Shown here piece after piece: positions 1 through 57,786 of a DNA stretch of 57,786 nucleotides. Both the position numbers and the translations under genes were made by a program. The first letter of the stretch is position 1. Each line of letters begins with the position of its first letter. Below the pieces are notes generated by a model. The model did not search any database, was not told the origin of the DNA, and saw only the letters and a list, made by a program, of their open reading frames with translations. This stretch comes from Megasphaera sp. (GTDB lineage: Bacteria > Bacillota > Negativicutes > Veillonellales > Megasphaeraceae), in NCBI GenBank assembly GCA_022649055.1, contig JALCNL010000001.1, positions 1 to 57,786 on the forward strand, given 5' to 3'.

Positions 1-1
1 G

Positions 2-1473
2 TATGAACATGCTAAAGAAAAGAAAGATTTAATTATAAAATTGCATACTGGTGAAGGGAAAACACTTGTTGGATTACTTATATTACAATCATTAATTAAT
101 GCCAAAGAGGGTTCTTGTTTATATGTTTCGCCAAATAATTATTTGGTAAATCAAGTTTGTCAAGAGGCTGAAAAGTTTGGAATTTCTATATGTGTGATTG
201 GTGATGATCGTAGGCTACCAATTGAATTTTTGTCAGGAGGGAAAATACTAGTTACCACAGTTCAAAAATTATTTAATGGAAAATCTATTTTTGGGATAGA
301 TAATAATTACATCCATTTAGGTGCCATTGTTTTAGATGATGCACATGCTTGCGTTGATGCTATAAAAAAGCATTTACGATTTCTATTTCAAGAATATCAA
401 ATGAAGATCTATATCAAGGCTTTTTGAATTTGTTTGATGAGGATTTAATTAAACAAGGCGAGGGCAGTTTTTTAGATATAAAAGAAGGTATATATGATAC
501 TTTCATGATGGTACCCTATTGGAGTTGGTTTGAAAAGAAAACAGAGGTGTTGCAACTTCTTTCCAATATGTCTGATAATGATCAGGTTAAATTTGTATGG
601 CCTCTTATCAGAGATAAAATTTCAGATTACAGTTGCTATATTTCTGGAAAAAAAATAGAAATAACTCCATATAATCCTAATGTTAGTGTTTTCGGATCAT
701 TTGTATATGCAAAGCACAGAGTCTTAATGTCTGCAACTACTCAGGATGATTCTTTTTTTGTAAAAGGATTAAATTTTGATCCTGCAGCTGTTAAACATCC
801 TCTTACAAATCAAATTCAAAAGTGGTCTGGAGAAAAGATGATTATTATGCCATCTATGATTAGAGAGGATTGTAATCATGAGCTGGTGATCAAGTATTTT
901 TCTAATCTAGATATTCATAAATTGGGAATAGTTGCTTTGGTACCTAGTACAGAACGAGCAATGATATATAAGCAATATGATGCTATTGTAACTGATAAGC
1001 ATAATATTAGACAAGAAATTGACAAATTGCGTAAAGGTAATTTTCGAAGATTGGTTGTTATCAATAATAGGTATGATGGAATTGATTTACCTGATGAAAG
1101 TTGTAGAATTTTAATCATTGATTCAAAACCTTATTTTGACAGTTTATCAGATCGTTATGAAGAGAAATGTCGTCCTGATAGTGAGGAAATCAACAAAAAA
1201 GTGGCACAAAAAATTGAACAGGGTATTGGTAGAGGAGTTAGAGGAGCAAAAGATTACTGTGCGATTTTGATTATTGGACCGGATTTGGTTCGATTTATGC
1301 GTAGTTCTAACACAAATAAGTATTTTTCAGAGCAAACTCGCAAACAAGTTGACATTGGGAACGAAATTATTAGTATGGCACAGGAAGAGTCTAATGACGA
1401 TAATAATCCTATGAAGGAGGTCAATTCACTTATAAAGCAAATGTTGAATCGTGATGAAGGCTGGAAAGAATAG
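2..1473 (+). pseudogene. DEAD/DEAH-type SF2 helicase, 5'-truncated by the window, frame broken at an A6 run
   Basis: The window opens inside this gene in frame 2. Helicase motifs occur in order: motif I TGEGKT (about 47-64), a motif II variant DDAH (335-346), SAT (730-738), and QGIGRGVR as motif VI (1219-1242). A stretch near 1075-1125 resembles the GxDLPD segment of XPD/DinG-like helicases. The first frame stops at 427, while homology-like coding continues in the -1 frame from about 370 to 1473. The join falls at 364-370, which reads A-AAA-AAG in the upstream frame. Either one A has been lost (pseudogene or sequencing error) or ribosomes slip -1 there. The helicase probably unwinds DNA or RNA for the nuclease encoded next. 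The split ORFs begin only at TTG codons, so they are not independent genes. Confidence 0.75.
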
Positions 1474-1485
1474 TATACTGTAAAA

Positions 1486-2400
1486 ATGAATAGTATAGTC
1501 AATGATTTTGAAACATCAGCTATTTATGAAAATTTAGCAATTGAAAGTAATATTGAAAATATGGTTAGTAATCAGGATTATATAAAAGCTTGTGATGCAA
1601 TGCAAAAATATATAGATAATTCAAATTTCCACACTTTAGAAAAAGGATGGTATTTACAACAGTTAGCTAGATATAAGTATTATGTTAACACTGAGCAATC
1701 TAATCAATTACAAAAATCAGCTTTTAAATATAATTCACAATTACTAAAACCAAGAGATAATATATCTTATAGTAAAATCAGATATATTGATGCAAATCGA
1801 ATACTAAATATACGAAATTATTTAAAACAGTATCCTAACTGTGAAGAATTGACGTTAACAATTGATAATATGATGAACGACCTTTCTTTTGGAATGGAAT
1901 CAGATAAGTTTGAACAAGCAATGCAGAGTGCAGGACAATTACTAGGTTTTATTAGTCAACGACCAGATAAGGAAATAGGAAAAGGTCCAGATAATATTTG
2001 GTGTGGGCCACATGGTAAATATCTTTTATTTGAATGCAAGAATCAGGTGGAAAGTACGAGGAAAGAAATATCAAAATCAGAAGCTGGTCAAATGAATAAT
2101 CATTGTGCTTGGTTTGATAAAGAATATGGAACAGATGTATGGTGTGGACGTTTTATGATTATCCCAACAAAATACCTTGCATATCAAGGGGATTTTACAC
2201 ATGATGTTCGAATTATTCGTAAAAATATGTTACGAAAAATTAAATTCAACATACAAAAATTTATCCAGGAGATTAGGCTGTATGATTTAGAGGATATAAC
2301 TGATACAAAAATGCAGGAGATGCTAAGTGAGAAACAACTGGATATGGAAAATTTTATGGACAATTATTCTGAAAGTTATTGTCAGAATAAAAGGAAATAA
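1486..2400 (+). CDS. PD-(D/E)XK nuclease-like protein
   Basis: The protein has 304 residues and I do not recognise a named family. Residues P168-D169 followed 14 residues later by E183-C184-K185 in a predicted strand (LLFECK) form a good PD-(D/E)XK nuclease motif. The first 130 or so residues look like helical repeats, with several Y/L-rich helices such as the one near residues 55-70. The gene starts 12 nt after the helicase stop and is probably co-transcribed with it. The ribosome site is weak. A helicase plus a restriction-type nuclease is a common arrangement in defence systems, so DNA cleavage is inferred and not shown. Base composition is AT-rich, like the helicase. Confidence 0.6.
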   Translation: MNSIVNDFETSAIYENLAIESNIENMVSNQDYIKACDAMQKYIDNSNFHTLEKGWYLQQLARYKYYVNTEQSNQLQKSAFKYNSQLLKPRDNISYSKIRYIDANRILNIRNYLKQYPNCEELTLTIDNMMNDLSFGMESDKFEQAMQSAGQLLGFISQRPDKEIGKGPDNIWCGPHGKYLLFECKNQVESTRKEISKSEAGQMNNHCAWFDKEYGTDVWCGRFMIIPTKYLAYQGDFTHDVRIIRKNMLRKIKFNIQKFIQEIRLYDLEDITDTKMQEMLSEKQLDMENFMDNYSESYCQNKRK

Positions 2401-2480
2401 TAAAAACAATGAATAAAATGTGCAGTACCAATGAAATGAAAACGTAAATACAGAAATACTTCTTATGTGAGGAGAATTGT

Positions 2481-3686
2481 ATGGTAAAGAGAAATAATGA
2501 TTTTTTTAAAGTTAAAAAGACTTGGTCTGAAGTAAAGGACGAGCTTTTGGGTTGTTATCTAAAGCCATATATTCAGAAAATACTTTACACACAACGCCCT
2601 ATTATATATATTGATTGTTTTGCCGGGAAGGGGAAATTTGAAGACGGAAATCCTGGATCGCCACTTATTGCATTGAATACTATGCAAGGTTGTTTAGGAC
2701 AGACAAAAATGAATGACTGGAGTATTAAACCATTTTTTATAGATTTGAACTATGCAGACGATTTACGTGCTAATCTCGCTGAATATGGCGAAGTTTGTAT
2801 TATTCCTGGACGCTATGAGAATGAAATTGAAAAATTGCTTGCAGACAAATCTGGGTGCAACGTTTTTCTCTATATTGATCCCTATGGAATTAAAAATTTA
2901 GATTATGGGTTATTTCAATCATTTTCAACACAATACAGGTTTAACAGTATTGAACTTTTGATCAACATGAATTCTTTTGGCTTTATTCGAGAGGGATGCC
3001 GTGTTTTAGGTGTTCCTTTTGAAGATGCATCGATATTTGAAGACTTAATTGAGTATGAAAGCACAAAACTCGAGGCAAACGAAAAATCCGTTAATGTCCT
3101 TAATGATATTGCTGGTGGCGATTATTGGCAGGCAATTATAAAAGCAAAAAATCGAAATGAGTTATCCATTTATGAAGCAGAAGCACAATTTGCTGAACAG
3201 TATTGCAATAGGATGCGTCAAAACTATAAATATGTGCTTAATATGCCATTAAAGATTAAATGTGGACAGCTTCCAAAATATAGGATGATTCACGCCACGA
3301 ATCATGTGGAAGGTTGTCTTTTGATGGTTGATAACATATGCGGTCGATGGCAATTAATGAAATACATTCAAGACGGTGGGCAAATGCAACTATGGGAAGA
3401 AAATTATAACAACGATATGGTAAATAAAGAAGACATTCATAAAAAAATAATTAAATATGTTTCTGGCTATGTTTCTTTTTGCAGACTCAATGCTGTTCTT
3501 GCAGACTTTTTTATGAAATATGGTCCGATATGTAAAGCAAGTGTGGTAAAATCTGTTTTAAAAAATTTGGAAGGACAAGGGTTGCTTGAAGTAAAAAGAA
3601 ATCCAGCATATACTAATAAAGGAAAACGATCTTCCTTTTTTTCGGATGACAGAAAACAAAAGACAGAGATTAGGTGGCACTCATGA
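2481..3686 (+). CDS. tcmP: Three-Cys-motif partner protein (TcmP family)
   Basis: The protein has 401 residues, within the usual range for TcmP. The N-terminal part carries the family signature: an Asp-Cys-Phe-Ala-Gly-x-Gly stretch followed by DGNPGSPLIAL (about residues 50-72), then YIDPYGIKNLDY near residue 132. TcmP proteins are defined by genomic pairing with a small three-Cys radical-SAM-like protein, and that partner follows here with a 4-nt overlap. The biochemical role is not established as far as I know. The C-terminal 100 residues look like a winged-helix segment. AGGAG precedes the ATG at a good distance. Translation of the pair is probably coupled. Confidence 0.8.
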   Translation: MVKRNNDFFKVKKTWSEVKDELLGCYLKPYIQKILYTQRPIIYIDCFAGKGKFEDGNPGSPLIALNTMQGCLGQTKMNDWSIKPFFIDLNYADDLRANLAEYGEVCIIPGRYENEIEKLLADKSGCNVFLYIDPYGIKNLDYGLFQSFSTQYRFNSIELLINMNSFGFIREGCRVLGVPFEDASIFEDLIEYESTKLEANEKSVNVLNDIAGGDYWQAIIKAKNRNELSIYEAEAQFAEQYCNRMRQNYKYVLNMPLKIKCGQLPKYRMIHATNHVEGCLLMVDNICGRWQLMKYIQDGGQMQLWEENYNNDMVNKEDIHKKIIKYVSGYVSFCRLNAVLADFFMKYGPICKASVVKSVLKNLEGQGLLEVKRNPAYTNKGKRSSFFSDDRKQKTEIRWHS

Positions 3687-4441
3687 AAACAATCTTCAGA
3701 AAGACTATGTTATACAAAACTGGTGTGGAGTATGGCGACTATACAATGAACCACATACAAGGTTGCGCTCATGGTTGTAAATATCCGTGTTATGCATATC
3801 TGATGGCGAAGCGTTTTGGAAAAGTATTGTCCTATGACGATTGGAAAGAGCCACGTCTTGTAAGCAATACTTTGGAAATACTTGATAAGGAAATTCCTCG
3901 ATTAAAAAACAAAATTAAATCGGTTCAATTGTGTTTTACTACCGATCCATTCATGTGTGGATATGATGAGATAAAGGAAATGAGCCTTGCTGCAATACGC
4001 AAGCTCAATGATGCTGAAATTAAATGTTGTATTCTTACAAAAGGCATACTTCCTATTGAACTTGCTGAATTCTCAAGGAAAAATGAATATGGAATTACTC
4101 TTATTTCATTAGACGAGAATTATCGTCAAGAAATGGAACCTGGTTCTGCTCCATATCAAGTTAGACTTGCTGCACTACGGGCACTACACGACAGAGGATA
4201 TTATACTTGGGTAAGTGTTGAACCATACCCAACGCCAAACCTTATTGAACAGGATATCCATAATATACTAGATGCCATTAGTTTTGTAGACAAGATTATT
4301 TTTGGCAGGACAAATTATAGCAAAGAGATTACCGCTTATACTAGGCATAAAGAATTCTATAATAAACAAGCAGCCATAGTTGTTGCTTTTTGTAAAGAAC
4401 GAAAAATTGCTTATTATATTAAACGCAGAACAATAACTTGA
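3683..4441 (+). CDS. Three-Cys-motif protein, radical-SAM/spore-photolyase-like
   Basis: The protein has 252 residues. Cys28, Cys32 and Cys36 form CAHGCKYPC, a C-x3-C-x3-C cluster of the type found in the TcmP partner family and related to spore-photoproduct-lyase-like and Gp37/Gp68-like (DUF5131) proteins. It probably binds a [4Fe-4S] cluster. ATG at 3683 is chosen over the GTG at 3674 because it gives the common ATGA overlap with the upstream tcmP stop. The sequence resembles a TIM-barrel, with repeated ILT, LISL and WVSVEPYP strand motifs. The partnership with TcmP is established by family; the reaction is unknown. No gene follows for 600 bp, so the operon ends here. Confidence 0.75.
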   Translation: MKTIFRKTMLYKTGVEYGDYTMNHIQGCAHGCKYPCYAYLMAKRFGKVLSYDDWKEPRLVSNTLEILDKEIPRLKNKIKSVQLCFTTDPFMCGYDEIKEMSLAAIRKLNDAEIKCCILTKGILPIELAEFSRKNEYGITLISLDENYRQEMEPGSAPYQVRLAALRALHDRGYYTWVSVEPYPTPNLIEQDIHNILDAISFVDKIIFGRTNYSKEITAYTRHKEFYNKQAAIVVAFCKERKIAYYIKRRTIT

Positions 4442-5052
4442 TGCTGAATAAGTCCGTTTTTGGGGGTACAGGTAAGAGTGAATATTAGGGGGAGAGAGTT
4501 ATAGGAATGGATAATCGACTAAAAAAAGGCGGTGAATTTAGAGGTTTGTTGATGCATGTAACTTAATTAGCCAAGTTTCTGATTGTCAGGAAAAGATCAC
4601 ATGAATGTGGTGCAAGAGGTGTTTGATGTGGGGTGAGTGTTCTATTCCACGAAACGGATCATCATGAAAGGACTTTTGTGTGAAAAGTCTAGAAAATATT
4701 ACATAAAAAATATTCGATAAGATTTAGCACAAGTCCAAATGTGATTTTCTTTATTTTACCAATAGGTTGAGTCAATTAATTTTTTGTACTCTTTTAACAA
4801 AACTTGGCTCTAATGCAATAAAGAACCAATATCTTTTGTAGTAAAATTTGCTGTGATTTTGTTATTTTCTTTCTTTTGACTTATATATTATATATGTGAC
4901 TTGGCAGTATTGCGAATGACATCGCAATCCCCTGCAGAGGATCATAGTAACATAGAAAACAAGCTGGCCCGGACTCATAGCAGTCCGGGCCTTTTGCTGG
5001 CTTAAGTAGGGTAACAATTATATTGAATATAGTATATAAGGAGGAATTCATT
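4442..5052. other. Gene-poor stretch between the TcmP module and the DUF932 gene
   Basis: I find no convincing ORF in the first 450 bases, which are AT-rich with many stops. The last 150 bases hold two successive hairpins: ATTGCGA with TCGCAAT at 4909-4928, and the strong GC hairpin at 4966-4991. It probably marks a junction between two cargo modules. Confidence 0.5.
4966..4995 (+). terminator. Perfect 10-bp GC-rich hairpin with short T tract
   Basis: GGCCCGGACT at 4966-4975 pairs perfectly with AGTCCGGGCC at 4982-4991 around a 6-nt loop, followed by TTTT. It sits 60 nt upstream of the DUF932 start. It may end a leader transcript or act as an attenuator for the downstream gene. The T run is short, so termination strength is uncertain. 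Confidence 0.6.
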
Positions 5053-6171
5053 ATGAAACAAGGACGTACGTTACAAGAGATAGGTACGGAGCTCACCCGG
5101 CAGCGGAAGAGCCGGAAAGATTTTCTGGCTGATACGCGAAATCTGGAGATGGAGACTACAGACGGGGTATCGAACCTTTCGGTACTGATGGGTAATACGG
5201 AAAAGAGATACACCGTAGGACCCATCGCCCATCAACAGATCGCATCGCGGCTGCAAATTCCCTATCGGTACTATCAGAAGATGCAGCAGGAATTTCCTAT
5301 GCTCTTGGATGAAAGTGTGAACGGCTGGTTCCGGCAGACACCGGAACGCCGAATGATTCGGGTACTGGATCACCATGTCCGAGCGTTTTTATCTGACCGG
5401 TACCGTAGATTAGATCATTTGGAATTATGCAGTGCCGTGCTGCCGGTGATTCAGGAAATGAAGGGGGCCGAGATCACGAGCTGCGACGTGACCGATGCCC
5501 ATTTATATCTCAAAGTCATTAACCGGAAACTCAAGGAAGAAGTCTCCGTAGGCGATGTGGTACAGGCTGGGTTTGTCATCAGCAACAGTGAAATCGGGTT
5601 GGGAAGCCTACGGGTAGAACCCCTGATATTCCGCTTAGTCTGCAAGAATGGCTTGATCGTCAAAGATTATTCCCAGAAGAAATATCACGTGGGGCGGCAA
5701 ATCAATGAACAGTCAAATGATGCCTATGAACTCTATTCCGATGAAACACTGGCACAGGATGATAAAGCTTTTTTCATGAAAGTGCAGGATATTGTTCGCA
5801 GTGCCGTAGATGAGACAAAATTTCATCTCTCTGTCCGTAAGCTGCAAGAAGCAAGGCAGATTCCACTAACCCAGAATCCGGTAGAAGCGGTGGAAGTACT
5901 GGCAGATACTTTTCAGCTCAAGCAGAACGAACGAGGAGATATACTGCGCCAATTGTTCTTAGGCAAAGACTGCAGCCGGTACGGCTTGATCAATGCGGTG
6001 ACCGCTGCCAGCCAGTTATCTGAATCCTATGAACGGGCTACTGAACTGGAACGAATTGGCGGGGAAGTATTAGCCTACCCGGTTCCTAAAGTAAGACTTT
6101 CGGAAGGGAAATCCACAGTTCCGATGCGAAATGTGACACCGGAACTGCCACGGCTGACGGTCGTGAAGTAA
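5053..6171 (+). CDS. DUF932 domain protein (phage/plasmid-related)
   Basis: The protein has 372 residues and matches the DUF932 family often found next to recombination genes on plasmids, phages and ICEs. Features I recognise include the YTVGPIAHQQIA segment near residue 64, RAFLSDRYRRLD near residue 115, and SEIGLGSLRVEP with RLVCKNG near residues 180-200. The ATG at 5053 has an ideal AAGGAGGAA ribosome site; an earlier TTG at 5023 has none. The molecular role is not known. The codon composition is richer in GC than the helicase module, which suggests a separate origin. A terminator follows, so it is probably its own transcript. Confidence 0.8.
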   Translation: MKQGRTLQEIGTELTRQRKSRKDFLADTRNLEMETTDGVSNLSVLMGNTEKRYTVGPIAHQQIASRLQIPYRYYQKMQQEFPMLLDESVNGWFRQTPERRMIRVLDHHVRAFLSDRYRRLDHLELCSAVLPVIQEMKGAEITSCDVTDAHLYLKVINRKLKEEVSVGDVVQAGFVISNSEIGLGSLRVEPLIFRLVCKNGLIVKDYSQKKYHVGRQINEQSNDAYELYSDETLAQDDKAFFMKVQDIVRSAVDETKFHLSVRKLQEARQIPLTQNPVEAVEVLADTFQLKQNERGDILRQLFLGKDCSRYGLINAVTAASQLSESYERATELERIGGEVLAYPVPKVRLSEGKSTVPMRNVTPELPRLTVVK

Positions 6172-6220
6172 ACAGGTTTATGGAAAGCCACAGTATAAAA
6201 ATATATATTTTTTACATCTA

Positions 6221-6251
6221 ACTCTGGATACTATGGTATCCGGAGTTTTTT
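6221..6251 (+). terminator. Intrinsic terminator after the DUF932 gene
   Basis: ACTCTGGATAC (6221-6231) pairs with GTATCCGGAGT (6236-6246) over 11 bp with one G-T pair and a 4-nt loop, then a six-T run. It lies only a few bases before the ribosome site of the RadC-like gene, so that gene needs its own promoter or read-through. Confidence 0.8.
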
Positions 6252-6268
6252 GTTGGGAGGAAAATAAA

Positions 6269-6898
6269 ATGAAACATACACCCACACCATCGTGTCAGTT
6301 GACGGAAGAAGACCTATTGGCTGCATTTTTACCGAAAGACAGTGCCAGTCAGTTATTGCAGGAATATCAAAGCTTATACCATATTTTATTACATACGTCG
6401 GAGGCACAACTGCAGTCGGTCCCCGGTATCGGACGAAATAGAGTCCAAAAGATCAGCTGCCTTCGGGAAGTAATAAACCGGGTGCAGGAAGAACGGATTA
6501 AACCCATAGAAAGTATCGATGGTTCGGCTGATGTTATCCAATATTTCCAGTTTTTAGAAGACCGGCAGCAGGAAGAACTTTGGGCCTTGCTGTTAGATAC
6601 GAAACACCATATCCTGCAGAAGAAGCAGATCACGATCGGTACGGCTAATACATCCCTGGCAGCCCCAAGAGAAGTATTTCATGCCGCCGTACAGCAGATG
6701 GCATCGGCAGTGATTGCTGTCCACTGCCATCCGTCAGGTGATTCCTCTCCCAGCAAACAGGATACGGCAGTGACAAAACGGTTATTAGAGGCAGGAAGCC
6801 TGATGGATATCCCCCTGCTCGATCATATCATTATCGGGAAATATGGTTCCTACAGTTTCCGGGAATCCATGGGAACGTTATGGGAAGGAGACAAATAA
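6269..6898 (+). CDS. radC: RadC-family JAB-domain protein
   Basis: The protein has 209 residues. The N-terminal half has a helix-hairpin-helix-like segment (LQSVPGIGRNRVQKI, about residues 47-61). The C-terminal half carries the JAB metalloprotease-type signature H-C-H-P-S-G-D-S-S-P-S-x-x-D near residues 152-165, with the preceding A-P-R-E-V-F segment typical of RadC. RadC-like proteins are common on mobile elements next to recombination functions. The old annotation as a DNA repair protein is not well supported. ATG at 6269 has GGGAGG upstream. The stop nearly touches the start of the next small gene. Confidence 0.85.
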   Translation: MKHTPTPSCQLTEEDLLAAFLPKDSASQLLQEYQSLYHILLHTSEAQLQSVPGIGRNRVQKISCLREVINRVQEERIKPIESIDGSADVIQYFQFLEDRQQEELWALLLDTKHHILQKKQITIGTANTSLAAPREVFHAAVQQMASAVIAVHCHPSGDSSPSKQDTAVTKRLLEAGSLMDIPLLDHIIIGKYGSYSFRESMGTLWEGDK

Positions 6899-6899
6899 T

Positions 6900-7136
6900 A
6901 TGAACCAGTTACAACTTGTGATGGGAATGAATCTGCCGGGACGGATGGTTCTACAGGTCGGACGCGTATCCGTAGGACTGATTCAGACAAAAACAACACG
7001 ACAGGTATATATTGCCGTGCAGGATGAAGAGCATGAAGTACGGGAGTTACCGCTTCCCATAGTAGTACCAACACCTGATATAAAACGATCTATTCCTCAT
7101 ACCAACCTAAAAACCATACAGAAAGGAAGTGAATAA
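6900..7136 (+). CDS. Small hypothetical protein
   Basis: The protein has 78 residues and I cannot assign a family. It begins one base after the RadC stop codon, within a run of tightly spaced genes, which supports a real coding sequence. GGAAGGAG upstream overlaps the end of radC. The sequence looks like a small beta-rich fold (LVMGMNLPGRMVLQVG, then alternating hydrophobic strands) with a basic tail. It is likely an accessory protein of the recombination module. I see no motif that points to a function. Confidence 0.6.
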   Translation: MNQLQLVMGMNLPGRMVLQVGRVSVGLIQTKTTRQVYIAVQDEEHEVRELPLPIVVPTPDIKRSIPHTNLKTIQKGSE

Positions 7137-7137
7137 T

Positions 7138-8025
7138 ATGCCAGCCACACAATTTATCTGTCCGGATGGACAGCGTATTTCCATTCTGCAATGCCTGACA
7201 GCCTGTCCGAGACAGACCCGCTGTATGTTCCTGCCGACACTCCGGGCCATTGCTAAATCCGTGAACCGACCGATTGCAGAACCGACGGTAACAGAACTCA
7301 TTGCCGGGGTGCGGGAAACCTATCTAAAGAAAACGATGTCGTATGCCGTATCACCCCAGCGTGTTTTGTATGCCCTGCAGGGACAGGCAATCCACACGCT
7401 GCATGAACGGTGTACGCAGGGAGAGATCTTAAGTGAGATTCGATTACAAGACAAAATTACCAGCGGCCAGTTTGACCTCTACGGCAAGATTTTAGATACA
7501 CAGGAAGGGGTATTAGGCGATTTAAAAGTTACCAGTTCGTATAAGTTGATGAAAGCTTTAGGAATTTACAAACGGAAAACAGCAACCGGTGCGGTGTATA
7601 AAAGCGGATTACGAAAAGGACAACAAAAATACAAGACCCTTCTCTGTCATGACGGGGTACGGCATGTATGGGACTGGGCCGTACAGCTCAATTATTACCG
7701 GATGCTGTTGGAACAGACGGGATTTCCGGTACAGCGCATGTATATCCAGGCCGTATGCCGGGACAGCGGCTTGCGTATTGCCGCGGAACGAGGGATTGAC
7801 CAATCGCTGTATATCATTCCAATTTATAAAATCAGCAACCGATGGATCGAGCGATATTTTAGAAAGAAAGCCGCGTTACTGCAGCAGGCCAGAGAAACGC
7901 ATAGGCTGCCGCCCATCTGCTCGTCCCGGGAACGATGGCAGGATCGGAAGTGTCTGGATTACTGTGACGGCAGGGAGTTCTGTCCCTATGGCCAAAAACT
8001 GCAGCAGTTTAGGAAAGTTGGGTAA
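7138..8025 (+). CDS. Cas4/RecB-like PD-(D/E)XK nuclease-family protein with Cys clusters
   Basis: The protein has 295 residues. An N-terminal cluster of Cys within CLTACPRQTRC (about residues 17-27) and a C-terminal group (CSSRERWQDRKCLDYCDGREFC, last 35 residues, four Cys) flank a core with GQFDLYG and then VLGDLKVTS. These match the Asp and D-x-K active-site elements of Cas4/RecB-like nucleases, and the Cys groups could hold an Fe-S cluster. The ATG at 7138 has GGAAGTG upstream and lies 1 nt after the previous stop. The protein probably processes DNA ends together with the ERF annealing protein further down. I call it by motif, not by a named family. Confidence 0.6.
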   Translation: MPATQFICPDGQRISILQCLTACPRQTRCMFLPTLRAIAKSVNRPIAEPTVTELIAGVRETYLKKTMSYAVSPQRVLYALQGQAIHTLHERCTQGEILSEIRLQDKITSGQFDLYGKILDTQEGVLGDLKVTSSYKLMKALGIYKRKTATGAVYKSGLRKGQQKYKTLLCHDGVRHVWDWAVQLNYYRMLLEQTGFPVQRMYIQAVCRDSGLRIAAERGIDQSLYIIPIYKISNRWIERYFRKKAALLQQARETHRLPPICSSRERWQDRKCLDYCDGREFCPYGQKLQQFRKVG

Positions 8026-8040
8026 TGCCCTAAGCGGCAT

Positions 8041-8139
8041 CTGTCCGTCTTGTCCACACTGTCCTAAGCAAAATAGGTACCTATATAGAACATATATCCG
8101 TGTCTTTTAAATTGCGGACAACGTGGACAGGTGGGACAG
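8041..8139. repeat. Inverted pair of triple TGTCC iterons with exact 9-nt period
   Basis: TGTCC occurs at 8042, 8051 and 8060. Its complement GGACA occurs at 8116, 8125 and 8134. Each set has an exact 9-nt spacing and the two arms face each other across a 51-nt AT-rich centre. Both arms can pair over about 24 nt with some mismatches. The arrangement fits a protein-binding array or a large RNA hairpin between the nuclease gene and the Api92-like gene. Confidence 0.75.
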
Positions 8140-8198
8140 TCTGCATACCATGACTGAAAAAAGCTACATAAAACAAATAGGAAAGGAAGAATAGTAGT

Positions 8199-8921
8199 AT
8201 GCCAAATTATGTGCAAAACAAGATAACGATTACCAGTCCCCATATCGGACAACTATGGGAGGCCATAAAAGATAAAGACAGTCTGTTGGATTTTAATCAG
8301 ATGATTCCGATGCCACCATCCCTGCAGATCGAATCCAGCAGTGTAATGGAGTTGTCTTTTGATGCAGAAGTGTATTTGAAGAAAGGTATCATTCCGGACG
8401 GTCTTCGCAGTCGTTACGAAAAAGAACGGCATACGCAGGAGTCAATTAAAGTGTATATTCGTCGGATGGAAAAGCAGCGGCAGATCAATCGGGATTTGGG
8501 AATAAAAGCCTATCAGAATCAACAGCAATATGGATATACGGATTGGTACGGGTGGTCTATCGCACATTGGGGCACCAAATGGAATGCGATGGATGTAGTG
8601 ATGACGGATCCGGATCATGTTATTTCATTCCAGACAGCATGGGCAGCACCGATACCTGTCATCCAAAAGCTGGCAGCGATGTTCCCGGATAGTACCATTA
8701 CGCATGTGTGGGCTGATGAAGATATCGGCACGAACTGCGGATGGATGCGGTATGAAGGAGGAAAGCTGCAGGAAACATATGCACCACCCGATCATTCTAG
8801 TACGGCATATGAAGTTTATGAAACCTGTTGGGGACCATCCCCTTGCCTTTATACAGATGATGAGGGACACAAACAGTATCACGGCTGCGAAAACTGCCAT
8901 AATTGTGATGCTGCCGTGTGA
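8199..8921 (+). CDS. Api92/YubB-like ferredoxin-fold protein (DUF1281-like)
   Basis: The protein has 240 residues. The start MPNYVQNKITI followed by DFNQMIPMP near residues 30-40 is the hallmark of the Api92/YubB family found on phages and plasmids. The middle contains YGWSIAHWGTKWNA (about residues 115-128), a conserved tryptophan-rich segment of the same family. The function is unknown. The C-terminus ends with a Cys/His-rich tail (CENCHNC) that may bind zinc. The ATG follows AGGAAAGGAAG. The gene is bracketed on both sides by inverted 9-nt iteron arrays. Confidence 0.8.
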   Translation: MPNYVQNKITITSPHIGQLWEAIKDKDSLLDFNQMIPMPPSLQIESSSVMELSFDAEVYLKKGIIPDGLRSRYEKERHTQESIKVYIRRMEKQRQINRDLGIKAYQNQQQYGYTDWYGWSIAHWGTKWNAMDVVMTDPDHVISFQTAWAAPIPVIQKLAAMFPDSTITHVWADEDIGTNCGWMRYEGGKLQETYAPPDHSSTAYEVYETCWGPSPCLYTDDEGHKQYHGCENCHNCDAAV

Positions 8922-9010
8922 TGTTTCGCCCATTTCACTACATTAATCAATAGGAAACAATCGTGTAATAACGCTGCTTTTTGTGGTGAAAATGGTGAAA
9001 TGAGAAACAT
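8921..9010. repeat. Second inverted iteron-like repeat after the Api92-like gene
   Basis: The left arm ATGTTTCGCCCATTTCAC (8921-8938) is an imperfect complement of the right arm (about 8985-9010), which reads GGTGAAAAT, GGTGAAATG, AGAAACAT. TTTC steps by 9 nt in the left arm and GAAA by 9 then 7 nt in the right. It has the same architecture as the 8041-8139 repeat but a different sequence. Confidence 0.6.
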
Positions 9011-9053
9011 AGGATGGGTATACTTTTATTTATTACAAGGAGAGTGAATCAGT

Positions 9054-9674
9054 ATGAAAGCTTTAGCCAAAAAACTAATTGCCGTCATGAAAGACTGCGG
9101 GTATGTGATGAAAAAAGGGGAAAACAAATACCATGGGTATACGTATGCTACCGGTGCTGATGTACTGGAAAAAATAAATACGGCATTCGTCCAATATGGA
9201 ATTGCATCCGCTGCCGTACCGGAATTACTCCGGCTGGATGATATCACTACGGCGAAGGGAAATGTAGAGAAACTGGCAACGGTACGGATGGATATCCAAC
9301 TGACGGATATGGAATCTGGGGAAACGGTCCAGATCACAGGACTCGGCAGTGGACAGGATGCCGGAGATAAGGCCGTCATGAAAGCCCAGACAGCCGCCAT
9401 TAAGTATGCGTATCTATTGAGTTTTGCCATCAGTACCGGCGATGACCCGGAGGCCGACTGCCATACGGATGAAATAACAGCTGTTCCAGAAGAAAAAACA
9501 GGACATCGTCATCAGATGCAGTCGGTCCCGAACCGCCCCCGGCAAACTACCCGGCCGCCTGTGTGCAGTGTCTGCGGTACGGTAATCACGGAAAAGGTTT
9601 TCCAGTTTTCCAAGGATAAATATGGCAGAGCTTTGTGTATGGACTGTCAGCGGAGTGCAAAAGGGATAGCGTAA
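9054..9674 (+). CDS. erf: ERF-family single-strand annealing protein
   Basis: The protein has 206 residues. Residues 1-140 match the ERF recombinase family: KYHGYTYATGADVLEKI (about residues 24-40), the TGLGSGQDAGDKAVMKAQTA stretch near residues 98-118, and YAYLLSFAISTGDDPE. ERF proteins anneal single-stranded DNA in phage and plasmid recombination. The C-terminus adds a zinc ribbon, CSVCG and CMDCQ (about residues 165-200), which could bind DNA. AAGGAGAG precedes the ATG. With RadC-like and Cas4-like neighbours it makes a compact homologous-recombination module. Confidence 0.85.
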   Translation: MKALAKKLIAVMKDCGYVMKKGENKYHGYTYATGADVLEKINTAFVQYGIASAAVPELLRLDDITTAKGNVEKLATVRMDIQLTDMESGETVQITGLGSGQDAGDKAVMKAQTAAIKYAYLLSFAISTGDDPEADCHTDEITAVPEEKTGHRHQMQSVPNRPRQTTRPPVCSVCGTVITEKVFQFSKDKYGRALCMDCQRSAKGIA

Positions 9675-10030
9675 CACCTAAAACAGCGTATGTATGTGGA
9701 CATGCAGCAGATACAGGCGAACCTGATGTATTAAAATTATGAGATAATATGAAAGAACCACCACAGGTATCCGACCCTTCTCGCATGTGAAAAAGGGGTT
9801 TTCTATATTATTTATTGCATTTATGTAGTGGTATGAATAAAAAAAGGAAGGTACTGTACAGCCGAATATATCGTGATATAATAAATTTCAGATTGCAGAA
9901 GTAGTGATTGTTGTAATTTATACTAAAGAGGTGATATAGTAAATGGTTGTTGATTAGTTATTAATCATAAGTAATAGAATATATTGATTATGAATATAAC
10001 GATAACTATATAGGAGATGACATCATTTTT
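9675..10030. other. Gap between the ERF gene and the GGDEF gene
   Basis: Apart from repeat copy 1 the stretch is AT-rich and I see no gene. A ribosome-site-like AGGAG lies at 10012-10016, about 14 nt before the GGDEF start. Confidence 0.4.
9680..9750 (+). repeat. 71-bp direct repeat, copy 1
   Basis: This 71-bp block begins AAAACAGCGTATGTATG and ends AAAATTATGAGATAATAT. It matches 11146-11216 without gaps, with 9 mismatches by eye (about 87 per cent). Both copies encode a similar 19-residue peptide end (TAYVCG, then EPxVLKL and a stop), so they may be the tail of a duplicated gene. The two copies flank the GGDEF gene. Confidence 0.8.
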
Positions 10031-10954
10031 ATGATGAATAATCAAAGAGTTGAAGATACACAGGACGTGGTGGCTGTGTCTTTTTTAAGTTCGCTGTATA
10101 CTGTTGTCAGAATAGTACATCCTTTTTCTAAAGAAGTACTTGTTGATTACAGCAGGAAGGAATCACAACTTTTTAATGGATGCTGTATTTGTTCCAAAGA
10201 GCAGGATCATCCTTGTAAGCGGGACGGTTGTATGGCAGAAGAAGCATATACGGAGGGAAAAGGATTACATAAATTAGTACGATACCAATATAAGCTGTGG
10301 ATGGTTACCGTAATTCCGCTGTTGTATAAATCGAAACCGAGTGTGTTAGAACTGGTAAAAGATGTGACGAATGCCTTAACGATCGAGGATGATGAATATA
10401 GGGAAACGGTTTTATTCCAACAGTTTTTTATGCAAATGAATGATACGATAGCGAGGGATAAATTAACGGGGTTATATAATAAGAAGTATTTGTATTCCCG
10501 GCTCGATAGAGATATTCGAAAAGCAGCATCCAATCAACAGACCGTATCGGTCTTGTTCGTTGATTTAGATAAATTCAAATTGATTAACGATGATTGTGGA
10601 CATATGGAAGGGGATCAGGTCCTGGCGGATGTAGCAAAAATATTTTGTAATACGATTCGGATGGAAGAGGACTGGGCATGCCGCTTTGGCGGAGATGAAT
10701 TTATAGTATGCTTGAATAATGTGAATGAAACATTTGCGTATCAGATTGCTGAACGGATTCGAACCAAAATATTTCAATTGCGACAAGATAAGGATCCAGG
10801 CATTTCTACATCAATCGGCATATATACGGTGAATATGAAAAATGCATCTGAAAATATGTCCATAGAAGAAATACTATGTTTGGCAGATAAACAAATGTAC
10901 CTTGCTAAAAAGCAAGGGGGAAACTGTACGGCGATGAATGGAGTTATTCAGTAG
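10031..10954 (+). CDS. GGDEF-domain protein (diguanylate cyclase)
   Basis: The protein has 307 residues. The C-terminal half is a GGDEF domain: DKLTGLYNKKYL (about residues 142-153), LFVDLDKFKLIND near residue 177, and an intact catalytic GGDEF motif near residue 222. The final ADKQMYLAKKQGGN segment is also typical. It should make cyclic di-GMP. The first 130 residues have a Cys-rich stretch (CCICSKEQDHPCKRDGC), possibly a small sensory or metal-binding domain. No membrane segment is visible. It has no obvious operon partner and is followed by a terminator. It lies between two 71-bp direct repeats, so it may have arrived or been duplicated as cargo. Confidence 0.85.
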   Translation: MMNNQRVEDTQDVVAVSFLSSLYTVVRIVHPFSKEVLVDYSRKESQLFNGCCICSKEQDHPCKRDGCMAEEAYTEGKGLHKLVRYQYKLWMVTVIPLLYKSKPSVLELVKDVTNALTIEDDEYRETVLFQQFFMQMNDTIARDKLTGLYNKKYLYSRLDRDIRKAASNQQTVSVLFVDLDKFKLINDDCGHMEGDQVLADVAKIFCNTIRMEEDWACRFGGDEFIVCLNNVNETFAYQIAERIRTKIFQLRQDKDPGISTSIGIYTVNMKNASENMSIEEILCLADKQMYLAKKQGGNCTAMNGVIQ

Positions 10955-11009
10955 ACAAACTGGTAAATTAGTAAAAAATTGATAAAAATATGGAAAATAG
11001 ATAGCAGCA

Positions 11010-11040
11010 GAGCTCATGAGATTTATCATGAGCTCCTTTT
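11010..11040 (+). terminator. Terminator of the GGDEF gene
   Basis: GAGCTCATGA (11010-11019) pairs perfectly with TCATGAGCTC (11026-11035) around a 6-nt loop and is followed by CTTTT. Confidence 0.85.
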
Positions 11041-11079
11041 AGTTTGATATAGGAGGTCCGATTTTATAGGATAGAGAAC

Positions 11080-11208
11080 ATGGCGATGCAAGTGAAGGTG
11101 GCATATTGGAATTGCCTGAAGTACGAAGAACTTAATTCGACGCTCAAAACAGCGTATGTATGCGGATATCGAGCAGGTATATGCGAACCTAATGTACTAA
11201 AATTATGA
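11080..11208 (+). pseudogene. 42-codon ORF ending in repeat copy 2, probable gene remnant
   Basis: An ATG-led ORF of 42 codons ends inside the second 71-bp repeat. Its last 19 residues resemble the peptide encoded in repeat copy 1. No ribosome site lies at the right distance (AGGAGG is 25 nt upstream). I see it as the remnant of a duplicated gene of unknown kind, not as a functional product. Confidence 0.3.
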
Positions 11209-11216
11209 GATAATAT
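11146..11216 (+). repeat. 71-bp direct repeat, copy 2
   Basis: This is the second copy of the block at 9680-9750, with the same orientation, the same length and about 87 per cent identity by eye. The segment between the copies carries the GGDEF gene and its terminator. Confidence 0.8.
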
Positions 11217-11262
11217 AAATAAAGAATAAAATAAGTATCGGGTTCTTTCCGTATAATAAATT

Positions 11263-11300
11263 AAAAGCAGAAAGCAGCCAGTCCTGCTTTCTGCTTTTTT
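11263..11300 (+). terminator. Strong intrinsic terminator before the XRE regulator
   Basis: GCAGAAAGCAG (11267-11277) pairs with CTGCTTTCTGC (11284-11294) over 11 bp with a 6-nt loop. It is preceded by A residues and followed by a six-T run. It isolates the XRE gene from upstream transcription. Confidence 0.85.
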
Positions 11301-11348
11301 ATATATGAGGCAGAAAAAGAAACAAATTCTTAACCGGAGGTGATTGCA

Positions 11349-11627
11349 TTGTATGCAGATAAGGATACTGTCTTTAAACAGATAGGTGCTAAAGTTGCCT
11401 ATTACCGAAACATACGACATTTGACGCAGAAAGAATTGGCAATATTGGCGCATGTCAGTGTGAGTTCCATCGGACGGATTGAGCGAGGGAGATATAACCA
11501 TAATGTGCCAATGTCCATTCTGATTGATATTGCCAATGGGTTAGGGATAGATATTTCTCTGCTGGTTACCTTCGAAGAAAAAGAGAAGAAAATTTGGTGG
11601 GAGGAAGAAAATAAAATAGTTAAATAA
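11349..11627 (+). CDS. XRE-family helix-turn-helix regulator
   Basis: The protein has 92 residues. The HTH_3 fold is clear: IGAKVAYYRNIRHLTQKELA, then HVSVSSIGRIERGR (about residues 35-48), and LIDIANGLGIDISLLV. A TTG start at 11349 is chosen because CGGAGGTG lies 8 nt upstream; the GTG at 11340 sits inside that ribosome site. It probably controls its own promoter or the zinc-ribbon genes that follow directly. The C-terminus is a charged tail (EEKEKKIWWEEENK). Confidence 0.8.
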   Translation: MYADKDTVFKQIGAKVAYYRNIRHLTQKELAILAHVSVSSIGRIERGRYNHNVPMSILIDIANGLGIDISLLVTFEEKEKKIWWEEENKIVK

Positions 11628-11657
11628 AGAAAATAAAAAGTAGGGGAGAGGATAGGT

Positions 11658-12479
11658 ATGGATGAAAAAATAACATGTACGAACTGTGGAGCTATTATAA
11701 GTGCAGCGGCAAAATTTTGTCCGCAGTGTGGGGAAAAAAAATTTATGCAAAAAGAGAGATCGTCACAGGAGATATACTGCCGTTATTGTGGAACACCGAT
11801 TCAGCAGGATGTACCGGGAATGTATTGTCCTCAGTGTGGAAAACCTATTGAGTCAGTGGAAAAAGAAAATCCAGCATCAGAAAATATAAATGAAGTGGAT
11901 ACGGAGGAGCAGAGTGTTGAGTCCGTAATTTGGCAAGTGTCCGTTCTGTTTACCAGTGAAGGGCGTATAGGCCGGAAGCAGTTTGCCATACGGCTTGCGA
12001 TTAGTTGTGCTTGCATGAGTATATTTTTTATCTTAGTGGGATGGATGCTGGATGGGGGGACAGCGGCAACAGTAACAGCGGCAGGGATTATTCTGGGAAT
12101 GTGGTGTTGCTTTACATTCTCTCATAGGCTGCATACGGTGTATTTGCAGTACAAAAAATGGATGTGGTGTTTTTGGGGAACTGTCGGAATATTAAGTGTG
12201 ATTACCGGCACAATAGGTCATGGAAAATCAAAATATGCTGCAGTTCTTACGATGTTGGTACTGCTCTTATGTGTGTGTATGTTTTTTGTATGCGGGATAT
12301 ATAATTTACTGTTGGGGATTCGACGCTGCCATGATGTCAATCATAGCGGATGGCTTATCCTGCTGTTATTTATTCCGGTGATAGGGAATATATTTAGTCT
12401 TTATTTGTTGTGTGCGAAAGGGACGGCAGGACCAAATTCATATGGAGAAGATCCGTTAGCCAATTCTCCATGCATATAG
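11658..12479 (+). CDS. Double zinc-ribbon plus DUF805 membrane protein
   Basis: The protein has 273 residues. Two zinc ribbons open it: CTNCG with CPQCG (residues 7-27) and CRYCG with CPQCG (about 40-62). A DUF805 membrane domain follows with about four or five hydrophobic segments, including the family ending RRCHDVNHSGW (about residues 222-232) and GTAGPNSYGEDP near the C-terminus. The function is unknown; such fusions are frequent in Firmicutes. It starts 30 nt after the XRE gene and begins a run of four genes, three with zinc ribbons, that probably form an operon. Confidence 0.8.
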   Translation: MDEKITCTNCGAIISAAAKFCPQCGEKKFMQKERSSQEIYCRYCGTPIQQDVPGMYCPQCGKPIESVEKENPASENINEVDTEEQSVESVIWQVSVLFTSEGRIGRKQFAIRLAISCACMSIFFILVGWMLDGGTAATVTAAGIILGMWCCFTFSHRLHTVYLQYKKWMWCFWGTVGILSVITGTIGHGKSKYAAVLTMLVLLLCVCMFFVCGIYNLLLGIRRCHDVNHSGWLILLLFIPVIGNIFSLYLLCAKGTAGPNSYGEDPLANSPCI

Positions 12480-12506
12480 TAGTAAAAATAGAAAGGAGAT
12501 GGGGAT

Positions 12507-12992
12507 ATGTTTTGCCCGAAATGTGGAGAAAAAAATCCAGATGATGCAAAATTTTGTCAAGTCTGTGGAACTTCGTTTACCGTCAAAGATAATACGAAAC
12601 CAATACTGCGAATTTCCAAATCAATGAAGTGGGTGGTAGTGGGAATTGGAATACTTATGATTTTTATTGTAGGGGCGTTGTTAATAGATACGGGAGATGA
12701 ATATACACATATTGTCCAACAAGGTTCTATGAGTATAGAACCCAATATTCCTATAGGAAAAGCATTTGATAAATTTTTTTCCGAAGGAAAATGGCAGTCA
12801 TTTAAATCAAAACAAGGAAAACAAATTGTAGAATTTACAGGAAAATGTAACTGGAACAATCGTCCGGCGACATGTAAAATACAGTTTCAAGTCTTTAAAG
12901 ATCAAACTTTTCAGTTAGAAAATGTTAGTATTAATGATGTGGAGATGACAAATGGGATACAACTTCTAGATACGGCATTGACAGGCGGATGA
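12507..12992 (+). CDS. Zinc-ribbon, single-span membrane protein
   Basis: The protein has 161 residues. It has an N-terminal zinc ribbon (CPKCG and CQVCG, residues 3-21), a basic linker, one membrane span around residues 45-65 (VVVGIGILMIFIVGALLI) and an outer domain of about 95 residues. The outer domain resembles the family of zinc-ribbon proteins with a small beta-rich exterior domain (IGKAFDKFFSEGKWQSF). GAAAGGAGATG precedes the ATG. It may sense or transmit a signal across the membrane with its neighbours. The role is not known. Confidence 0.65.
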   Translation: MFCPKCGEKNPDDAKFCQVCGTSFTVKDNTKPILRISKSMKWVVVGIGILMIFIVGALLIDTGDEYTHIVQQGSMSIEPNIPIGKAFDKFFSEGKWQSFKSKQGKQIVEFTGKCNWNNRPATCKIQFQVFKDQTFQLENVSINDVEMTNGIQLLDTALTGG

Positions 12993-13316
12993 TTGCATGA
13001 GTAAAGTTTTCAAAAATTGGTCATAATGATAATAATTGGTATGGGACTTTTGGACATTATTTATCTGCTCTGACGATTGGTGGAGAAGGATAACTAATTT
13101 ATCCATGTAATGTAGAAAAAACTTCACTACATGAAAAATTTCTATTTATAGGAGGAACCGGATACAGAAAATATTTATTGGGAAACGAGCGTGGATTTTT
13201 ACTTTCATTATTTTGGAAGGTTGTGCATCAAACCGGTATAACGATAATTTAGACTAAAGAAGATAGCCTTTTTTATGTCAAGGTACTATTATAAGAAATA
13301 AAGGAGGAAAATACCG
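12993..13316. other. Gap with a possible start-less lipoprotein remnant
   Basis: Most of this stretch has no ORF. At 13151-13156 a perfect AGGAGG-like site precedes an ATA codon (13162) that opens 28 codons ending in TAA at 13248. The peptide has a hydrophobic segment and a lipobox-like L-E-G-C followed by ASNRY. If the ATA was once ATG, this is the remnant of a small lipoprotein gene. Confidence 0.3.
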
Positions 13317-13931
13317 ATGCTGTTTCTGATGTTTATTATTGTATTGAATACAGGTATTAGTTTTTGGAATGCAAAAATGGCGGGGGAAGTTTGGGCCGAA
13401 TCCAAAGGAATCGGGGGATGGGTCTATATGATAACATGGTGTACAGCGATACAGGCTATGATTGGATTTTCCTATGTGTATATTACAGTATTGATACTGC
13501 TGGGGAATGGATTACATTTTATTTCGAATCAGGGTTTAATTTTCATGACGAATTTATCATACGTATTTTTGATTTTTCCTTTATTAGGCACAGGATTAGC
13601 ACTTACGATTCAATCATGGATTCAAGCATCTCGGGAAAAATCGTTAAGCAGTTTGGGAATAGCCGGATGGAATACATTTGCGCAGGCGTATAATATGTAT
13701 AGTGCAGTACAACATATAGGACCGGCATTTTCCATGGTTCAGAATCGCATAGAAGACATATTTTTTCATGATGATAATGACGATAACAGGGAAGAAAATA
13801 TGCTGATAATATTTTTAGTGGTACTTGCCATATTAGCGGGGATAGTTACAACCATGACTGTTATTAATTTCTACGCGGGTAGTTTATCAGTATCCGAAGC
13901 AGTAAGAAAAAAGTATGAAGCATATAGCTGA
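13317..13931 (+). CDS. Multi-span membrane protein of unknown function
   Basis: The protein has 204 residues with about four hydrophobic segments (near residues 1-15, 28-52, 70-95 and 160-185). A charged loop rich in Asp and Asn (HDDNDDNREEN, about residues 150-160) precedes the last span. AAGGAGGAAAATACCG upstream gives a good ribosome site. I do not recognise a family. It lies between two zinc-ribbon genes and was probably transferred with them. Confidence 0.6.
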   Translation: MLFLMFIIVLNTGISFWNAKMAGEVWAESKGIGGWVYMITWCTAIQAMIGFSYVYITVLILLGNGLHFISNQGLIFMTNLSYVFLIFPLLGTGLALTIQSWIQASREKSLSSLGIAGWNTFAQAYNMYSAVQHIGPAFSMVQNRIEDIFFHDDNDDNREENMLIIFLVVLAILAGIVTTMTVINFYAGSLSVSEAVRKKYEAYS

Positions 13932-13973
13932 TTATTGTTTCATGAGATAAAACAATTGAGAGAAGGTTATCAT

Positions 13974-14480
13974 ATGTCGAAATTTTGTTCACACTGTGGA
14001 AAACAAATGGCTGATAGTGATATTTTTTGCGTGCATTGTGGCGCTAAGTTTTTTACAGAATATGAAAATCGTCCAACGTGTTCGGTAGATCAGACGACAC
14101 CCAATTTACGGGTAAAAACAGGAGATCATATAACTAAAGAAGAAGTATCGTCTTCCTGTGAAAATGTAAGGAGACCCTTGCCAATTATTAAGGATATTTC
14201 ACAACAGCACATAATGGATCAATCTATACAAAAAAAGAACGCAGACAAATTGAATCAAAATCGAGAGACAAATCAACTTGCAATCCAAAAAGTAATGCGA
14301 GCGCAGCAACTGCTACTGGCAGAGATTCCAGTCCCAGATTATATGCAGGCATTAAATTATTTGGAAGAAGCAGGTACTGCAGGAGAAGATCCATCTATTA
14401 TTGCCGAATTAACTGCATTGGCGCACTTGTACTATACAATTGATATATTAAAAAAATCAATAAACCATTCAGAAAAATAA
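13974..14480 (+). CDS. Zinc-ribbon protein with helical C-terminal domain
   Basis: The protein has 168 residues. It begins with a zinc ribbon (CSHCG and CVHCG, residues 5-23). A polar low-complexity linker follows, and then a predicted helical segment of about 70 residues (VMRAQQLLLAEIPVPDYMQAL onwards) that looks like a TPR-like hairpin. There is no membrane span, unlike its neighbours. ATG at 13974 has AGAAGG upstream; an earlier alternative start at 13935 lacks a site. It probably acts as a cytoplasmic partner of the membrane zinc-ribbon proteins. That is inference. Confidence 0.6.
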   Translation: MSKFCSHCGKQMADSDIFCVHCGAKFFTEYENRPTCSVDQTTPNLRVKTGDHITKEEVSSSCENVRRPLPIIKDISQQHIMDQSIQKKNADKLNQNRETNQLAIQKVMRAQQLLLAEIPVPDYMQALNYLEEAGTAGEDPSIIAELTALAHLYYTIDILKKSINHSEK

Positions 14481-14715
14481 AATATGGCAATCGTATGGAA
14501 GAATAACAAAAACGCGGATAAATATAGCATCAAATTTAATGGCAATAAAAAGAACTTGACTACTGGAAATAAAGAAGAATATTGTCTTGAAGTGCTGGAC
14601 TTTGTATGGAGCAAATAAATTGAAACAGCTTTTATTAAAAAAATATGAATATAGATTATGATGAAGAACACCAAATTCTTTATGTCAAATTTATTTCTGC
14701 TTTATTAATATATTA

Positions 14716-14758
14716 TTGACTAATGCATACCTCTTGTATTACAATGTAATACAAGAGG
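14716..14758 (+). promoter_or_regulatory. Promoter with palindromic operator of the toxin-antitoxin pair
   Basis: TTGACT (14716-14721) and TACAAT (14740-14745) form a promoter with an 18-nt spacer. CCTCTTGTATTACA (14730-14743) and its exact complement TGTAATACAAGAGG (14745-14758) form a 29-bp palindrome around one base and cover the -10 element and the ribosome site. This is a classic autorepression layout for an antitoxin. Confidence 0.8.
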
Positions 14759-14763
14759 AGGGG

Positions 14764-14991
14764 ATGAAAATGAGTATATCTGTACGTTTAAATGAAAAAG
14801 AAGCTATTTTGATTAAAAAATATGCTAAATTGAATGGTATTAGTGTTTCCGAATTGGTTAGACGGACTGTTCTTGAAAAAATAGAAGATGAATATGATTT
14901 AAAAGCCTATGAAAAGGCAGTAGAAGAATATAAAAAAAATCCTGTTACGTATTCTCATGAAGAAGTACGTTATATGTTGGAGTTAGAGTAA
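14764..14991 (+). CDS. RelB-like antitoxin (DUF6290-type ribbon-helix-helix)
   Basis: The protein has 75 residues. The N-terminus (SISVRLNEKEAILIKKYAKLNGISVSE, where SISVRL is the strand and the rest two helices) is a ribbon-helix-helix DNA-binding fold. The acidic C-terminal tail (EKAVEEYKKNPVTYSHEE) would wrap the toxin. GAGGAGGGG precedes the ATG. Its stop overlaps the toxin start by one base, which is typical of toxin-antitoxin pairs. It should repress its own promoter through the palindrome just upstream. Confidence 0.85.
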   Translation: MKMSISVRLNEKEAILIKKYAKLNGISVSELVRRTVLEKIEDEYDLKAYEKAVEEYKKNPVTYSHEEVRYMLELE

Positions 14992-15257
14992 TGGGATATC
15001 AAGTAAATTATACGCAGCAAGCGGTAAAAGATTTAAAAAAAATAGACAAATATACACGTGCCTTGATTTTTGGCTGGATTGATAAAAATCTTGTAGGATG
15101 CAGTAATCCACGTCAGCACGGAAACGGCTTAACGGCTAATCGAAGTGGGCAATGGCGGTATCGTGTAGGAGTTTATAGATTAATTGCAGATATAGCAAAA
15201 GAAACGGTTACTATCCTAATCTTGACAGTGGGTCACCGAAAAAATATTTATAAGTGA
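14991..15257 (+). CDS. RelE/ParE-family toxin
   Basis: The protein has 88 residues. The fold signature is visible: YTQQAVKDLKKIDKYTRALI at the N-terminus, HGNGLTANRSGQWRYRVGVYRLIADI in the middle and VGHRKNIYK at the end. The R-YRVG-YR-I pattern and the final G-H-R-K-x-Y are hallmarks of RelE-type mRNA interferases that cut in the ribosome. The start codon overlaps the antitoxin stop (TAATG). No frameshift or truncation is visible, so the pair looks intact. Confidence 0.85.
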   Translation: MGYQVNYTQQAVKDLKKIDKYTRALIFGWIDKNLVGCSNPRQHGNGLTANRSGQWRYRVGVYRLIADIAKETVTILILTVGHRKNIYK

Positions 15258-15328
15258 TTACCTGTTAGTTTACGGTAGAAAAAAGAGACGTATTTAATAT
15301 AAAATTTAGTTAGATAATTAAATTTATT

Positions 15329-15351
15329 GCCGTGCAAATCGCCGTGCAAAT
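15329..15351 (+). repeat. Tandem GCCGTGCAAAT sites left of the tRNA fragment
   Basis: GCCGTGCAAAT occurs at 15329 and 15341, in the same direction and 12 bp apart. A near copy of the pair lies at 15583-15605 on the other side of the tRNA fragment. The layout suggests arm-type integrase-binding sites or duplicated gene ends. No integrase is present to decide. Confidence 0.5.
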
Positions 15352-15465
15352 GCTTTAAAATGAACGAAATCAGATAAAAGTAAATTTAATTAAAATCGTT
15401 AAAAACCTTGATTATACCTGAGTTTATGCAATTATTTGAAAAGAATTAAAAAGGGCGCTATAGAT

Positions 15466-15524
15466 TTGCTAAATCGTTAGGGGGCGTAAGGCCTGCCAGG
15501 GTCCAAATCTCTGCCACTCCGCCA
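15466..15524 (+). other. tRNA-Ser(GCU) 3' fragment, attachment site
   Basis: The fragment runs from the anticodon loop TTGCTAA through a long variable arm and a T arm (CAGGG, loop TCCAAAT, CTCTG) to an acceptor strand CCACTCC-G-CCA ending at 15524. The long variable arm and anticodon GCU identify tRNA-Ser. The 5' half is missing: the bases before the anticodon loop no longer pair with the 3' side of the anticodon stem beyond three positions. This is the usual attR of an element that recombined into the 3' half of a tRNA gene. The intact gene should lie outside the window. Confidence 0.7.
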
Positions 15525-15538
15525 TTTTACTAATACGA

Positions 15539-15573
15539 GCGAGTTTGGATATTTTTCCAAGCTCGCTTTTTTT
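15539..15573 (+). terminator. Terminator behind the tRNA fragment
   Basis: GCGAGTTTGG (15539-15548) pairs with CCAAGCTCGC (15557-15566) with one G-T pair and an 8-nt loop, then seven T residues. It is probably the original tRNA terminator. Confidence 0.85.
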
Positions 15574-15582
15574 CTGTTTTCT

Positions 15583-15605
15583 GCCGTGCCAATCGTTGTG
15601 CAAAT
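15583..15605 (+). repeat. Tandem GCCGTGCCAAT/GTTGTGCAAAT sites right of the tRNA fragment
   Basis: This is a diverged copy of the tandem pair at 15329-15351, in the same direction and with the same 12-bp step, 254 bp away. The presence of such sites on both sides of the tRNA fragment is unusual for a single integrated element. Confidence 0.5.
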
Positions 15606-16436
15606 GAAAAAATAACGTATTTCTATCTCCATACAAAAAGGTATTGGTGTTTTTTCGTCTTTTTAAAACTGATACTCACCAAACGGAAAAGGAAAATGAG
15701 TTTTTTTCTGCATGTCCTTGTCGACGTTTTGTCAATATATAATATTGACAATATCACTGCTCCGGTCAGCAGCACTTTCCGTGGGACGATGAGATGAGTC
15801 ATGCGGAAGATTCTCTTTCAAACGCATGTAGGGGTTCATCACGGACGCATGCAATACTGGCCCATCCAGCAGTGCCATAAGGAAGTTAGCTAACAGCTTT
15901 TCAACGTCTGCATTTTTGTAAAAAAGCGAAGTCGATGAGGCTAGCTATTATCTGGGTCAATACATTTACCGAGAACTTCTTGACACATACAACACATACA
16001 GAAGATTTTACCTGTATGACTTTATATGGTATAATACACTATACATAGGTAGTGATTCATCTTTTGATTATTTTTGGTAATCCTTTCTATTTACACGTAT
16101 TAATGCATGCTGTAGAGTCGGATTTTCTACAGCTTCTTTTTATGTAAAGGAAGTGTTTTTATTATATGTAAATAATGGTATGGCAGAATGGTTGTCTTGC
16201 AATAGGAGAACTCATTTGTCTGATGGAAATTAGGATAATAATAGGGAGATATTGCCAAGAAATATTTTGGATATGTTATCATGAATAAGTGATAGAGATA
16301 TAATGGATATGAATTACCACAAATATTTAAGCCTATTATTTTGAGATAAGGTATACAGACAGACCTATTATTCGATTTTATATTGTGAGTTGGTAAAGCA
16401 GATAGCTTTAAATAATCAACAAAAAGGGAGCATTGG
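15606..16436. other. Gene-poor stretch with a decayed ORF and a small-RNA candidate
   Basis: On the minus strand, 15732 to about 15930 encodes an open fragment (ending in a run such as LLANFLMALLDGP and a polar tail) that looks like a degraded C-terminus with a frameshift further upstream. I cannot name its family. A promoter-like TTTACC/TATAAT and a terminator occupy 16007-16140. The remainder is AT-rich with no gene. Confidence 0.4.
16042..16140 (+). ncRNA. Candidate small RNA with own promoter and terminator
   Basis: TTTACC (16007-16012) and TATAAT (16030-16035) form a promoter with a 17-nt spacer. About 70 nt later GCTGTAGA (16109-16116) pairs with TCTACAGC (16126-16133), followed by TTCTTTTT. 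No ORF with a ribosome site lies between. The transcript of about 100 nt would be non-coding. It could also be the leader of a lost gene. Confidence 0.3.
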
Positions 16437-17372
16437 ATGATATTTCGTTTAAAAAGAACAAGTATAGCTTGTATTGTCTTCATGATGACACTAACTTCTT
16501 CAGTAGGAGCTACTTTTCATCCAGGAGACAGAGGAGATGAAATTTTAGCAATACAACAGCAATTAAACGCTATGGGTAGAAATATTGTTGCTGATGGAGA
16601 TTATGGAACACAGACAACTGAAGCTGTGCGGAACTTTCAAACGTCACAGGGACTGGATGCTGATGGAATTGTAGGAGCCATGACGTACCAAGCCTTAATG
16701 GGAACAAATATGCCGGATAATACGTGTACTCATTTTGTACAGCAGGATACAGATTCAAATAGCAGTACTTCGGTTCCGGTTACCGCAGATAATGTGATTA
16801 TGATAGTACAACAAGCGTTAGTTCATAATGGATATACAGTTTCTGTTGATGGGGTATTGGGAACAGAGACAGATACGGCAATTCGTCAATTTCAAGCTGA
16901 TCATGGGTTGGAGGTGGATGGAATTGTAGGAGGGCAGACTTTTTATGCGTTAACTGGTCAGACGTTGTCAACAGCACCTTTTTCTTATGGCAATACATCG
17001 GAATCCTCTGAAGGGGAAAACATTGTAGCCGCAGCTGATCAATATCTTGGCGTTCCTTATGTGTACGGCGGTAATACGCCTGATGGATTTGATTGTTCCG
17101 GTTTTACAAAATATGTTTTTTCATCTATCGGCATTACATTGCCCCGGACTGCGGATGAACAATATGATATAGGGACTCCAGTGGCATATTCTAATTTGCG
17201 TCCTGGTGATTTACTGTTTTTTGATTCTGGATATTCTGGAATATCTCATACAGGTATATATGTAGGAAATCATGAGTTTGTCAGTGCTACCACCTCGCAG
17301 GGTGTTGTTGTAGCTGACTTGGATAATACATATTGGTCTTCGTGTTATGTGGGAGCAAGACGTGTTGTATAA
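16437..17372 (+). CDS. Secreted cell-wall hydrolase, two PG-binding domains plus NlpC/P60
   Basis: The protein has 311 residues. A signal peptide (about residues 1-25, ending SSVGA) leads two PG_binding_1 repeats, around residues 30-90 (GDRGDEILAIQQQL, ADGDYG, NFQ) and 115-180 (DGVLGTETDTAIRQFQ). The C-terminal NlpC/P60 domain has YLGVPYVYGG, the catalytic Cys in FDCSGF (about residue 222) and the catalytic His in SHTGIYVG (about residue 279). It probably cuts peptide stems of peptidoglycan outside the cell. GGGAG precedes the ATG. It stands alone, with decayed transposase DNA downstream. Confidence 0.9.
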   Translation: MIFRLKRTSIACIVFMMTLTSSVGATFHPGDRGDEILAIQQQLNAMGRNIVADGDYGTQTTEAVRNFQTSQGLDADGIVGAMTYQALMGTNMPDNTCTHFVQQDTDSNSSTSVPVTADNVIMIVQQALVHNGYTVSVDGVLGTETDTAIRQFQADHGLEVDGIVGGQTFYALTGQTLSTAPFSYGNTSESSEGENIVAAADQYLGVPYVYGGNTPDGFDCSGFTKYVFSSIGITLPRTADEQYDIGTPVAYSNLRPGDLLFFDSGYSGISHTGIYVGNHEFVSATTSQGVVVADLDNTYWSSCYVGARRVV

Positions 17373-17390
17373 ATAAGCTTATTTATACAA
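17365..17390. repeat. Perfect 26-bp palindrome at the hydrolase stop codon
   Basis: TTGTATAAATAAG is directly followed by its exact complement, with no spacer. It overlaps the stop codon of the NlpC/P60 gene and touches the end of the decayed ISL3 element. It could be a cruciform-type terminator, a binding site or an insertion scar. Confidence 0.7.
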
Positions 17391-17394
17391 TGAT

Positions 17395-18080
17395 TTATAG
17401 CCGCATCCATGAATGATATTCGGTTTCAAAAGCGGGAGAAATTACGAATGCCAAAATAAATCCGTTTTACTATTTTTATCTTGTTGATGTGTCCTTCCAT
17501 AAATTCATTGAAGTAATGGAATCGAGTGGCATTAATAATGTCGTCGAATTAATCCGAGAAGGAGTGCAGCAAGGATTTAAATTCTATTAATCCGTAAGTC
17601 TGTACCAATTCGAACCAAAATCGCAGGAAATACATCGAGAATTTTTTTTTGTTGTATTTGAAATTGAAAGGGCAATGATTATATGGGTACTGTATCCGTT
17701 TTCGTGTATTTTTCATGGCCAGATTACCTGGCAGATGATATTTGTCGCAGATAATCATGGCATTGAAAAACAGGTGTTGTGCTACCAAGCGGAATACGGA
17801 AGAAGAATCCATTACTACACAATATAGTTTTACGCAAGGCATAGAGATAGGACGCAAACTAGTTCGTTAATTTTAGATATCCCGCACTGCGGCAAGATAT
17901 CTAAGACAGTCTTGCCGCAGCGGGATTGAACAAGGTAACTTGGCATATCTGATCTTGTGTGTTTCCCAAAAATTCATCCAGCGACAACATAGCGGGAAAC
18001 GCGGCGGGTTTGTTATAGGGAATAGAATCGGTCAGCCATATCGGGTAACATTTTATTTGCGGGCGCATTTCCAGATAACG
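17395..18080 (-). pseudogene. Decayed ISL3-family transposase
   Basis: Reading the minus strand from about 18080 down to 17400, several ISL3 transposase segments appear in order but in different frames: LSLDEFLGN (near 17990), TVLDILPQ (near 17890), VVMDSSSVFR then NAMIICDKYH (about 17720-17820), and EFMEGHINKIKIVKRIYFGIRNF at the end (about 17420-17510, quoted in parts: EGHINKIK and YFGIRNF). The frames are joined by several frameshifts and stops, so it is dead. Catalytic acidic residues of the DDE type are partly visible. It marks an old insertion between the island end and the PucR operon. I see no clear terminal repeats. Confidence 0.8.
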
Positions 18081-18184
18081 ATAAGGTATTGGCGTTGACT
18101 ACATCGTTGATTGGCTGGACTAAGGGAGTGGCGGGATCAAGCGAATGATTGCAAGATTATAATTATCTGCATGGAGGTAATAGT

Positions 18185-19687
18185 ATGTCTTTCACTGTTC
18201 GAAAGGCGCTGCAGATGGATCACATGAAAGATGCCGAATTAATCGGTGGATCCGGAGGCCTTGATAGAATTATCAGTTGTGTTGATATTTCAGAAACTCC
18301 CGATTCGTATGAATGGTTGAGGCCAAATGAGTTTTTGATTACGACGGGATATTCCATACGAGATAATTTGGAATCACAGATGAAACTGCTGCGTTCTTTA
18401 TCACAAAAACAAGGAGCTGCACTGGCTATTAAGTTTGGTCGTTTTATTGGCAGTATTCCTCAAGAACTAGTTGGTTTGTCTGATGAACTGGACATTCCGC
18501 TTATTTCTTTGCCTAATAATCTTCCTTTTATTGATATTACATATCCGCTTATGCAGCGTATTGTCAATAATCAAGCACGACAGCTGGCATATTCTGAGAA
18601 AATTTATAAAATGCTGACAAAAGTCGCATTAGAAACGAATAGCTTGGAAAGTATTTCTTCAGCATTAGAGTCGATACTCGCTAAAAAAGTAATTATCTAT
18701 CCTTATAATCTTCGTGCTTCTAGTTTGAATACGCAGCACCAACAGGTGATTCCTGTACAGGTTAAGAAACGGGTATATGGATACATTGTTGTTAATACTC
18801 CGGAACCTTTGAGTGACAAAGAATTAATTGCTGTTCAACATGCCGAAGTGCTAGTGGCTCTCCACCTTGTTAATTATGAACTGGCAACAGAAGCGGCATG
18901 GAATGAACGACGTGATTTATTAGATGATTTGATTAGCGGTAAAATCCATAGTATGGCTCTTCTGCAAGCTCGAGCAGATGAATTCAGTTTCTCTTTAGAA
19001 GGAGAAAAGTGTGTTTGCATCGTCGATATTGATGATTTTACAACGTATCTGTTGCAGCATGATTTGACGGAACAACAGGCTTTGACTTTTCGCCGCTCCC
19101 TTTTTCATTGTGTTCAGGGAGCTATGCTGCGTTTGGGGAAATGTAACCGTAATTTTCTTACAGCACAGCAAAGTGATAAAGTTATTATTCTCGGTTCATT
19201 TTATCAAACGGACTGGGAATCTGTTTTGCCGGAAATACATACACAGGTGTCCCAACTTTCCGAAGAACTAACAGCAACTATTGTTATCAGTAATCCTGTT
19301 AATATGTTAGCGGAGATACAGAAAGCATATGAGACAGCTCGACGTCTTATTGGTATTTCCCGTAAGATTCATGGACCGGGAAAGGACTTATATCAAAAGG
19401 ATGCTGAGTTATATTTAATTTTAGAAAAAATGGATGCAGCGTCTTTAGATAGTGCGTTGCTTGGGAAAATTTTGAAATCACGAAAGCGAAAAGAATATTT
19501 GAGAACACTGCAAGTTTATTTAGACTGCCAGGGTAATCTTTCAGAGGCGGCGCAGTTGTTATTTATTCATCGCAATACGTTGCGGTACCGTTTAAAACAG
19601 ATTGAATTGCTGTTAGGTAAAAAATTAGATGATCCAGAAATACGAGTAATACTCTGGTTGTTATTAAAATCACAGCAACTGCAATAG
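18185..19687 (+). CDS. PucR-family transcriptional regulator
   Basis: The protein has 500 residues. The N-terminal PucR domain is recognisable by VDISETPDSYEWLRPNEFLITTGY (about residues 37-60, seen as VDISETPD and LRPNEFLITTGY). The C-terminal 60 residues carry the PucR-type HTH: YLDCQGNLSEAAQLLFIHRNTLRYRLKQIE (HRNTLRYR is the recognition part). GGAGG sits upstream of ATG 18185. PucR proteins activate catabolic operons in response to the substrate (purines, GABA and others). It lies just upstream of the seven-gene operon, so it probably controls that operon. A palindromic site and a terminator follow it. Confidence 0.85.
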   Translation: MSFTVRKALQMDHMKDAELIGGSGGLDRIISCVDISETPDSYEWLRPNEFLITTGYSIRDNLESQMKLLRSLSQKQGAALAIKFGRFIGSIPQELVGLSDELDIPLISLPNNLPFIDITYPLMQRIVNNQARQLAYSEKIYKMLTKVALETNSLESISSALESILAKKVIIYPYNLRASSLNTQHQQVIPVQVKKRVYGYIVVNTPEPLSDKELIAVQHAEVLVALHLVNYELATEAAWNERRDLLDDLISGKIHSMALLQARADEFSFSLEGEKCVCIVDIDDFTTYLLQHDLTEQQALTFRRSLFHCVQGAMLRLGKCNRNFLTAQQSDKVIILGSFYQTDWESVLPEIHTQVSQLSEELTATIVISNPVNMLAEIQKAYETARRLIGISRKIHGPGKDLYQKDAELYLILEKMDAASLDSALLGKILKSRKRKEYLRTLQVYLDCQGNLSEAAQLLFIHRNTLRYRLKQIELLLGKKLDDPEIRVILWLLLKSQQLQ

Positions 19688-19702
19688 ATTTTTGTGCAAA
19701 AT

Positions 19703-19728
19703 GTACAAAAAATATTATTTTTTTGTAC
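19703..19728. promoter_or_regulatory. Inverted repeat, candidate operator for the catabolic operon
   Basis: GTACAAAAAA (19703-19712) is mirrored exactly by TTTTTTGTAC (19719-19728) with a 6-nt spacer. It lies between the pucR-like stop and the terminator, about 100 nt upstream of the racemase-like gene. It could be the binding site for the PucR-like regulator. Confidence 0.5.
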
Positions 19729-19757
19729 TAAATAGCGGTTGTTTGTTAAATTTACTT

Positions 19758-19801
19758 AAGGTAAGCTATTGTTATGAAATATAATAGCTTGCCTTATTTT
19801 T
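19758..19801 (+). terminator. Terminator between the PucR-like gene and the catabolic operon
   Basis: AAGGTAAGCTATT (19758-19770) pairs with AATAGCTTGCCTT (19783-19795) over 13 bp with one G-T pair and a 12-nt loop, then ATTTTTT. It may end the regulator transcript or act as an attenuator for the operon. Confidence 0.75.
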
Positions 19802-19829
19802 TATAGGCAAAAGTGAGGGGAACGAAAAT

Positions 19830-20465
19830 ATGTTAGGAATTATCAGAGTATTGACAACGGATGATTCAAAAGTTTTTGAAAGTCACGGGGTGATTATCAA
19901 AGAGAGGTATGGTATTCATGTGAAAAGTTATTGTATTCCTGATCAACCTTATGGTATTCATGATGAGGTTACGGAAACAGCAGCTATTCCTAAAATTATA
20001 ACATTAGCTAAAAATATTGAAGCCGATGGGGTTAAAGCAATTTTAATTAGTTGTGCTGCTGATCCAGGCTTACAGCAAGTCCGGGCAAGCGTACATATCC
20101 CTGTTATAGGGGCCGGTACATGTGCGGCAGCTTTAGCTTTGACTTTGGGAAAACGGGTAGGTGTACTTAACTTGACTGGACATACTCCCAGTTCACCTGC
20201 AGCTATATTGGGTGAACGGCAGGTCATGGAAGTTGCACCTGAAGGGGTAGATAATACGACTGATTTAATGACACCTTCAGGAAAAATGGCGGCCATAAAG
20301 GCCTTAGGGGAACTGGCAGCAGCATGTGATGTTATTATGCTGGCTTGTACAGGTTTTGCGACTATTCATTTTGCTGAAAAAATGCGCAAACATGTGCCGA
20401 TTCCTATTGTAGATGCCATAGAAGCCAGCGGTGCTGTGGCCCAATTAATTCTTCGGAATATATAA
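19830..20465 (+). CDS. Asp/Glu/hydantoin racemase-family protein
   Basis: The protein has 211 residues. The family features are LISCAADPGLQQVR (about residues 71-84) with one catalytic-type Cys, IPVIGAGTCAAALAL near residues 90-104, and a second Cys in MLACTGFA (about residue 173). The two Cys match the two-base mechanism of Asp/Glu and hydantoin racemases. AGGGGAAC precedes the ATG. As first gene of the operon next to DUF917 (related to thiohydantoin enzymes), a hydantoin-type substrate is plausible. The actual substrate is unknown. Confidence 0.75.
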   Translation: MLGIIRVLTTDDSKVFESHGVIIKERYGIHVKSYCIPDQPYGIHDEVTETAAIPKIITLAKNIEADGVKAILISCAADPGLQQVRASVHIPVIGAGTCAAALALTLGKRVGVLNLTGHTPSSPAAILGERQVMEVAPEGVDNTTDLMTPSGKMAAIKALGELAAACDVIMLACTGFATIHFAEKMRKHVPIPIVDAIEASGAVAQLILRNI

Positions 20466-20487
20466 TAGAAATGAGAGAGTGATAACT

Positions 20488-22089
20488 ATGGCACAAGAAA
20501 AAGCAAGAGAGGTACATCCTAATGTTTTTGAGCCGGGGATGATGCTCATGAATGTATGTTTATCGTTTTTTGGAGCAATTATCGGTTTACAAATTATAAC
20601 TACTCTGGGGGTAACTCCAAACACAGCTATTATTGGGGTGTTAGTAGCACTTATTGTTTCCCGTATTCCCCTTGCTTCTTTTGCAAAATTCAGAAATATT
20701 CATCGACAAAATATGGCACAGACCGCTATTTCCAGTGCTACCTTCGGGGCAGCGAATTCGCTATTACTGCCAGTTGCTATACCGTTCGTGTTAGGACGTG
20801 TAGATCTTGTTTGGCCTATGTTGATTGGAGCTACGCTGGGTATGTCTATTGATATGTGCATGTTGTACTGGCTATTTGACTCTAAAGCTTTTCCTGGTAA
20901 GGCAGCTTGGCCCGCAGGAATTGCGGCAGCTGAAGCGATTAAAGCAGGAGATAAGGGTGGAAAACAAGCCATGCTTCTCGTTTGGGGTATTGTTGGCGGA
21001 ATCGTCGGTTCCTTTTTTAAAATTCCTATGTCGGCATTGGGAATTACTATGATTGCTAACATGTGGGCTATGTTGATGTTTGCTGTAGGACTTCTGTTGC
21101 GTGGGTATTCCCAATCCATTTTTGGTCTGGATCTTAATGCTATGTATATCCCTCATGGTTTTATGATTGGGGCGGGGCTTGTTGCCGGCTTTCAGATTCT
21201 AATGGTTTTTTTGAATAAAAAGAAAAAAACAGATGGGAGTCCTGAACAGGATGACTACGAATACACTCGTGATGAAAACAGTGTACGGGTCAGTTTGATT
21301 CGAGGTTTTATATTATATATTGTTGCAGGGGTTATTTTAGCTGTTTTAGCCGGTTTATATACAGAAATGAGTATTGGCATGCTGGTTGTTTGGGTTTTGT
21401 ATGCCGCTTTTGCTTGTATTATGGCGGAATTTATTGTAGGGTTGTCAGCGATGCATTCTGGATGGTTTCCCGCTTTTGCTACGTCGCTTATTTTTTTGAT
21501 TATCGGTATTTTAATTGGATTTCCGCCCGTAGCACTGGCACTGATGGTAGGATTTATTGCCAGCGGCGGGCCGGCTTTTGCTGACGGTGGGTTTGATTTC
21601 CGCAGCGGTTGGCTTTTGCGTGGCATGGGGAAAGATCCTAAATTTGAAGTAGAGGGTAGATACCATCAGTTTGTTTCGGCTTTTGTTGGTTTTGGTGTGG
21701 GTGCAGTAACCGTTGCTTTAAGTCATAATATGTATTTTGAGCAAGGCCTGGTACCTCCGGTTGCCAAGGTGTTCGTGGCAACGATACAAGCGGGTGTTGA
21801 TCCAGCCATTATTAAGAGCTTGGCCATCTGGGCTGTTCCAGGTGCGATATTGCAAGCTGTTGGTGGATCGACACGTCAAATGGGAATTATGATGGCAACA
21901 GGGCTTTTGATTTTAAGCCCGGCTGCAGGAATCACTGTTTTAGTTGGACTGACGGTACGTTTTCTTATTGAAAAAATAAAAGGTGAAAAAGCGATGATAC
22001 CTGTGACGGTAATGGCAGCAGGATGTATTGCTGGAGATGCATTGTACGGCTTCTTTAATTCTCTGATAAAAGTAGGTGTTAAAAAATAA
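20488..22089 (+). CDS. OPT-family membrane transporter
   Basis: The protein has 533 residues with about 12 or more membrane segments. Features of the OPT/YSL family are FAKFRNIHRQNMAQTAISSATFGAANSLLLP (seen as NMAQTAISSA and AANSLLLP, about residues 70-95) and WPAGIAAAEAIKAGDKGGKQA (WPAGIAAAEAI near residue 150). It probably takes up small peptides or metal-chelate or peptide-like compounds across the inner membrane. ATG 20488 is used; the GTG at 20479 is less likely. Its stop overlaps the next start by one base, so translation is coupled. Confidence 0.8.
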   Translation: MAQEKAREVHPNVFEPGMMLMNVCLSFFGAIIGLQIITTLGVTPNTAIIGVLVALIVSRIPLASFAKFRNIHRQNMAQTAISSATFGAANSLLLPVAIPFVLGRVDLVWPMLIGATLGMSIDMCMLYWLFDSKAFPGKAAWPAGIAAAEAIKAGDKGGKQAMLLVWGIVGGIVGSFFKIPMSALGITMIANMWAMLMFAVGLLLRGYSQSIFGLDLNAMYIPHGFMIGAGLVAGFQILMVFLNKKKKTDGSPEQDDYEYTRDENSVRVSLIRGFILYIVAGVILAVLAGLYTEMSIGMLVVWVLYAAFACIMAEFIVGLSAMHSGWFPAFATSLIFLIIGILIGFPPVALALMVGFIASGGPAFADGGFDFRSGWLLRGMGKDPKFEVEGRYHQFVSAFVGFGVGAVTVALSHNMYFEQGLVPPVAKVFVATIQAGVDPAIIKSLAIWAVPGAILQAVGGSTRQMGIMMATGLLILSPAAGITVLVGLTVRFLIEKIKGEKAMIPVTVMAAGCIAGDALYGFFNSLIKVGVKK

Positions 22090-23165
22090 TGAGCTATTCT
22101 CGCATACTTACTAAACAAGATGCGACTGCTGCTGCTTTGGGTGGTGCTGTTCTTGGTGGCGGTGGATCCCGTTTTTTAGGTGAAAGATTAGGTTTACAGG
22201 CTATTGACACGGGGACCGTGAAGTTAGTTCCTATTGAAGAAATTCCCGATAATGCAATCTTATTGACGGTTTCCGCTGTAGGTGCTCCCGCTGCATTAAA
22301 TGCTTGTGTTACAGCCACAGATTATGTAAATACTGTTCAACGTTTTGCAGCATCCTTTGATTGTAAACCAGCCGGTATTATAACTAATGAATGCGGCGGC
22401 AATGCAACTTTGAATGGTTGGATACAGGCAGCAACATTGCATCTTCCACTGGTCGATGCCCCTTGCGACGGCAGGGCTCATCCCACAGGCGTGATGGGAG
22501 CGATGAGCTTGCAGCGGCAAAAAGGATTTGTATCCCGGCAGGTAGCTATTGGCGGTAATCGGGCAGAAGGAAGTTATTTGGAAACTATTATACGTGGATC
22601 TTTGGAGCATGCTTCTCAGATAATTCGATGTACATCCATAGAAGCAGAAGGGTTAGTTGCGGTAGCCAGAAATCCTGTTACAGCCGCTTATGCCAAGGAG
22701 CATGCTGCTATAGGAGCCATTGAACAGTCTATTTCATTGGGTAAGGTTATGCTGGCAGCACAAAATCAGGAAGCAGATATTGTTGCAAGTGCGGTAAATT
22801 TTCTTCATGGAGTTATTTGTATGACGGGCCGGATTCAGCATTTAAAACTGGAAACAAAGAATGGTTTTGACGTGGGTACGTATCAAGTTACGAATGAACG
22901 GCAGTCCGTGGAACTAACTTTTTGGAATGAAAATATGACACTTACTTTGAATGATATACGATTGGCGACTTTTCCTGATTTAATCATGACTTTTTTAACG
23001 GATACAGGTATGCCGGTTACTTCATCAGAAGTACGGGAAAATATGAAAATTACGGTAATTTATACAGATAAATGCCATCTTCGTTTAGGTTCTGGTTTAC
23101 GCGATAAGGAATTGTATATAGTTGCTGAGCAAGCAGTGGGAAAGGAAATCATTTCGTATTTATAA
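22089..23165 (+). CDS. DUF917-family protein (S-methyl-thiohydantoin desulfurase-like)
   Basis: The protein has 358 residues. The N-terminal segment ALGGAVLGGGGSRFLG (about residues 16-31) and PLVDAPCDGRAHPTGVMGAMSL near residue 125 are characteristic of the DUF917 family, now linked to S-methyl-thiohydantoin desulfurase and related hydantoinase-type enzymes. It probably acts on the compound brought in by the OPT transporter. The gene overlaps the transporter stop by one base. There is a short 19-nt gap to the next gene. The chemistry here is inference from the family name. Confidence 0.75.
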   Translation: MSYSRILTKQDATAAALGGAVLGGGGSRFLGERLGLQAIDTGTVKLVPIEEIPDNAILLTVSAVGAPAALNACVTATDYVNTVQRFAASFDCKPAGIITNECGGNATLNGWIQAATLHLPLVDAPCDGRAHPTGVMGAMSLQRQKGFVSRQVAIGGNRAEGSYLETIIRGSLEHASQIIRCTSIEAEGLVAVARNPVTAAYAKEHAAIGAIEQSISLGKVMLAAQNQEADIVASAVNFLHGVICMTGRIQHLKLETKNGFDVGTYQVTNERQSVELTFWNENMTLTLNDIRLATFPDLIMTFLTDTGMPVTSSEVRENMKITVIYTDKCHLRLGSGLRDKELYIVAEQAVGKEIISYL

Positions 23166-23184
23166 TTTGTGAGGAGACGATAGT

Positions 23185-24123
23185 ATGGCGTTGAAACAAG
23201 TATTGGATGTATATGAAATTATGGATGACATTCATGTGAATGGGAAAGCTATTGTAGCATATGCAAAAAAAATGGGGATTGAAGATGCAATTTATGAACG
23301 GGTGGAAGAAGGAAAAGGGGCGACTGATTTTATTCGTATGCTTATTCCCGGAAAAAATGGTAAGACTGCAGGAGGAGCGGCTCCTACGTTAGGCATTGTA
23401 GGTCAGTTGGGTGGTGTTGGTGCACGGCCGGAACGGAAAGGATTTGTTTCCGATGGCGATGGGGCACTGTCAGTTGTTGCAACTGCAATTAAGCTAGCGG
23501 GGATGGCACAGAAGGGAGATCAGCTGGAAGGTGATGTTATTGTTACGACGCATATCTGCCCCACGGCGCCGACGCAGCCGCATAAACCTGTTCCTTTTAT
23601 GGGCTCACCGGTTTCTATGGCAACCAATGTTCATATTACGGTAGATTCGGCAATGGATGCGGTTTTATCTGTTGACACGACAAAAGGGAACCGTGTTATT
23701 AATAAGAGAGGTTTTGCTATTTCTCCAACAGTTAAAGAAGGGTATATTCTGCATATCAGTGAAGATTTGCTGCAAATCATGCAGACGTCTACAGGAGACT
23801 ACCCGGTGACGTTTCCGATTACAACTCAGGATATTACTCCATATGGTAATGGACTATACCATTTGAATAGTATTTTGCAGCCATCTGTTGGGACTACGGC
23901 ACCTACGGTAGGAGTTGCCATTACGACGGTTACGGCTGTTCCCGGCTGCAGTACCGGAGCATCTCATGAAACGGATATAGCTGAAGTAGTGCGTTTCTGT
24001 GTGGAAGTGGCCAAAGAGTATACTCAAGGAAACTGCAGCTTTTATGATAAGGAAGAATTTGCTTTGGTGGAAAAATTGTACGGTTCTATGAAACACCTTC
24101 AAACTTCGGGGAAGCAATCATGA
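23185..24123 (+). CDS. DUF1177-family protein
   Basis: The protein has 312 residues. Recognised stretches are LDVYEIMDDIHVNG (residues 7-20), TLGIVGQLGGVGARPERKGFVSDGDGAL (seen as LGGVGARPERKGFVSDGDGA, about residues 75-95) and the TTHICPTAPTQPHKPVPFMGSP segment near residue 118 (CPTAPTQPHKP). These are family-specific. The role is unknown; DUF1177 genes often sit with AroM and OPT genes. GAGGAG precedes the ATG. The stop overlaps the next gene by 4 nt (ATGA). Confidence 0.75.
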   Translation: MALKQVLDVYEIMDDIHVNGKAIVAYAKKMGIEDAIYERVEEGKGATDFIRMLIPGKNGKTAGGAAPTLGIVGQLGGVGARPERKGFVSDGDGALSVVATAIKLAGMAQKGDQLEGDVIVTTHICPTAPTQPHKPVPFMGSPVSMATNVHITVDSAMDAVLSVDTTKGNRVINKRGFAISPTVKEGYILHISEDLLQIMQTSTGDYPVTFPITTQDITPYGNGLYHLNSILQPSVGTTAPTVGVAITTVTAVPGCSTGASHETDIAEVVRFCVEVAKEYTQGNCSFYDKEEFALVEKLYGSMKHLQTSGKQS

Positions 24124-24959
24124 AAGCACAGATCACACTAACTGTTAGTGTGGCCAAGGAAATAATTGCGGCGGCGATTGTCGAACGGCAGGATGTTAAG
24201 CAGGCTCAGAAAAGCGGCAAGATCTTATTGAAGGGTGGGACGACAGTGGCAGCTGTAGCCAGACGATTAGGACTTTCGGGATTACGTATTTCAGGACGTA
24301 TCAGTCCGAGAGGAACAAAATCTTCTGGAAACCAGAATACCATAGCAGAACATAGTGTTCTTTGGGAAAAAGGGCGGGTATCCAATATAGACGAAGAGTT
24401 TTCAAAGGCGGCGGCATCGATGCGAGCGCAGGATGTTGTAGTGATAGGTGCTAATGCCATTGATGCGCAAGGGTATGCGGGAATTTTAATAGGCAGTTCT
24501 TTAGGTGGAATGCCTGGTCAGGGGTTTACGGGTCTTATGGCGCAGGGATGTAAAATTATTATTGCCTGTGGTTTGGAAAAATTGATTTATGGTACTATTG
24601 CCAAAGCTTGTCAGGCTGCTGGCCGGGAGAGTACTGATTGGAGTATGGGAATGAGCTGTGGTCTGGTTCCCTTGATAGGTGAAATTGTGACAGAACAGCG
24701 GGCTTTGGAAATGTTGTTTCCCGTTACGGTTACACTTATTGCTTCCGGGGGCATAGAAGGTGCTGAGGGTGCTAAAACTTTTATACTGAAAGGGAAACCG
24801 GAAGTTGTTCGGGAGGCTGTTGAATTTGTATTAAGAATTATAGAAAATATAGACAAGCATCCGGCATACGGCGTAGAATGTAAAAAGGGCAGTATCGGGT
24901 GCGGACGGCATAAAGCTTGTGCTTGGCGCAAAGCGGAAGGAGGTAAACTGACATGGTAG
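24120..24959 (+). CDS. Conserved operon protein of unknown function
   Basis: The protein has 279 residues and I do not recognise the family. Gly-rich segments (VVVIGANAIDAQGYAG near residue 105, GSSLGGMPGQGF near 125) look like a nucleotide- or phosphate-binding fold. The C-terminus has several Cys and a basic tail (CKKGSIGCGRHKACAWRK), possibly a metal site. It overlaps both neighbours (ATGA on the left, 7 nt on the right), so it is clearly part of the operon. It is the best candidate for an unknown enzyme of this pathway. Confidence 0.6.
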   Translation: MKAQITLTVSVAKEIIAAAIVERQDVKQAQKSGKILLKGGTTVAAVARRLGLSGLRISGRISPRGTKSSGNQNTIAEHSVLWEKGRVSNIDEEFSKAAASMRAQDVVVIGANAIDAQGYAGILIGSSLGGMPGQGFTGLMAQGCKIIIACGLEKLIYGTIAKACQAAGRESTDWSMGMSCGLVPLIGEIVTEQRALEMLFPVTVTLIASGGIEGAEGAKTFILKGKPEVVREAVEFVLRIIENIDKHPAYGVECKKGSIGCGRHKACAWRKAEGGKLTW

Positions 24960-25627
24960 GAAAGATAGGTGCCATTACAGTAGGTCAGGCTCCCCGAGTC
25001 GATGTGATGCCAGATCTAGAGCCGATACTGGATGGGATTGAAGTTATTCAGCGTGGGGCGTTGGATGGCATGACAAAAGAAGCGTTAAAAAATATTGAAC
25101 CGGCAGAAAAGGATTATATACTTGTAACACGCTTATCTGATGGTTCATCCGTGCAGATCGCGGAAAAATATATTTTGCCGCGAATCCAAGAACGTATTAA
25201 CGATTTGGTAAATTATGAAAAAGTAAAGGGTATACTTATGCTTTGCACAGGGGAGTTTCCTTCCTTTGATTGCCCTGTTCCTCTGCTATATCCACAAGTG
25301 CTGCTGCAATATTTTACCATGGCTGTTTTAGGTAATCGGACGCTGGGGGTTTTAACTCCTGCTTATGGGCAAATTCGACAAGCCGGTCAGCGTTGGCATC
25401 GAAATGGTGCTGCAAAGGTCCTTGTTAATGCAGCATCTCCATACGAATCTTTTGATTTGGTCGTGGACAAGGCAGTTGCACTTAAAAATTCAGGAGCACA
25501 GCTTTTGGTCATGGATTGTATCGGGTATACGAAAGCGATGAAGGAAACTATTCGAACTAAAACGGGAATTCCCGTTATTTTAGGAAGGACTGTTGCTGCT
25601 CACGCAGCAGCAGAACTCTTTGGTTAA
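24953..25627 (+). CDS. AroM-family protein
   Basis: The protein has 224 residues. It shows the AroM start IGAITVGQAPRVDVMPDL (residues 4-21), LVTRLSDGSSVQIAEKYILPR (LVTRLSDGS near residue 58) and LLCTGEFPSF-type residues (MLCTGEFPSFDCP, about 97). AroM relates structurally to Asp/Glu racemases, so the operon holds two proteins of that broad fold. GGAGG lies upstream inside the previous gene. In E. coli AroM has no firm function. The set here suggests a catabolic role. Confidence 0.8.
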   Translation: MVGKIGAITVGQAPRVDVMPDLEPILDGIEVIQRGALDGMTKEALKNIEPAEKDYILVTRLSDGSSVQIAEKYILPRIQERINDLVNYEKVKGILMLCTGEFPSFDCPVPLLYPQVLLQYFTMAVLGNRTLGVLTPAYGQIRQAGQRWHRNGAAKVLVNAASPYESFDLVVDKAVALKNSGAQLLVMDCIGYTKAMKETIRTKTGIPVILGRTVAAHAAAELFG

Positions 25628-25667
25628 ACAGGATATTTTAACATATAATATGCAGAAAGGAAGCTGG

Positions 25668-26954
25668 ATGATGACTGCAAAAATTATATCACAAGATTTA
25701 CTGGAATTTTTAGGGAAATCGACGTCTTCATACCATGCAGTAGCTGCCAGTGCTGATATTTTGAAAGCAGCAGGATTCATGGAATTAAAAGCAGGTGAAA
25801 CATGGAATTTACAAGTTGGAGGAGCCTATTATCTTCGTATTTATGATTCCAGTCTTATTGCGTTTCATATTACCTGTATACCTCGCGCCGGTTTACGTAT
25901 TGCTGCGGCACATACGGACTTTCCTTGTTTGAAAATAAAGCCAACCGCTTCTATATCAATGCATGGATACGGTAAAGTCAATATAGAAGTTTATGGGGGG
26001 ATGATTCGCAGCAGCTGGCTGGATAGGCCTTTATCTGTTGCAGGTAAGATCGTTTTGCGGGGAGCAAGTCCTTTTCATCCCGTAATAAAATTAGTTGATG
26101 CCAAACGGCCTGTAATGACGATTCCGAATTTGGCTATTCATATGAATCGTCAGATGAACGAGGGTATTGAATTAAATCCGCAAAAAGATATGCTTCCTCT
26201 TATGACGATGACGGGAGAGAAGAAGAACGAAGAATTTTTTCTTGATTTTCTGTCATCAGAGTTTTCTTGTGAAAAAAAAGATATTCTGTCTTATGAACTT
26301 ACTATATATCCAACAGAAACAGGTTGCCTTATGGGGTTGCAAAATGAATTTATTTCTTCACCGCGGTTAGATAATCTGACTTCTGTTAAAGCTTGTTTGA
26401 CTGGCATTATTGAAGGAAACCGGAAAGATGGGATAGATGTTATTGCCCTTTTTGATAATGAAGAAGTAGGTAGTAATACAAAGCAAGGAGCAGGTTCTTT
26501 TGTCCTTCCTCATGTTTTGCAGCGTGTGTATACTGCATTAGGATTTACTGCAGAGGATTATTTGTCTGATATAGCACGAGGATTTATGCTTTCTCTGGAT
26601 GTAGCACATGCTATGCATCCCAACGTGCCGGAAAAAAACGATGTTACTAACTTTCCGGTTCTCAATGGTGGGGTAACTCTTAAAATTGCCGCTAGTCAAG
26701 CCTACGCCGGTGATGCGGAGGCGATAGCTGTTGTTACAGCGCTTTGCCAAGATGAAAATATACCTTTCCAATATTTTGTGAACCGTTCGGATATCAAAGG
26801 CGGTGCCACACTTGGTTCCATCTTATCGGCTAATCTTCCTATCCGAACGATGGATGTAGGTGTGCCTATCTTGGCAATGCATTCGGCGAGAGAAACTATG
26901 GGGATAAAAGATCAAGAAGCAATTGAAAATCTTCTCTGCAGATTTTTTTCATAA
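25668..26954 (+). CDS. M18-family aminopeptidase
   Basis: The protein has 428 residues, a normal length for M18. Metal-site motifs are AAHTDFPCLKI (about residue 80), LDNLTS (about 235), LFDNEEVGSNTKQGAGS (about 262) and LDVAHAMHPN (about 312). It should remove N-terminal residues from peptides in the cytoplasm. ATG at 25668 is followed directly by a second ATG; AGAAAGGAAG lies upstream. It is the last gene of the operon and a terminator follows. Its presence fits a peptide-like substrate for the OPT transporter. Confidence 0.9.
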   Translation: MMTAKIISQDLLEFLGKSTSSYHAVAASADILKAAGFMELKAGETWNLQVGGAYYLRIYDSSLIAFHITCIPRAGLRIAAAHTDFPCLKIKPTASISMHGYGKVNIEVYGGMIRSSWLDRPLSVAGKIVLRGASPFHPVIKLVDAKRPVMTIPNLAIHMNRQMNEGIELNPQKDMLPLMTMTGEKKNEEFFLDFLSSEFSCEKKDILSYELTIYPTETGCLMGLQNEFISSPRLDNLTSVKACLTGIIEGNRKDGIDVIALFDNEEVGSNTKQGAGSFVLPHVLQRVYTALGFTAEDYLSDIARGFMLSLDVAHAMHPNVPEKNDVTNFPVLNGGVTLKIAASQAYAGDAEAIAVVTALCQDENIPFQYFVNRSDIKGGATLGSILSANLPIRTMDVGVPILAMHSARETMGIKDQEAIENLLCRFFS

Positions 26955-27021
26955 ATAAAAATGTGTATGCATAGCATATTTTATATTCTATTCCGAGTTC
27001 ATTTGATTATTATAAATTTTG

Positions 27022-27054
27022 GGGGCATATAAAAATAATATGCCTCTTTTTTTT
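27022..27054 (+). terminator. Terminator of the catabolic operon
   Basis: GGGGCATA (27022-27029) pairs with TATGCCTC (27039-27046) with one G-T pair, followed by eight T residues. Confidence 0.8.
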
Positions 27055-27088
27055 GCAGTAATAAATATTGATAATATTTTATTTATGA

Positions 27089-27118
27089 TTGACCAATAGA
27101 AATCCTTTGCATTACAAT
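27089..27118 (+). promoter_or_regulatory. Promoter of the dioxygenase gene
   Basis: TTGACC (27089-27094) and TACAAT (27113-27118) are separated by 18 nt, about 70 nt before the start codon. Confidence 0.6.
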
Positions 27119-27188
27119 ATAAGAAAGATAAGTCATATCTGTATTTGTACACTTGCATAAAATTTGTTTTTTTATAAGGAGGACGCAT

Positions 27189-27956
27189 ATGAAAAAAATG
27201 CCTGTTCTATTTATAGGTCATGGCAACCCGATGAATGCCATAGAAGAAAATGACTATGTGAAAACGTGGAGATCTATACCTTCTTTTTTTGAAAAACCGA
27301 CAGCGATTCTTGCTATTTCTGCTCATTGGTATACAGATGGCAGTTATATTAATAATTTGCTTAAACCACAGCAAATCTATGACATGTATGGATTCCCTAA
27401 AGCCTTATATGAACTGCAATATCATGCTTCTGGTTCTCCTGCATTAGCGTCACAGGTACAACAGGTGCTTGGTGACGATATTGCAGTTGATAATTCCTGG
27501 GGTATTGACCATGGGAGTTGGTCTGTTCTGCAGGCAATGTATCCTGAGGCCGATATTCCCGTTGTTCAAATGAGTGTGAATAAAAATATAAGTTTGCAAA
27601 GGCAGTTTTTATTGGGTAGAGCATTGCGGCCGCTGCGAGACCGGAATATTTTAATTTTAGCCAGCGGTAATATAGTACATAATCTAGCCATGTTAGATTG
27701 GGAATTGCAAGCGGGGTTTCATTGGGCGGATAAATTTGATCATACTGTTCGTGACTATGTTATTCAACACGATTATGATGCTGTATTTCGCTTGATGCAG
27801 GAAAAATCTTTATTTCAATTCTCCGTACCGACATTAGATCATTTTTCTCCGCTTGTATATGCGATGGGAGCATCATCGGACGAAGATGTTATAACTGTTT
27901 ATAATGATTCCCGGACAATGGGAGCGTTATCTATGACTAGTTTTGTGTTTGCATAA
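27189..27956 (+). CDS. ygiD: DODA-type extradiol ring-opening dioxygenase
   Basis: The protein has 255 residues, the usual length of YgiD/4,5-DOPA extradiol dioxygenases. Metal-ligand motifs are FIGHGNPMNA (about residues 7-16), ILAISAHWYTD near residue 47 and SWGIDHGSWSVL near 105, with LASGNIVHN near 158. It uses Fe(II) or Zn and oxygen to open catechol rings; in an anaerobe the true reaction may differ. ATG 27189 has AAGGAGGACGC upstream. It has its own promoter and no operon partners. Confidence 0.85.
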   Translation: MKKMPVLFIGHGNPMNAIEENDYVKTWRSIPSFFEKPTAILAISAHWYTDGSYINNLLKPQQIYDMYGFPKALYELQYHASGSPALASQVQQVLGDDIAVDNSWGIDHGSWSVLQAMYPEADIPVVQMSVNKNISLQRQFLLGRALRPLRDRNILILASGNIVHNLAMLDWELQAGFHWADKFDHTVRDYVIQHDYDAVFRLMQEKSLFQFSVPTLDHFSPLVYAMGASSDEDVITVYNDSRTMGALSMTSFVFA

Positions 27957-29347
27957 TTTTTTGTCAAATAGTCTTTGATGGGTGTGTTTATCGGAAGGAA
28001 AGATGCAGAGAAAAAAAGAAACAGAAGTTGTTTTAGATATAATAAAATAATCTTTTCTGCTGAGGGCATGAATATACTGTGGATCACATTGTTACTTGGA
28101 AACAGGCAGGAAGAAATTCAACATAGATAGATCCATATACCTGACAGATAATGATTATACAGGGTGCTTTTGGAATATGTTAAAATTGGAGTAGCGCGTT
28201 TAAGATACCGTGCTGTTTATTCATCTTTTTTTATGCCGTGCATACAATGATCATGATTTTATAGAAGATATGAAACTGAAGCCAGTTGTTAAATTTGATA
28301 TTTTCCGAATGAATCAAAAGTGTAATTTTTTTATAAGAATATGTTTTTGCTAGGTACGAATCAAGAATCTTATGCAGTGCAAACGTTGACGGCGAAAGAT
28401 ATAGAGAGGATGTTTTCTGTAAATACAGATATAAAAATAAAAATTTTTAAAGACAAGGAAAAAAGAAAAAATCTGAGACAATATGTTTTGAAAAGAGTTT
28501 AAATTGAATCACGTATGCCACATATTTATCAAGAATCAGCTCATAGATTTAGAAGTAATGAATATGAAAAATAAGCATATTATGGATTTTCGTTAGAAAG
28601 ACGAGAAATAATAGACTTAAAAAGCATATCACGCAGGAGCGCTTGCGTTTTTCTATTATGACTGAACAGCAATCTACTCGATATGTATGTAAAATATGCA
28701 CATGTGCGCAAGTGGAACATACTTCTGCCCGCATGTTGAGTATTATTTGTTGGCAACCACCGTACGGAACAGATAAAAAACGGAATAGTATACAGTCGAT
28801 TAGTTTTAAAAGCGTATACTTAGGAGGTAGGTGTACAACCAATGATGCAGGTTTTCGAGGAATATCCAAAAATAAAAGAATAATATAAAAATTATCATGA
28901 GTATACAATAGAAGGACATGTGATACAAATGATTTTTCGTATAAGAAGGTTGATATAGGAATCTATGCCAGTTATGAGAAGAGATGTAATGGAATTCATT
29001 GACATAACACATGCGTAAATAGTAATTCGATGCGTTTTTTTAGCGGTTTCCTAAAAAGGATTAAAATATATATACAATCCAATTCTGTTTGCAATAGGGC
29101 AAGCAGTTTTTTTATCTATAAAATACACAGAATGCTTATCAATATAAAATAATATAATCGATATTTTTATTGACATATGTCAACAAAAGAGATAAACTGA
29201 AATAAACGACATATGTCAATAACTTTGCTTATTGTGCGGATAGAAGCGGTTTCACTATACTGAAATATCCGAGACAGTTATTGGCAAGAATATTGTTGTT
29301 GAAAATAATTATAGCATATGGAACTGTATTTATAAGGAGTTATTTAT
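27957..29347. other. 1.4-kb gene-poor stretch
   Basis: No convincing gene is found on either strand. A short open fragment at about 28350-28500 (plus strand) ends with a basic tail and a stop, but lacks a start and ribosome site and may be a gene remnant. AT content is high. The last 200 bases hold two FNR-type dyads (separate entry) and the promoter area of the Rrf2 gene. Confidence 0.4.
29170..29217. promoter_or_regulatory. Two TTGACATATGTCAA-type dyads upstream of the Rrf2 gene
   Basis: TTGACATATGTCAA at 29170-29183 is a perfect 14-bp palindrome. A second copy with core GACATATGTC lies at 29208-29217, 36 bp further between centres. The form TTGAC-N4-GTCAA resembles sites of CRP/FNR-family regulators (FNR, NnrR, HcpR types). 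A TTGTGC/TATACT promoter (29232-29237, 29256-29261) lies just downstream. Confidence 0.65.
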
Positions 29348-29779
29348 ATGAAATTGAATCAAGCTACAGACTATGCCTTTAGGCTCATTTTGTATTTTTC
29401 GACATTGCCGGAGGGAACTAAAGTCAGTGCGACAGAGTTATCTCAAAATCAACATATTCCTAAACGATTTTTATTGAAAATTATGAGAAATCTTATTTTG
29501 GCAGGAATTATAAAATCATATCGGGGAGTTGATGGTGGTTTTTCTTTACAACGAAAACCCTCGGCTATTACGTTATTTGATATTATTGCAGCGGTAGAGG
29601 GAGAACCTGAATTGCTGCGCTGCTTGCCGAATATGGAAAATTGTACTCGTGATTGTGCCGGTATGTGTGCTGTATATGATGTTTTTCGGGAAATTCAGCA
29701 GGAGTTGATTCAACATTTGCAACGTATTGATTTTGAGTTTTTAGAAAAACAAGAACATACGACAGATATACGTGTTTAG
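29348..29779 (+). CDS. Rrf2-family transcriptional regulator
   Basis: The protein has 143 residues. The Rrf2 start MKLNQATDYAFRLILYF, the HTH around residues 28-60 (ATELSQNQHIPKRFLLKIM) and GGFSLQRKP (about 64-72) are clear. A Cys group, C98-x6-C-x3-C-x3-C (LRCLPNMENCTRDCAGMC), could hold an Fe-S cluster or sense redox or nitric oxide, as in IscR and NsrR. AAGGAG precedes the ATG. It stands alone. The redox fusion gene 940 bp downstream is a plausible target. FNR-type dyads upstream suggest further control. Confidence 0.85.
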   Translation: MKLNQATDYAFRLILYFSTLPEGTKVSATELSQNQHIPKRFLLKIMRNLILAGIIKSYRGVDGGFSLQRKPSAITLFDIIAAVEGEPELLRCLPNMENCTRDCAGMCAVYDVFREIQQELIQHLQRIDFEFLEKQEHTTDIRV

Positions 29780-30721
29780 TAAAATGTACTAAATTTCATC
29801 AGCTGCAGTATCTGCCAATCTATATGTATATTATACTGACTATGTGGATTTTATATTTAATAGTATGAGAGTACGACGTATTGCTGAGTACTGGGTTTGG
29901 ATGTATCCTGCAGGAAGGACAATGTAGTAGCAGTGTATATCTTTTTGTTTATAGTAACTATTATAAAAGGAGTATGTTGTAATAGCATCATATTGGCGGC
30001 GGTGATAGATGATATACGATTTCTTTTAATTAACTGATCTATATGGAGAATACTATTTTGAAAAAGTAAAGATGCAATTTCCGATTCAACCAGAATATGA
30101 CTCACATAATGACAGAGCGATATTGCAAACTCCCTTTTAATATAACGTTGGGCACGGAAGTTTGATTCCAAAGTTATCTATTTACACCGGAGCGGATGTC
30201 AATCTATTTTTGTTAATGAAGTTATTTCGTAGTACCTTTGTCGACTGTAAGAAAATGTTAGTGAACAAGAACTTATATAATTTTTAACTGGATATAGCGA
30301 GGATGGGTATGTATCTATATATCAAAATACGATACGATGGAACGTATAGCAGCAACATTAAATATACAAAATTTTGATAGTATTTGCAGACATATATTTT
30401 TACAATTACGGTTATATGCGGACATAGTTCATTTTTCTTTTTTATTGTTTTGATTAAATTAGAAAAGGTAATTATGTCTTTTTTTAAATGATAAAGTAAA
30501 GCATACATGTGTTCATCGCAGGATAAACATGTAAATAGATTGTTTTTAATAATGACGATAAGTATTTACCTATGTAATACATAGTAAAATAATATTTTAC
30601 ATATATTTATTGTTAGACATATAATTATAATAATATTACATAGATTTTTGTTATTCAACAAGAACGATAGACTGATAAATTTTAAAATTCTGAAGGTATT
30701 TCTACGAAAAGGAGAATTTTT
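29780..30721. other. 0.9-kb AT-rich gap upstream of the redox cluster
   Basis: I find no gene. Short open fragments have no ribosome sites and look like noise. Two palindromes lie in the last 150 bases (separate entry). Confidence 0.4.
30570..30600. promoter_or_regulatory. Two overlapping palindromes upstream of the redox fusion gene
   Basis: CTATGTA-A-TACATAG (30570-30584) is a 15-bp perfect palindrome. It runs into GTAAAATAATATTTTAC (30584-30600), a second palindrome. They lie 120-150 nt before the start codon and could bind the Rrf2 protein or another dimer. The AT richness lowers confidence. Confidence 0.4.
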
Positions 30722-33304
30722 ATGAAACGAGTCTTAGTTATTGGAGGTGTGGCGGCAGGAACCAAGACTGCAGCTAAATTTAAACGTCTTGATCAGAATG
30801 CAGAAGTGATTCTTTTGTCTAAGGGGCAGGATATTTCGTATGCAGGATGCGGACTGCCCTATTATATCGGCGGTGTTATTAACAGTTATGATGAACTTAT
30901 CGTGAATACACCACAGAAATATACCGCATTAACGGGTGTAACTGTTTATACAGGTTGGGAGGCAGTTGCTGTAGATGTGGGACATAAGGTTGTTACTGCA
31001 CAGAGTCAAGAGGGAATCAAACAATTTTTTTATGATCAATTAGTTATCGCGACAGGTGCATCAGCTAGTGTGCCGCCTATTGCGGGTATCGATATGCCGG
31101 GATTTTTTACGCTGCGGACACCAACGGATGCAGCACAGATTCTGGATTATATAGAAAAGCAAAATGTACGGCAGGCTGTTGTCATTGGGGCTGGTTTTAT
31201 TGGGCTGGAAGTCGCGGAAAATCTTTTAGCCAGACATATTCAGGTTCGTGTAGTTGAAGCCTTGCCGCAAATTATGGCAAATGTGTTTGATTCAGATATG
31301 GCCCTATTAGTACAACGTCACCTGCAAGAAAACGATATACAGATTTTGACGGGTGTTAAGGCTTCGGCAATGGTAGGCGAAAAAGTTGTACAAGGTTTGC
31401 AGACCGATGCGGGAGTATTGACGGCGCAGCTTGTTATTTCTGCGGCTGGGGTGCGCCCTAATACCGATTTTTTAAAAAATACAGGAATTGCGATGGTTAA
31501 GGGTACTATTCTTGTTGATGAAACATTGCAGACGAATGTTCCTGATATTTATGCTGTTGGTGATTGTGCTATGGTTTCCAATCGATTGACTGGACAAGCG
31601 CAGTGGTCTCCCATGGGATCCAGTGCTAATATGGAAGGCAGGGTATTGGCACAAATACTGCATAATGGGGTGATACACTATCCGGGGGTATTGGGGACAG
31701 GCGTTATTAAGCTTCCGCTATTGAACTGCGGCAGAACGGGCTTAACGGAAGAAGCGGCAGTAAAAGCGGGTTTCCAGGTTTGTACTGCGACGATGGTTAC
31801 GGATGATAAACCCCATTATTATCCGGGATCGGCTTCTTTTATCATAAAATTAATTGCTGATAAAAACACAAGGAAAATACTTGGAATGCAAGTTATCGGT
31901 GCGGGTGCTGTCGATAAAATTACAGATATTGGGGTAACTGCTATTTCGATGGGAGCGGCTTTGGATACTCTGGAATGTTTGGATTTAGCATATGCGCCGC
32001 CTTTTTCGACGGCAATTAACCCTTTCGTACAAGCTGTGCATATCTTGCAAAATAAAATAAACGGCTTATATCATAGTTTAACTCCGTCAGAGTATAGAAG
32101 TGGGAAAGCTAAAGATTATGAAATCATTGATGTGTCGATACAGCCGGCGATTCCGGGAGCTCGTTATATAAATTTAATTGACGTTACCGGGCCTATTGCC
32201 GAGATTCCCTTAGATAAAAAACTTCTCCTTGTTTGTATGAAGGGAAAGCGTTCGTATTTACTGCAAACTCGGTTACGAGCGTATGGCTATACCCATACAT
32301 TAGCTTTGGAGGGTGGCCTTGCTGTGAATGATGTGAAAATTTCTTTTACAGGGCGCGGTATACCTGAAGAAGAAATTAAACGAGTCAAAGGACTTGGCTT
32401 TCTTCGCGATAAGACAACATCGGATTGCTTCAATGCACGAGTGATAACACGAAATGGAAAAATTACAGCGGAGGAAAGCTACGCTATTACGAAAGCGGCT
32501 GAATTATATGGCAATGGACAAATTGCAATGACAACTCGGCTTACTATAGAAATACAGCATGTACCCTATGTTAATATCGAACCACTTTGCAATTTTCTGG
32601 CCAAAGCAGGACTGGATACAGGTGGTACAGGATCTAAAGTCCGGCCGGTTGTATCTTGTAAAGGAACTACTTGTCAGTATGGATTGATAGATCCGTTTTC
32701 TTTGTCAGGAAAAATTCATGAACGTTTTTACAAGGGATATCATGACGTATTATTGCCTCATAAATTTAAGATTGCGATTGGCGGTTGTCCCAATAATTGT
32801 GTCAAACCGGATTTAAATGATTTAGGCATCGTGGGCCAGCGGGTGCCGCTTCTTGATAAGACACAGTGCAAGGAGTGTAAGAAATGCATTCCCAGAGACA
32901 CTTGTCCTATTCATATTTTGCAATGTGATGAAGCGGGAAAAATTGTTCTGGATACAACGCGCTGCAATCACTGCGGGCGATGTATAGGAACCTGTTCTTT
33001 CCATGTTTTTGATGGATATACGGAAGGATATAAAATATACATAGGAGGTCGCTGGGGGAAGCAAATTAAACATGGAATTCCTATGGAAAAGATATTTGCT
33101 ACGGAGGAAGAAGTATTGGAAACAATTGAAAAAGCAATTCTTCTCTTCCGGGAACAAGGAATCACAGGAGAACGATTTGCTGATACAATTACACGACTTG
33201 GCTTTGAAAATGTACAAAAACAGCTTCTTACAAATTCTCTTTTGCAGCGTAAGACAGAAAATCTTCAAGCTCGTGTTCATCTTAAAGGAGGCGCGACTTG
33301 CTAA
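30722..33304 (+). CDS. CoA-disulfide-reductase/rhodanese/sulfite-reductase-like/ferredoxin fusion
   Basis: The protein has 860 residues. Residues 1-445 are a CoA-disulfide-reductase-type flavoprotein: FAD site GGVAAG at 8-13, redox Cys43 in SYAGCGLPYY, and NAD site GAGFIGLE near 158. Around 465-545 is a rhodanese domain with active Cys505 in CMKGKRS. Then comes a siroheme/4Fe-4S reductase-like domain with C646-x4-C651 and GGCPNNC, and two ferredoxin clusters (CKECKKC and CNHCGRC). The likely job is electron transfer from NADH to a sulfur substrate. CoADR-rhodanese fusions are known; the added sulfite-reductase and ferredoxin parts make it unusual. AAAAGGAG precedes the ATG. Confidence 0.8.
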   Translation: MKRVLVIGGVAAGTKTAAKFKRLDQNAEVILLSKGQDISYAGCGLPYYIGGVINSYDELIVNTPQKYTALTGVTVYTGWEAVAVDVGHKVVTAQSQEGIKQFFYDQLVIATGASASVPPIAGIDMPGFFTLRTPTDAAQILDYIEKQNVRQAVVIGAGFIGLEVAENLLARHIQVRVVEALPQIMANVFDSDMALLVQRHLQENDIQILTGVKASAMVGEKVVQGLQTDAGVLTAQLVISAAGVRPNTDFLKNTGIAMVKGTILVDETLQTNVPDIYAVGDCAMVSNRLTGQAQWSPMGSSANMEGRVLAQILHNGVIHYPGVLGTGVIKLPLLNCGRTGLTEEAAVKAGFQVCTATMVTDDKPHYYPGSASFIIKLIADKNTRKILGMQVIGAGAVDKITDIGVTAISMGAALDTLECLDLAYAPPFSTAINPFVQAVHILQNKINGLYHSLTPSEYRSGKAKDYEIIDVSIQPAIPGARYINLIDVTGPIAEIPLDKKLLLVCMKGKRSYLLQTRLRAYGYTHTLALEGGLAVNDVKISFTGRGIPEEEIKRVKGLGFLRDKTTSDCFNARVITRNGKITAEESYAITKAAELYGNGQIAMTTRLTIEIQHVPYVNIEPLCNFLAKAGLDTGGTGSKVRPVVSCKGTTCQYGLIDPFSLSGKIHERFYKGYHDVLLPHKFKIAIGGCPNNCVKPDLNDLGIVGQRVPLLDKTQCKECKKCIPRDTCPIHILQCDEAGKIVLDTTRCNHCGRCIGTCSFHVFDGYTEGYKIYIGGRWGKQIKHGIPMEKIFATEEEVLETIEKAILLFREQGITGERFADTITRLGFENVQKQLLTNSLLQRKTENLQARVHLKGGATC

Positions 33305-33355
33305 AATGAACAGAAGAAAATGTATCTATCATATGGTGAAAGGCAGGGAGGAAGC

Positions 33356-33697
33356 ATGATTTGGAATATGTTGTTTCATATTGATGAAATAAAAAAGTGG
33401 CCTTTGGTGATCGGTAATATTAATAATTTTTTAAATGAAATAAAAGAACAGCCACATCATATTTATGTTATTGCAAATGCAGACGCCGTAGCGGGAGTTA
33501 TGGAGGAAAACCTGCGCTTACAGGAAGTGATGCATGTATTACGTATGCAAGGCGTGTATTTTGAATTTTGTAGAATTGCGCTGCGGGGGCATGCTATACA
33601 AGAAGCTGATTTGCCAATAGAAATAAAAGTTGTACCCAGCGGAGTCAAAAGAATAGTGGAATTGCAAATGGATGGCTATGCGTACATAAAACCATGA
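33356..33697 (+). CDS. DsrE-like sulfur-relay family protein
   Basis: The protein has 113 residues. The pattern LFHIDEIKKWPLVIGNINNFL, then IYVIANADAV and FEFCRIALRGH fits the DsrE/DsrF-like fold, with a Cys at about residue 72 in the place of the sulfur-carrying Cys. It may hold or pass persulfide sulfur for the fusion protein upstream. GGGAGGAAGC gives a good ribosome site for ATG 33356. Earlier ATG codons in frame overlap the end of the previous gene and lack a site. Confidence 0.65.
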   Translation: MIWNMLFHIDEIKKWPLVIGNINNFLNEIKEQPHHIYVIANADAVAGVMEENLRLQEVMHVLRMQGVYFEFCRIALRGHAIQEADLPIEIKVVPSGVKRIVELQMDGYAYIKP

Positions 33698-33772
33698 CAT
33701 CCTAGTGAATTATATATTAGATACTTTTTACGGGTTATTATGTGTATAATACGTAAGAAAGGCGGAGATATA

Positions 33773-33904
33773 GTGCATTATAAAAATATAGGAATTTACG
33801 TTTTAGTACTGGTACTGCTGGTTATCGGACTATACCGGCATGACTATGTATATGTTTGGCAGAAGGCATCTACTATTTGTCTGGAGTGTATCGGGATTGG
33901 GTAA
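33773..33904 (+). CDS. 43-residue CLECIGIG-type membrane protein (CD1871A-like)
   Basis: A GTG start at 33773 follows GGCGGAG. The peptide has one membrane span (IYVLVLVLLVIGLY, residues 8-21), a linker HDYVYVWQKAS and the C-terminal C-L-E-C-I-G-I-G that defines the CD1871A family of CXXC-containing small proteins. These are usually encoded directly before a membrane 4Fe-4S protein, exactly as here; its stop lies 5 nt inside the next gene. The CXXC may be oxidised and reduced by the TlpA-like protein. It is easily missed by gene callers. Confidence 0.75.
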   Translation: MHYKNIGIYVLVLVLLVIGLYRHDYVYVWQKASTICLECIGIG

Positions 33905-34748
33905 GCGTCAAATTATACAGTGCATTACAACCGCTGCTTATAATTTTAATATTTCTGGGTTTATGAATGGCCGTATTTTTCGAGAGGAGAGCAAGGCTGT
34001 TTGTGTACCCGGGTTAAATTGTTATTCTTGTCCGGGAGCCGTTGCGGCATGTCCGTTGGGGGCATTGCAAAGTGCTTTCAGCGGGACTGTACTGCGCATA
34101 CCTTTTTATATCTTAGGTACATTACTGCTGTTTGGCATTATATTTGGGCGATTTATTTGTGGTTGGCTTTGCCCTTTTGGCTTTATTCAAGATTTGTTAT
34201 ACCGAATTCCGGGACCCAAAATAAAACATGTACCGGGAGTATCTGTATTGCGCTGGTTTCGTTATATGATTGCCGTTTTGTTTGTATGTATTCTGCCAGT
34301 TGCGGCTTACTTGATCAGCGGTATCGGTGAACCTGCTTTCTGTAAGTATATCTGTCCGGCAGGAACACTGGAAGCGGCAGTTCCGCTGTTATTTCTGGAT
34401 CAGTCTCTAGCCGCGGCAGTGGGATGGATAACTGCTTGGAAATTTTTCCTTTTAGGGATTTTTCTGGTTTCTATGATTTTTATTTATAGACCTTTTTGTC
34501 GATTTGTTTGTCCGCTGGGTGTTTGGTATGGATTATTTAATCATCGGGCTGTGTTGGGGATTTCTGTACTTGAAGAGCATTGTACACGTTGCGGCATTTG
34601 TCATCAAGTATGTCCTATGGAAGCGACTATTGCAGGTAATGCAGAATGCATTTCCTGCGGAAAATGCACAGATAGTTGTCCCTCTTCAGCAATTTATTTT
34701 CGTAATCCTATTAGGCACAGTGGAATTATGGAGGAAAAAACTAAATGA
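33897..34748 (+). CDS. NapH-like membrane 4Fe-4S-binding protein
   Basis: The protein has about 283 residues. It has a CVPGLNCYSCPGA motif (about residues 35-47), two membrane spans with GRFICGWLCPFGFIQDL (CGWLCPFG) typical of NapH/RdxA-like proteins, a second CRFVCPLGVW motif, and two classical 4Fe-4S clusters near the end (CTRCGICHQVCP and CISCGKCTDSCP). It probably moves electrons across or along the membrane. TTG at 33897 is my preferred start (GGAG 10 nt upstream); an ATG at 33840 would overlap the previous gene by 65 nt. The stop overlaps the next ATG by 4 nt. Confidence 0.75.
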   Translation: MGKRQIIQCITTAAYNFNISGFMNGRIFREESKAVCVPGLNCYSCPGAVAACPLGALQSAFSGTVLRIPFYILGTLLLFGIIFGRFICGWLCPFGFIQDLLYRIPGPKIKHVPGVSVLRWFRYMIAVLFVCILPVAAYLISGIGEPAFCKYICPAGTLEAAVPLLFLDQSLAAAVGWITAWKFFLLGIFLVSMIFIYRPFCRFVCPLGVWYGLFNHRAVLGISVLEEHCTRCGICHQVCPMEATIAGNAECISCGKCTDSCPSSAIYFRNPIRHSGIMEEKTK

Positions 34749-35287
34749 AAAAGATTATCGTATTTTGTATAGCGGTTATATTGTCGGCATCTATAATGGG
34801 ATGTGCTGCACAGGAATCCCCTTCTAAGGAAAGCAGCAATTCACAGCGTCAGACGGCGGCTAATACAACGGTTGATAAGACAGCTCCTGATTTGCAACTG
34901 AAAACTTTAGATGGTAAAAGTATTTCATTGAAGCAATTATACCAAGATAAACCTGTATACTTAAATTTTTGGGCCTCATGGTGTCCGCCTTGTGTTCAAG
35001 AAATGCCGCATATTCAACGTTTACAAAAACAATATGGAAGCAAGATTCATTTTGTAGCGGTTACTGTTGATGAGAACTCAAGTGATGCGGCCGATTTTAT
35101 TCAAAAAAACAGTATAACTATGCCAATATATACAGGAGATTTAAAAGCTATAACACAGGAATACGGTGTGTCAGCAATTCCCGTGTCAATTATTATTGAT
35201 ACGAATGGAAAAATTTTAGCAAAGCGTGTAGGGGGGATGGATGAACAGGAACTGAAAGAATTTTTGGCACCTGTTTTAACCAAATAG
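34745..35287 (+). CDS. TlpA-like thioredoxin-fold lipoprotein
   Basis: The protein has 180 residues. A lipoprotein signal peptide ends in the lipobox SIMGC (Cys20). A Ser/Gln-rich linker follows, then a thioredoxin domain with ASWCPPC (about residues 79-85) and a cis-Pro segment SAIPVSIIID near residue 143. It is anchored outside the membrane and should reduce disulfides there, such as the CXXC of the small membrane protein. It overlaps the upstream gene (ATGA). It closes the redox cluster; a terminator follows. Confidence 0.85.
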   Translation: MKKIIVFCIAVILSASIMGCAAQESPSKESSNSQRQTAANTTVDKTAPDLQLKTLDGKSISLKQLYQDKPVYLNFWASWCPPCVQEMPHIQRLQKQYGSKIHFVAVTVDENSSDAADFIQKNSITMPIYTGDLKAITQEYGVSAIPVSIIIDTNGKILAKRVGGMDEQELKEFLAPVLTK

Positions 35288-35355
35288 TATAATAAATATT
35301 TGATGCTCTATTATAAATAATACGACTTGACCAGTAAAGAGAACAGTGTGATAAT

Positions 35356-35397
35356 AAAAAAAAGCAAAGGTGCTTGCAGGCGCCTTTGCTTTTTTTT
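35356..35397 (+). terminator. Strong, probably bidirectional terminator after the redox cluster
   Basis: GCAAAGGTGC (35364-35373) pairs with GCGCCTTTGC (35380-35389) with one G-T pair. It is flanked by eight A residues on the left and eight T on the right. Confidence 0.9.
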
Positions 35398-35527
35398 GTT
35401 TTTTGGTAATATGTTTTAATATTGAAATATATAATAAATACATTGAAAATACTCCTGCATTATGTATGAGGAAAGAGACTGTTACATAACACAAGAGATT
35501 TTGTGTTTACGAGGGGGAATAATCGAT

Positions 35528-36757
35528 ATGAACATTAAACAGTGTGTACATGATAATGTTGGTGAAATCACTGGACTACATCAGTATTTTCATATGTATC
35601 CGGAATTATCTACAGAAGAATTTAGCACGATGGAATATATTCAAAAAAAGTTAAAAGAGTACAACATTCCGTCAGTACATATAGAAAAGGGTGGAATACT
35701 GGGGATTATTGATAGTGGTAAACCGGGGAAAACATTATTATTACGAGCTGATATAGATGCTTTGCCAATTACAGAATCAGATATTAATATATCAAAACAA
35801 AAAAAATATATATCCCAGAATAAAGGAATTATGCATGCCTGTGGGCATGATGGTCATACGGCAATGCTATTAGTGGAGGGAAAAATATTACAAGAAAATC
35901 GTAATGAATGGGAAGGCAAAGTCGTATTGATGTTTGAAGAAGGCGAAGAAAACGGCAGCCGGTATTTGCTTCAATTTTTTGCATATTTTAAGAAACATGC
36001 TATTCATGTAGATGGATGCTACGGTACACATGTCAGATGGGATATCCCTTCGGGAAAAATAGGTATTATAACCGGACCGGCAATGGCGGGTGTATTTGCT
36101 TTTGATATTACATTGATGGGAATAGGTGGACATGGTTCCCGTCCTGATTTAGCTGTTAATCCGATTGATTGCTTTGCAGCTATTTATAACGGAATCAATA
36201 CTATCCGTATGCGAAATATATCTCCGCAGCATTGTCTGACTGTATCTATAGGAAAACTCAAAGGCGGTGAACGGATAAACGTTATATCTGATATGTTAGA
36301 ATTTGGGGGAACTGTACGATATTTTGATGAAAATGATGGCAAGCAGTTTAAAGAAAAGTTAGAACGTATTTTAGAAAATGAATGCAGCAACTTTGGCTGC
36401 CGGTATATCGTCAATAAAAAATCCTTGAATTATGTTTTGCGCAATAATGAAGACTGTGCCAGAATTGCTTGTAATTCAATTGCGAAGAATTTGGGAGAAA
36501 ATGTTTTATATGCGGTACAACCTTGGATGGCTTCAGAAAGCATGGCTCTTACACTTCGGGTGTATCCGGGTGTGTTTTCATTTACCGGTATTGCTAATAC
36601 GGAAATTGGCAGTGGAGCCAATCATCATACGGCCGCTTTTGATATAGATGATGCAGGTTTGGTGACGGGTGTTGCTGCGGCTATTTCTTACTCTTTGGCA
36701 TTTCTGGCGTATACACAGCCTATTCCCTTTACGGCGCAGTCTATAGAGCAAGCTTGA
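35528..36757 (+). CDS. M20-family amidohydrolase
   Basis: The protein has 409 residues. Metal-binding motifs are LRADIDALPI (about residue 72), HACGHDGHTAML (about 100-111) and FEEGEENGSR (about 136), matching the IAA-amino-acid-hydrolase/aminoacylase branch of M20. It should release an acyl group or amino acid from an N-acyl amino acid in the cytoplasm. GAGGGGG lies upstream of ATG 35528. It is alone on its transcript, with decayed genes downstream. Confidence 0.85.
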   Translation: MNIKQCVHDNVGEITGLHQYFHMYPELSTEEFSTMEYIQKKLKEYNIPSVHIEKGGILGIIDSGKPGKTLLLRADIDALPITESDINISKQKKYISQNKGIMHACGHDGHTAMLLVEGKILQENRNEWEGKVVLMFEEGEENGSRYLLQFFAYFKKHAIHVDGCYGTHVRWDIPSGKIGIITGPAMAGVFAFDITLMGIGGHGSRPDLAVNPIDCFAAIYNGINTIRMRNISPQHCLTVSIGKLKGGERINVISDMLEFGGTVRYFDENDGKQFKEKLERILENECSNFGCRYIVNKKSLNYVLRNNEDCARIACNSIAKNLGENVLYAVQPWMASESMALTLRVYPGVFSFTGIANTEIGSGANHHTAAFDIDDAGLVTGVAAAISYSLAFLAYTQPIPFTAQSIEQA

Positions 36758-36813
36758 TTTTTATCATATAAAAATGATATTTTAGAAATTAAAATGTTAT
36801 AGGGCGCGCTCAG

Positions 36814-37107
36814 TCAAGGATAGACATTCAGCATGGACAGCATCTTCGCAGGAACGTATAATAGACACTGTTTTTTGAAAGAGTGTGGAGGTATCCAGTC
36901 GAGCATTTCTGCACCTTGTTTCAGGGTATTATGAGAACAGTCGGAAGCAAAATTTTTATCTTTAAATTTTTTATTAATGCTTTTTAGTTCCATGTGTTTT
37001 GTTCTTTGCGAGAGTCTCATTTTTGCAACGGCCCATATTAAACCTGTTAATTTATCAATTGTAAAGAGAATTTTTTTCATTTTCCTATTATTCGTCAAAT
37101 TTATCAT
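36814..37107 (-). pseudogene. C-terminal fragment of an HD-domain protein
   Basis: The open frame reads ILFTIDKLTGLIWAVA, then MELKSINKKFKDKNFASDC and LKQGAEMLDW. This is the C-terminal half of small HD-domain phosphohydrolase-like proteins, in which the same LTGLI, KKFKDK and GAEMLGW segments occur. The N-terminal HD motif with its metal-binding His and Asp is missing. The last 20 residues look unrelated, so there is probably a frameshift near the end. No product is expected. Confidence 0.6.
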
Positions 37108-37119
37108 AAAATTCAGAAT

Positions 37120-37740
37120 TTAATATTGAGTGCAACGCGGAAAGTTGGAGATAAATTACCTTCTTCACATATGCTGGCAAGAAATTTTCATGTCTCCAAA
37201 AATGTAGTTATTCCCTTGATTTGGAACGGGTTATTTATGTAGAAACTTTCAGTAAGATTTTATTTCCTGCTATACGGATTAGGTGTGCTATTTTACCGAG
37301 AGCATTGCAGAATCTTTCATAGCATGTAAAAGGTATAGTGATCTATTTTAATTCAGTATACAATTGACTTGCATTAGCGCGCTTTCTAAAGTCAGGATAT
37401 GATTGATAAACATATATTTAAAATGAAAAAAATATACCTAAAAAAAAGACCTTGCCTATAGAGGCATTAAAAAAGTATTTTGGTACTAGTTGTTGCTATT
37501 GTAAGAGAAAATACAGGATTACACTTAATTACGGAATTTTTTGGTATAGAATTTATAAAAGCATGCATTGATTTTTTTTATAAGCAACATATTATTATTT
37601 ATCCAGATTGGAAATATTCTATGTTCCGGCATATTTTAAGAATCAACTACGGATTAGGTGCCGTCATTTTCCGGAAAGTTGTATTGCACAATACACTGAA
37701 ATTTTTATTGGACAATAAAATGATACAAGGGGGGGATCCT
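37120..37740 (+). pseudogene. Remnant of a MocR-type regulator (GntR HTH plus aminotransferase domain)
   Basis: Near 37130-37215 a segment reads VGDKLPSSHMLARNFHVSKN, the GntR-type HTH of MocR regulators. After a large loss, 37380-37440 gives LARFLKSGYD, then, after a frame change, DKHIFKMKKIYLKKR. From 37480 the frame reads VRENTGLHLITE and YPDWKYS. These match the C-terminal part of the aminotransferase domain in order. The middle, with the PLP-binding Lys, is absent, and stops and frameshifts separate the parts. The open frame at 37480-37803 is therefore a leftover and not a gene. Confidence 0.7.
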
Positions 37741-37813
37741 ATCTTTGTATGTTTGCAATATACTTGTATATGTAGTAATCTGGAATTAAATATATTTATA
37801 TGAGGTGAAATAC

Positions 37814-38650
37814 ATGAAATTGGTTGTTCTTGTTGATAATAATACCATAATTGATCATTATTTTTTAGGAGAACCAGCCTCGTCCTATTATTTGGAAGAA
37901 GGGGATATAAAATTATTATTTGATGTCGGGTATACGGATATTTTTATTAAAAACGCTCAAAAAATGAATATAAATTTAGATAATGTCAACACTATCGTAT
38001 TGTCTCATGGACATAATGATCATGTTGGCGGGTTAGCAGATTTAATTCGATATTATGCGGCTGCTTTTGTAGAGCGAGGGAAATATAATAAACCGCGATT
38101 GATTGCACATCCGTTGGCCTTTTGTGATAAATATGAGGGGAAAAACGAGATAGGATCGGTAATTAAAAAACATACGCTGCAAAAACATTTTAATGTTACT
38201 TTAAGTAAAGATGAAATATGGTTGACAGATAAGCTTGTTTTTTTGGGAGAGATTAAGCGAAGAAATAATTTTGAAAATAAGCAGCCTATAGGAAAAGTTA
38301 TGAATCAAAATAGCTGGGTAGATGATTTTATGTTAGATGATTCTGCGTTAGTATATAAATCTTGTTATGGATTAGTTATTATAACAGGATGTTCACATGC
38401 GGGTATTTGCAACATTATAGAACAAGCAAAAATAATTTGTAAGGAGACAAGAATAGTCAATGTCATAGGTGGATTTCATTTACTTAATCCGGAGGAACAC
38501 ATTCTTGAGGCTACTTGCCACTATATGAAACAAAATAATATACAAAATATCTCTCCTTGTCACTGTACTGATTTAAATTCTAAAATAGCGTTATCTAAAG
38601 ATATTCCTATTCGTGAAGTGGGAGTAGGTACCTTGTTTGAATATAATTAA
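37814..38650 (+). CDS. MBL-fold metallo-hydrolase
   Basis: The protein has 278 residues. The metal motif H-G-H-N-D-H-V-G-G (about residues 63-71) is intact. Further ligands are probably His in TGCSHAGI (about residue 197) and the final SPCHCTD. The layout (LLFDVGYTDIFIKNA, then LSHGHNDHVGGL) matches the branch annotated as dihydropterin-type ribofuranosyl-aminobenzene phosphate synthase-like, common in anaerobes. The substrate is unknown. GAGGTGA precedes ATG 37814. Confidence 0.8.
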   Translation: MKLVVLVDNNTIIDHYFLGEPASSYYLEEGDIKLLFDVGYTDIFIKNAQKMNINLDNVNTIVLSHGHNDHVGGLADLIRYYAAAFVERGKYNKPRLIAHPLAFCDKYEGKNEIGSVIKKHTLQKHFNVTLSKDEIWLTDKLVFLGEIKRRNNFENKQPIGKVMNQNSWVDDFMLDDSALVYKSCYGLVIITGCSHAGICNIIEQAKIICKETRIVNVIGGFHLLNPEEHILEATCHYMKQNNIQNISPCHCTDLNSKIALSKDIPIREVGVGTLFEYN

Positions 38651-38838
38651 TGTAAACTGCACAAATCGGTAACGTGTATTACTTCAGTATTTATCTGCTA
38701 GGATTACAGATGGATTCCAACAACTGCTGGATTAAGAATCGGAATTGATTCTAGGGGACTCGGTAAAAAAATATAAAAATATTCAAGGAGAAATTCAAAG
38801 GCCAATATTTAGTATGCGTTAATTTTATTGTATGTATA

Positions 38839-38910
38839 TGTCTACTGTGAAAAGCATAATGAGCCTTCAAATGGCTATCGTATCAAAAAGTAGTTTTTGT
38901 ACAGTAGACA
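38839..38910. repeat. 72-bp segment with 10-bp terminal inverted repeats
   Basis: TGTCTACTGT (38839-38848) and ACAGTAGACA (38901-38910) are exact inverted repeats at the ends of a 72-bp segment. It begins with TG and ends with CA, like IS3-type ends. An inner AGCC/GGCT hairpin is present. It could be a miniature element or a deleted IS. Confidence 0.45.
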
Positions 38911-38953
38911 TTAAATAGTATACTCCGGTATTTAAGAAAATATATCTTAAAAT

Positions 38954-38994
38954 GATAAAACGAGCCAATGATGTATTAGTTGACTCGTTTTATC
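38954..38994. terminator. Bidirectional terminator between convergent genes
   Basis: GATAAAACGAG (38954-38964) pairs with CTCGTTTTATC (38984-38994). The A-rich and T-rich flanks allow use from both the MBL gene (plus) and the alcohol dehydrogenase (minus). Confidence 0.8.
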
Positions 38995-39016
38995 GTTTAT
39001 TATTTTGAATAATATA

Positions 39017-40186
39017 TTACATATAAGCTTTTTGATATATTTTAATACAATCATTTATCGTTAATTCCAAACGGTCACTTTGAAATAAAAATCCCATAGA
39101 AGTTTTGGCATTTTCTGCCATAGCAGGAAATTCAGCGGGAGAAATTCCATAATCGGACATTTTTAAATTGGCAACACCACAATCTTGTTTCAGTTTCGTT
39201 AAGGCTGTAAGAAAATCAGATGGGTGAGATGTTTCCTGCATACCCATGATCTGCGCTAACCGGATAAAACGGTCATCACATGCATGGTGTTCAATAAACC
39301 AGGAAAAATAAGAGGTACTTAGCATAATTAATCCTGCACCATGAGGCAGCTCTTGATGATAGGCACTGAGAGCATGTTCTAAAGAATGTTGACTTGATGT
39401 GGAACAAACGCACATTTCTATGCCGCCTAAATAATTACCGAAGGCTATTTTTTCCCGCGCATCGATATTAGCACCATTGCGTATGGCCTCCGGTAAATTA
39501 TGACTAATGTATTCAATGGCAGTTAAGGCGATCATGTCGCTCATAAGGCTGGCTTTTTTAGAGATGTATCCTTCAATATTATGGAATAAAGCGTCAAAAC
39601 CTTGCAAGGCCGTGAAATGAGGAGGAACAGAAACCATAAGTTCAGGATCAATAATGGCTAATACGGGAAATAATAGTTCATCCTTAATGGGTGTTTTTTC
39701 TTTTGTTTCCGGATTTGTGATAACACCACCCATGTCTGTTTCTGAACCAGTGCCAGCAGTTGTTGTAATCGCTACGATGGGCAGTGGTTTATTACTGATA
39801 GGTTTGTTTTTCCCTGTACCGTTTGTGATATAGTCCCAAAGATCGCCCTCGTTTGTAGCTACGACAGCGATTCCTTTAGCGGCATCTATGCAGCTGCCGC
39901 CGCCAAGTGCTACGAGAAAATCACAGTCAGCATCTCGGGCAGCTTTGCCGCCGGCCATGACGGTTGATTTCAATGGATTAGCTTCTACTTTGTCAAATAA
40001 AATTGTTTCTATGCCGGACATATGAAGCTGTTCCTCTGTCCTGGATAAATATCCGTTGACCTTGACCGATTTTCCGTTTGATGTAATAAGCATCGCTTTT
40101 TTACCGGGCAATGGTTGCTCGTGCAGATGATTTAATTGTCCGGGTCCAAATAACGTCTTTGTTGGTACAAACATTTTAAAATTCAT
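39017..40186 (-). CDS. Iron-containing alcohol dehydrogenase
   Basis: The protein has 389 residues, the normal length of the Fe-ADH family. GGGSCIDAAKGIA (about residues 98-110) is the NAD-binding signature and TTAGTGSETDMGGVI (about 142-156) the second. His residues in LFHNIEGY (about 205), SSQHSLEHALSAYHQELPHG (SLEHALSAYH, about 270) supply metal ligands. It probably reduces aldehydes or oxidises alcohols in fermentation. AAGGAGGCG precedes the ATG on the minus strand. It is single, with a shared terminator downstream. Confidence 0.9.
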   Translation of the reverse strand: MNFKMFVPTKTLFGPGQLNHLHEQPLPGKKAMLITSNGKSVKVNGYLSRTEEQLHMSGIETILFDKVEANPLKSTVMAGGKAARDADCDFLVALGGGSCIDAAKGIAVVATNEGDLWDYITNGTGKNKPISNKPLPIVAITTTAGTGSETDMGGVITNPETKEKTPIKDELLFPVLAIIDPELMVSVPPHFTALQGFDALFHNIEGYISKKASLMSDMIALTAIEYISHNLPEAIRNGANIDAREKIAFGNYLGGIEMCVCSTSSQHSLEHALSAYHQELPHGAGLIMLSTSYFSWFIEHHACDDRFIRLAQIMGMQETSHPSDFLTALTKLKQDCGVANLKMSDYGISPAEFPAMAENAKTSMGFLFQSDRLELTINDCIKIYQKAYM

Positions 40187-40333
40187 ATTATATACGCCTC
40201 CTTTGTTGCAGCATATGTTGTTTTTTTATTATACCGTAATACTATCAAAAAATCTTGGAAAAATCAGACATAACTTAACCTGCTTTTGATTTTTTAGAAA
40301 AAAGAATTTACTATAGGGGAAATTATAATAAGG

Positions 40334-41749
40334 CTAATCAAACTGCATGCTTATACTTTCCTGGTTATTCATAGAATAACCACCTTTTTCAACATCATCA
40401 AAATCTAATATTTCGTCTTCTGTTTTCAGCGGACTTAATTTTTTTATTATTCCATACGAGTTTTTTAGAGAGAGGTGATCCCCTTTTCCTGATAAAACCC
40501 ATAATGTTTTGTATTTTTCAGGAGGGATGAGAAGCTCGTTTTCCCCCAGTCCATCTGTAAAATATACGAGCAAATCAATTTTTTTTGTATTCGCATATTC
40601 GAACACAGGAGAGAATTTTGTTCCGCCTCTGACATTGATACGTTCTTTTAGGTCATGAATTGTTTTGACAACGTAGGTTCGTCTGATTTCATCATCACAT
40701 TCAACGATGGTAATTTCATGATTATAATTTTGTACAATACGTAATACTTCCTGCATGGCTTGCTTAAATTCACCATCACTGATACTGCCGCTAATATCAA
40801 TGGCAATTATTATTTTAGCTTTATGATTTTTCAAATGACCAGGAAGGTCTAACCGTTCTGGTTGTCTCCTATTTCTTCGTGTTGTTGTTTTTTTTCGGTC
40901 ACAGGTGATAGATCCCATCATTTTTTTTAAATATAAATTCCACGGCAATTCATATAAACTTTTTTTCAATGACGCAATCATACTTTCCAGATATTTTGGA
41001 ATCATCCCTTTTTGCGAAGCGTCAATATATTTCTCTGTAAATTTTTTTAATGTTTGATTATCTAACTCATCAGAGTCATTCCAAATATCATGCGTTGTTT
41101 TTGGATCATATTTTGTTTTGATTTTTTCATTTGTTTTGCTGTCGGTATCGGGTATATTTTTTGTTTTTGTTAATGAATCCAGTGCGGTTTGGATATTGTC
41201 TGCATAATATTCAAAAGATTCAAACGGCAAAAGAAAAAGTGAATACGTCATGTTTATCCACTGCAAGGTTACAGCATCGGGAGGTAAATGTGTTAAGTAT
41301 GTGTTTACGACAATGTCCATGGACATATTTAATGCTAACTTGCTATAATTATTTCTTAAATCTCTTGCCCGGAGAAGATGTAACGATACAATATGCAATA
41401 TTTCATGTTTAATGGTAGTTTCCATTTGATCGGGTGTTAAGGTTAAGAAAATCAACGGATTAAAGTATATGACATATTTTGCATTTTTAAAGTTTACGGC
41501 GGTGGGACTGCTGATATCAAAACGAATTTTTCTTGTCATTTGAAATAAAAAATATCCGTAAAAATTATCCTTGTCTTCCATAAGTTTTACGTTGACTTTA
41601 TCTATAAAATTAAAAAATTCTTTTTTATAATCTACCGGCACTATGATGGAAGCAGACGTATGATCTGACTGTTTTTTTTGGTAATCATCAATGAATGAAT
41701 AGGTTCTTTGGTATAACAGGGAGGCTTCACTGATAAAATAATTTTCCAT
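40334..41749 (-). CDS. VWA-like/DUF2201-type protein with HEILH metal motif
   Basis: The protein has 471 residues. The N-terminal half has a zinc-peptidase-like HEILH motif (about residue 115) followed by long helices. The C-terminal half is a VWA-like domain with the metal-ion-adhesion start DISGSISD (about residue 318), the Thr in VRGGTKFSP and the Asp in YFTDGLGE. This fits the DUF2201/VWA-like family usually paired with MoxR ATPases. ATG 41749 overlaps the AAA gene stop area, so translation is probably coupled. The role of MoxR-VWA pairs is thought to be remodelling or metal insertion; the target here is unknown. Confidence 0.75.
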   Translation of the reverse strand: MENYFISEASLLYQRTYSFIDDYQKKQSDHTSASIIVPVDYKKEFFNFIDKVNVKLMEDKDNFYGYFLFQMTRKIRFDISSPTAVNFKNAKYVIYFNPLIFLTLTPDQMETTIKHEILHIVSLHLLRARDLRNNYSKLALNMSMDIVVNTYLTHLPPDAVTLQWINMTYSLFLLPFESFEYYADNIQTALDSLTKTKNIPDTDSKTNEKIKTKYDPKTTHDIWNDSDELDNQTLKKFTEKYIDASQKGMIPKYLESMIASLKKSLYELPWNLYLKKMMGSITCDRKKTTTRRNRRQPERLDLPGHLKNHKAKIIIAIDISGSISDGEFKQAMQEVLRIVQNYNHEITIVECDDEIRRTYVVKTIHDLKERINVRGGTKFSPVFEYANTKKIDLLVYFTDGLGENELLIPPEKYKTLWVLSGKGDHLSLKNSYGIIKKLSPLKTEDEILDFDDVEKGGYSMNNQESISMQFD

Positions 41750-41754
41750 AAAAA

Positions 41755-42882
41755 TCACCTGATTGAATGATAGGTTTCAAAATATGCAGCTATAAAGGCT
41801 TCATTTTCTTTTGCATGTTTATATACTTCAGGAGCATTGTTTCGAATATCCTTCATGATGCCGATCATTAAATCTACAGGATACATTTTCAAAAATTTCA
41901 TTAAGCGGTTAATATACTCCTCGGGGTGACCGTTTTCTTTATCTATATCGGTATTTAATTGCTTTACTATATTTTTTGCTGCTAAATATAATCGAGTGTG
42001 GCTTTCTGCTGCTATTTTAGCAGGGAGGTCAGCGGAAATCGAATCTGTTGAGAAGACATCTGCATAGGAAATAAGCGGATGATAATCAGCTTCTGCAAAA
42101 TTTACAAATTCTTCGGCAATGACTTTACCCACATTGCCTCGGATAACATTAAAAAATACAGCTCTGGGGATAGTATTTTTGTTTTGCTTATAAATTGAAT
42201 ACACTCTTGAAATCCGCTCATAACTTCTAGGTGTTGCATTAATATCATCTTCGTTGTTTTGATATAAATATTGAGGAAATGTGGAAATAAATTCCATAAC
42301 CTTTTGTTCTATCCCTGTTTCTTCGGCCCAATCCAACCATTGTATATAATCGGGTTCCATATACAACCATACAAAGCGGTTTTCTTGTGCAGCATCCATG
42401 TCGACCGCTTGATAATCATACGTATTGGAGGGATTCATGGCGGCAACAATTTTCACATCTTTCTGTAATACATACCCATTGATTTCTCTATTGAGAATAA
42501 GATTCATCAGTTCTTGCTGTACCGCGTGTTCGCAACGATTTATTTCATCAATAAATAAAAGAACGGCGTTTCCTTTCTCTATTTCTGCATCTATTTCCAG
42601 CAGTTTGTGATGCACGGCATATACGGTTGTTTTTTTCTTAGCGGCTAAACCGTTTTCATTGGGTTTTGTATATGTATCGATGGTTGGCAGTCCGCCAATT
42701 TCTCCTTCTTTAAGGAGATTTCCATCAATACTAATAAGATGCCAGTTGTTTTTTTGCGCTATTTTTGCGGCTAATGCAGTTTTTCCAATGCCGGTTTCTC
42801 CAACGAGCAACGGAACTTCGCCAGCAGCTAATATTAAATCCACGCTTTTTAATGTATCTGTAAAATTCATTGTTATGTCCAC
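41755..42882 (-). CDS. MoxR-like AAA+ ATPase
   Basis: The protein has 375 residues. Walker A is LVGETGIGKTAL (about residues 25-36), Walker B is LLFIDEINRC (about 108-117), and sensor 1 follows in VAAMNPS (about 147). This is a single AAA+ domain of the MoxR group with a helical C-terminal part. The ATG directly follows the stop of the repeat protein gene. It probably works with the VWA-like protein encoded just downstream, the repeat protein serving as a target or adaptor. No disruption is visible. Confidence 0.85.
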   Translation of the reverse strand: MDITMNFTDTLKSVDLILAAGEVPLLVGETGIGKTALAAKIAQKNNWHLISIDGNLLKEGEIGGLPTIDTYTKPNENGLAAKKKTTVYAVHHKLLEIDAEIEKGNAVLLFIDEINRCEHAVQQELMNLILNREINGYVLQKDVKIVAAMNPSNTYDYQAVDMDAAQENRFVWLYMEPDYIQWLDWAEETGIEQKVMEFISTFPQYLYQNNEDDINATPRSYERISRVYSIYKQNKNTIPRAVFFNVIRGNVGKVIAEEFVNFAEADYHPLISYADVFSTDSISADLPAKIAAESHTRLYLAAKNIVKQLNTDIDKENGHPEEYINRLMKFLKMYPVDLMIGIMKDIRNNAPEVYKHAKENEAFIAAYFETYHSIR

Positions 42883-43692
42883 CTATCTAAACTTTAATTT
42901 TTCATCAACGGTAATTTTTTTTGCTTTTTTACTTCCATACCGATATACAAGCATTATTTTGTCTATGGGTATGAGTGCATTATGTGTATCCAGAGCATTA
43001 CAATTTATAAAATCCCGAATATATTTTTCTTCAACATCCTCCTTAGACAAAGTTTCTTTTAATACTTGTTCGATGTCTTCCTTTGACAAGATTATTTCTT
43101 TGGGAATATACTTAATAACCAAAATATTTATTTTTAAGAACTCTAATATTTTATTTTTATCTAAATTTTGGATAAAGCGGAGAGCTTGTTCATTATTTTT
43201 GATTGCGATGCATTCGGCTTCATGAGAAGGTGATTGTATATATCTTAATGCTTCGTAATCAATGCTTACAGCTGCTTTTTGTGCCTTTTTACATGGATTT
43301 TTAATGTATTTAATCGCATCGTAATTTTTTTGTACTGCCAGTAATTGTAATTCTTCACTGGGGCTTGTAACATATTTAATAGCCCAGCCTGATTGAGAAA
43401 GTGCAAGTTTGATTAATTCTTCCGATGGATTTTTGATATATTCTAAGTTATTCCAGCCGTTATGAATTGCTTTTACTAATAGATCTTTCGATGGGTTTTG
43501 GATAAATTGAATAGCACGAGCGGTATTGTTTATAGCTGTTTCCTGTATTTTTTTTGTGGGGTCAGCAATGTATTGCAATACAAGACCATTTTGTTCAACC
43601 GCTAATAATTTCATTTCATCTGTAGGATTTTCTATGTGCTTCAAAACATACGGATTATTTTTTATCATTTTTATATAGTTAGATTCGTCCAT
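42883..43692 (-). CDS. Protein of seven exact 22-residue repeats (DUF4116-like)
   Basis: The protein has 269 residues. From about residue 19 to 172 seven units of exactly 22 residues follow one another, with the pattern I-x-N-P-S-x-E-(x4)-A-(I/V)-(x5)-A-I-x-Y. They probably stack as pairs of helices in a solenoid, similar to DUF4116-type repeats. The C-terminal 90 residues are acidic and then basic (ending KITVDEKLKFR). ATG 43692 is preferred; GGAAATG lies too close to the ATG at 43701. The three-gene operon has no gap larger than a few bases. A protein-binding role for the AAA/VWA machine is inferred. Confidence 0.7.
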   Translation of the reverse strand: MDESNYIKMIKNNPYVLKHIENPTDEMKLLAVEQNGLVLQYIADPTKKIQETAINNTARAIQFIQNPSKDLLVKAIHNGWNNLEYIKNPSEELIKLALSQSGWAIKYVTSPSEELQLLAVQKNYDAIKYIKNPCKKAQKAAVSIDYEALRYIQSPSHEAECIAIKNNEQALRFIQNLDKNKILEFLKINILVIKYIPKEIILSKEDIEQVLKETLSKEDVEEKYIRDFINCNALDTHNALIPIDKIMLVYRYGSKKAKKITVDEKLKFR

Positions 43693-43878
43693 ATAGTGCA
43701 TTTCCTTTCATACTTTGTATATATAAATATTTATTTTATTATACCATAGAAATAAAATAGGTAGTATAAAATAAGCAACAGCGGACAGGGTATGACAGAC
43801 AGTTATTTTTTTTATATTGTGATTTTTCCTGATTGATGATATGATATAAAAAATTTTAATATTAAGGAGGAAATCGCA

Positions 43879-44922
43879 ATGGGACTGTTTACCGAAATTA
43901 TTGATTATTTTGTTAGTCATATTGTGCATGGTGGGTTTCATGTTCATATAGCTTCTTTGATTTTTTGTGTTGTTATTGGTATCTTTCTGTTACAAACAGC
44001 ATCAAAAATCATTTTTAGGATTATAGCAAGGAATAATGATGAATTATATAATTTGTTGCGTGAAATATGTGCGGGTACGCCAACGCTGTTAGGCATTTTA
44101 GGTGGTATCTATGTAGCGCAAGAATCGTTAGCGATACCACCGCGTCCGGCTGCTTTTTTAGAACATGTATTTCATGCGATTTTAATCATGACGATTGCTT
44201 TGGTCGTAGCACACATGGCTTCGGGATATTTGAAATACAAATTGGGGAAATCTTCGGAACAATTGGCTTCTACGTCTATTTTGGTGACAACCATTGACAT
44301 AACAGTCTATGCAATTGGCGGTCTGGTCTTATTAGAATCTCTGGGAGTGTCTATTTCTCCGTTGCTGACGGCATTGGGAATCGGTGGATTAGCTACGGCA
44401 CTTGCATTGCAGGATACGCTGGCAAACCTTTTTTCCGGTATTAATACATTATTATCTAAACAAGTTAAAATAGGCGATTTTGTTAAGTTGTCATCAGGAG
44501 AGTCTGGTCATATCATTGATATGAACTGGCGCAACACAACAATAAAAACTACTACAGAAAATATGATTGTTGTACCAAATCAAAAAATAGCATCTTCTGT
44601 TATTATTAATTATGCACAGCCTTTTGCGGCTTGTTCTATTTTGATACCTATAGGTGTCGGATACGGCAGCGATTTAGATCATGTAGAAACTGTTACGCTG
44701 GAGGTTGCTAAAAAGGTATTGTCAGATAATGAAGGCGGAGCAGCAGAATTTGAACCACTCGTTCGATATCATGATTTTGGTGATTACAGCATTAACTTTG
44801 ATGTAGTTCTTCGAGTTAAAACAATTATGGATCAGAATTATATTCGGCATCAATTCATTAAAGCTATATATGAGCGATATGGGAAAGAAAAGATCATGAT
44901 ACCTGTAAAAAATGCCGTCTGA
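43879..44922 (+). CDS. MscS-family mechanosensitive channel
   Basis: The protein has 347 residues. Three or four membrane segments fill residues 20-190. The pore-lining segment and beta domain are clear: ALGIGGLATALALQDTLANLFSG (seen as GGLATALALQDTL, about residues 168-180), then VKIGDFVKL and the VVPNQKI segment (about residue 238). It releases osmolytes on hypo-osmotic shock. AAGGAGG precedes the ATG. It is divergent from the repeat/AAA/VWA operon and convergent with the MFS gene, with no clear terminator between. Confidence 0.9.
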   Translation: MGLFTEIIDYFVSHIVHGGFHVHIASLIFCVVIGIFLLQTASKIIFRIIARNNDELYNLLREICAGTPTLLGILGGIYVAQESLAIPPRPAAFLEHVFHAILIMTIALVVAHMASGYLKYKLGKSSEQLASTSILVTTIDITVYAIGGLVLLESLGVSISPLLTALGIGGLATALALQDTLANLFSGINTLLSKQVKIGDFVKLSSGESGHIIDMNWRNTTIKTTTENMIVVPNQKIASSVIINYAQPFAACSILIPIGVGYGSDLDHVETVTLEVAKKVLSDNEGGAAEFEPLVRYHDFGDYSINFDVVLRVKTIMDQNYIRHQFIKAIYERYGKEKIMIPVKNAV

Positions 44923-44941
44923 TGATAGACAGCATAAAAAT

Positions 44942-46336
44942 TTATATATTTTTTTTATCATTCCGGACGAATGGAGATTTGCAGGCTGTTCCTTTATTTG
45001 ATGGTCCGCGGGCTAACGAAGCAAATATTCCTATAAAACAGGTAAAAGAAAGAATAACAAAGGACCAATGAACTCCCTGTGTAATAGCTTGTTCATAATT
45101 ACTTAAATACGTCGTTGTATGGACAAAAATTAAACTTACTGCAGCCATACTAATTGCTTGTCCTAATATCCGCATCAGAGCTAAGACGGAAGAAGCAATA
45201 CTATGCTGTTTTTCCGGTGCAGCCGTTAAAATGGCACTCGTATTAGGAGTCACAAAAAGTGCAGCACCTATACCTAAAAAAATTAAAAGCAATATTGTCA
45301 AAGCAATTGAGATATTCGGTAAAAAAGCGAATAAAAATAAGCAGAAAGCGGTAAGCGCCATTCCCATAGAGGCAATATATCTAGGCTCATGTCGATCCGC
45401 TAAGGAGCCAGCTTTTGTTGAACAGATAGCCATTGTAATCGGATGAATCAGTAAAATAAAACCCGTACTGGCTGCATTGAGATGTAATACCAGCTGCAGT
45501 TGGAAAGATAGTAAAAATGAGATTGCATAGGTAGCACTATAGTGTGCTAGTGAAGCTAGATTTGACATGGAAAAAGCAAGGTTATGAAATAGGGATAGCG
45601 GAACAATAGGGTAGGAAATTTGTTTTTCATGCCAGAGAAATACGATGATTAAGATAAGGCCTGTAAAAAACATATATTTTCCTATGGACATACTGGTAAA
45701 TGCGGATATCCCGTATATGGTACAAATAATAGCAGTCATACTGAGCAAGCTTCCTGTCCAATCAAACCGTGTTTCCTGTTCGCCGAACCATTCTTCCTGT
45801 ATGGCGGCCATGCAAATATAGGCGAAAAGTAACGCAAAAAATGAGAAAAAGAAGACAGCACGCCACGATACATATTGTGTCAAGATACCGCCTATGAAAG
45901 GACCGGCCGATAAGCCGAGATAGGTAGAAGCAGAACTGATTCCTATAACCTTTCCTTGTTCTGCTGGATGACTTTCCAGTAAAAGTGGCAGATAGGAAGC
46001 AAAGACCAGGGATAATGCAACACCCTGAAAGGCACGAAAACCAATCAGCAGAAAAATTGTTGGAGAACATGCGGCACCCAATGTAAATATGGCAAAAGCA
46101 ACAACTCCAATCATAAAACTGTGACGACGCCCTAATGTGTCAGATAATTTACCGCAGGGTAAAAGAGTAGCGGCGGTGCTGAGTAGGAATACCGTTATGA
46201 TCCAGCTGAGCTGAGTAGCGGGCATAGCAAATTCGGAAGCCATTGTTGGAATAGCAACATTGATAGAACTAGCCATAAACGGACCGACGAAACAAGTTAT
46301 ACAAGTTGCTGTAAGAATGCGCCGGGAAGTATTCAT
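44942..46336 (-). CDS. MFS exporter (DHA2-like)
   Basis: The protein has 464 residues with about 14 membrane segments. Family motifs include VAIPTMASEF in the first helix, GKLSDTLGRRHSFMIG (loop 2-3, about residues 62-77) and GPFIGGIL (about residue 150, motif C of drug exporters). It probably exports a drug or toxic compound using the proton gradient. Its start overlaps the sensor kinase stop by 4 nt, so the two-component system and exporter are one unit. The C-terminus is long and basic. Confidence 0.85.
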   Translation of the reverse strand: MNTSRRILTATCITCFVGPFMASSINVAIPTMASEFAMPATQLSWIITVFLLSTAATLLPCGKLSDTLGRRHSFMIGVVAFAIFTLGAACSPTIFLLIGFRAFQGVALSLVFASYLPLLLESHPAEQGKVIGISSASTYLGLSAGPFIGGILTQYVSWRAVFFFSFFALLFAYICMAAIQEEWFGEQETRFDWTGSLLSMTAIICTIYGISAFTSMSIGKYMFFTGLILIIVFLWHEKQISYPIVPLSLFHNLAFSMSNLASLAHYSATYAISFLLSFQLQLVLHLNAASTGFILLIHPITMAICSTKAGSLADRHEPRYIASMGMALTAFCLFLFAFLPNISIALTILLLIFLGIGAALFVTPNTSAILTAAPEKQHSIASSVLALMRILGQAISMAAVSLIFVHTTTYLSNYEQAITQGVHWSFVILSFTCFIGIFASLARGPSNKGTACKSPFVRNDKKNI

Positions 46337-47778
46337 ACTATAGCCTCATTTTTTGTGTAAATTGGGAAAACCGCTATTACGGTGGTACCAATATGGAGAG
46401 TACTTTCCAATTGCAATTTTGCACGATTGCTCTTAGCAATGTATTTAGCAATGGAAAGTCCCAATCCGGAACCGCCAGTTTCTTTTGTTCTGGATGAATC
46501 CACGCGATAAAACCGCTCAAATACACGATGCAAATCCTTTTTTGGAATACCGATTCCCGTGTCTCGCACTTTAAAATATACTTTGTTTTCTTTGATTTCA
46601 CAGGATAAATATATAAATCCCTCAGCGGGAGTATATTTAATCGCATTATCGATAAATATGCGCAGCATTTGTTTTACGCTGCCTGGTTCGGCATAAATTA
46701 ATGCGGATTCGTTTTTTTCAAGAATAATTGCAGGGTGAGCGGATATAAGAGAGGCTGCGTTATATACGTCTTGTAATAGATTGGCCGAGTTTGTTATTGC
46801 AAAGTGTTCAGATAACGTGCCGCTGTTAGAACGGGCGAAAAATAACAAGCGTTCGATGAGTTGGCGCATGTAATCTGTTTCGGATTTAATTGCTTCGATA
46901 CCTTCTGCTAGTGTGTCAGGGTCGTTTTTCCCCCAGCGGTCCAGTAAATCTACATATCCGGAAATAACTGTAATAGGTGTACGCAGTTCGTGAGAAGCAT
47001 TGCTGATGAATTGTTGCTGCTGCTTATATCCATATTCAATACGGTCCAATGTTTTATTAATGGTCAGGGCTAAATCATAAATTTCATTTTTTTCGTTGGA
47101 TAACGTGATACGTTTACCTAATTTATTTACTTCAATATTTTTTACTGTGTCCCTGATTGTATTTAGCGGGGCTAAGGATTTTTTCATGACATAAATGCCG
47201 GAAAGAATTGTTAAAACTAAACTGATAAGGATAGAAGCTAACAGTTGTTTTGATAAAAGTGTGAGAAATGCGTTTTCTCTTGCGGCTCGCCGGGAAAAGC
47301 ACAGATAATATCGCTGTCCGAGAGGATCATCCCATTGGCGGTAATATGAAAACCGGGTGGATTCATTTCCCTGTATCGTATCAGGCAGCGATTTGGCATC
47401 GTTATGTTTAATGTATTCGTCAAGATAGCGGTCACTTAATTGTTTGACTGCATACGTGGGACTGTTGTCGAGAATCAGTTTTCCTGACGCGTCATATACT
47501 TGCAAATTAGTAAACGGCGGCAATTTGGAATAGATGAAAATGGAGGTATCCATTTTTTTGTGAGTATCCAAGTAAGCCAGTGTTGTTTTTGAACTAGATA
47601 ACAAATCTTTGCCGATAGAATCTGTTATAATATAATGAACACTGGCTACTGTGATAATTGAGACAATCAATAAAATAAAAAAAACAATGACTGAATATAG
47701 TAATACCATACGGGCAAAAATCGGTAATGGGGATAGGGAAAATATACGATGTAGTTTTTCGTTAATCTTTGGCCACAT
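46333..47778 (-). CDS. Sensor histidine kinase
   Basis: The protein has 481 residues. Two membrane spans (about residues 22-47 and 178-200) surround an outer sensor domain of 130 residues. A HAMP domain follows, then the H-box SNASHELRTPITVI (about residue 262) with the phospho-His, the N-box FIDNAIKYTP, and G-boxes GTGIGIPK-like (DTGIGIPKKD) and GGSGLGLSI. It should phosphorylate the response regulator encoded just upstream; their genes overlap by 17 nt. The linked MFS exporter suggests it senses a toxic compound or envelope stress. Confidence 0.9.
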   Translation of the reverse strand: MWPKINEKLHRIFSLSPLPIFARMVLLYSVIVFFILLIVSIITVASVHYIITDSIGKDLLSSSKTTLAYLDTHKKMDTSIFIYSKLPPFTNLQVYDASGKLILDNSPTYAVKQLSDRYLDEYIKHNDAKSLPDTIQGNESTRFSYYRQWDDPLGQRYYLCFSRRAARENAFLTLLSKQLLASILISLVLTILSGIYVMKKSLAPLNTIRDTVKNIEVNKLGKRITLSNEKNEIYDLALTINKTLDRIEYGYKQQQQFISNASHELRTPITVISGYVDLLDRWGKNDPDTLAEGIEAIKSETDYMRQLIERLLFFARSNSGTLSEHFAITNSANLLQDVYNAASLISAHPAIILEKNESALIYAEPGSVKQMLRIFIDNAIKYTPAEGFIYLSCEIKENKVYFKVRDTGIGIPKKDLHRVFERFYRVDSSRTKETGGSGLGLSIAKYIAKSNRAKLQLESTLHIGTTVIAVFPIYTKNEAIV

Positions 47779-48445
47779 ATCCGACGCCTCGGATCGTAAA
47801 TATATATTTTCTACCTACTGTTTCATCAATTTTACTGCGGATATATCGAACATAGACATCGACAACATTTGTGTCACCGATATAGTCATATCCCCAGACT
47901 TCTTCTAAGATGCGGTCACGCGTCAGTACGATGTTTTTGTTGCGGACTAAATAGGCCAATAGTTCAAATTCTTTTTTAGTCAGTGTAAAAACATTATCGT
48001 CTACTTGGACTTCATGCCGGTCTAAATATAAAATCATATTTTGTAGTTGGAGAAAATTTTCACTTAGTCGTTCGGAACTTCGTTTTCGCAATAGAACCCG
48101 GATGCGGGCAAATAATTCTCTGCTATTAAAAGGTTTGGTTAAATAATCGTTGGCACCTAAATCCAATCCGGCTACTTTGGTTTCGATATCGTCTTTTGCA
48201 GATAGAATTAGAATGGGGACGGCGGACATTTCACGAATTCGTTGACAAATACTGAGACCGTCTATGTCGGGCAGCATGATGTCTAAAAGAATTAAATCAA
48301 AGTGGTCTTGACCTATGCGATCTAAAGCACTGATTCCGTTATGTTCGATAATACAGTCGTAACCTTCATGCTCTAATTCGAGCTGCAAAAAACGACCAAT
48401 TCGTTTTTCGTCTTCTACAATTAATACGCGATTCTTAATATTCAT
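47762..48445 (-). CDS. OmpR-family response regulator
   Basis: The protein has 227 residues. The receiver domain has LIVEDEKRIG at the start, the phospho-Asp in LILLDIMLPD (about residue 55) and the Lys in YLTKPF (about 105). The C-terminal winged helix ends DVYVRYIRSKID and GVGYVAKD, as in OmpR/PhoB proteins. ATG 48445 has AGGAGGC upstream; an earlier in-frame ATG does not. It regulates, together with the kinase, probably the MFS gene in the same operon. Confidence 0.9.
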   Translation of the reverse strand: MNIKNRVLIVEDEKRIGRFLQLELEHEGYDCIIEHNGISALDRIGQDHFDLILLDIMLPDIDGLSICQRIREMSAVPILILSAKDDIETKVAGLDLGANDYLTKPFNSRELFARIRVLLRKRSSERLSENFLQLQNMILYLDRHEVQVDDNVFTLTKKEFELLAYLVRNKNIVLTRDRILEEVWGYDYIGDTNVVDVYVRYIRSKIDETVGRKYIFTIRGVGYVAKD

Positions 48446-48601
48446 TAATAAAGCCTCCTGCAATATAGATATAGAATTAATCAATTATATACACTATTAT
48501 ACATGAAGTATGCGTTTTTTGATACTCCAATTTGCTTATTAGTAATTATAGATTGGTTAAAAATGAAAATAAATTTTAATCAAATTTTAATTTTTAAACA
48601 A

Positions 48602-48629
48602 TTTACTTTTTGAGTATTTCTGTTACAAT
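48602..48629 (+). promoter_or_regulatory. Extended -10 promoter of the small RNA
   Basis: TTTACT (48602-48607), a 16-nt spacer and TGTTACAAT (48621-48629, TGn plus TACAAT) form an extended -10 promoter. It places the transcript start near 48635. Confidence 0.65.
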
Positions 48630-48634
48630 AGACA

Positions 48635-48786
48635 CGTAGAAAGAATAATCTACGACATGTTTCAAGATATAAGTTGTTCAATACCCCTCGAACACCCCTA
48701 TCTTATATCTTGAAACATTGAGATACTGTCTTCCCCCGATAGTATCTTACATGGAAAGGATCAGCTCCCCTCGCTGGTCCTTTTTT
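48635..48786 (+). ncRNA. Candidate small regulatory RNA with three CCCC-bearing hairpin loops
   Basis: No ORF is present. Four stems follow a promoter. The first is CGTAGA/TCTACG (48635-48654). The second is a perfect 17-bp stem, ATGTTTCAAGATATAAG (48657-48673) with its complement (48702-48718), topped by an inner TGTTC/GAACA stem with loop AATACCCCTC and an unpaired CACCCCTAT. The third is AGATACT/AGTATCT (48721-48747) with loop TTCCCCC. The terminator hairpin (48756-48783) has loop TCCCCTC and a T run. C-rich loops can pair with G-rich ribosome sites, as in the UCCC-loop sRNAs of Staphylococcus. No family name is claimed. Confidence 0.7.
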
Positions 48787-48813
48787 CTATAGGAAAATTA
48801 AAAAAAGATGGTA

Positions 48814-48874
48814 TTGACAGCATGGTTTCTTGTGTTCTATACTATTAATTAGTTGAAATATAAACTAATTAATA
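48814..48874 (+). promoter_or_regulatory. Promoter and palindromic operator of the MarR gene
   Basis: TTGACA (48814-48819) and TATACT (48838-48843) have an 18-nt spacer. TATTAATTAGTT (48843-48854) and AACTAATTAATA (48863-48874) are exact inverted repeats with an 8-nt spacer right after the -10, ideal for MarR self-repression. Confidence 0.8.
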
Positions 48875-48889
48875 GAAAGGAGAAAACAT

Positions 48890-49342
48890 ATGAGGTTAGA
48901 TAATACTATACTTCGTAATATTGGAGCATTGTCTCGCAGTATTCACTCCATTAATGATATTTATTTTAAAAAATATAATTTACAGCGAAGCCAATTTATT
49001 TTTCTCACCAGGATATGTGAAAATCCGGGTATTAACCAGATTTCACTTTCTAATATGCTGAAAGTGGACAAGGCGACGACTACTAAAGCAGTACAGAAGT
49101 TGATGGCAGAAGGGTATATAACAAAAGAACGCAATGCTTTTGATAGGCGTGAATGGAATTTGTATCCTTCAGAAAAGGCAAGACAAATATATATATGTAT
49201 TATCGCTGAAGAAAATCGGGATATTGCTATTTGCTTTTCTGGATTTAATGATGTGGAGCGTCAAACTGTTTGTACATTACTGGAGCGAATGGCAAATAAT
49301 ATAGGACAAGAATGGAAAAAATATAAAAGTTATAAAATATGA
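48890..49342 (+). CDS. MarR-family regulator
   Basis: The protein has 150 residues. The winged-helix signature is clear: QFIFLTRICENPGINQISLSNML (about residues 36-58, seen as ICENPGINQISLSNML), then VDKATTTKAVQKLMAEGYI (KATTTKAVQKL is the recognition helix) and the wing NAFDRREW. AGAAAGGAG precedes the ATG. It probably represses its own promoter through the palindrome directly upstream and thereby the acetyltransferase gene 19 nt downstream. The ligand is unknown. Confidence 0.9.
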   Translation: MRLDNTILRNIGALSRSIHSINDIYFKKYNLQRSQFIFLTRICENPGINQISLSNMLKVDKATTTKAVQKLMAEGYITKERNAFDRREWNLYPSEKARQIYICIIAEENRDIAICFSGFNDVERQTVCTLLERMANNIGQEWKKYKSYKI

Positions 49343-49361
49343 TCAGAAAGGGGATGGCATC

Positions 49362-49880
49362 ATGGAATTGCGGTTGGCACAAGCAAACGATGTAAATAAA
49401 ATACATGAAATTATTATCCAAGGGCGTAATTTTTTAAAAAAATGTGGTGTAAATCAATGGCAGAATGGATATCCTAATAAAGAGGATATTATAAAGGACA
49501 TTGAAAAACAGACAGGATATATACTATATGATGCTGGAAAGATTGCAGCCTATGCTTGTATTGATTTTGACGGGGAACCGGCCTATGATAATTTAAAGGG
49601 AACATGGCTGGATCAAAATGAGTATGCTGTTATTCATCGTATGGTAGTGGATGATAGTTATAAAGGGCAAGGCCTGGCCAAACAATTTTTTGAACAAATT
49701 GAGACATTTGTGTATGCCAGAGGTATTTTATCAATTCGCGTGGATACGGATAATGATAATAATATTATGAAACATTTAATAGAAAAATCAGGATATGTAT
49801 ACTGTGGTACTATTTGGTTCGATAATAGCGTAAAAATTGCATACCAGAAGCAACTAGTGCTGGATAAAAGACAATGTTAA
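49362..49880 (+). CDS. GNAT-family N-acetyltransferase
   Basis: The protein has 172 residues. The acetyl-CoA-binding motif A is VIHRMVVDDSYKGQGLAKQFFEQIE (seen as VDDSYKGQGLAKQFF, about residues 101-115), preceded by the strand IAAYACIDFDGE. A C-terminal LIEKSGYVYCGTIWF completes the fold. GAAAGGGG lies upstream. It forms a two-gene unit with the MarR regulator, so it may modify the compound that MarR senses. The substrate cannot be read from the sequence. Confidence 0.85.
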   Translation: MELRLAQANDVNKIHEIIIQGRNFLKKCGVNQWQNGYPNKEDIIKDIEKQTGYILYDAGKIAAYACIDFDGEPAYDNLKGTWLDQNEYAVIHRMVVDDSYKGQGLAKQFFEQIETFVYARGILSIRVDTDNDNNIMKHLIEKSGYVYCGTIWFDNSVKIAYQKQLVLDKRQC

Positions 49881-50009
49881 TGACTGTCTTTTAAGGCCAA
49901 AACAGTATGTATCAGAGTTCATTGACTTTTTTATTATTTCGTGCCATAATGAAAATCATCAAGGGGAAGGTAACTTTTCCTACGAAATATTTTTTGGAGG
50001 TGAAATAGA

Positions 50010-50174
50010 ATGCATGTAATTAGTGATGAATGCGTAAAATGCGGTTCTTGCGAATCCACTTGCCCAGCAGGTGCTATCGTTGAAGGCGAAGCAAAATACG
50101 AAGTAACCGATGCTTGCATCGATTGTGGTGCTTGTGAATCAGTATGTCCTACCGGTGCTATTTCTGCAAAATAA
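50010..50174 (+). CDS. 2[4Fe-4S] ferredoxin
   Basis: The protein has 54 residues and was missed by a length-limited ORF search. Two full clusters occur: C8-x2-C11-x2-C14-x3-C18-P and C37-x2-C40-x2-C43-x3-C47-P. This is the clostridial type and by memory very close to the Megasphaera elsdenii ferredoxin, which begins with the same MHVISDECVKCG. It carries electrons for fermentation enzymes in the cytoplasm. TTGGAGGTG precedes the ATG. It is single, with a strong terminator 24 nt after the stop. Confidence 0.95.
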   Translation: MHVISDECVKCGSCESTCPAGAIVEGEAKYEVTDACIDCGACESVCPTGAISAK

Positions 50175-50197
50175 TAGCATAAATACGTAACTGTGCA

Positions 50198-50228
50198 AAA
50201 GAGAGACATGTCTATGTCTCTCTTTTTC
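50198..50228 (+). terminator. Ferredoxin terminator
   Basis: AAAGAGAGACAT (50198-50209) pairs perfectly with ATGTCTCTCTTT (50214-50225) around a 4-nt loop, followed by T-rich sequence. Confidence 0.9.
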
Positions 50229-50286
50229 TTTGCGAAGAATGTTGATTTGGACATATTGAATTTTAAGGATAACTGTGGTAGGATAT

Positions 50287-50778
50287 ATGCGTTATGATAG
50301 ATTAATATATAAACATGTGAGTGCTAAAGATTTTTTAGGAGGATATTCTGTGCCTGTTTTTTTAATAGCTTTATTTATTGTAGCTTTAGATCAAATGAGC
50401 AAATTTGTAATTCGTCAATTTATGGTTATGTATGAGTCGATTCCGGTCATACCGGGATTTTTTCATATTACCTATATATTAAATAAAGGAGCCGCTTTTG
50501 GTATTTTGGAAAATCAACGTTGGTTTTTCTTAGCCATAGCTGTGGCACTGTTTTATATATATTTTTTGTTTAGAAAAAAGATCCCACAGGATCTGCTGGT
50601 TCACTGGGGTGTTGGTTTATTGTTAGGAGGGGCATTAGGAAATGCTTTAGATAGATTTTTTCAAGGTGCGGTTACCGACTTTTTTGATTTTCGAATCTGG
50701 CCTGTATTTAATATTGCAGATATGGGAATTGTTATTGGCGTTGGTTTGCTGCTATGGTACAGTTGGAATCATGGCTAG
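50287..50778 (+). CDS. lspA: Lipoprotein signal peptidase II
   Basis: The protein has 163 residues. Four membrane segments are visible. The conserved motifs are VALDQMSKFVIR (about residues 34-45), YILNKGAAFGIL (about 68-79), GGALGNALDRFFQGAVTDFFDF (GNALDR with the first catalytic Asp near residue 123) and FNIADMGI with the second catalytic Asp (about 144). It removes signal peptides from prolipoproteins such as the TlpA-like protein in this window. It begins a tight operon with the pseudouridine synthase and pyrR, an order common in Firmicutes. The N-terminal extension of about 20 residues is slightly long. Confidence 0.9.
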   Translation: MRYDRLIYKHVSAKDFLGGYSVPVFLIALFIVALDQMSKFVIRQFMVMYESIPVIPGFFHITYILNKGAAFGILENQRWFFLAIAVALFYIYFLFRKKIPQDLLVHWGVGLLLGGALGNALDRFFQGAVTDFFDFRIWPVFNIADMGIVIGVGLLLWYSWNHG

Positions 50779-50794
50779 GATTAGGAGTGTATGA

Positions 50795-51712
50795 ATGATG
50801 GATACGTATGTTTTTAAATCGGGACCGGAAGAATCCGGGATTCGGATTGATATATATTTGGCTGCTAAAATGGGAATATCCCGCAGTTTTGCACAGCAAC
50901 TTATAAAAATGGGTAAAGTTATGATAAATGATAAATCTATCAAACCTAATCATAAAATTGGAAGTCATGATAGTATAGCAGTGCAATGGGAAGTCCAAGA
51001 TGTGCTAACTGTGGAAGCAGAACCGATTCCGTTGGATGTTGTATATGAGGATAAGGATATCATTGTTGTAAACAAGGCTCGCGGCATGGTTGTTCATCCG
51101 GCGGCAGGAAACCCAAACGGTACTTTGGTTAATGCGCTGCTATATCATTGCCGGGGAGAGTTATCGGGAATCAATGGTATTATTCGTCCGGGTATTGTTC
51201 ACCGTTTGGATAAAGATACATCTGGGGTTATGGTGGCGGCTAAAACGGATGAAGCGCATCGTGGCTTGGCGGCACAGATTAAGTCTCATAGAGCATGCCG
51301 GACCTATTGGGCTTTGGTTCATGGTAATATTTCCGAGGAACGGGGGACCGTGGAAGCTCCTATTGGAAGACATCCTAAAGAACGTGTTAAAATGGCGGTT
51401 ACTTTTAAATGTGGCAGGAAGGCAGTAACACATTTTTCTGTTTTAAAACGGTATGGAAGATATACATGGATTGAATGTAAATTGGAGACAGGGAGAACCC
51501 ACCAAATCCGCGTTCATATGGCATATATTGGACATCCGGTGGTGAATGATCCTCTATATGGATATAAAAAGGATAAATTTCCTATTTGTGGACAAGCACT
51601 CCATTCTCATTGTTTAGATTTAGTTCATCCTGTGACAGGAGATATGATGCATTTTGAGGCACCTGCTCCAACAGATTTCAAGGCGTGTCTGCAGCAAGCA
51701 GCGAAAGAATAA
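50795..51712 (+). CDS. rluD: RluA/RluD-family pseudouridine synthase
   Basis: The protein has 305 residues. An S4 RNA-binding domain (about residues 10-70, with RIDIYLAAKMGISRSFAQQLI seen as ISRSFAQQLIKMGKV) leads the catalytic domain, which has VVHPAAGNPNGTLVNALLYH (VVHPAAGN) and the catalytic HRLDKDTSG (about residue 138). GRTHQIRVHMAYIGHPV-type residues (THQIRVHM) follow. It converts uridines of large ribosomal RNA to pseudouridine. AGGAG lies upstream of the ATG. It is co-transcribed with lspA and pyrR. Confidence 0.9.
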   Translation: MMDTYVFKSGPEESGIRIDIYLAAKMGISRSFAQQLIKMGKVMINDKSIKPNHKIGSHDSIAVQWEVQDVLTVEAEPIPLDVVYEDKDIIVVNKARGMVVHPAAGNPNGTLVNALLYHCRGELSGINGIIRPGIVHRLDKDTSGVMVAAKTDEAHRGLAAQIKSHRACRTYWALVHGNISEERGTVEAPIGRHPKERVKMAVTFKCGRKAVTHFSVLKRYGRYTWIECKLETGRTHQIRVHMAYIGHPVVNDPLYGYKKDKFPICGQALHSHCLDLVHPVTGDMMHFEAPAPTDFKACLQQAAKE

Positions 51713-52297
<585 letters not shown>

Positions 52298-52341
52298 GCT
52301 GTTTTTTTTATAATATTGTGAATCTACTAAGGAGGAATGGC

Positions 52342-53286
52342 ATGCTGCAGCGGTTTGTCAAAGGGGTTTGCGTTTTTTTTTCTGTTATAACCGTACTATT
52401 TATTGGAAGCGGACTATATGTAGGAAATATAGCATATGAACATTTTCTTAATACACACTGGGATCAGATACTGGGAGTGGAGAATCATACACAGGATATC
52501 CGACCGATACAACGGGCAGAACAGCGATTTGGTTGGAGAAAAATCTATATTTCAGCTCCTGATGGGACTCTTTTGCGAGGTACCTATATTGAAACCGAAA
52601 AAAATTTACATCGTACCGTTATTTTATTACATGGATTATACCAGAACCGATCTATGTGTTTGCCGTATGCTGCAATATATCATAATTTAGGATATAATGT
52701 TCTTCTGGTTGATCAGCGAGGACATGGGGAGAGCGGAGGGGCGCATACAGAGTGGGGAATTAGTGAAGTTGGCGATATAGAGGCATGGGTGCATTGGCTT
52801 CGGAAGGAAGATCAGCTATCAATAATAGGACTTCATGGAATTTCTCTCGGAGGTGCGATGGCATTGCTATACGCTGGCAGCGAGCATGGTTCACAGTTGG
52901 CCTTTTGTGTGGCGGATAGCTCTTACGGGAATATACTTCGATTAGGAAAAGATAAAGCGTTTGATTGGCTTCAGAATTCTAAAGCTATTTGGGGTGTAAA
53001 TATAGTAACGCCTTTTTTTCAAGCAGCCATGTTTTACCATACGCATAAATTTCTTTCCGATATAGAACCGTTGCAGGCAGTTAAGCATATCACTGTGCCC
53101 GTCCTTATTCTTCATGGCGGTGCGGATGAGTTAATTCCCGTTGCTACGGCAGAAGACTTATATCAAATGTGTGGAAGTAACAGTAAAAAAATATATATAT
53201 TTAAAAAAGCACCTCATGCCGTTGCTATTGAAAAAAATTATAATGAGTATCGCCGGGTTTTAACTGGTTTTTTAGAACAAAAATAA
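52342..53286 (+). CDS. Membrane-anchored alpha/beta hydrolase
   Basis: The protein has 314 residues. An N-terminal membrane span (about residues 8-28, VCVFFSVITVLFIGSGLYVG) is followed by an alpha/beta-hydrolase fold: LLHGLYQN (oxyanion loop, about residue 95), the nucleophile elbow G-I-S-L-G (about residue 172), the acid in GGADELIP (about 254) and His in KAPHA (about 285). It is probably an outward-facing esterase or lipase-like enzyme. ATG 52342 has AAGGAGG upstream. It stands alone between two terminators. Confidence 0.85.
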   Translation: MLQRFVKGVCVFFSVITVLFIGSGLYVGNIAYEHFLNTHWDQILGVENHTQDIRPIQRAEQRFGWRKIYISAPDGTLLRGTYIETEKNLHRTVILLHGLYQNRSMCLPYAAIYHNLGYNVLLVDQRGHGESGGAHTEWGISEVGDIEAWVHWLRKEDQLSIIGLHGISLGGAMALLYAGSEHGSQLAFCVADSSYGNILRLGKDKAFDWLQNSKAIWGVNIVTPFFQAAMFYHTHKFLSDIEPLQAVKHITVPVLILHGGADELIPVATAEDLYQMCGSNSKKIYIFKKAPHAVAIEKNYNEYRRVLTGFLEQK

Positions 53287-53337
53287 ACACTGTGAAAAGG
53301 ACGTATGGCTAGTTTAACTTTTCTGCAGTGTTTATTT
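53281..53337. terminator. Bidirectional terminator between convergent genes
   Basis: AAATAAACACTG (53281-53292) pairs with CAGTGTTTATTT (53326-53337), and an inner AAAAG/CTTTT stem extends it. It serves the hydrolase (plus) and the MocA-like gene (minus), whose coding ends overlap its arms. Confidence 0.8.
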
Positions 53338-54264
53338 TTGTTTAAATATAGAATCAAAATAAGTGATAAATAATTCGGCGGCTTTTTTTTGCAGTTCTAT
53401 AGAAAAATTTTTATATCGTGTTAATAAATCGAATCCTTCCGCCGTAAGTGTCGTTCGTCCGCCTTTGGTGCCTCCCTGCCAGCGATTTACCAGGGGAAAA
53501 CCTAATTCTTTTTCCGAATTATTAATAAGTTTCCAGCCGGAACTATAAGAAATCTGCATTTGTTTGCAAGCCGACAACATAGAATGGGTATAATTGATGA
53601 GAAATAACAACATTGCAATCCGTGAGTCAAAAAAATAATTTTCACCAGCTAATTTAATATCGACAACCGGGCGTAAGATCTGATGGTTGTGATAAGCCAG
53701 CAGCGCCTCGAAATCTTCGGGCGTATCCATATCGTGGAGAATTCCTTTATCAGGGACTTCAACATATGATATATGTCCGCATTGCTGCAAAGTTTTACAA
53801 AGACCTCCTGGGGCATTATTCATATGGCATACTTTTTGTGCCACTGTACTGGAGATCAAAATAGGATGTCCCGGCTGCCCTTCATATGTTGGAACAATTA
53901 TATCTCCAGGGGTGATAAGTAATTCTTTTATTGTATCGGTTGTAAATAAAGGAACATCAACAGGACTAAACAGAATGCGGCTGCATTGTGGATATAAATA
54001 TTTGAGACCTATCACTGCGGAGTCAAACATTTCTGTCGATTCGGGATAATCGTTTCTTAAAAACATGACTTGGTTTTGTGCAAGATGATGTTCTAATTCG
54101 TCAGCGTGAAAACCCGTTACTACTACGACTACTTCTGTGCCCGCTTGTTTCAGCGTAGTAATAATTCTTTGGGAAACTGAAATCGAGCCTATGTTCAGCA
54201 ATGGTTTAAAATTACCCATTCTGGAGGACATGCCGGCAGCTGTAATGACTGCACCTAGTAGCAT
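53332..54264 (-). CDS. MocA-like nucleotidyltransferase fused to a ModE/LysR-type winged helix
   Basis: The protein has 310 residues. Residues 1-190 form an NTP-transferase domain like molybdopterin cytidylyltransferase MocA/YgfJ: GAVITAAGMSSRMG (residues 4-17), the metal-binding DVPLF (about 101) and GQPGHPILIS (about 127). The last 110 residues resemble the ModE/LysR-like DNA-binding domain: LLFLINYTHSMLSACKQMQISYSSGWKLIN, seen as ISYSSGWKLIN, and GGTKGGRTTLTAEG. ATG 54264 has GAAGGG upstream. Next to the Mop-type enzyme this fits cofactor maturation combined with regulation. Such fusions are known in anaerobes. Confidence 0.75.
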   Translation of the reverse strand: MLLGAVITAAGMSSRMGNFKPLLNIGSISVSQRIITTLKQAGTEVVVVVTGFHADELEHHLAQNQVMFLRNDYPESTEMFDSAVIGLKYLYPQCSRILFSPVDVPLFTTDTIKELLITPGDIIVPTYEGQPGHPILISSTVAQKVCHMNNAPGGLCKTLQQCGHISYVEVPDKGILHDMDTPEDFEALLAYHNHQILRPVVDIKLAGENYFFDSRIAMLLFLINYTHSMLSACKQMQISYSSGWKLINNSEKELGFPLVNRWQGGTKGGRTTLTAEGFDLLTRYKNFSIELQKKAAELFITYFDSIFKQK

Positions 54265-54391
54265 TAATTCATTCCCTTCTTTCCTTTTAACATGTGCTTT
54301 TTTGAACAAAGCAAGTAGTATTTAGATACATGTTGACGCTATGTAAAGCTGTTGGTAAAATTTAATTACAAAAATGAAATATTAGCATGCA

Positions 54392-54634
54392 TTATTTGCA
54401 ATTATCTTTATCGGGACCATTGCCGGTCAAGTCTTTTAGCTTGGCTACTCCGGCTTTACTGTAGAAAACCATTTCGACGGGATTTCCATCTAATCCTTCC
54501 CCTTTTAAACGAAGACAATAGGAATTTTCATAATAGTCGATGGGAAGTTCTCTGGTAAAAATGTTGCCTGTTTTGGCATCTTGTATTTCTAATTTCACGG
54601 TAGAAGCTGATATTTCCTTACATATAGTATCCAA
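54392..54634 (-). CDS. Small unknown protein near the molybdenum genes
   Basis: The protein has 80 residues and I do not recognise it. A TTG start at 54634 is used because GAGAGGTGAT lies just upstream. The sequence is polar with alternating strands (KLEIQDAKTGNIFTREL) and a Cys near each end. It lies alone between the MocA-like gene and the divergent aldehyde oxidoreductase, about 130 nt from each. A role in the same pathway is only suggested by position. Confidence 0.5.
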   Translation of the reverse strand: MDTICKEISASTVKLEIQDAKTGNIFTRELPIDYYENSYCLRLKGEGLDGNPVEMVFYSKAGVAKLKDLTGNGPDKDNCK

Positions 54635-54816
54635 TAATATCACCTCTCTATATTTTATGAATCTAAGAAAATTATACACTATTATACATTGAGGAGAAAG
54701 CTTTATATTTGGATTTTATACTGTAGTAAATGTTGTATTACGGAAATCTGTATAAACTGATTCATGTAGGGGAATATGGAGCTGTTGTTGAGTTATAGCA
54801 GGAGGAGGAAACGTAT

Positions 54817-57570
54817 ATGATTAAGAAACCACTTAATATTAATGGGGTTCAGCGAATTATTCTGGTGGAAGAGACAGAAACACTGGCGACGGTATTGCGG
54901 GAACGACTGTTGCTTACAGGTTGTAAAATCGGTTGTGGTCAGGGGCATTGCGGAGCTTGTAACGTTATTTTAGATGGAAAAGTAACGCGTTCCTGTATCG
55001 TTAAAATGAAACGAGTACCGGATAATGCTCACATTACAACTATTGAAGGTATTGGGACGGTTAGTCATATGCATCCATTGCAAGTTGCCTGGATGGCGGT
55101 TGGTGCTGCACAATGCGGTTTCTGTACACCGGGATTTATTATTAGTGCCAAAGTACTTCTTGATCAAAATAGCAATCCCACTCGGCAGGAGGTCCGTGAT
55201 TGGTTTGATAAAAATCGTAATTTGTGTCGGTGTACCGGATATAAACCGATTATTGATGCCGTTATGGAAGCGGCATCAGTTATGCGCGGGGAAAAGACGA
55301 AGGAAGATTTAGTTTTTCAACCGAATGGAGAAAGTATTGTCGGCACAAAATATATTCGCCCGTCAGCCGCTCAAAAAGTAACGGGTACTTGGGATTTTGG
55401 TGCGGATGATGCGCTTCATATGCCAGCAGATACATTACGATTAGCTTTGGTACAGGCAACCGTATCTCATGCGAACATTAAGAATGTGGATACCTCAGCA
55501 GCAGAAAATATGCCTGGTGTATTTCAAATTATTACAGCAAAGGATGTACCTGGTAAAAATCGTATTAACGGGTTGGTCATGCTGCCATTAAATAATAAAA
55601 CAGATGGATGGGAACGGCCTATCCTGTGTGATGAAAAAATTTTCCAGTTTGGTGATGCTATCGCGATTGTAGCAGCTGATACCGAAGCGCATGCCAGAGC
55701 AGCAGCTGATGCGGTGAAGGTTGATATTGAAGAATTGCCGGCTTATATGAGTGTTCCTGAAGCGATTGCTCCAGATGCTATTGAAATTCATCCGGGAATT
55801 CCTAATGCATACTATGAAACAAATTGTATCAAAGGTCCGGATTTTGATTGGAATACGGTACCTGATAAGAATATGGTTGAAATCGAAAGTTATTGTTCAC
55901 GTCAACCGCATTTGCATTTAGAACCAGATTGTGGATATGCGTATATGGATGAAGACGGCATGCTGACGATTCATTCTAAATCCATTGGTATTCATCTTCA
56001 TATGCCAATGATTGCTGATGGTATTGGCATTCCTATGGATAAACTACGTATAGTTCAGAATCATACAGGAGGAACTTTTGGGTATAAATTTTCACCGACG
56101 AATGAAGCTTTATTGGGTGTTGCGGCTTTGGTTACCCAGCATCCGGTGTCTCTTGTGTTTAATCAATTTCAAAATATTACCTATACAGGAAAACGTTCAC
56201 CTGCCTTTCTTCATATTAAATTAGCGGCTGATGATACAGGAAAATTAAAAGCTTTATGGGGAAATAATTATGTGGATCATGGGCCGTACTCTGAATTTGG
56301 TGATTTACTGACGCATCGTCTGAGTCAATTCATCGGAGCTGGCTATGGGATTGATAGTATACGAAATAAAAATACTACTGTTTTTACCAATCATGCTTGG
56401 GGATCAGCTTTTAGAGCGTATGGATCTCCGCAATCTTATATGGGATCGGAAATAGCAATAGACTGTTTGGCAGCTAAAATGGGAATTGACCCGTTTGATA
56501 TGAGGGAAATGAATTGTTATAAAGCTTCCGAACATACTACGATTCCAACTGGATATGAACCAGAGGTATATTGTGAAGAAGAACTTTTTAAAACGGCACG
56601 TCCTTTGTATGAAGCAGCTAAAAAACGGGTAGCGGAAAAAAATGCTAAATCTGACGGTACAATAAAGTATGGTATCGGTGTATCTCTCGGAGTGTATAGT
56701 TGTGGCCTTGACGGGACAGATAGTTCTAATGCTGAAGCAGAACTTATGCCTGATGGGACTGTAACAATTTATACAGCATGGGAAGATCATGGACAAGGTG
56801 CCGATATGGGAGCTCTCGTTTCAGCTCATGAAACGCTGCGGCAAGCGGGGATTAAACCAGAAGAGGTTCATCTTGTAATGTGTGATACAAAACTTGTCCT
56901 GAATGCAGGTCCTGCAGGCGGTTCCCGTTCTCAGGTCATGAGCGGCAATGCCTGTCGGCTGGCAGCAGAAAATCTGTTGGCGGCAATGAAAAAGAGTGAT
57001 GGTACTTATCGCTCTTATGAGGAAATGAAAGCGGAGGGAATTAATACAAGGGTAAAAGGAGAATGGGTGGCTACTTTTTGTTCGGCACATCCTGTTGATC
57101 AGGCTACGGCACAAGGAGAACCTTTCTCTGTTTATATGTATACGATTTTCTTACCGGAAGTCGCTGTTCATACAGGAACAGGTAAGGTCAAGGTGGAAAA
57201 ATTTACTTGTGTTGCCGACGTAGGGACTATTATGAATCAACTACTTGTAGAAGGAAATTTCTATGGTGGTTTGGTGCAGGGTATTGGACTTGCCTTGTCA
57301 GAAGATTTTGAAGATTTGAAAGTTCATACAAGTTTGATTAAATGTGGAATTCCTTATCCGAATGATGTACCGGATGATATAGAACTTCATTTTAATAAGA
57401 CATACCGGCCTGAAGGGCCATATGGTGCGGCTGGCTGCGGCGAAGCACCTTTAGATGCCCCCCATCCAGCAATCCTTAATGCGATTTACAATGCTACTGG
57501 GGCGCGGATTACCCGTGTTCCTGCAAAACCGCATGTTGTTTTGGAAGCATTGCGGAAGCTGGAAAAATAA
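54817..57570 (+). CDS. mop: Mop-type molybdenum aldehyde oxidoreductase
   Basis: The protein has 917 residues, close to the 907 of Desulfovibrio gigas Mop. The N-terminus has a plant-type 2Fe-2S site (CKIGCGQGHCGAC, about residues 37-49) and a second 2Fe-2S site (CGFCTPG and CRCTGYKP, about 100-140). The rest is the molybdopterin domain with GTFGYKFSPTNEA (about 420), FRAYGSPQ (about 532) and GAAGCGEAPLDAPHPA near residue 870, which holds the catalytic Glu. It oxidises aldehydes to acids. The single chain without an FAD domain is typical of Mop. GGAGGAGG precedes the ATG. A terminator follows. Confidence 0.9.
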   Translation: MIKKPLNINGVQRIILVEETETLATVLRERLLLTGCKIGCGQGHCGACNVILDGKVTRSCIVKMKRVPDNAHITTIEGIGTVSHMHPLQVAWMAVGAAQCGFCTPGFIISAKVLLDQNSNPTRQEVRDWFDKNRNLCRCTGYKPIIDAVMEAASVMRGEKTKEDLVFQPNGESIVGTKYIRPSAAQKVTGTWDFGADDALHMPADTLRLALVQATVSHANIKNVDTSAAENMPGVFQIITAKDVPGKNRINGLVMLPLNNKTDGWERPILCDEKIFQFGDAIAIVAADTEAHARAAADAVKVDIEELPAYMSVPEAIAPDAIEIHPGIPNAYYETNCIKGPDFDWNTVPDKNMVEIESYCSRQPHLHLEPDCGYAYMDEDGMLTIHSKSIGIHLHMPMIADGIGIPMDKLRIVQNHTGGTFGYKFSPTNEALLGVAALVTQHPVSLVFNQFQNITYTGKRSPAFLHIKLAADDTGKLKALWGNNYVDHGPYSEFGDLLTHRLSQFIGAGYGIDSIRNKNTTVFTNHAWGSAFRAYGSPQSYMGSEIAIDCLAAKMGIDPFDMREMNCYKASEHTTIPTGYEPEVYCEEELFKTARPLYEAAKKRVAEKNAKSDGTIKYGIGVSLGVYSCGLDGTDSSNAEAELMPDGTVTIYTAWEDHGQGADMGALVSAHETLRQAGIKPEEVHLVMCDTKLVLNAGPAGGSRSQVMSGNACRLAAENLLAAMKKSDGTYRSYEEMKAEGINTRVKGEWVATFCSAHPVDQATAQGEPFSVYMYTIFLPEVAVHTGTGKVKVEKFTCVADVGTIMNQLLVEGNFYGGLVQGIGLALSEDFEDLKVHTSLIKCGIPYPNDVPDDIELHFNKTYRPEGPYGAAGCGEAPLDAPHPAILNAIYNATGARITRVPAKPHVVLEALRKLEK

Positions 57571-57598
57571 TGCAGATATAAAGTGTGCATGATACAAT

Positions 57599-57632
57599 AT
57601 AGAGAGGTGTATGCTGCCTCTCTATTCTCTTT
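57599..57632 (+). terminator. Terminator of the aldehyde oxidoreductase gene
   Basis: ATAGAGAGG (57599-57607) pairs with CCTCTCTAT (57617-57625), followed by TCTCTTTTT. Confidence 0.85.
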
Positions 57633-57664
57633 TTAATCGTAAGCTTAACTAGTGGAGAATCGTT

Positions 57665-57786
57665 ATGACGATAAAAGAACGTTCAACAAAAATATATCGT
57701 ACAAAGACTATGTTTTCAGAAAAAGAACTCATAGAAAAAGAACGTGTGTGTATTCATGAAGAACTGCCTTATTGCAGCGCGGCCTG
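57665..57786 (+). CDS. Start of an Fe-S/FAD oxidoreductase, cut by the window end
   Basis: Only 40 complete codons are present. The segment CIHEELPYCSAAC (about residues 29-41) matches the N-terminal Cys cluster of FAD-dependent oxidoreductases of the GltD/YgfK/PreT type, which pass electrons through Fe-S clusters. GTGGAGA precedes the ATG. Placed next to the Mop-type enzyme it could be its electron partner. The rest lies outside the window, so the call is tentative. Confidence 0.6.
   Translation, partial: MTIKERSTKIYRTKTMFSEKELIEKERVCIHEELPYCSAA

Follow-up and report, generated by a model that had tools for sequence, protein, structure and literature searches.

A conserved structured RNA of Megasphaera with C-rich loops, a candidate trans-acting regulator of ribosome sites

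Between a divergent response-regulator gene (47762-48445, minus strand) and a MarR-type gene (48890-49342, plus strand) of Megasphaera lies a segment in which a sequence-only reading had proposed a small RNA with C-rich loops able to mask ribosome sites. Is there a genuine RNA gene at this place and, if so, what switches it on and what does it act upon? Positions given below are those of the window, the whole 57.8-kb (57,786-nt) stretch of DNA that was analysed.

Fold and conservation of the RNA

The sRNA gene can be placed at 48636-48787 on the plus strand, with a length of about 150 nt and a predicted start about 7 nt 3' of the -10 element. Its minimum free energy is -59.1 kcal/mol compared with -23.3 +/- 3.3 kcal/mol for dinucleotide shuffles (z = -10.75, 0/200), and the copies of relatives fold with z values of -6.1 to -9.2. 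The fold consists of four stem-loops, all on the plus strand: a small 5' hairpin (48636-48653, GUAGA/UCUAC) that is paired in all genomes and has 12/18 invariant columns; a long hairpin 1 (48656-48718) made of an outer stem, an inner stem UGUUC/GAACA, an apical loop ACCCCUC and an internal loop CCCCUAU; a hairpin 2 (48719-48749) with the loop UUCCCCC, where UCUUCCCCCGAU is identical in 13/13 genomes; and a G+C-rich Rho-independent terminator (48753-48786) with the loop UCCCCUC followed by a U-run. The perfect 17-bp stem described earlier is real in the source species, where AUGUUUCAAGAUAUAAG pairs with CUUAUAUCUUGAAACAU, but in relatives the helix is interrupted and partly variable. Likewise the three CCCC loops first noticed, that of the terminator included, are all present, but a further tract, CCCCUAU, had been overlooked, so that unpaired CCCC is found at four sites: the apical and internal loops of hairpin 1, the second loop and the terminator loop. 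On the plus strand of the window CCCC occurs 33 times, five of these (overlapping) within the 152-nt sRNA. The window has an 18-codon frame at the sRNA that is unconserved, and no conserved short ORF was found across the alignment.

Besides the source genome, a DNA search over 60 relatives found the region in 12 more, all members of a single family. With a covariance model the sRNA was detected once per genome in 13 of 17 Megasphaeraceae genomes (E <= 1e-34) and gave no match in 44 genomes of other families of the order; the four Megasphaeraceae genomes that lack it have assemblies of 1.6-1.8 Mb. Paralogues or distant homologues were considered and rejected, as the weak second matches within the family resemble terminators of other genes or chance. 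In the alignment 98.5% of cells pair in the sRNA stems and 10 pairs carry compensatory changes, a count reached by 0/500 shuffles, with slid controls giving 40-54% pairing and at most five compensatory pairs. Four pairs with compensatory changes are found in hairpin 2 and five in the terminator, and the outer stem of hairpin 1 covaries. The stems contain 66 G-U cells versus a single A-C cell, which identifies the plus strand as the transcribed one. A minus-strand transcript carrying GGGG loops in the manner of CsrA-binding RNAs is excluded by these wobble cells as well as by the polarity of promoter and terminator.

The loops hardly vary at all. The segment 48674-48704, which holds the apical and internal loops, is invariant in 30 of its 31 columns across the 13 genomes and the second loop in all 12 of its columns; overall, invariant columns make up 97-100% of the loop segments, 18-20% of the linkers, the 3' part of stem 1 and the terminator stem, and 0% of the promoter spacers and of the DNA downstream of the sRNA. 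All four C-tracts are present in 12/13 genomes, the exception being locus L005, where the terminator loop is replaced. Stems that vary yet stay paired, together with loops that do not vary, form the pattern expected if the loops were the active part of the sRNA. The initial proposal would have failed had loops and stems not been kept among the relatives, covariation being one of its suggested checks; both are kept, and no shuffle matches the count of compensatory pairs. Taken together, the alignment and the folding argue that the sRNA is a real, evolutionarily conserved, structured RNA gene of Megasphaera.

Promoter and independence from neighbouring genes

A promoter scan of the plus strand identified a -35-like element TTTACT (48602-48607) and an extended -10, TGTTACAAT (48621-48629). 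The latter had been announced by the sequence-only reading and is indeed there, just beyond the range 48635-48786 which that reading quoted. Columns 48601-48610 are invariant in 9 of 10 cases and those of the extended -10 in 6 of 9, and none of the 10 columns in the spacer upstream of the extended -10 is. Downstream of the sRNA the genes differ, with MarR-GNAT in the source genus, ferredoxin-lspA in most other genomes and unrelated genes in G006. As these genes change while the sRNA stays, it would act in trans and not as the leader of one gene, and we regard it, from its setting in the aligned genomes, as a free-standing gene with its own promoter that is independent of the downstream genes. 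Its own promoter and terminator, the absence of a conserved ORF, the conserved structure and the independence from flanking genes place the locus, as a candidate, in the general class of trans-acting bacterial sRNAs.

Two features of the downstream DNA may be mentioned. The MarR and GNAT genes (48890-49880) separate the sRNA from the ferredoxin gene in the source genus only, and close relatives of the MarR protein in Clostridioides and Pelosinus suggest a horizontal gain. The 5' UTR of the ferredoxin gene (49890-50009; loci L033-L043) holds a short hairpin in which a G-run pairs with a C-run; its sequence differs among species, the pairing seems to be kept, and it possibly stabilises the mRNA.

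Could the locus be functionless, with inverted repeats that arose by chance or a mobile hairpin element that has degenerated? Its AT-rich setting, and nothing else, speaks for such an origin, and conservation rules it out: with the folding z of -10.75, an orthologous single copy in 13 genomes that keeps promoter, loops and covarying stems, a source genome devoid of sRNA paralogues and viral contigs devoid of the sRNA core, its probability is negligible. A role in cis, as leader or attenuator for the gene that follows, would account for the sRNA terminator preceding the next co-directional gene, but it fits poorly with downstream genes that vary among genomes, with the MarR gene of the window having a promoter-like site of its own at 48814 (TTGACA-18-TATACT) and the ferredoxin gene of relatives also being preceded by one, and with the lack of any conserved alternative antiterminator pairing. 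We consider such a role highly improbable, if a little less so than a chance origin.

The TTTAAT repeat and the neighbouring two-component system

Upstream of the -35, at 48575-48592 on the plus strand (about -61 to -44 relative to the predicted transcription start), stands the direct repeat TTTAAT-CAAAT-TTTAAT, a putative box for an OmpR-family response regulator. Neither this repeat nor the two-component system beside the sRNA figures in the sequence-only reading. The form TTTAAT-N5-TTTAAT, with a period of 11 bp, is conserved in 13/13 sRNA-positive genomes; 11 of its 18 columns are invariant, compared with none in the next 8 bp downstream, and at locus L008 three repeat units follow in succession. 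A degenerate version of the pattern was found 57 times in the 13 sRNA-positive genomes versus 9 times for a reversed-pattern control, about 13 of the 57 matches being the sRNA promoters themselves. For the four relatives that lack the sRNA the counts are 2 versus 0, and for eight genomes of the order outside the family 9 versus 8; the genome-wide enrichment thus appears only in the genomes that carry the sRNA. Elsewhere the repeat precedes addB (G000, G001), a 2-thiouracil desulfurase gene that sits upstream of a signal-peptidase-like gene (G000, G001, G005), an OPT transporter gene (G004, G005, G008) and UPF0102/yraN (G006, G008). Since it stands before several other genes, the TTTAAT repeat is best read as the motif of a conserved, uncharacterised putative regulon. 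These recurrences, of the form TTTAATC-N4-TTTAATC (loci range L044-L063), lie in G000 (C40:9797, C80:5713), G001 (C54:25606, C55:39919), G005 (C2:2485648), G004 (C1:1325360), G008 (C112:83938) and G006 (C3:154494).

The proposed activator is the divergent neighbour of the sRNA, an OmpR-family response regulator (47762-48445, minus strand; Pfam Response_reg and Trans_reg_C), encoded with its partner in the two-component system, a membrane sensor histidine kinase (46333-47778, minus strand; Pfam HisKA and HATPase_c). Orthologs of the regulator with at least 67% identity are present in 13/13 sRNA-positive genomes, and orthologs of the kinase with at least 57% in 12/13 (the thirteenth is masked by N at this place) and in 0/4 of the negative ones. 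Regulator relatives of 52-53% identity in three sRNA-negative genomes (L089, L090, L091) were rejected as orthologues, as they have another neighbourhood (beside ruvC in two) and neither the repeat nor the sRNA. The two-component system adjoins the sRNA in most sRNA-positive genomes and has moved away in G004 and G006, where the repeat remains at the sRNA and is absent from the promoter of the regulator gene itself. The recognition helix of the regulator, VVDVYVRYIRSKI, resembles the CiaR helix VVEVYVSKVRKKL, and the box of CiaR, TTTAAG-N5-TTTAAG, has the same spacing as TTTAAT-N5-TTTAAT (PMC3091779). The presence of repeat enrichment, sRNA and orthologs in the same genomes, together with the CiaR-like helix, makes it likely that the neighbouring two-component system switches on the sRNA, an argument drawn from co-occurrence within one clade.

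Candidate targets, known counterparts and mode of action

The loops would be expected to find partners among ribosome sites, yet here the initial proposal fares less well. That G-rich ribosome sites are common in the window was overstated, GGGG being present upstream of 6 of the 46 starts checked. In the target prediction that had been suggested, 7/46 start regions of the window pair with the sRNA loops at <= -13 kcal/mol versus 8.1 +/- 2.7 for composition-matched shuffled loops, so that the loops do no better than shuffled ones. A genome-wide pattern count gave no enrichment of AGGGGTAT before ATG over the control in sRNA-positive genomes, and a general enrichment of GGGGTAT-type ribosome sites was rejected on the same ground, none being found above control. 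A single long antisense target was also discarded, as the loop complement with <3 mismatches matches the sRNA gene alone in seven genomes.

Individual sites do recur. GGGGTAT is the exact complement of the loop AUACCCC, and sites of the AGGGGTAT or GGGGTAT type recur, mostly in close relatives, before genes for an NlpC/P60 wall peptidase and for uracil-DNA-glycosylase-like, CysN-like, LptB-like ABC and LarA-like proteins (names read from sequence, NlpC/P60 excepted). The best recurrent candidate is the NlpC/P60 peptidase, which is only partly consistent: AAAGGGGTATT precedes its start in G002, G003, G008, G010, G011 and G014, from three lineages, and the source species has AAGGGAGC in place of AAAGGGGTATT. 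In G002, G003 and G014 the sRNA loop reads ACACCCC with no matching change in the NlpC/P60 site, which spoils the fit. As further possible targets, AGGGGTAT was seen before the uracil-DNA-glycosylase-like gene in G002, G003, G010 and G011 (loci L120, L125, L128, L145) and before the CysN-like gene in G008, G010 and G011 (loci L129, L130, L138).

In the literature searched we met no description of such a regulatory RNA from Megasphaera or from elsewhere in the Negativicutes. No family of Rfam 15 reaches its gathering score at the sRNA of the window, nor at the copies of five relatives; the matches at E <= 10 are hairpins of unrelated kinds and FsrA, which is very weak at 11.2 bits where the cut-off is 80, with LhrC absent. 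RNAIII adjoins its regulator operon. Along with RsaA and RsaE of S. aureus and FsrA of B. subtilis, the S. aureus RNAIII resembles the Megasphaera sRNA in its C-rich (UCCC) loop seeds, which in these known RNAs bind Shine-Dalgarno sites (UCCC motifs listed in PMC4132741), and differs from it in that the latter has no Rfam match. In Listeria monocytogenes the expression of LhrC1-5 is controlled by the two-component system LisRK through a promoter element upstream of -53, and CU-rich loops, that of the terminator included, bind the G-rich Shine-Dalgarno region (PMC4132741). The Megasphaera sRNA is similar in that its CU-rich sites are redundant, with one of them in the terminator loop (12/13 genomes). 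Its repeat and the co-occurring, adjacent two-component system would fit a control of the LisRK type. The sRNA differs in having one copy per genome (13/13) instead of five, four C-tracts of which three are on two long hairpins and which read CCCC(U/C) without a U-run partner, and no sequence similarity at the level of Rfam.

The streptococcal csRNAs are controlled by CiaRH, with a regulator of OmpR type, through a repeat NTTAAG-N5-TTTAAG located 10 bp from the -10 and with an invariant G; they exist in several copies per genome and consist of two stem-loops with an unpaired middle, complementary to ribosome sites, that carries anti-SD and anti-AUG sequences (PMC3091779). Common to both are a direct repeat of equal spacing (TTTAAG-N5-TTTAAG and TTTAAT-N5-TTTAAT), a regulator of OmpR type, as proposed here for Megasphaera, and unpaired stretches that in the csRNAs are, and in Megasphaera would be, complementary to ribosome sites. 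The differences are a T in the Megasphaera repeat in place of the invariant G, a repeat that precedes a recognisable -35 and is separated from the -10 by 32 bp instead of 10 bp, and C-tracts placed in hairpin and internal loops with no conserved CAU adjoining all of them and no anti-AUG; the csRNAs moreover come from a distant branch of the Firmicutes. Given the repeat sequence and position and the missing anti-AUG on one side, and the single copy and missing sequence match on the other, the comparison indicates that the Megasphaera sRNA is neither a csRNA nor an LhrC. By analogy it may work like both without belonging to either.

The reading that best explains the observations as a whole, to which we give a probability of roughly 0.7, is a regulator-induced trans-acting sRNA that masks G-rich ribosome sites. 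The regulator encoded divergently beside the sRNA (elsewhere in two genomes) would bind TTTAAT-N5-TTTAAT upstream of the -35 and activate transcription upon a signal sensed by the kinase, probably envelope or other stress. The sRNA would then fold into rigid hairpins presenting four C-tracts. These would be the first to touch the G-rich Shine-Dalgarno regions of several mRNAs and would keep ribosomes from loading. That the C-loops probably touch such sites is an analogy with LhrC-type RNAs. In this scheme expression, regulator binding, signal, antisense action and target identity are all steps that we infer; the evidence is good for the gene, its structure, strand and promoter, moderate for the regulator and only inferential for the targets. 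The undescribed trans-acting regulator first envisaged in Negativicutes thus holds in its conserved structured RNA, its invariant C-loops and its lack of an Rfam match; the predicted pairing of its loops with the start regions of the window does not exceed that of shuffled loops.

This last point agrees with a reading in which the sRNA is real but serves as a sponge or scaffold, the partner of its C-rich loops being a protein instead of the ribosome sites of mRNAs: neither the window loops nor the genome-wide seed-plus-ATG search gave target enrichment, four near-identical C-tracts borne by rigid hairpins recall the way in which RNAs that titrate proteins repeat their binding sites, and 31 nt are almost totally invariant, paired bases included. 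CsrA sponges, however, display GGA, and GGA of CsrA type is absent from the loops of the plus strand, the strand being fixed by the wobble pairs. We know of no C-rich-binding regulator of such kind in Firmicutes, which also counts against a sponge or scaffold. For low-GC Gram-positives the binding of Shine-Dalgarno sites by C-rich loops is, moreover, amply documented (PMC4132741), and we judge protein binding improbable. Less easily set aside, although still unlikely, is a real sRNA acting on mRNA whose TTTAAT repeat is bound by some other regulator, the two-component system being a mere neighbour. There are several OmpR-type regulators per genome, and in G004 and G006 adjacency is lost and the regulator's promoter lacks the repeat; against this, the repeat enrichment, the sRNA and the ortholog of at least 67% identity coincide in the same genomes, and VVDVYVRYIRSKI is like the CiaR helix VVEVYVSKVRKKL, whose box shares the spacing of the repeat (PMC3091779).

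For the favoured reading, masking of ribosome sites under the neighbouring two-component system, the outcome is a real and new sRNA family of a mechanistic kind, as far as it can be deduced, that is already known. We speculate, at somewhat less than even odds, that it represents a convergent counterpart of LhrC and the csRNAs in Negativicutes, unrelated to them in sequence, the single-copy, four-C-seed arm of an addB/2-thiouracil desulfurase/OPT regulon that tunes mRNAs of cell-wall hydrolases and of other genes. If this were true, an RNA with four near-identical C-seeds would be the main post-transcriptional arm of a two-component regulon in diderm Firmicutes. Megasphaera and other Negativicutes are frequent inhabitants of the rumen, gut and vagina, and the RNA would be a well-supported sRNA family among them that comes with a regulator hypothesis, a promoter motif and a regulon, as well as a case for the convergent evolution of C-seed RNAs under two-component systems.
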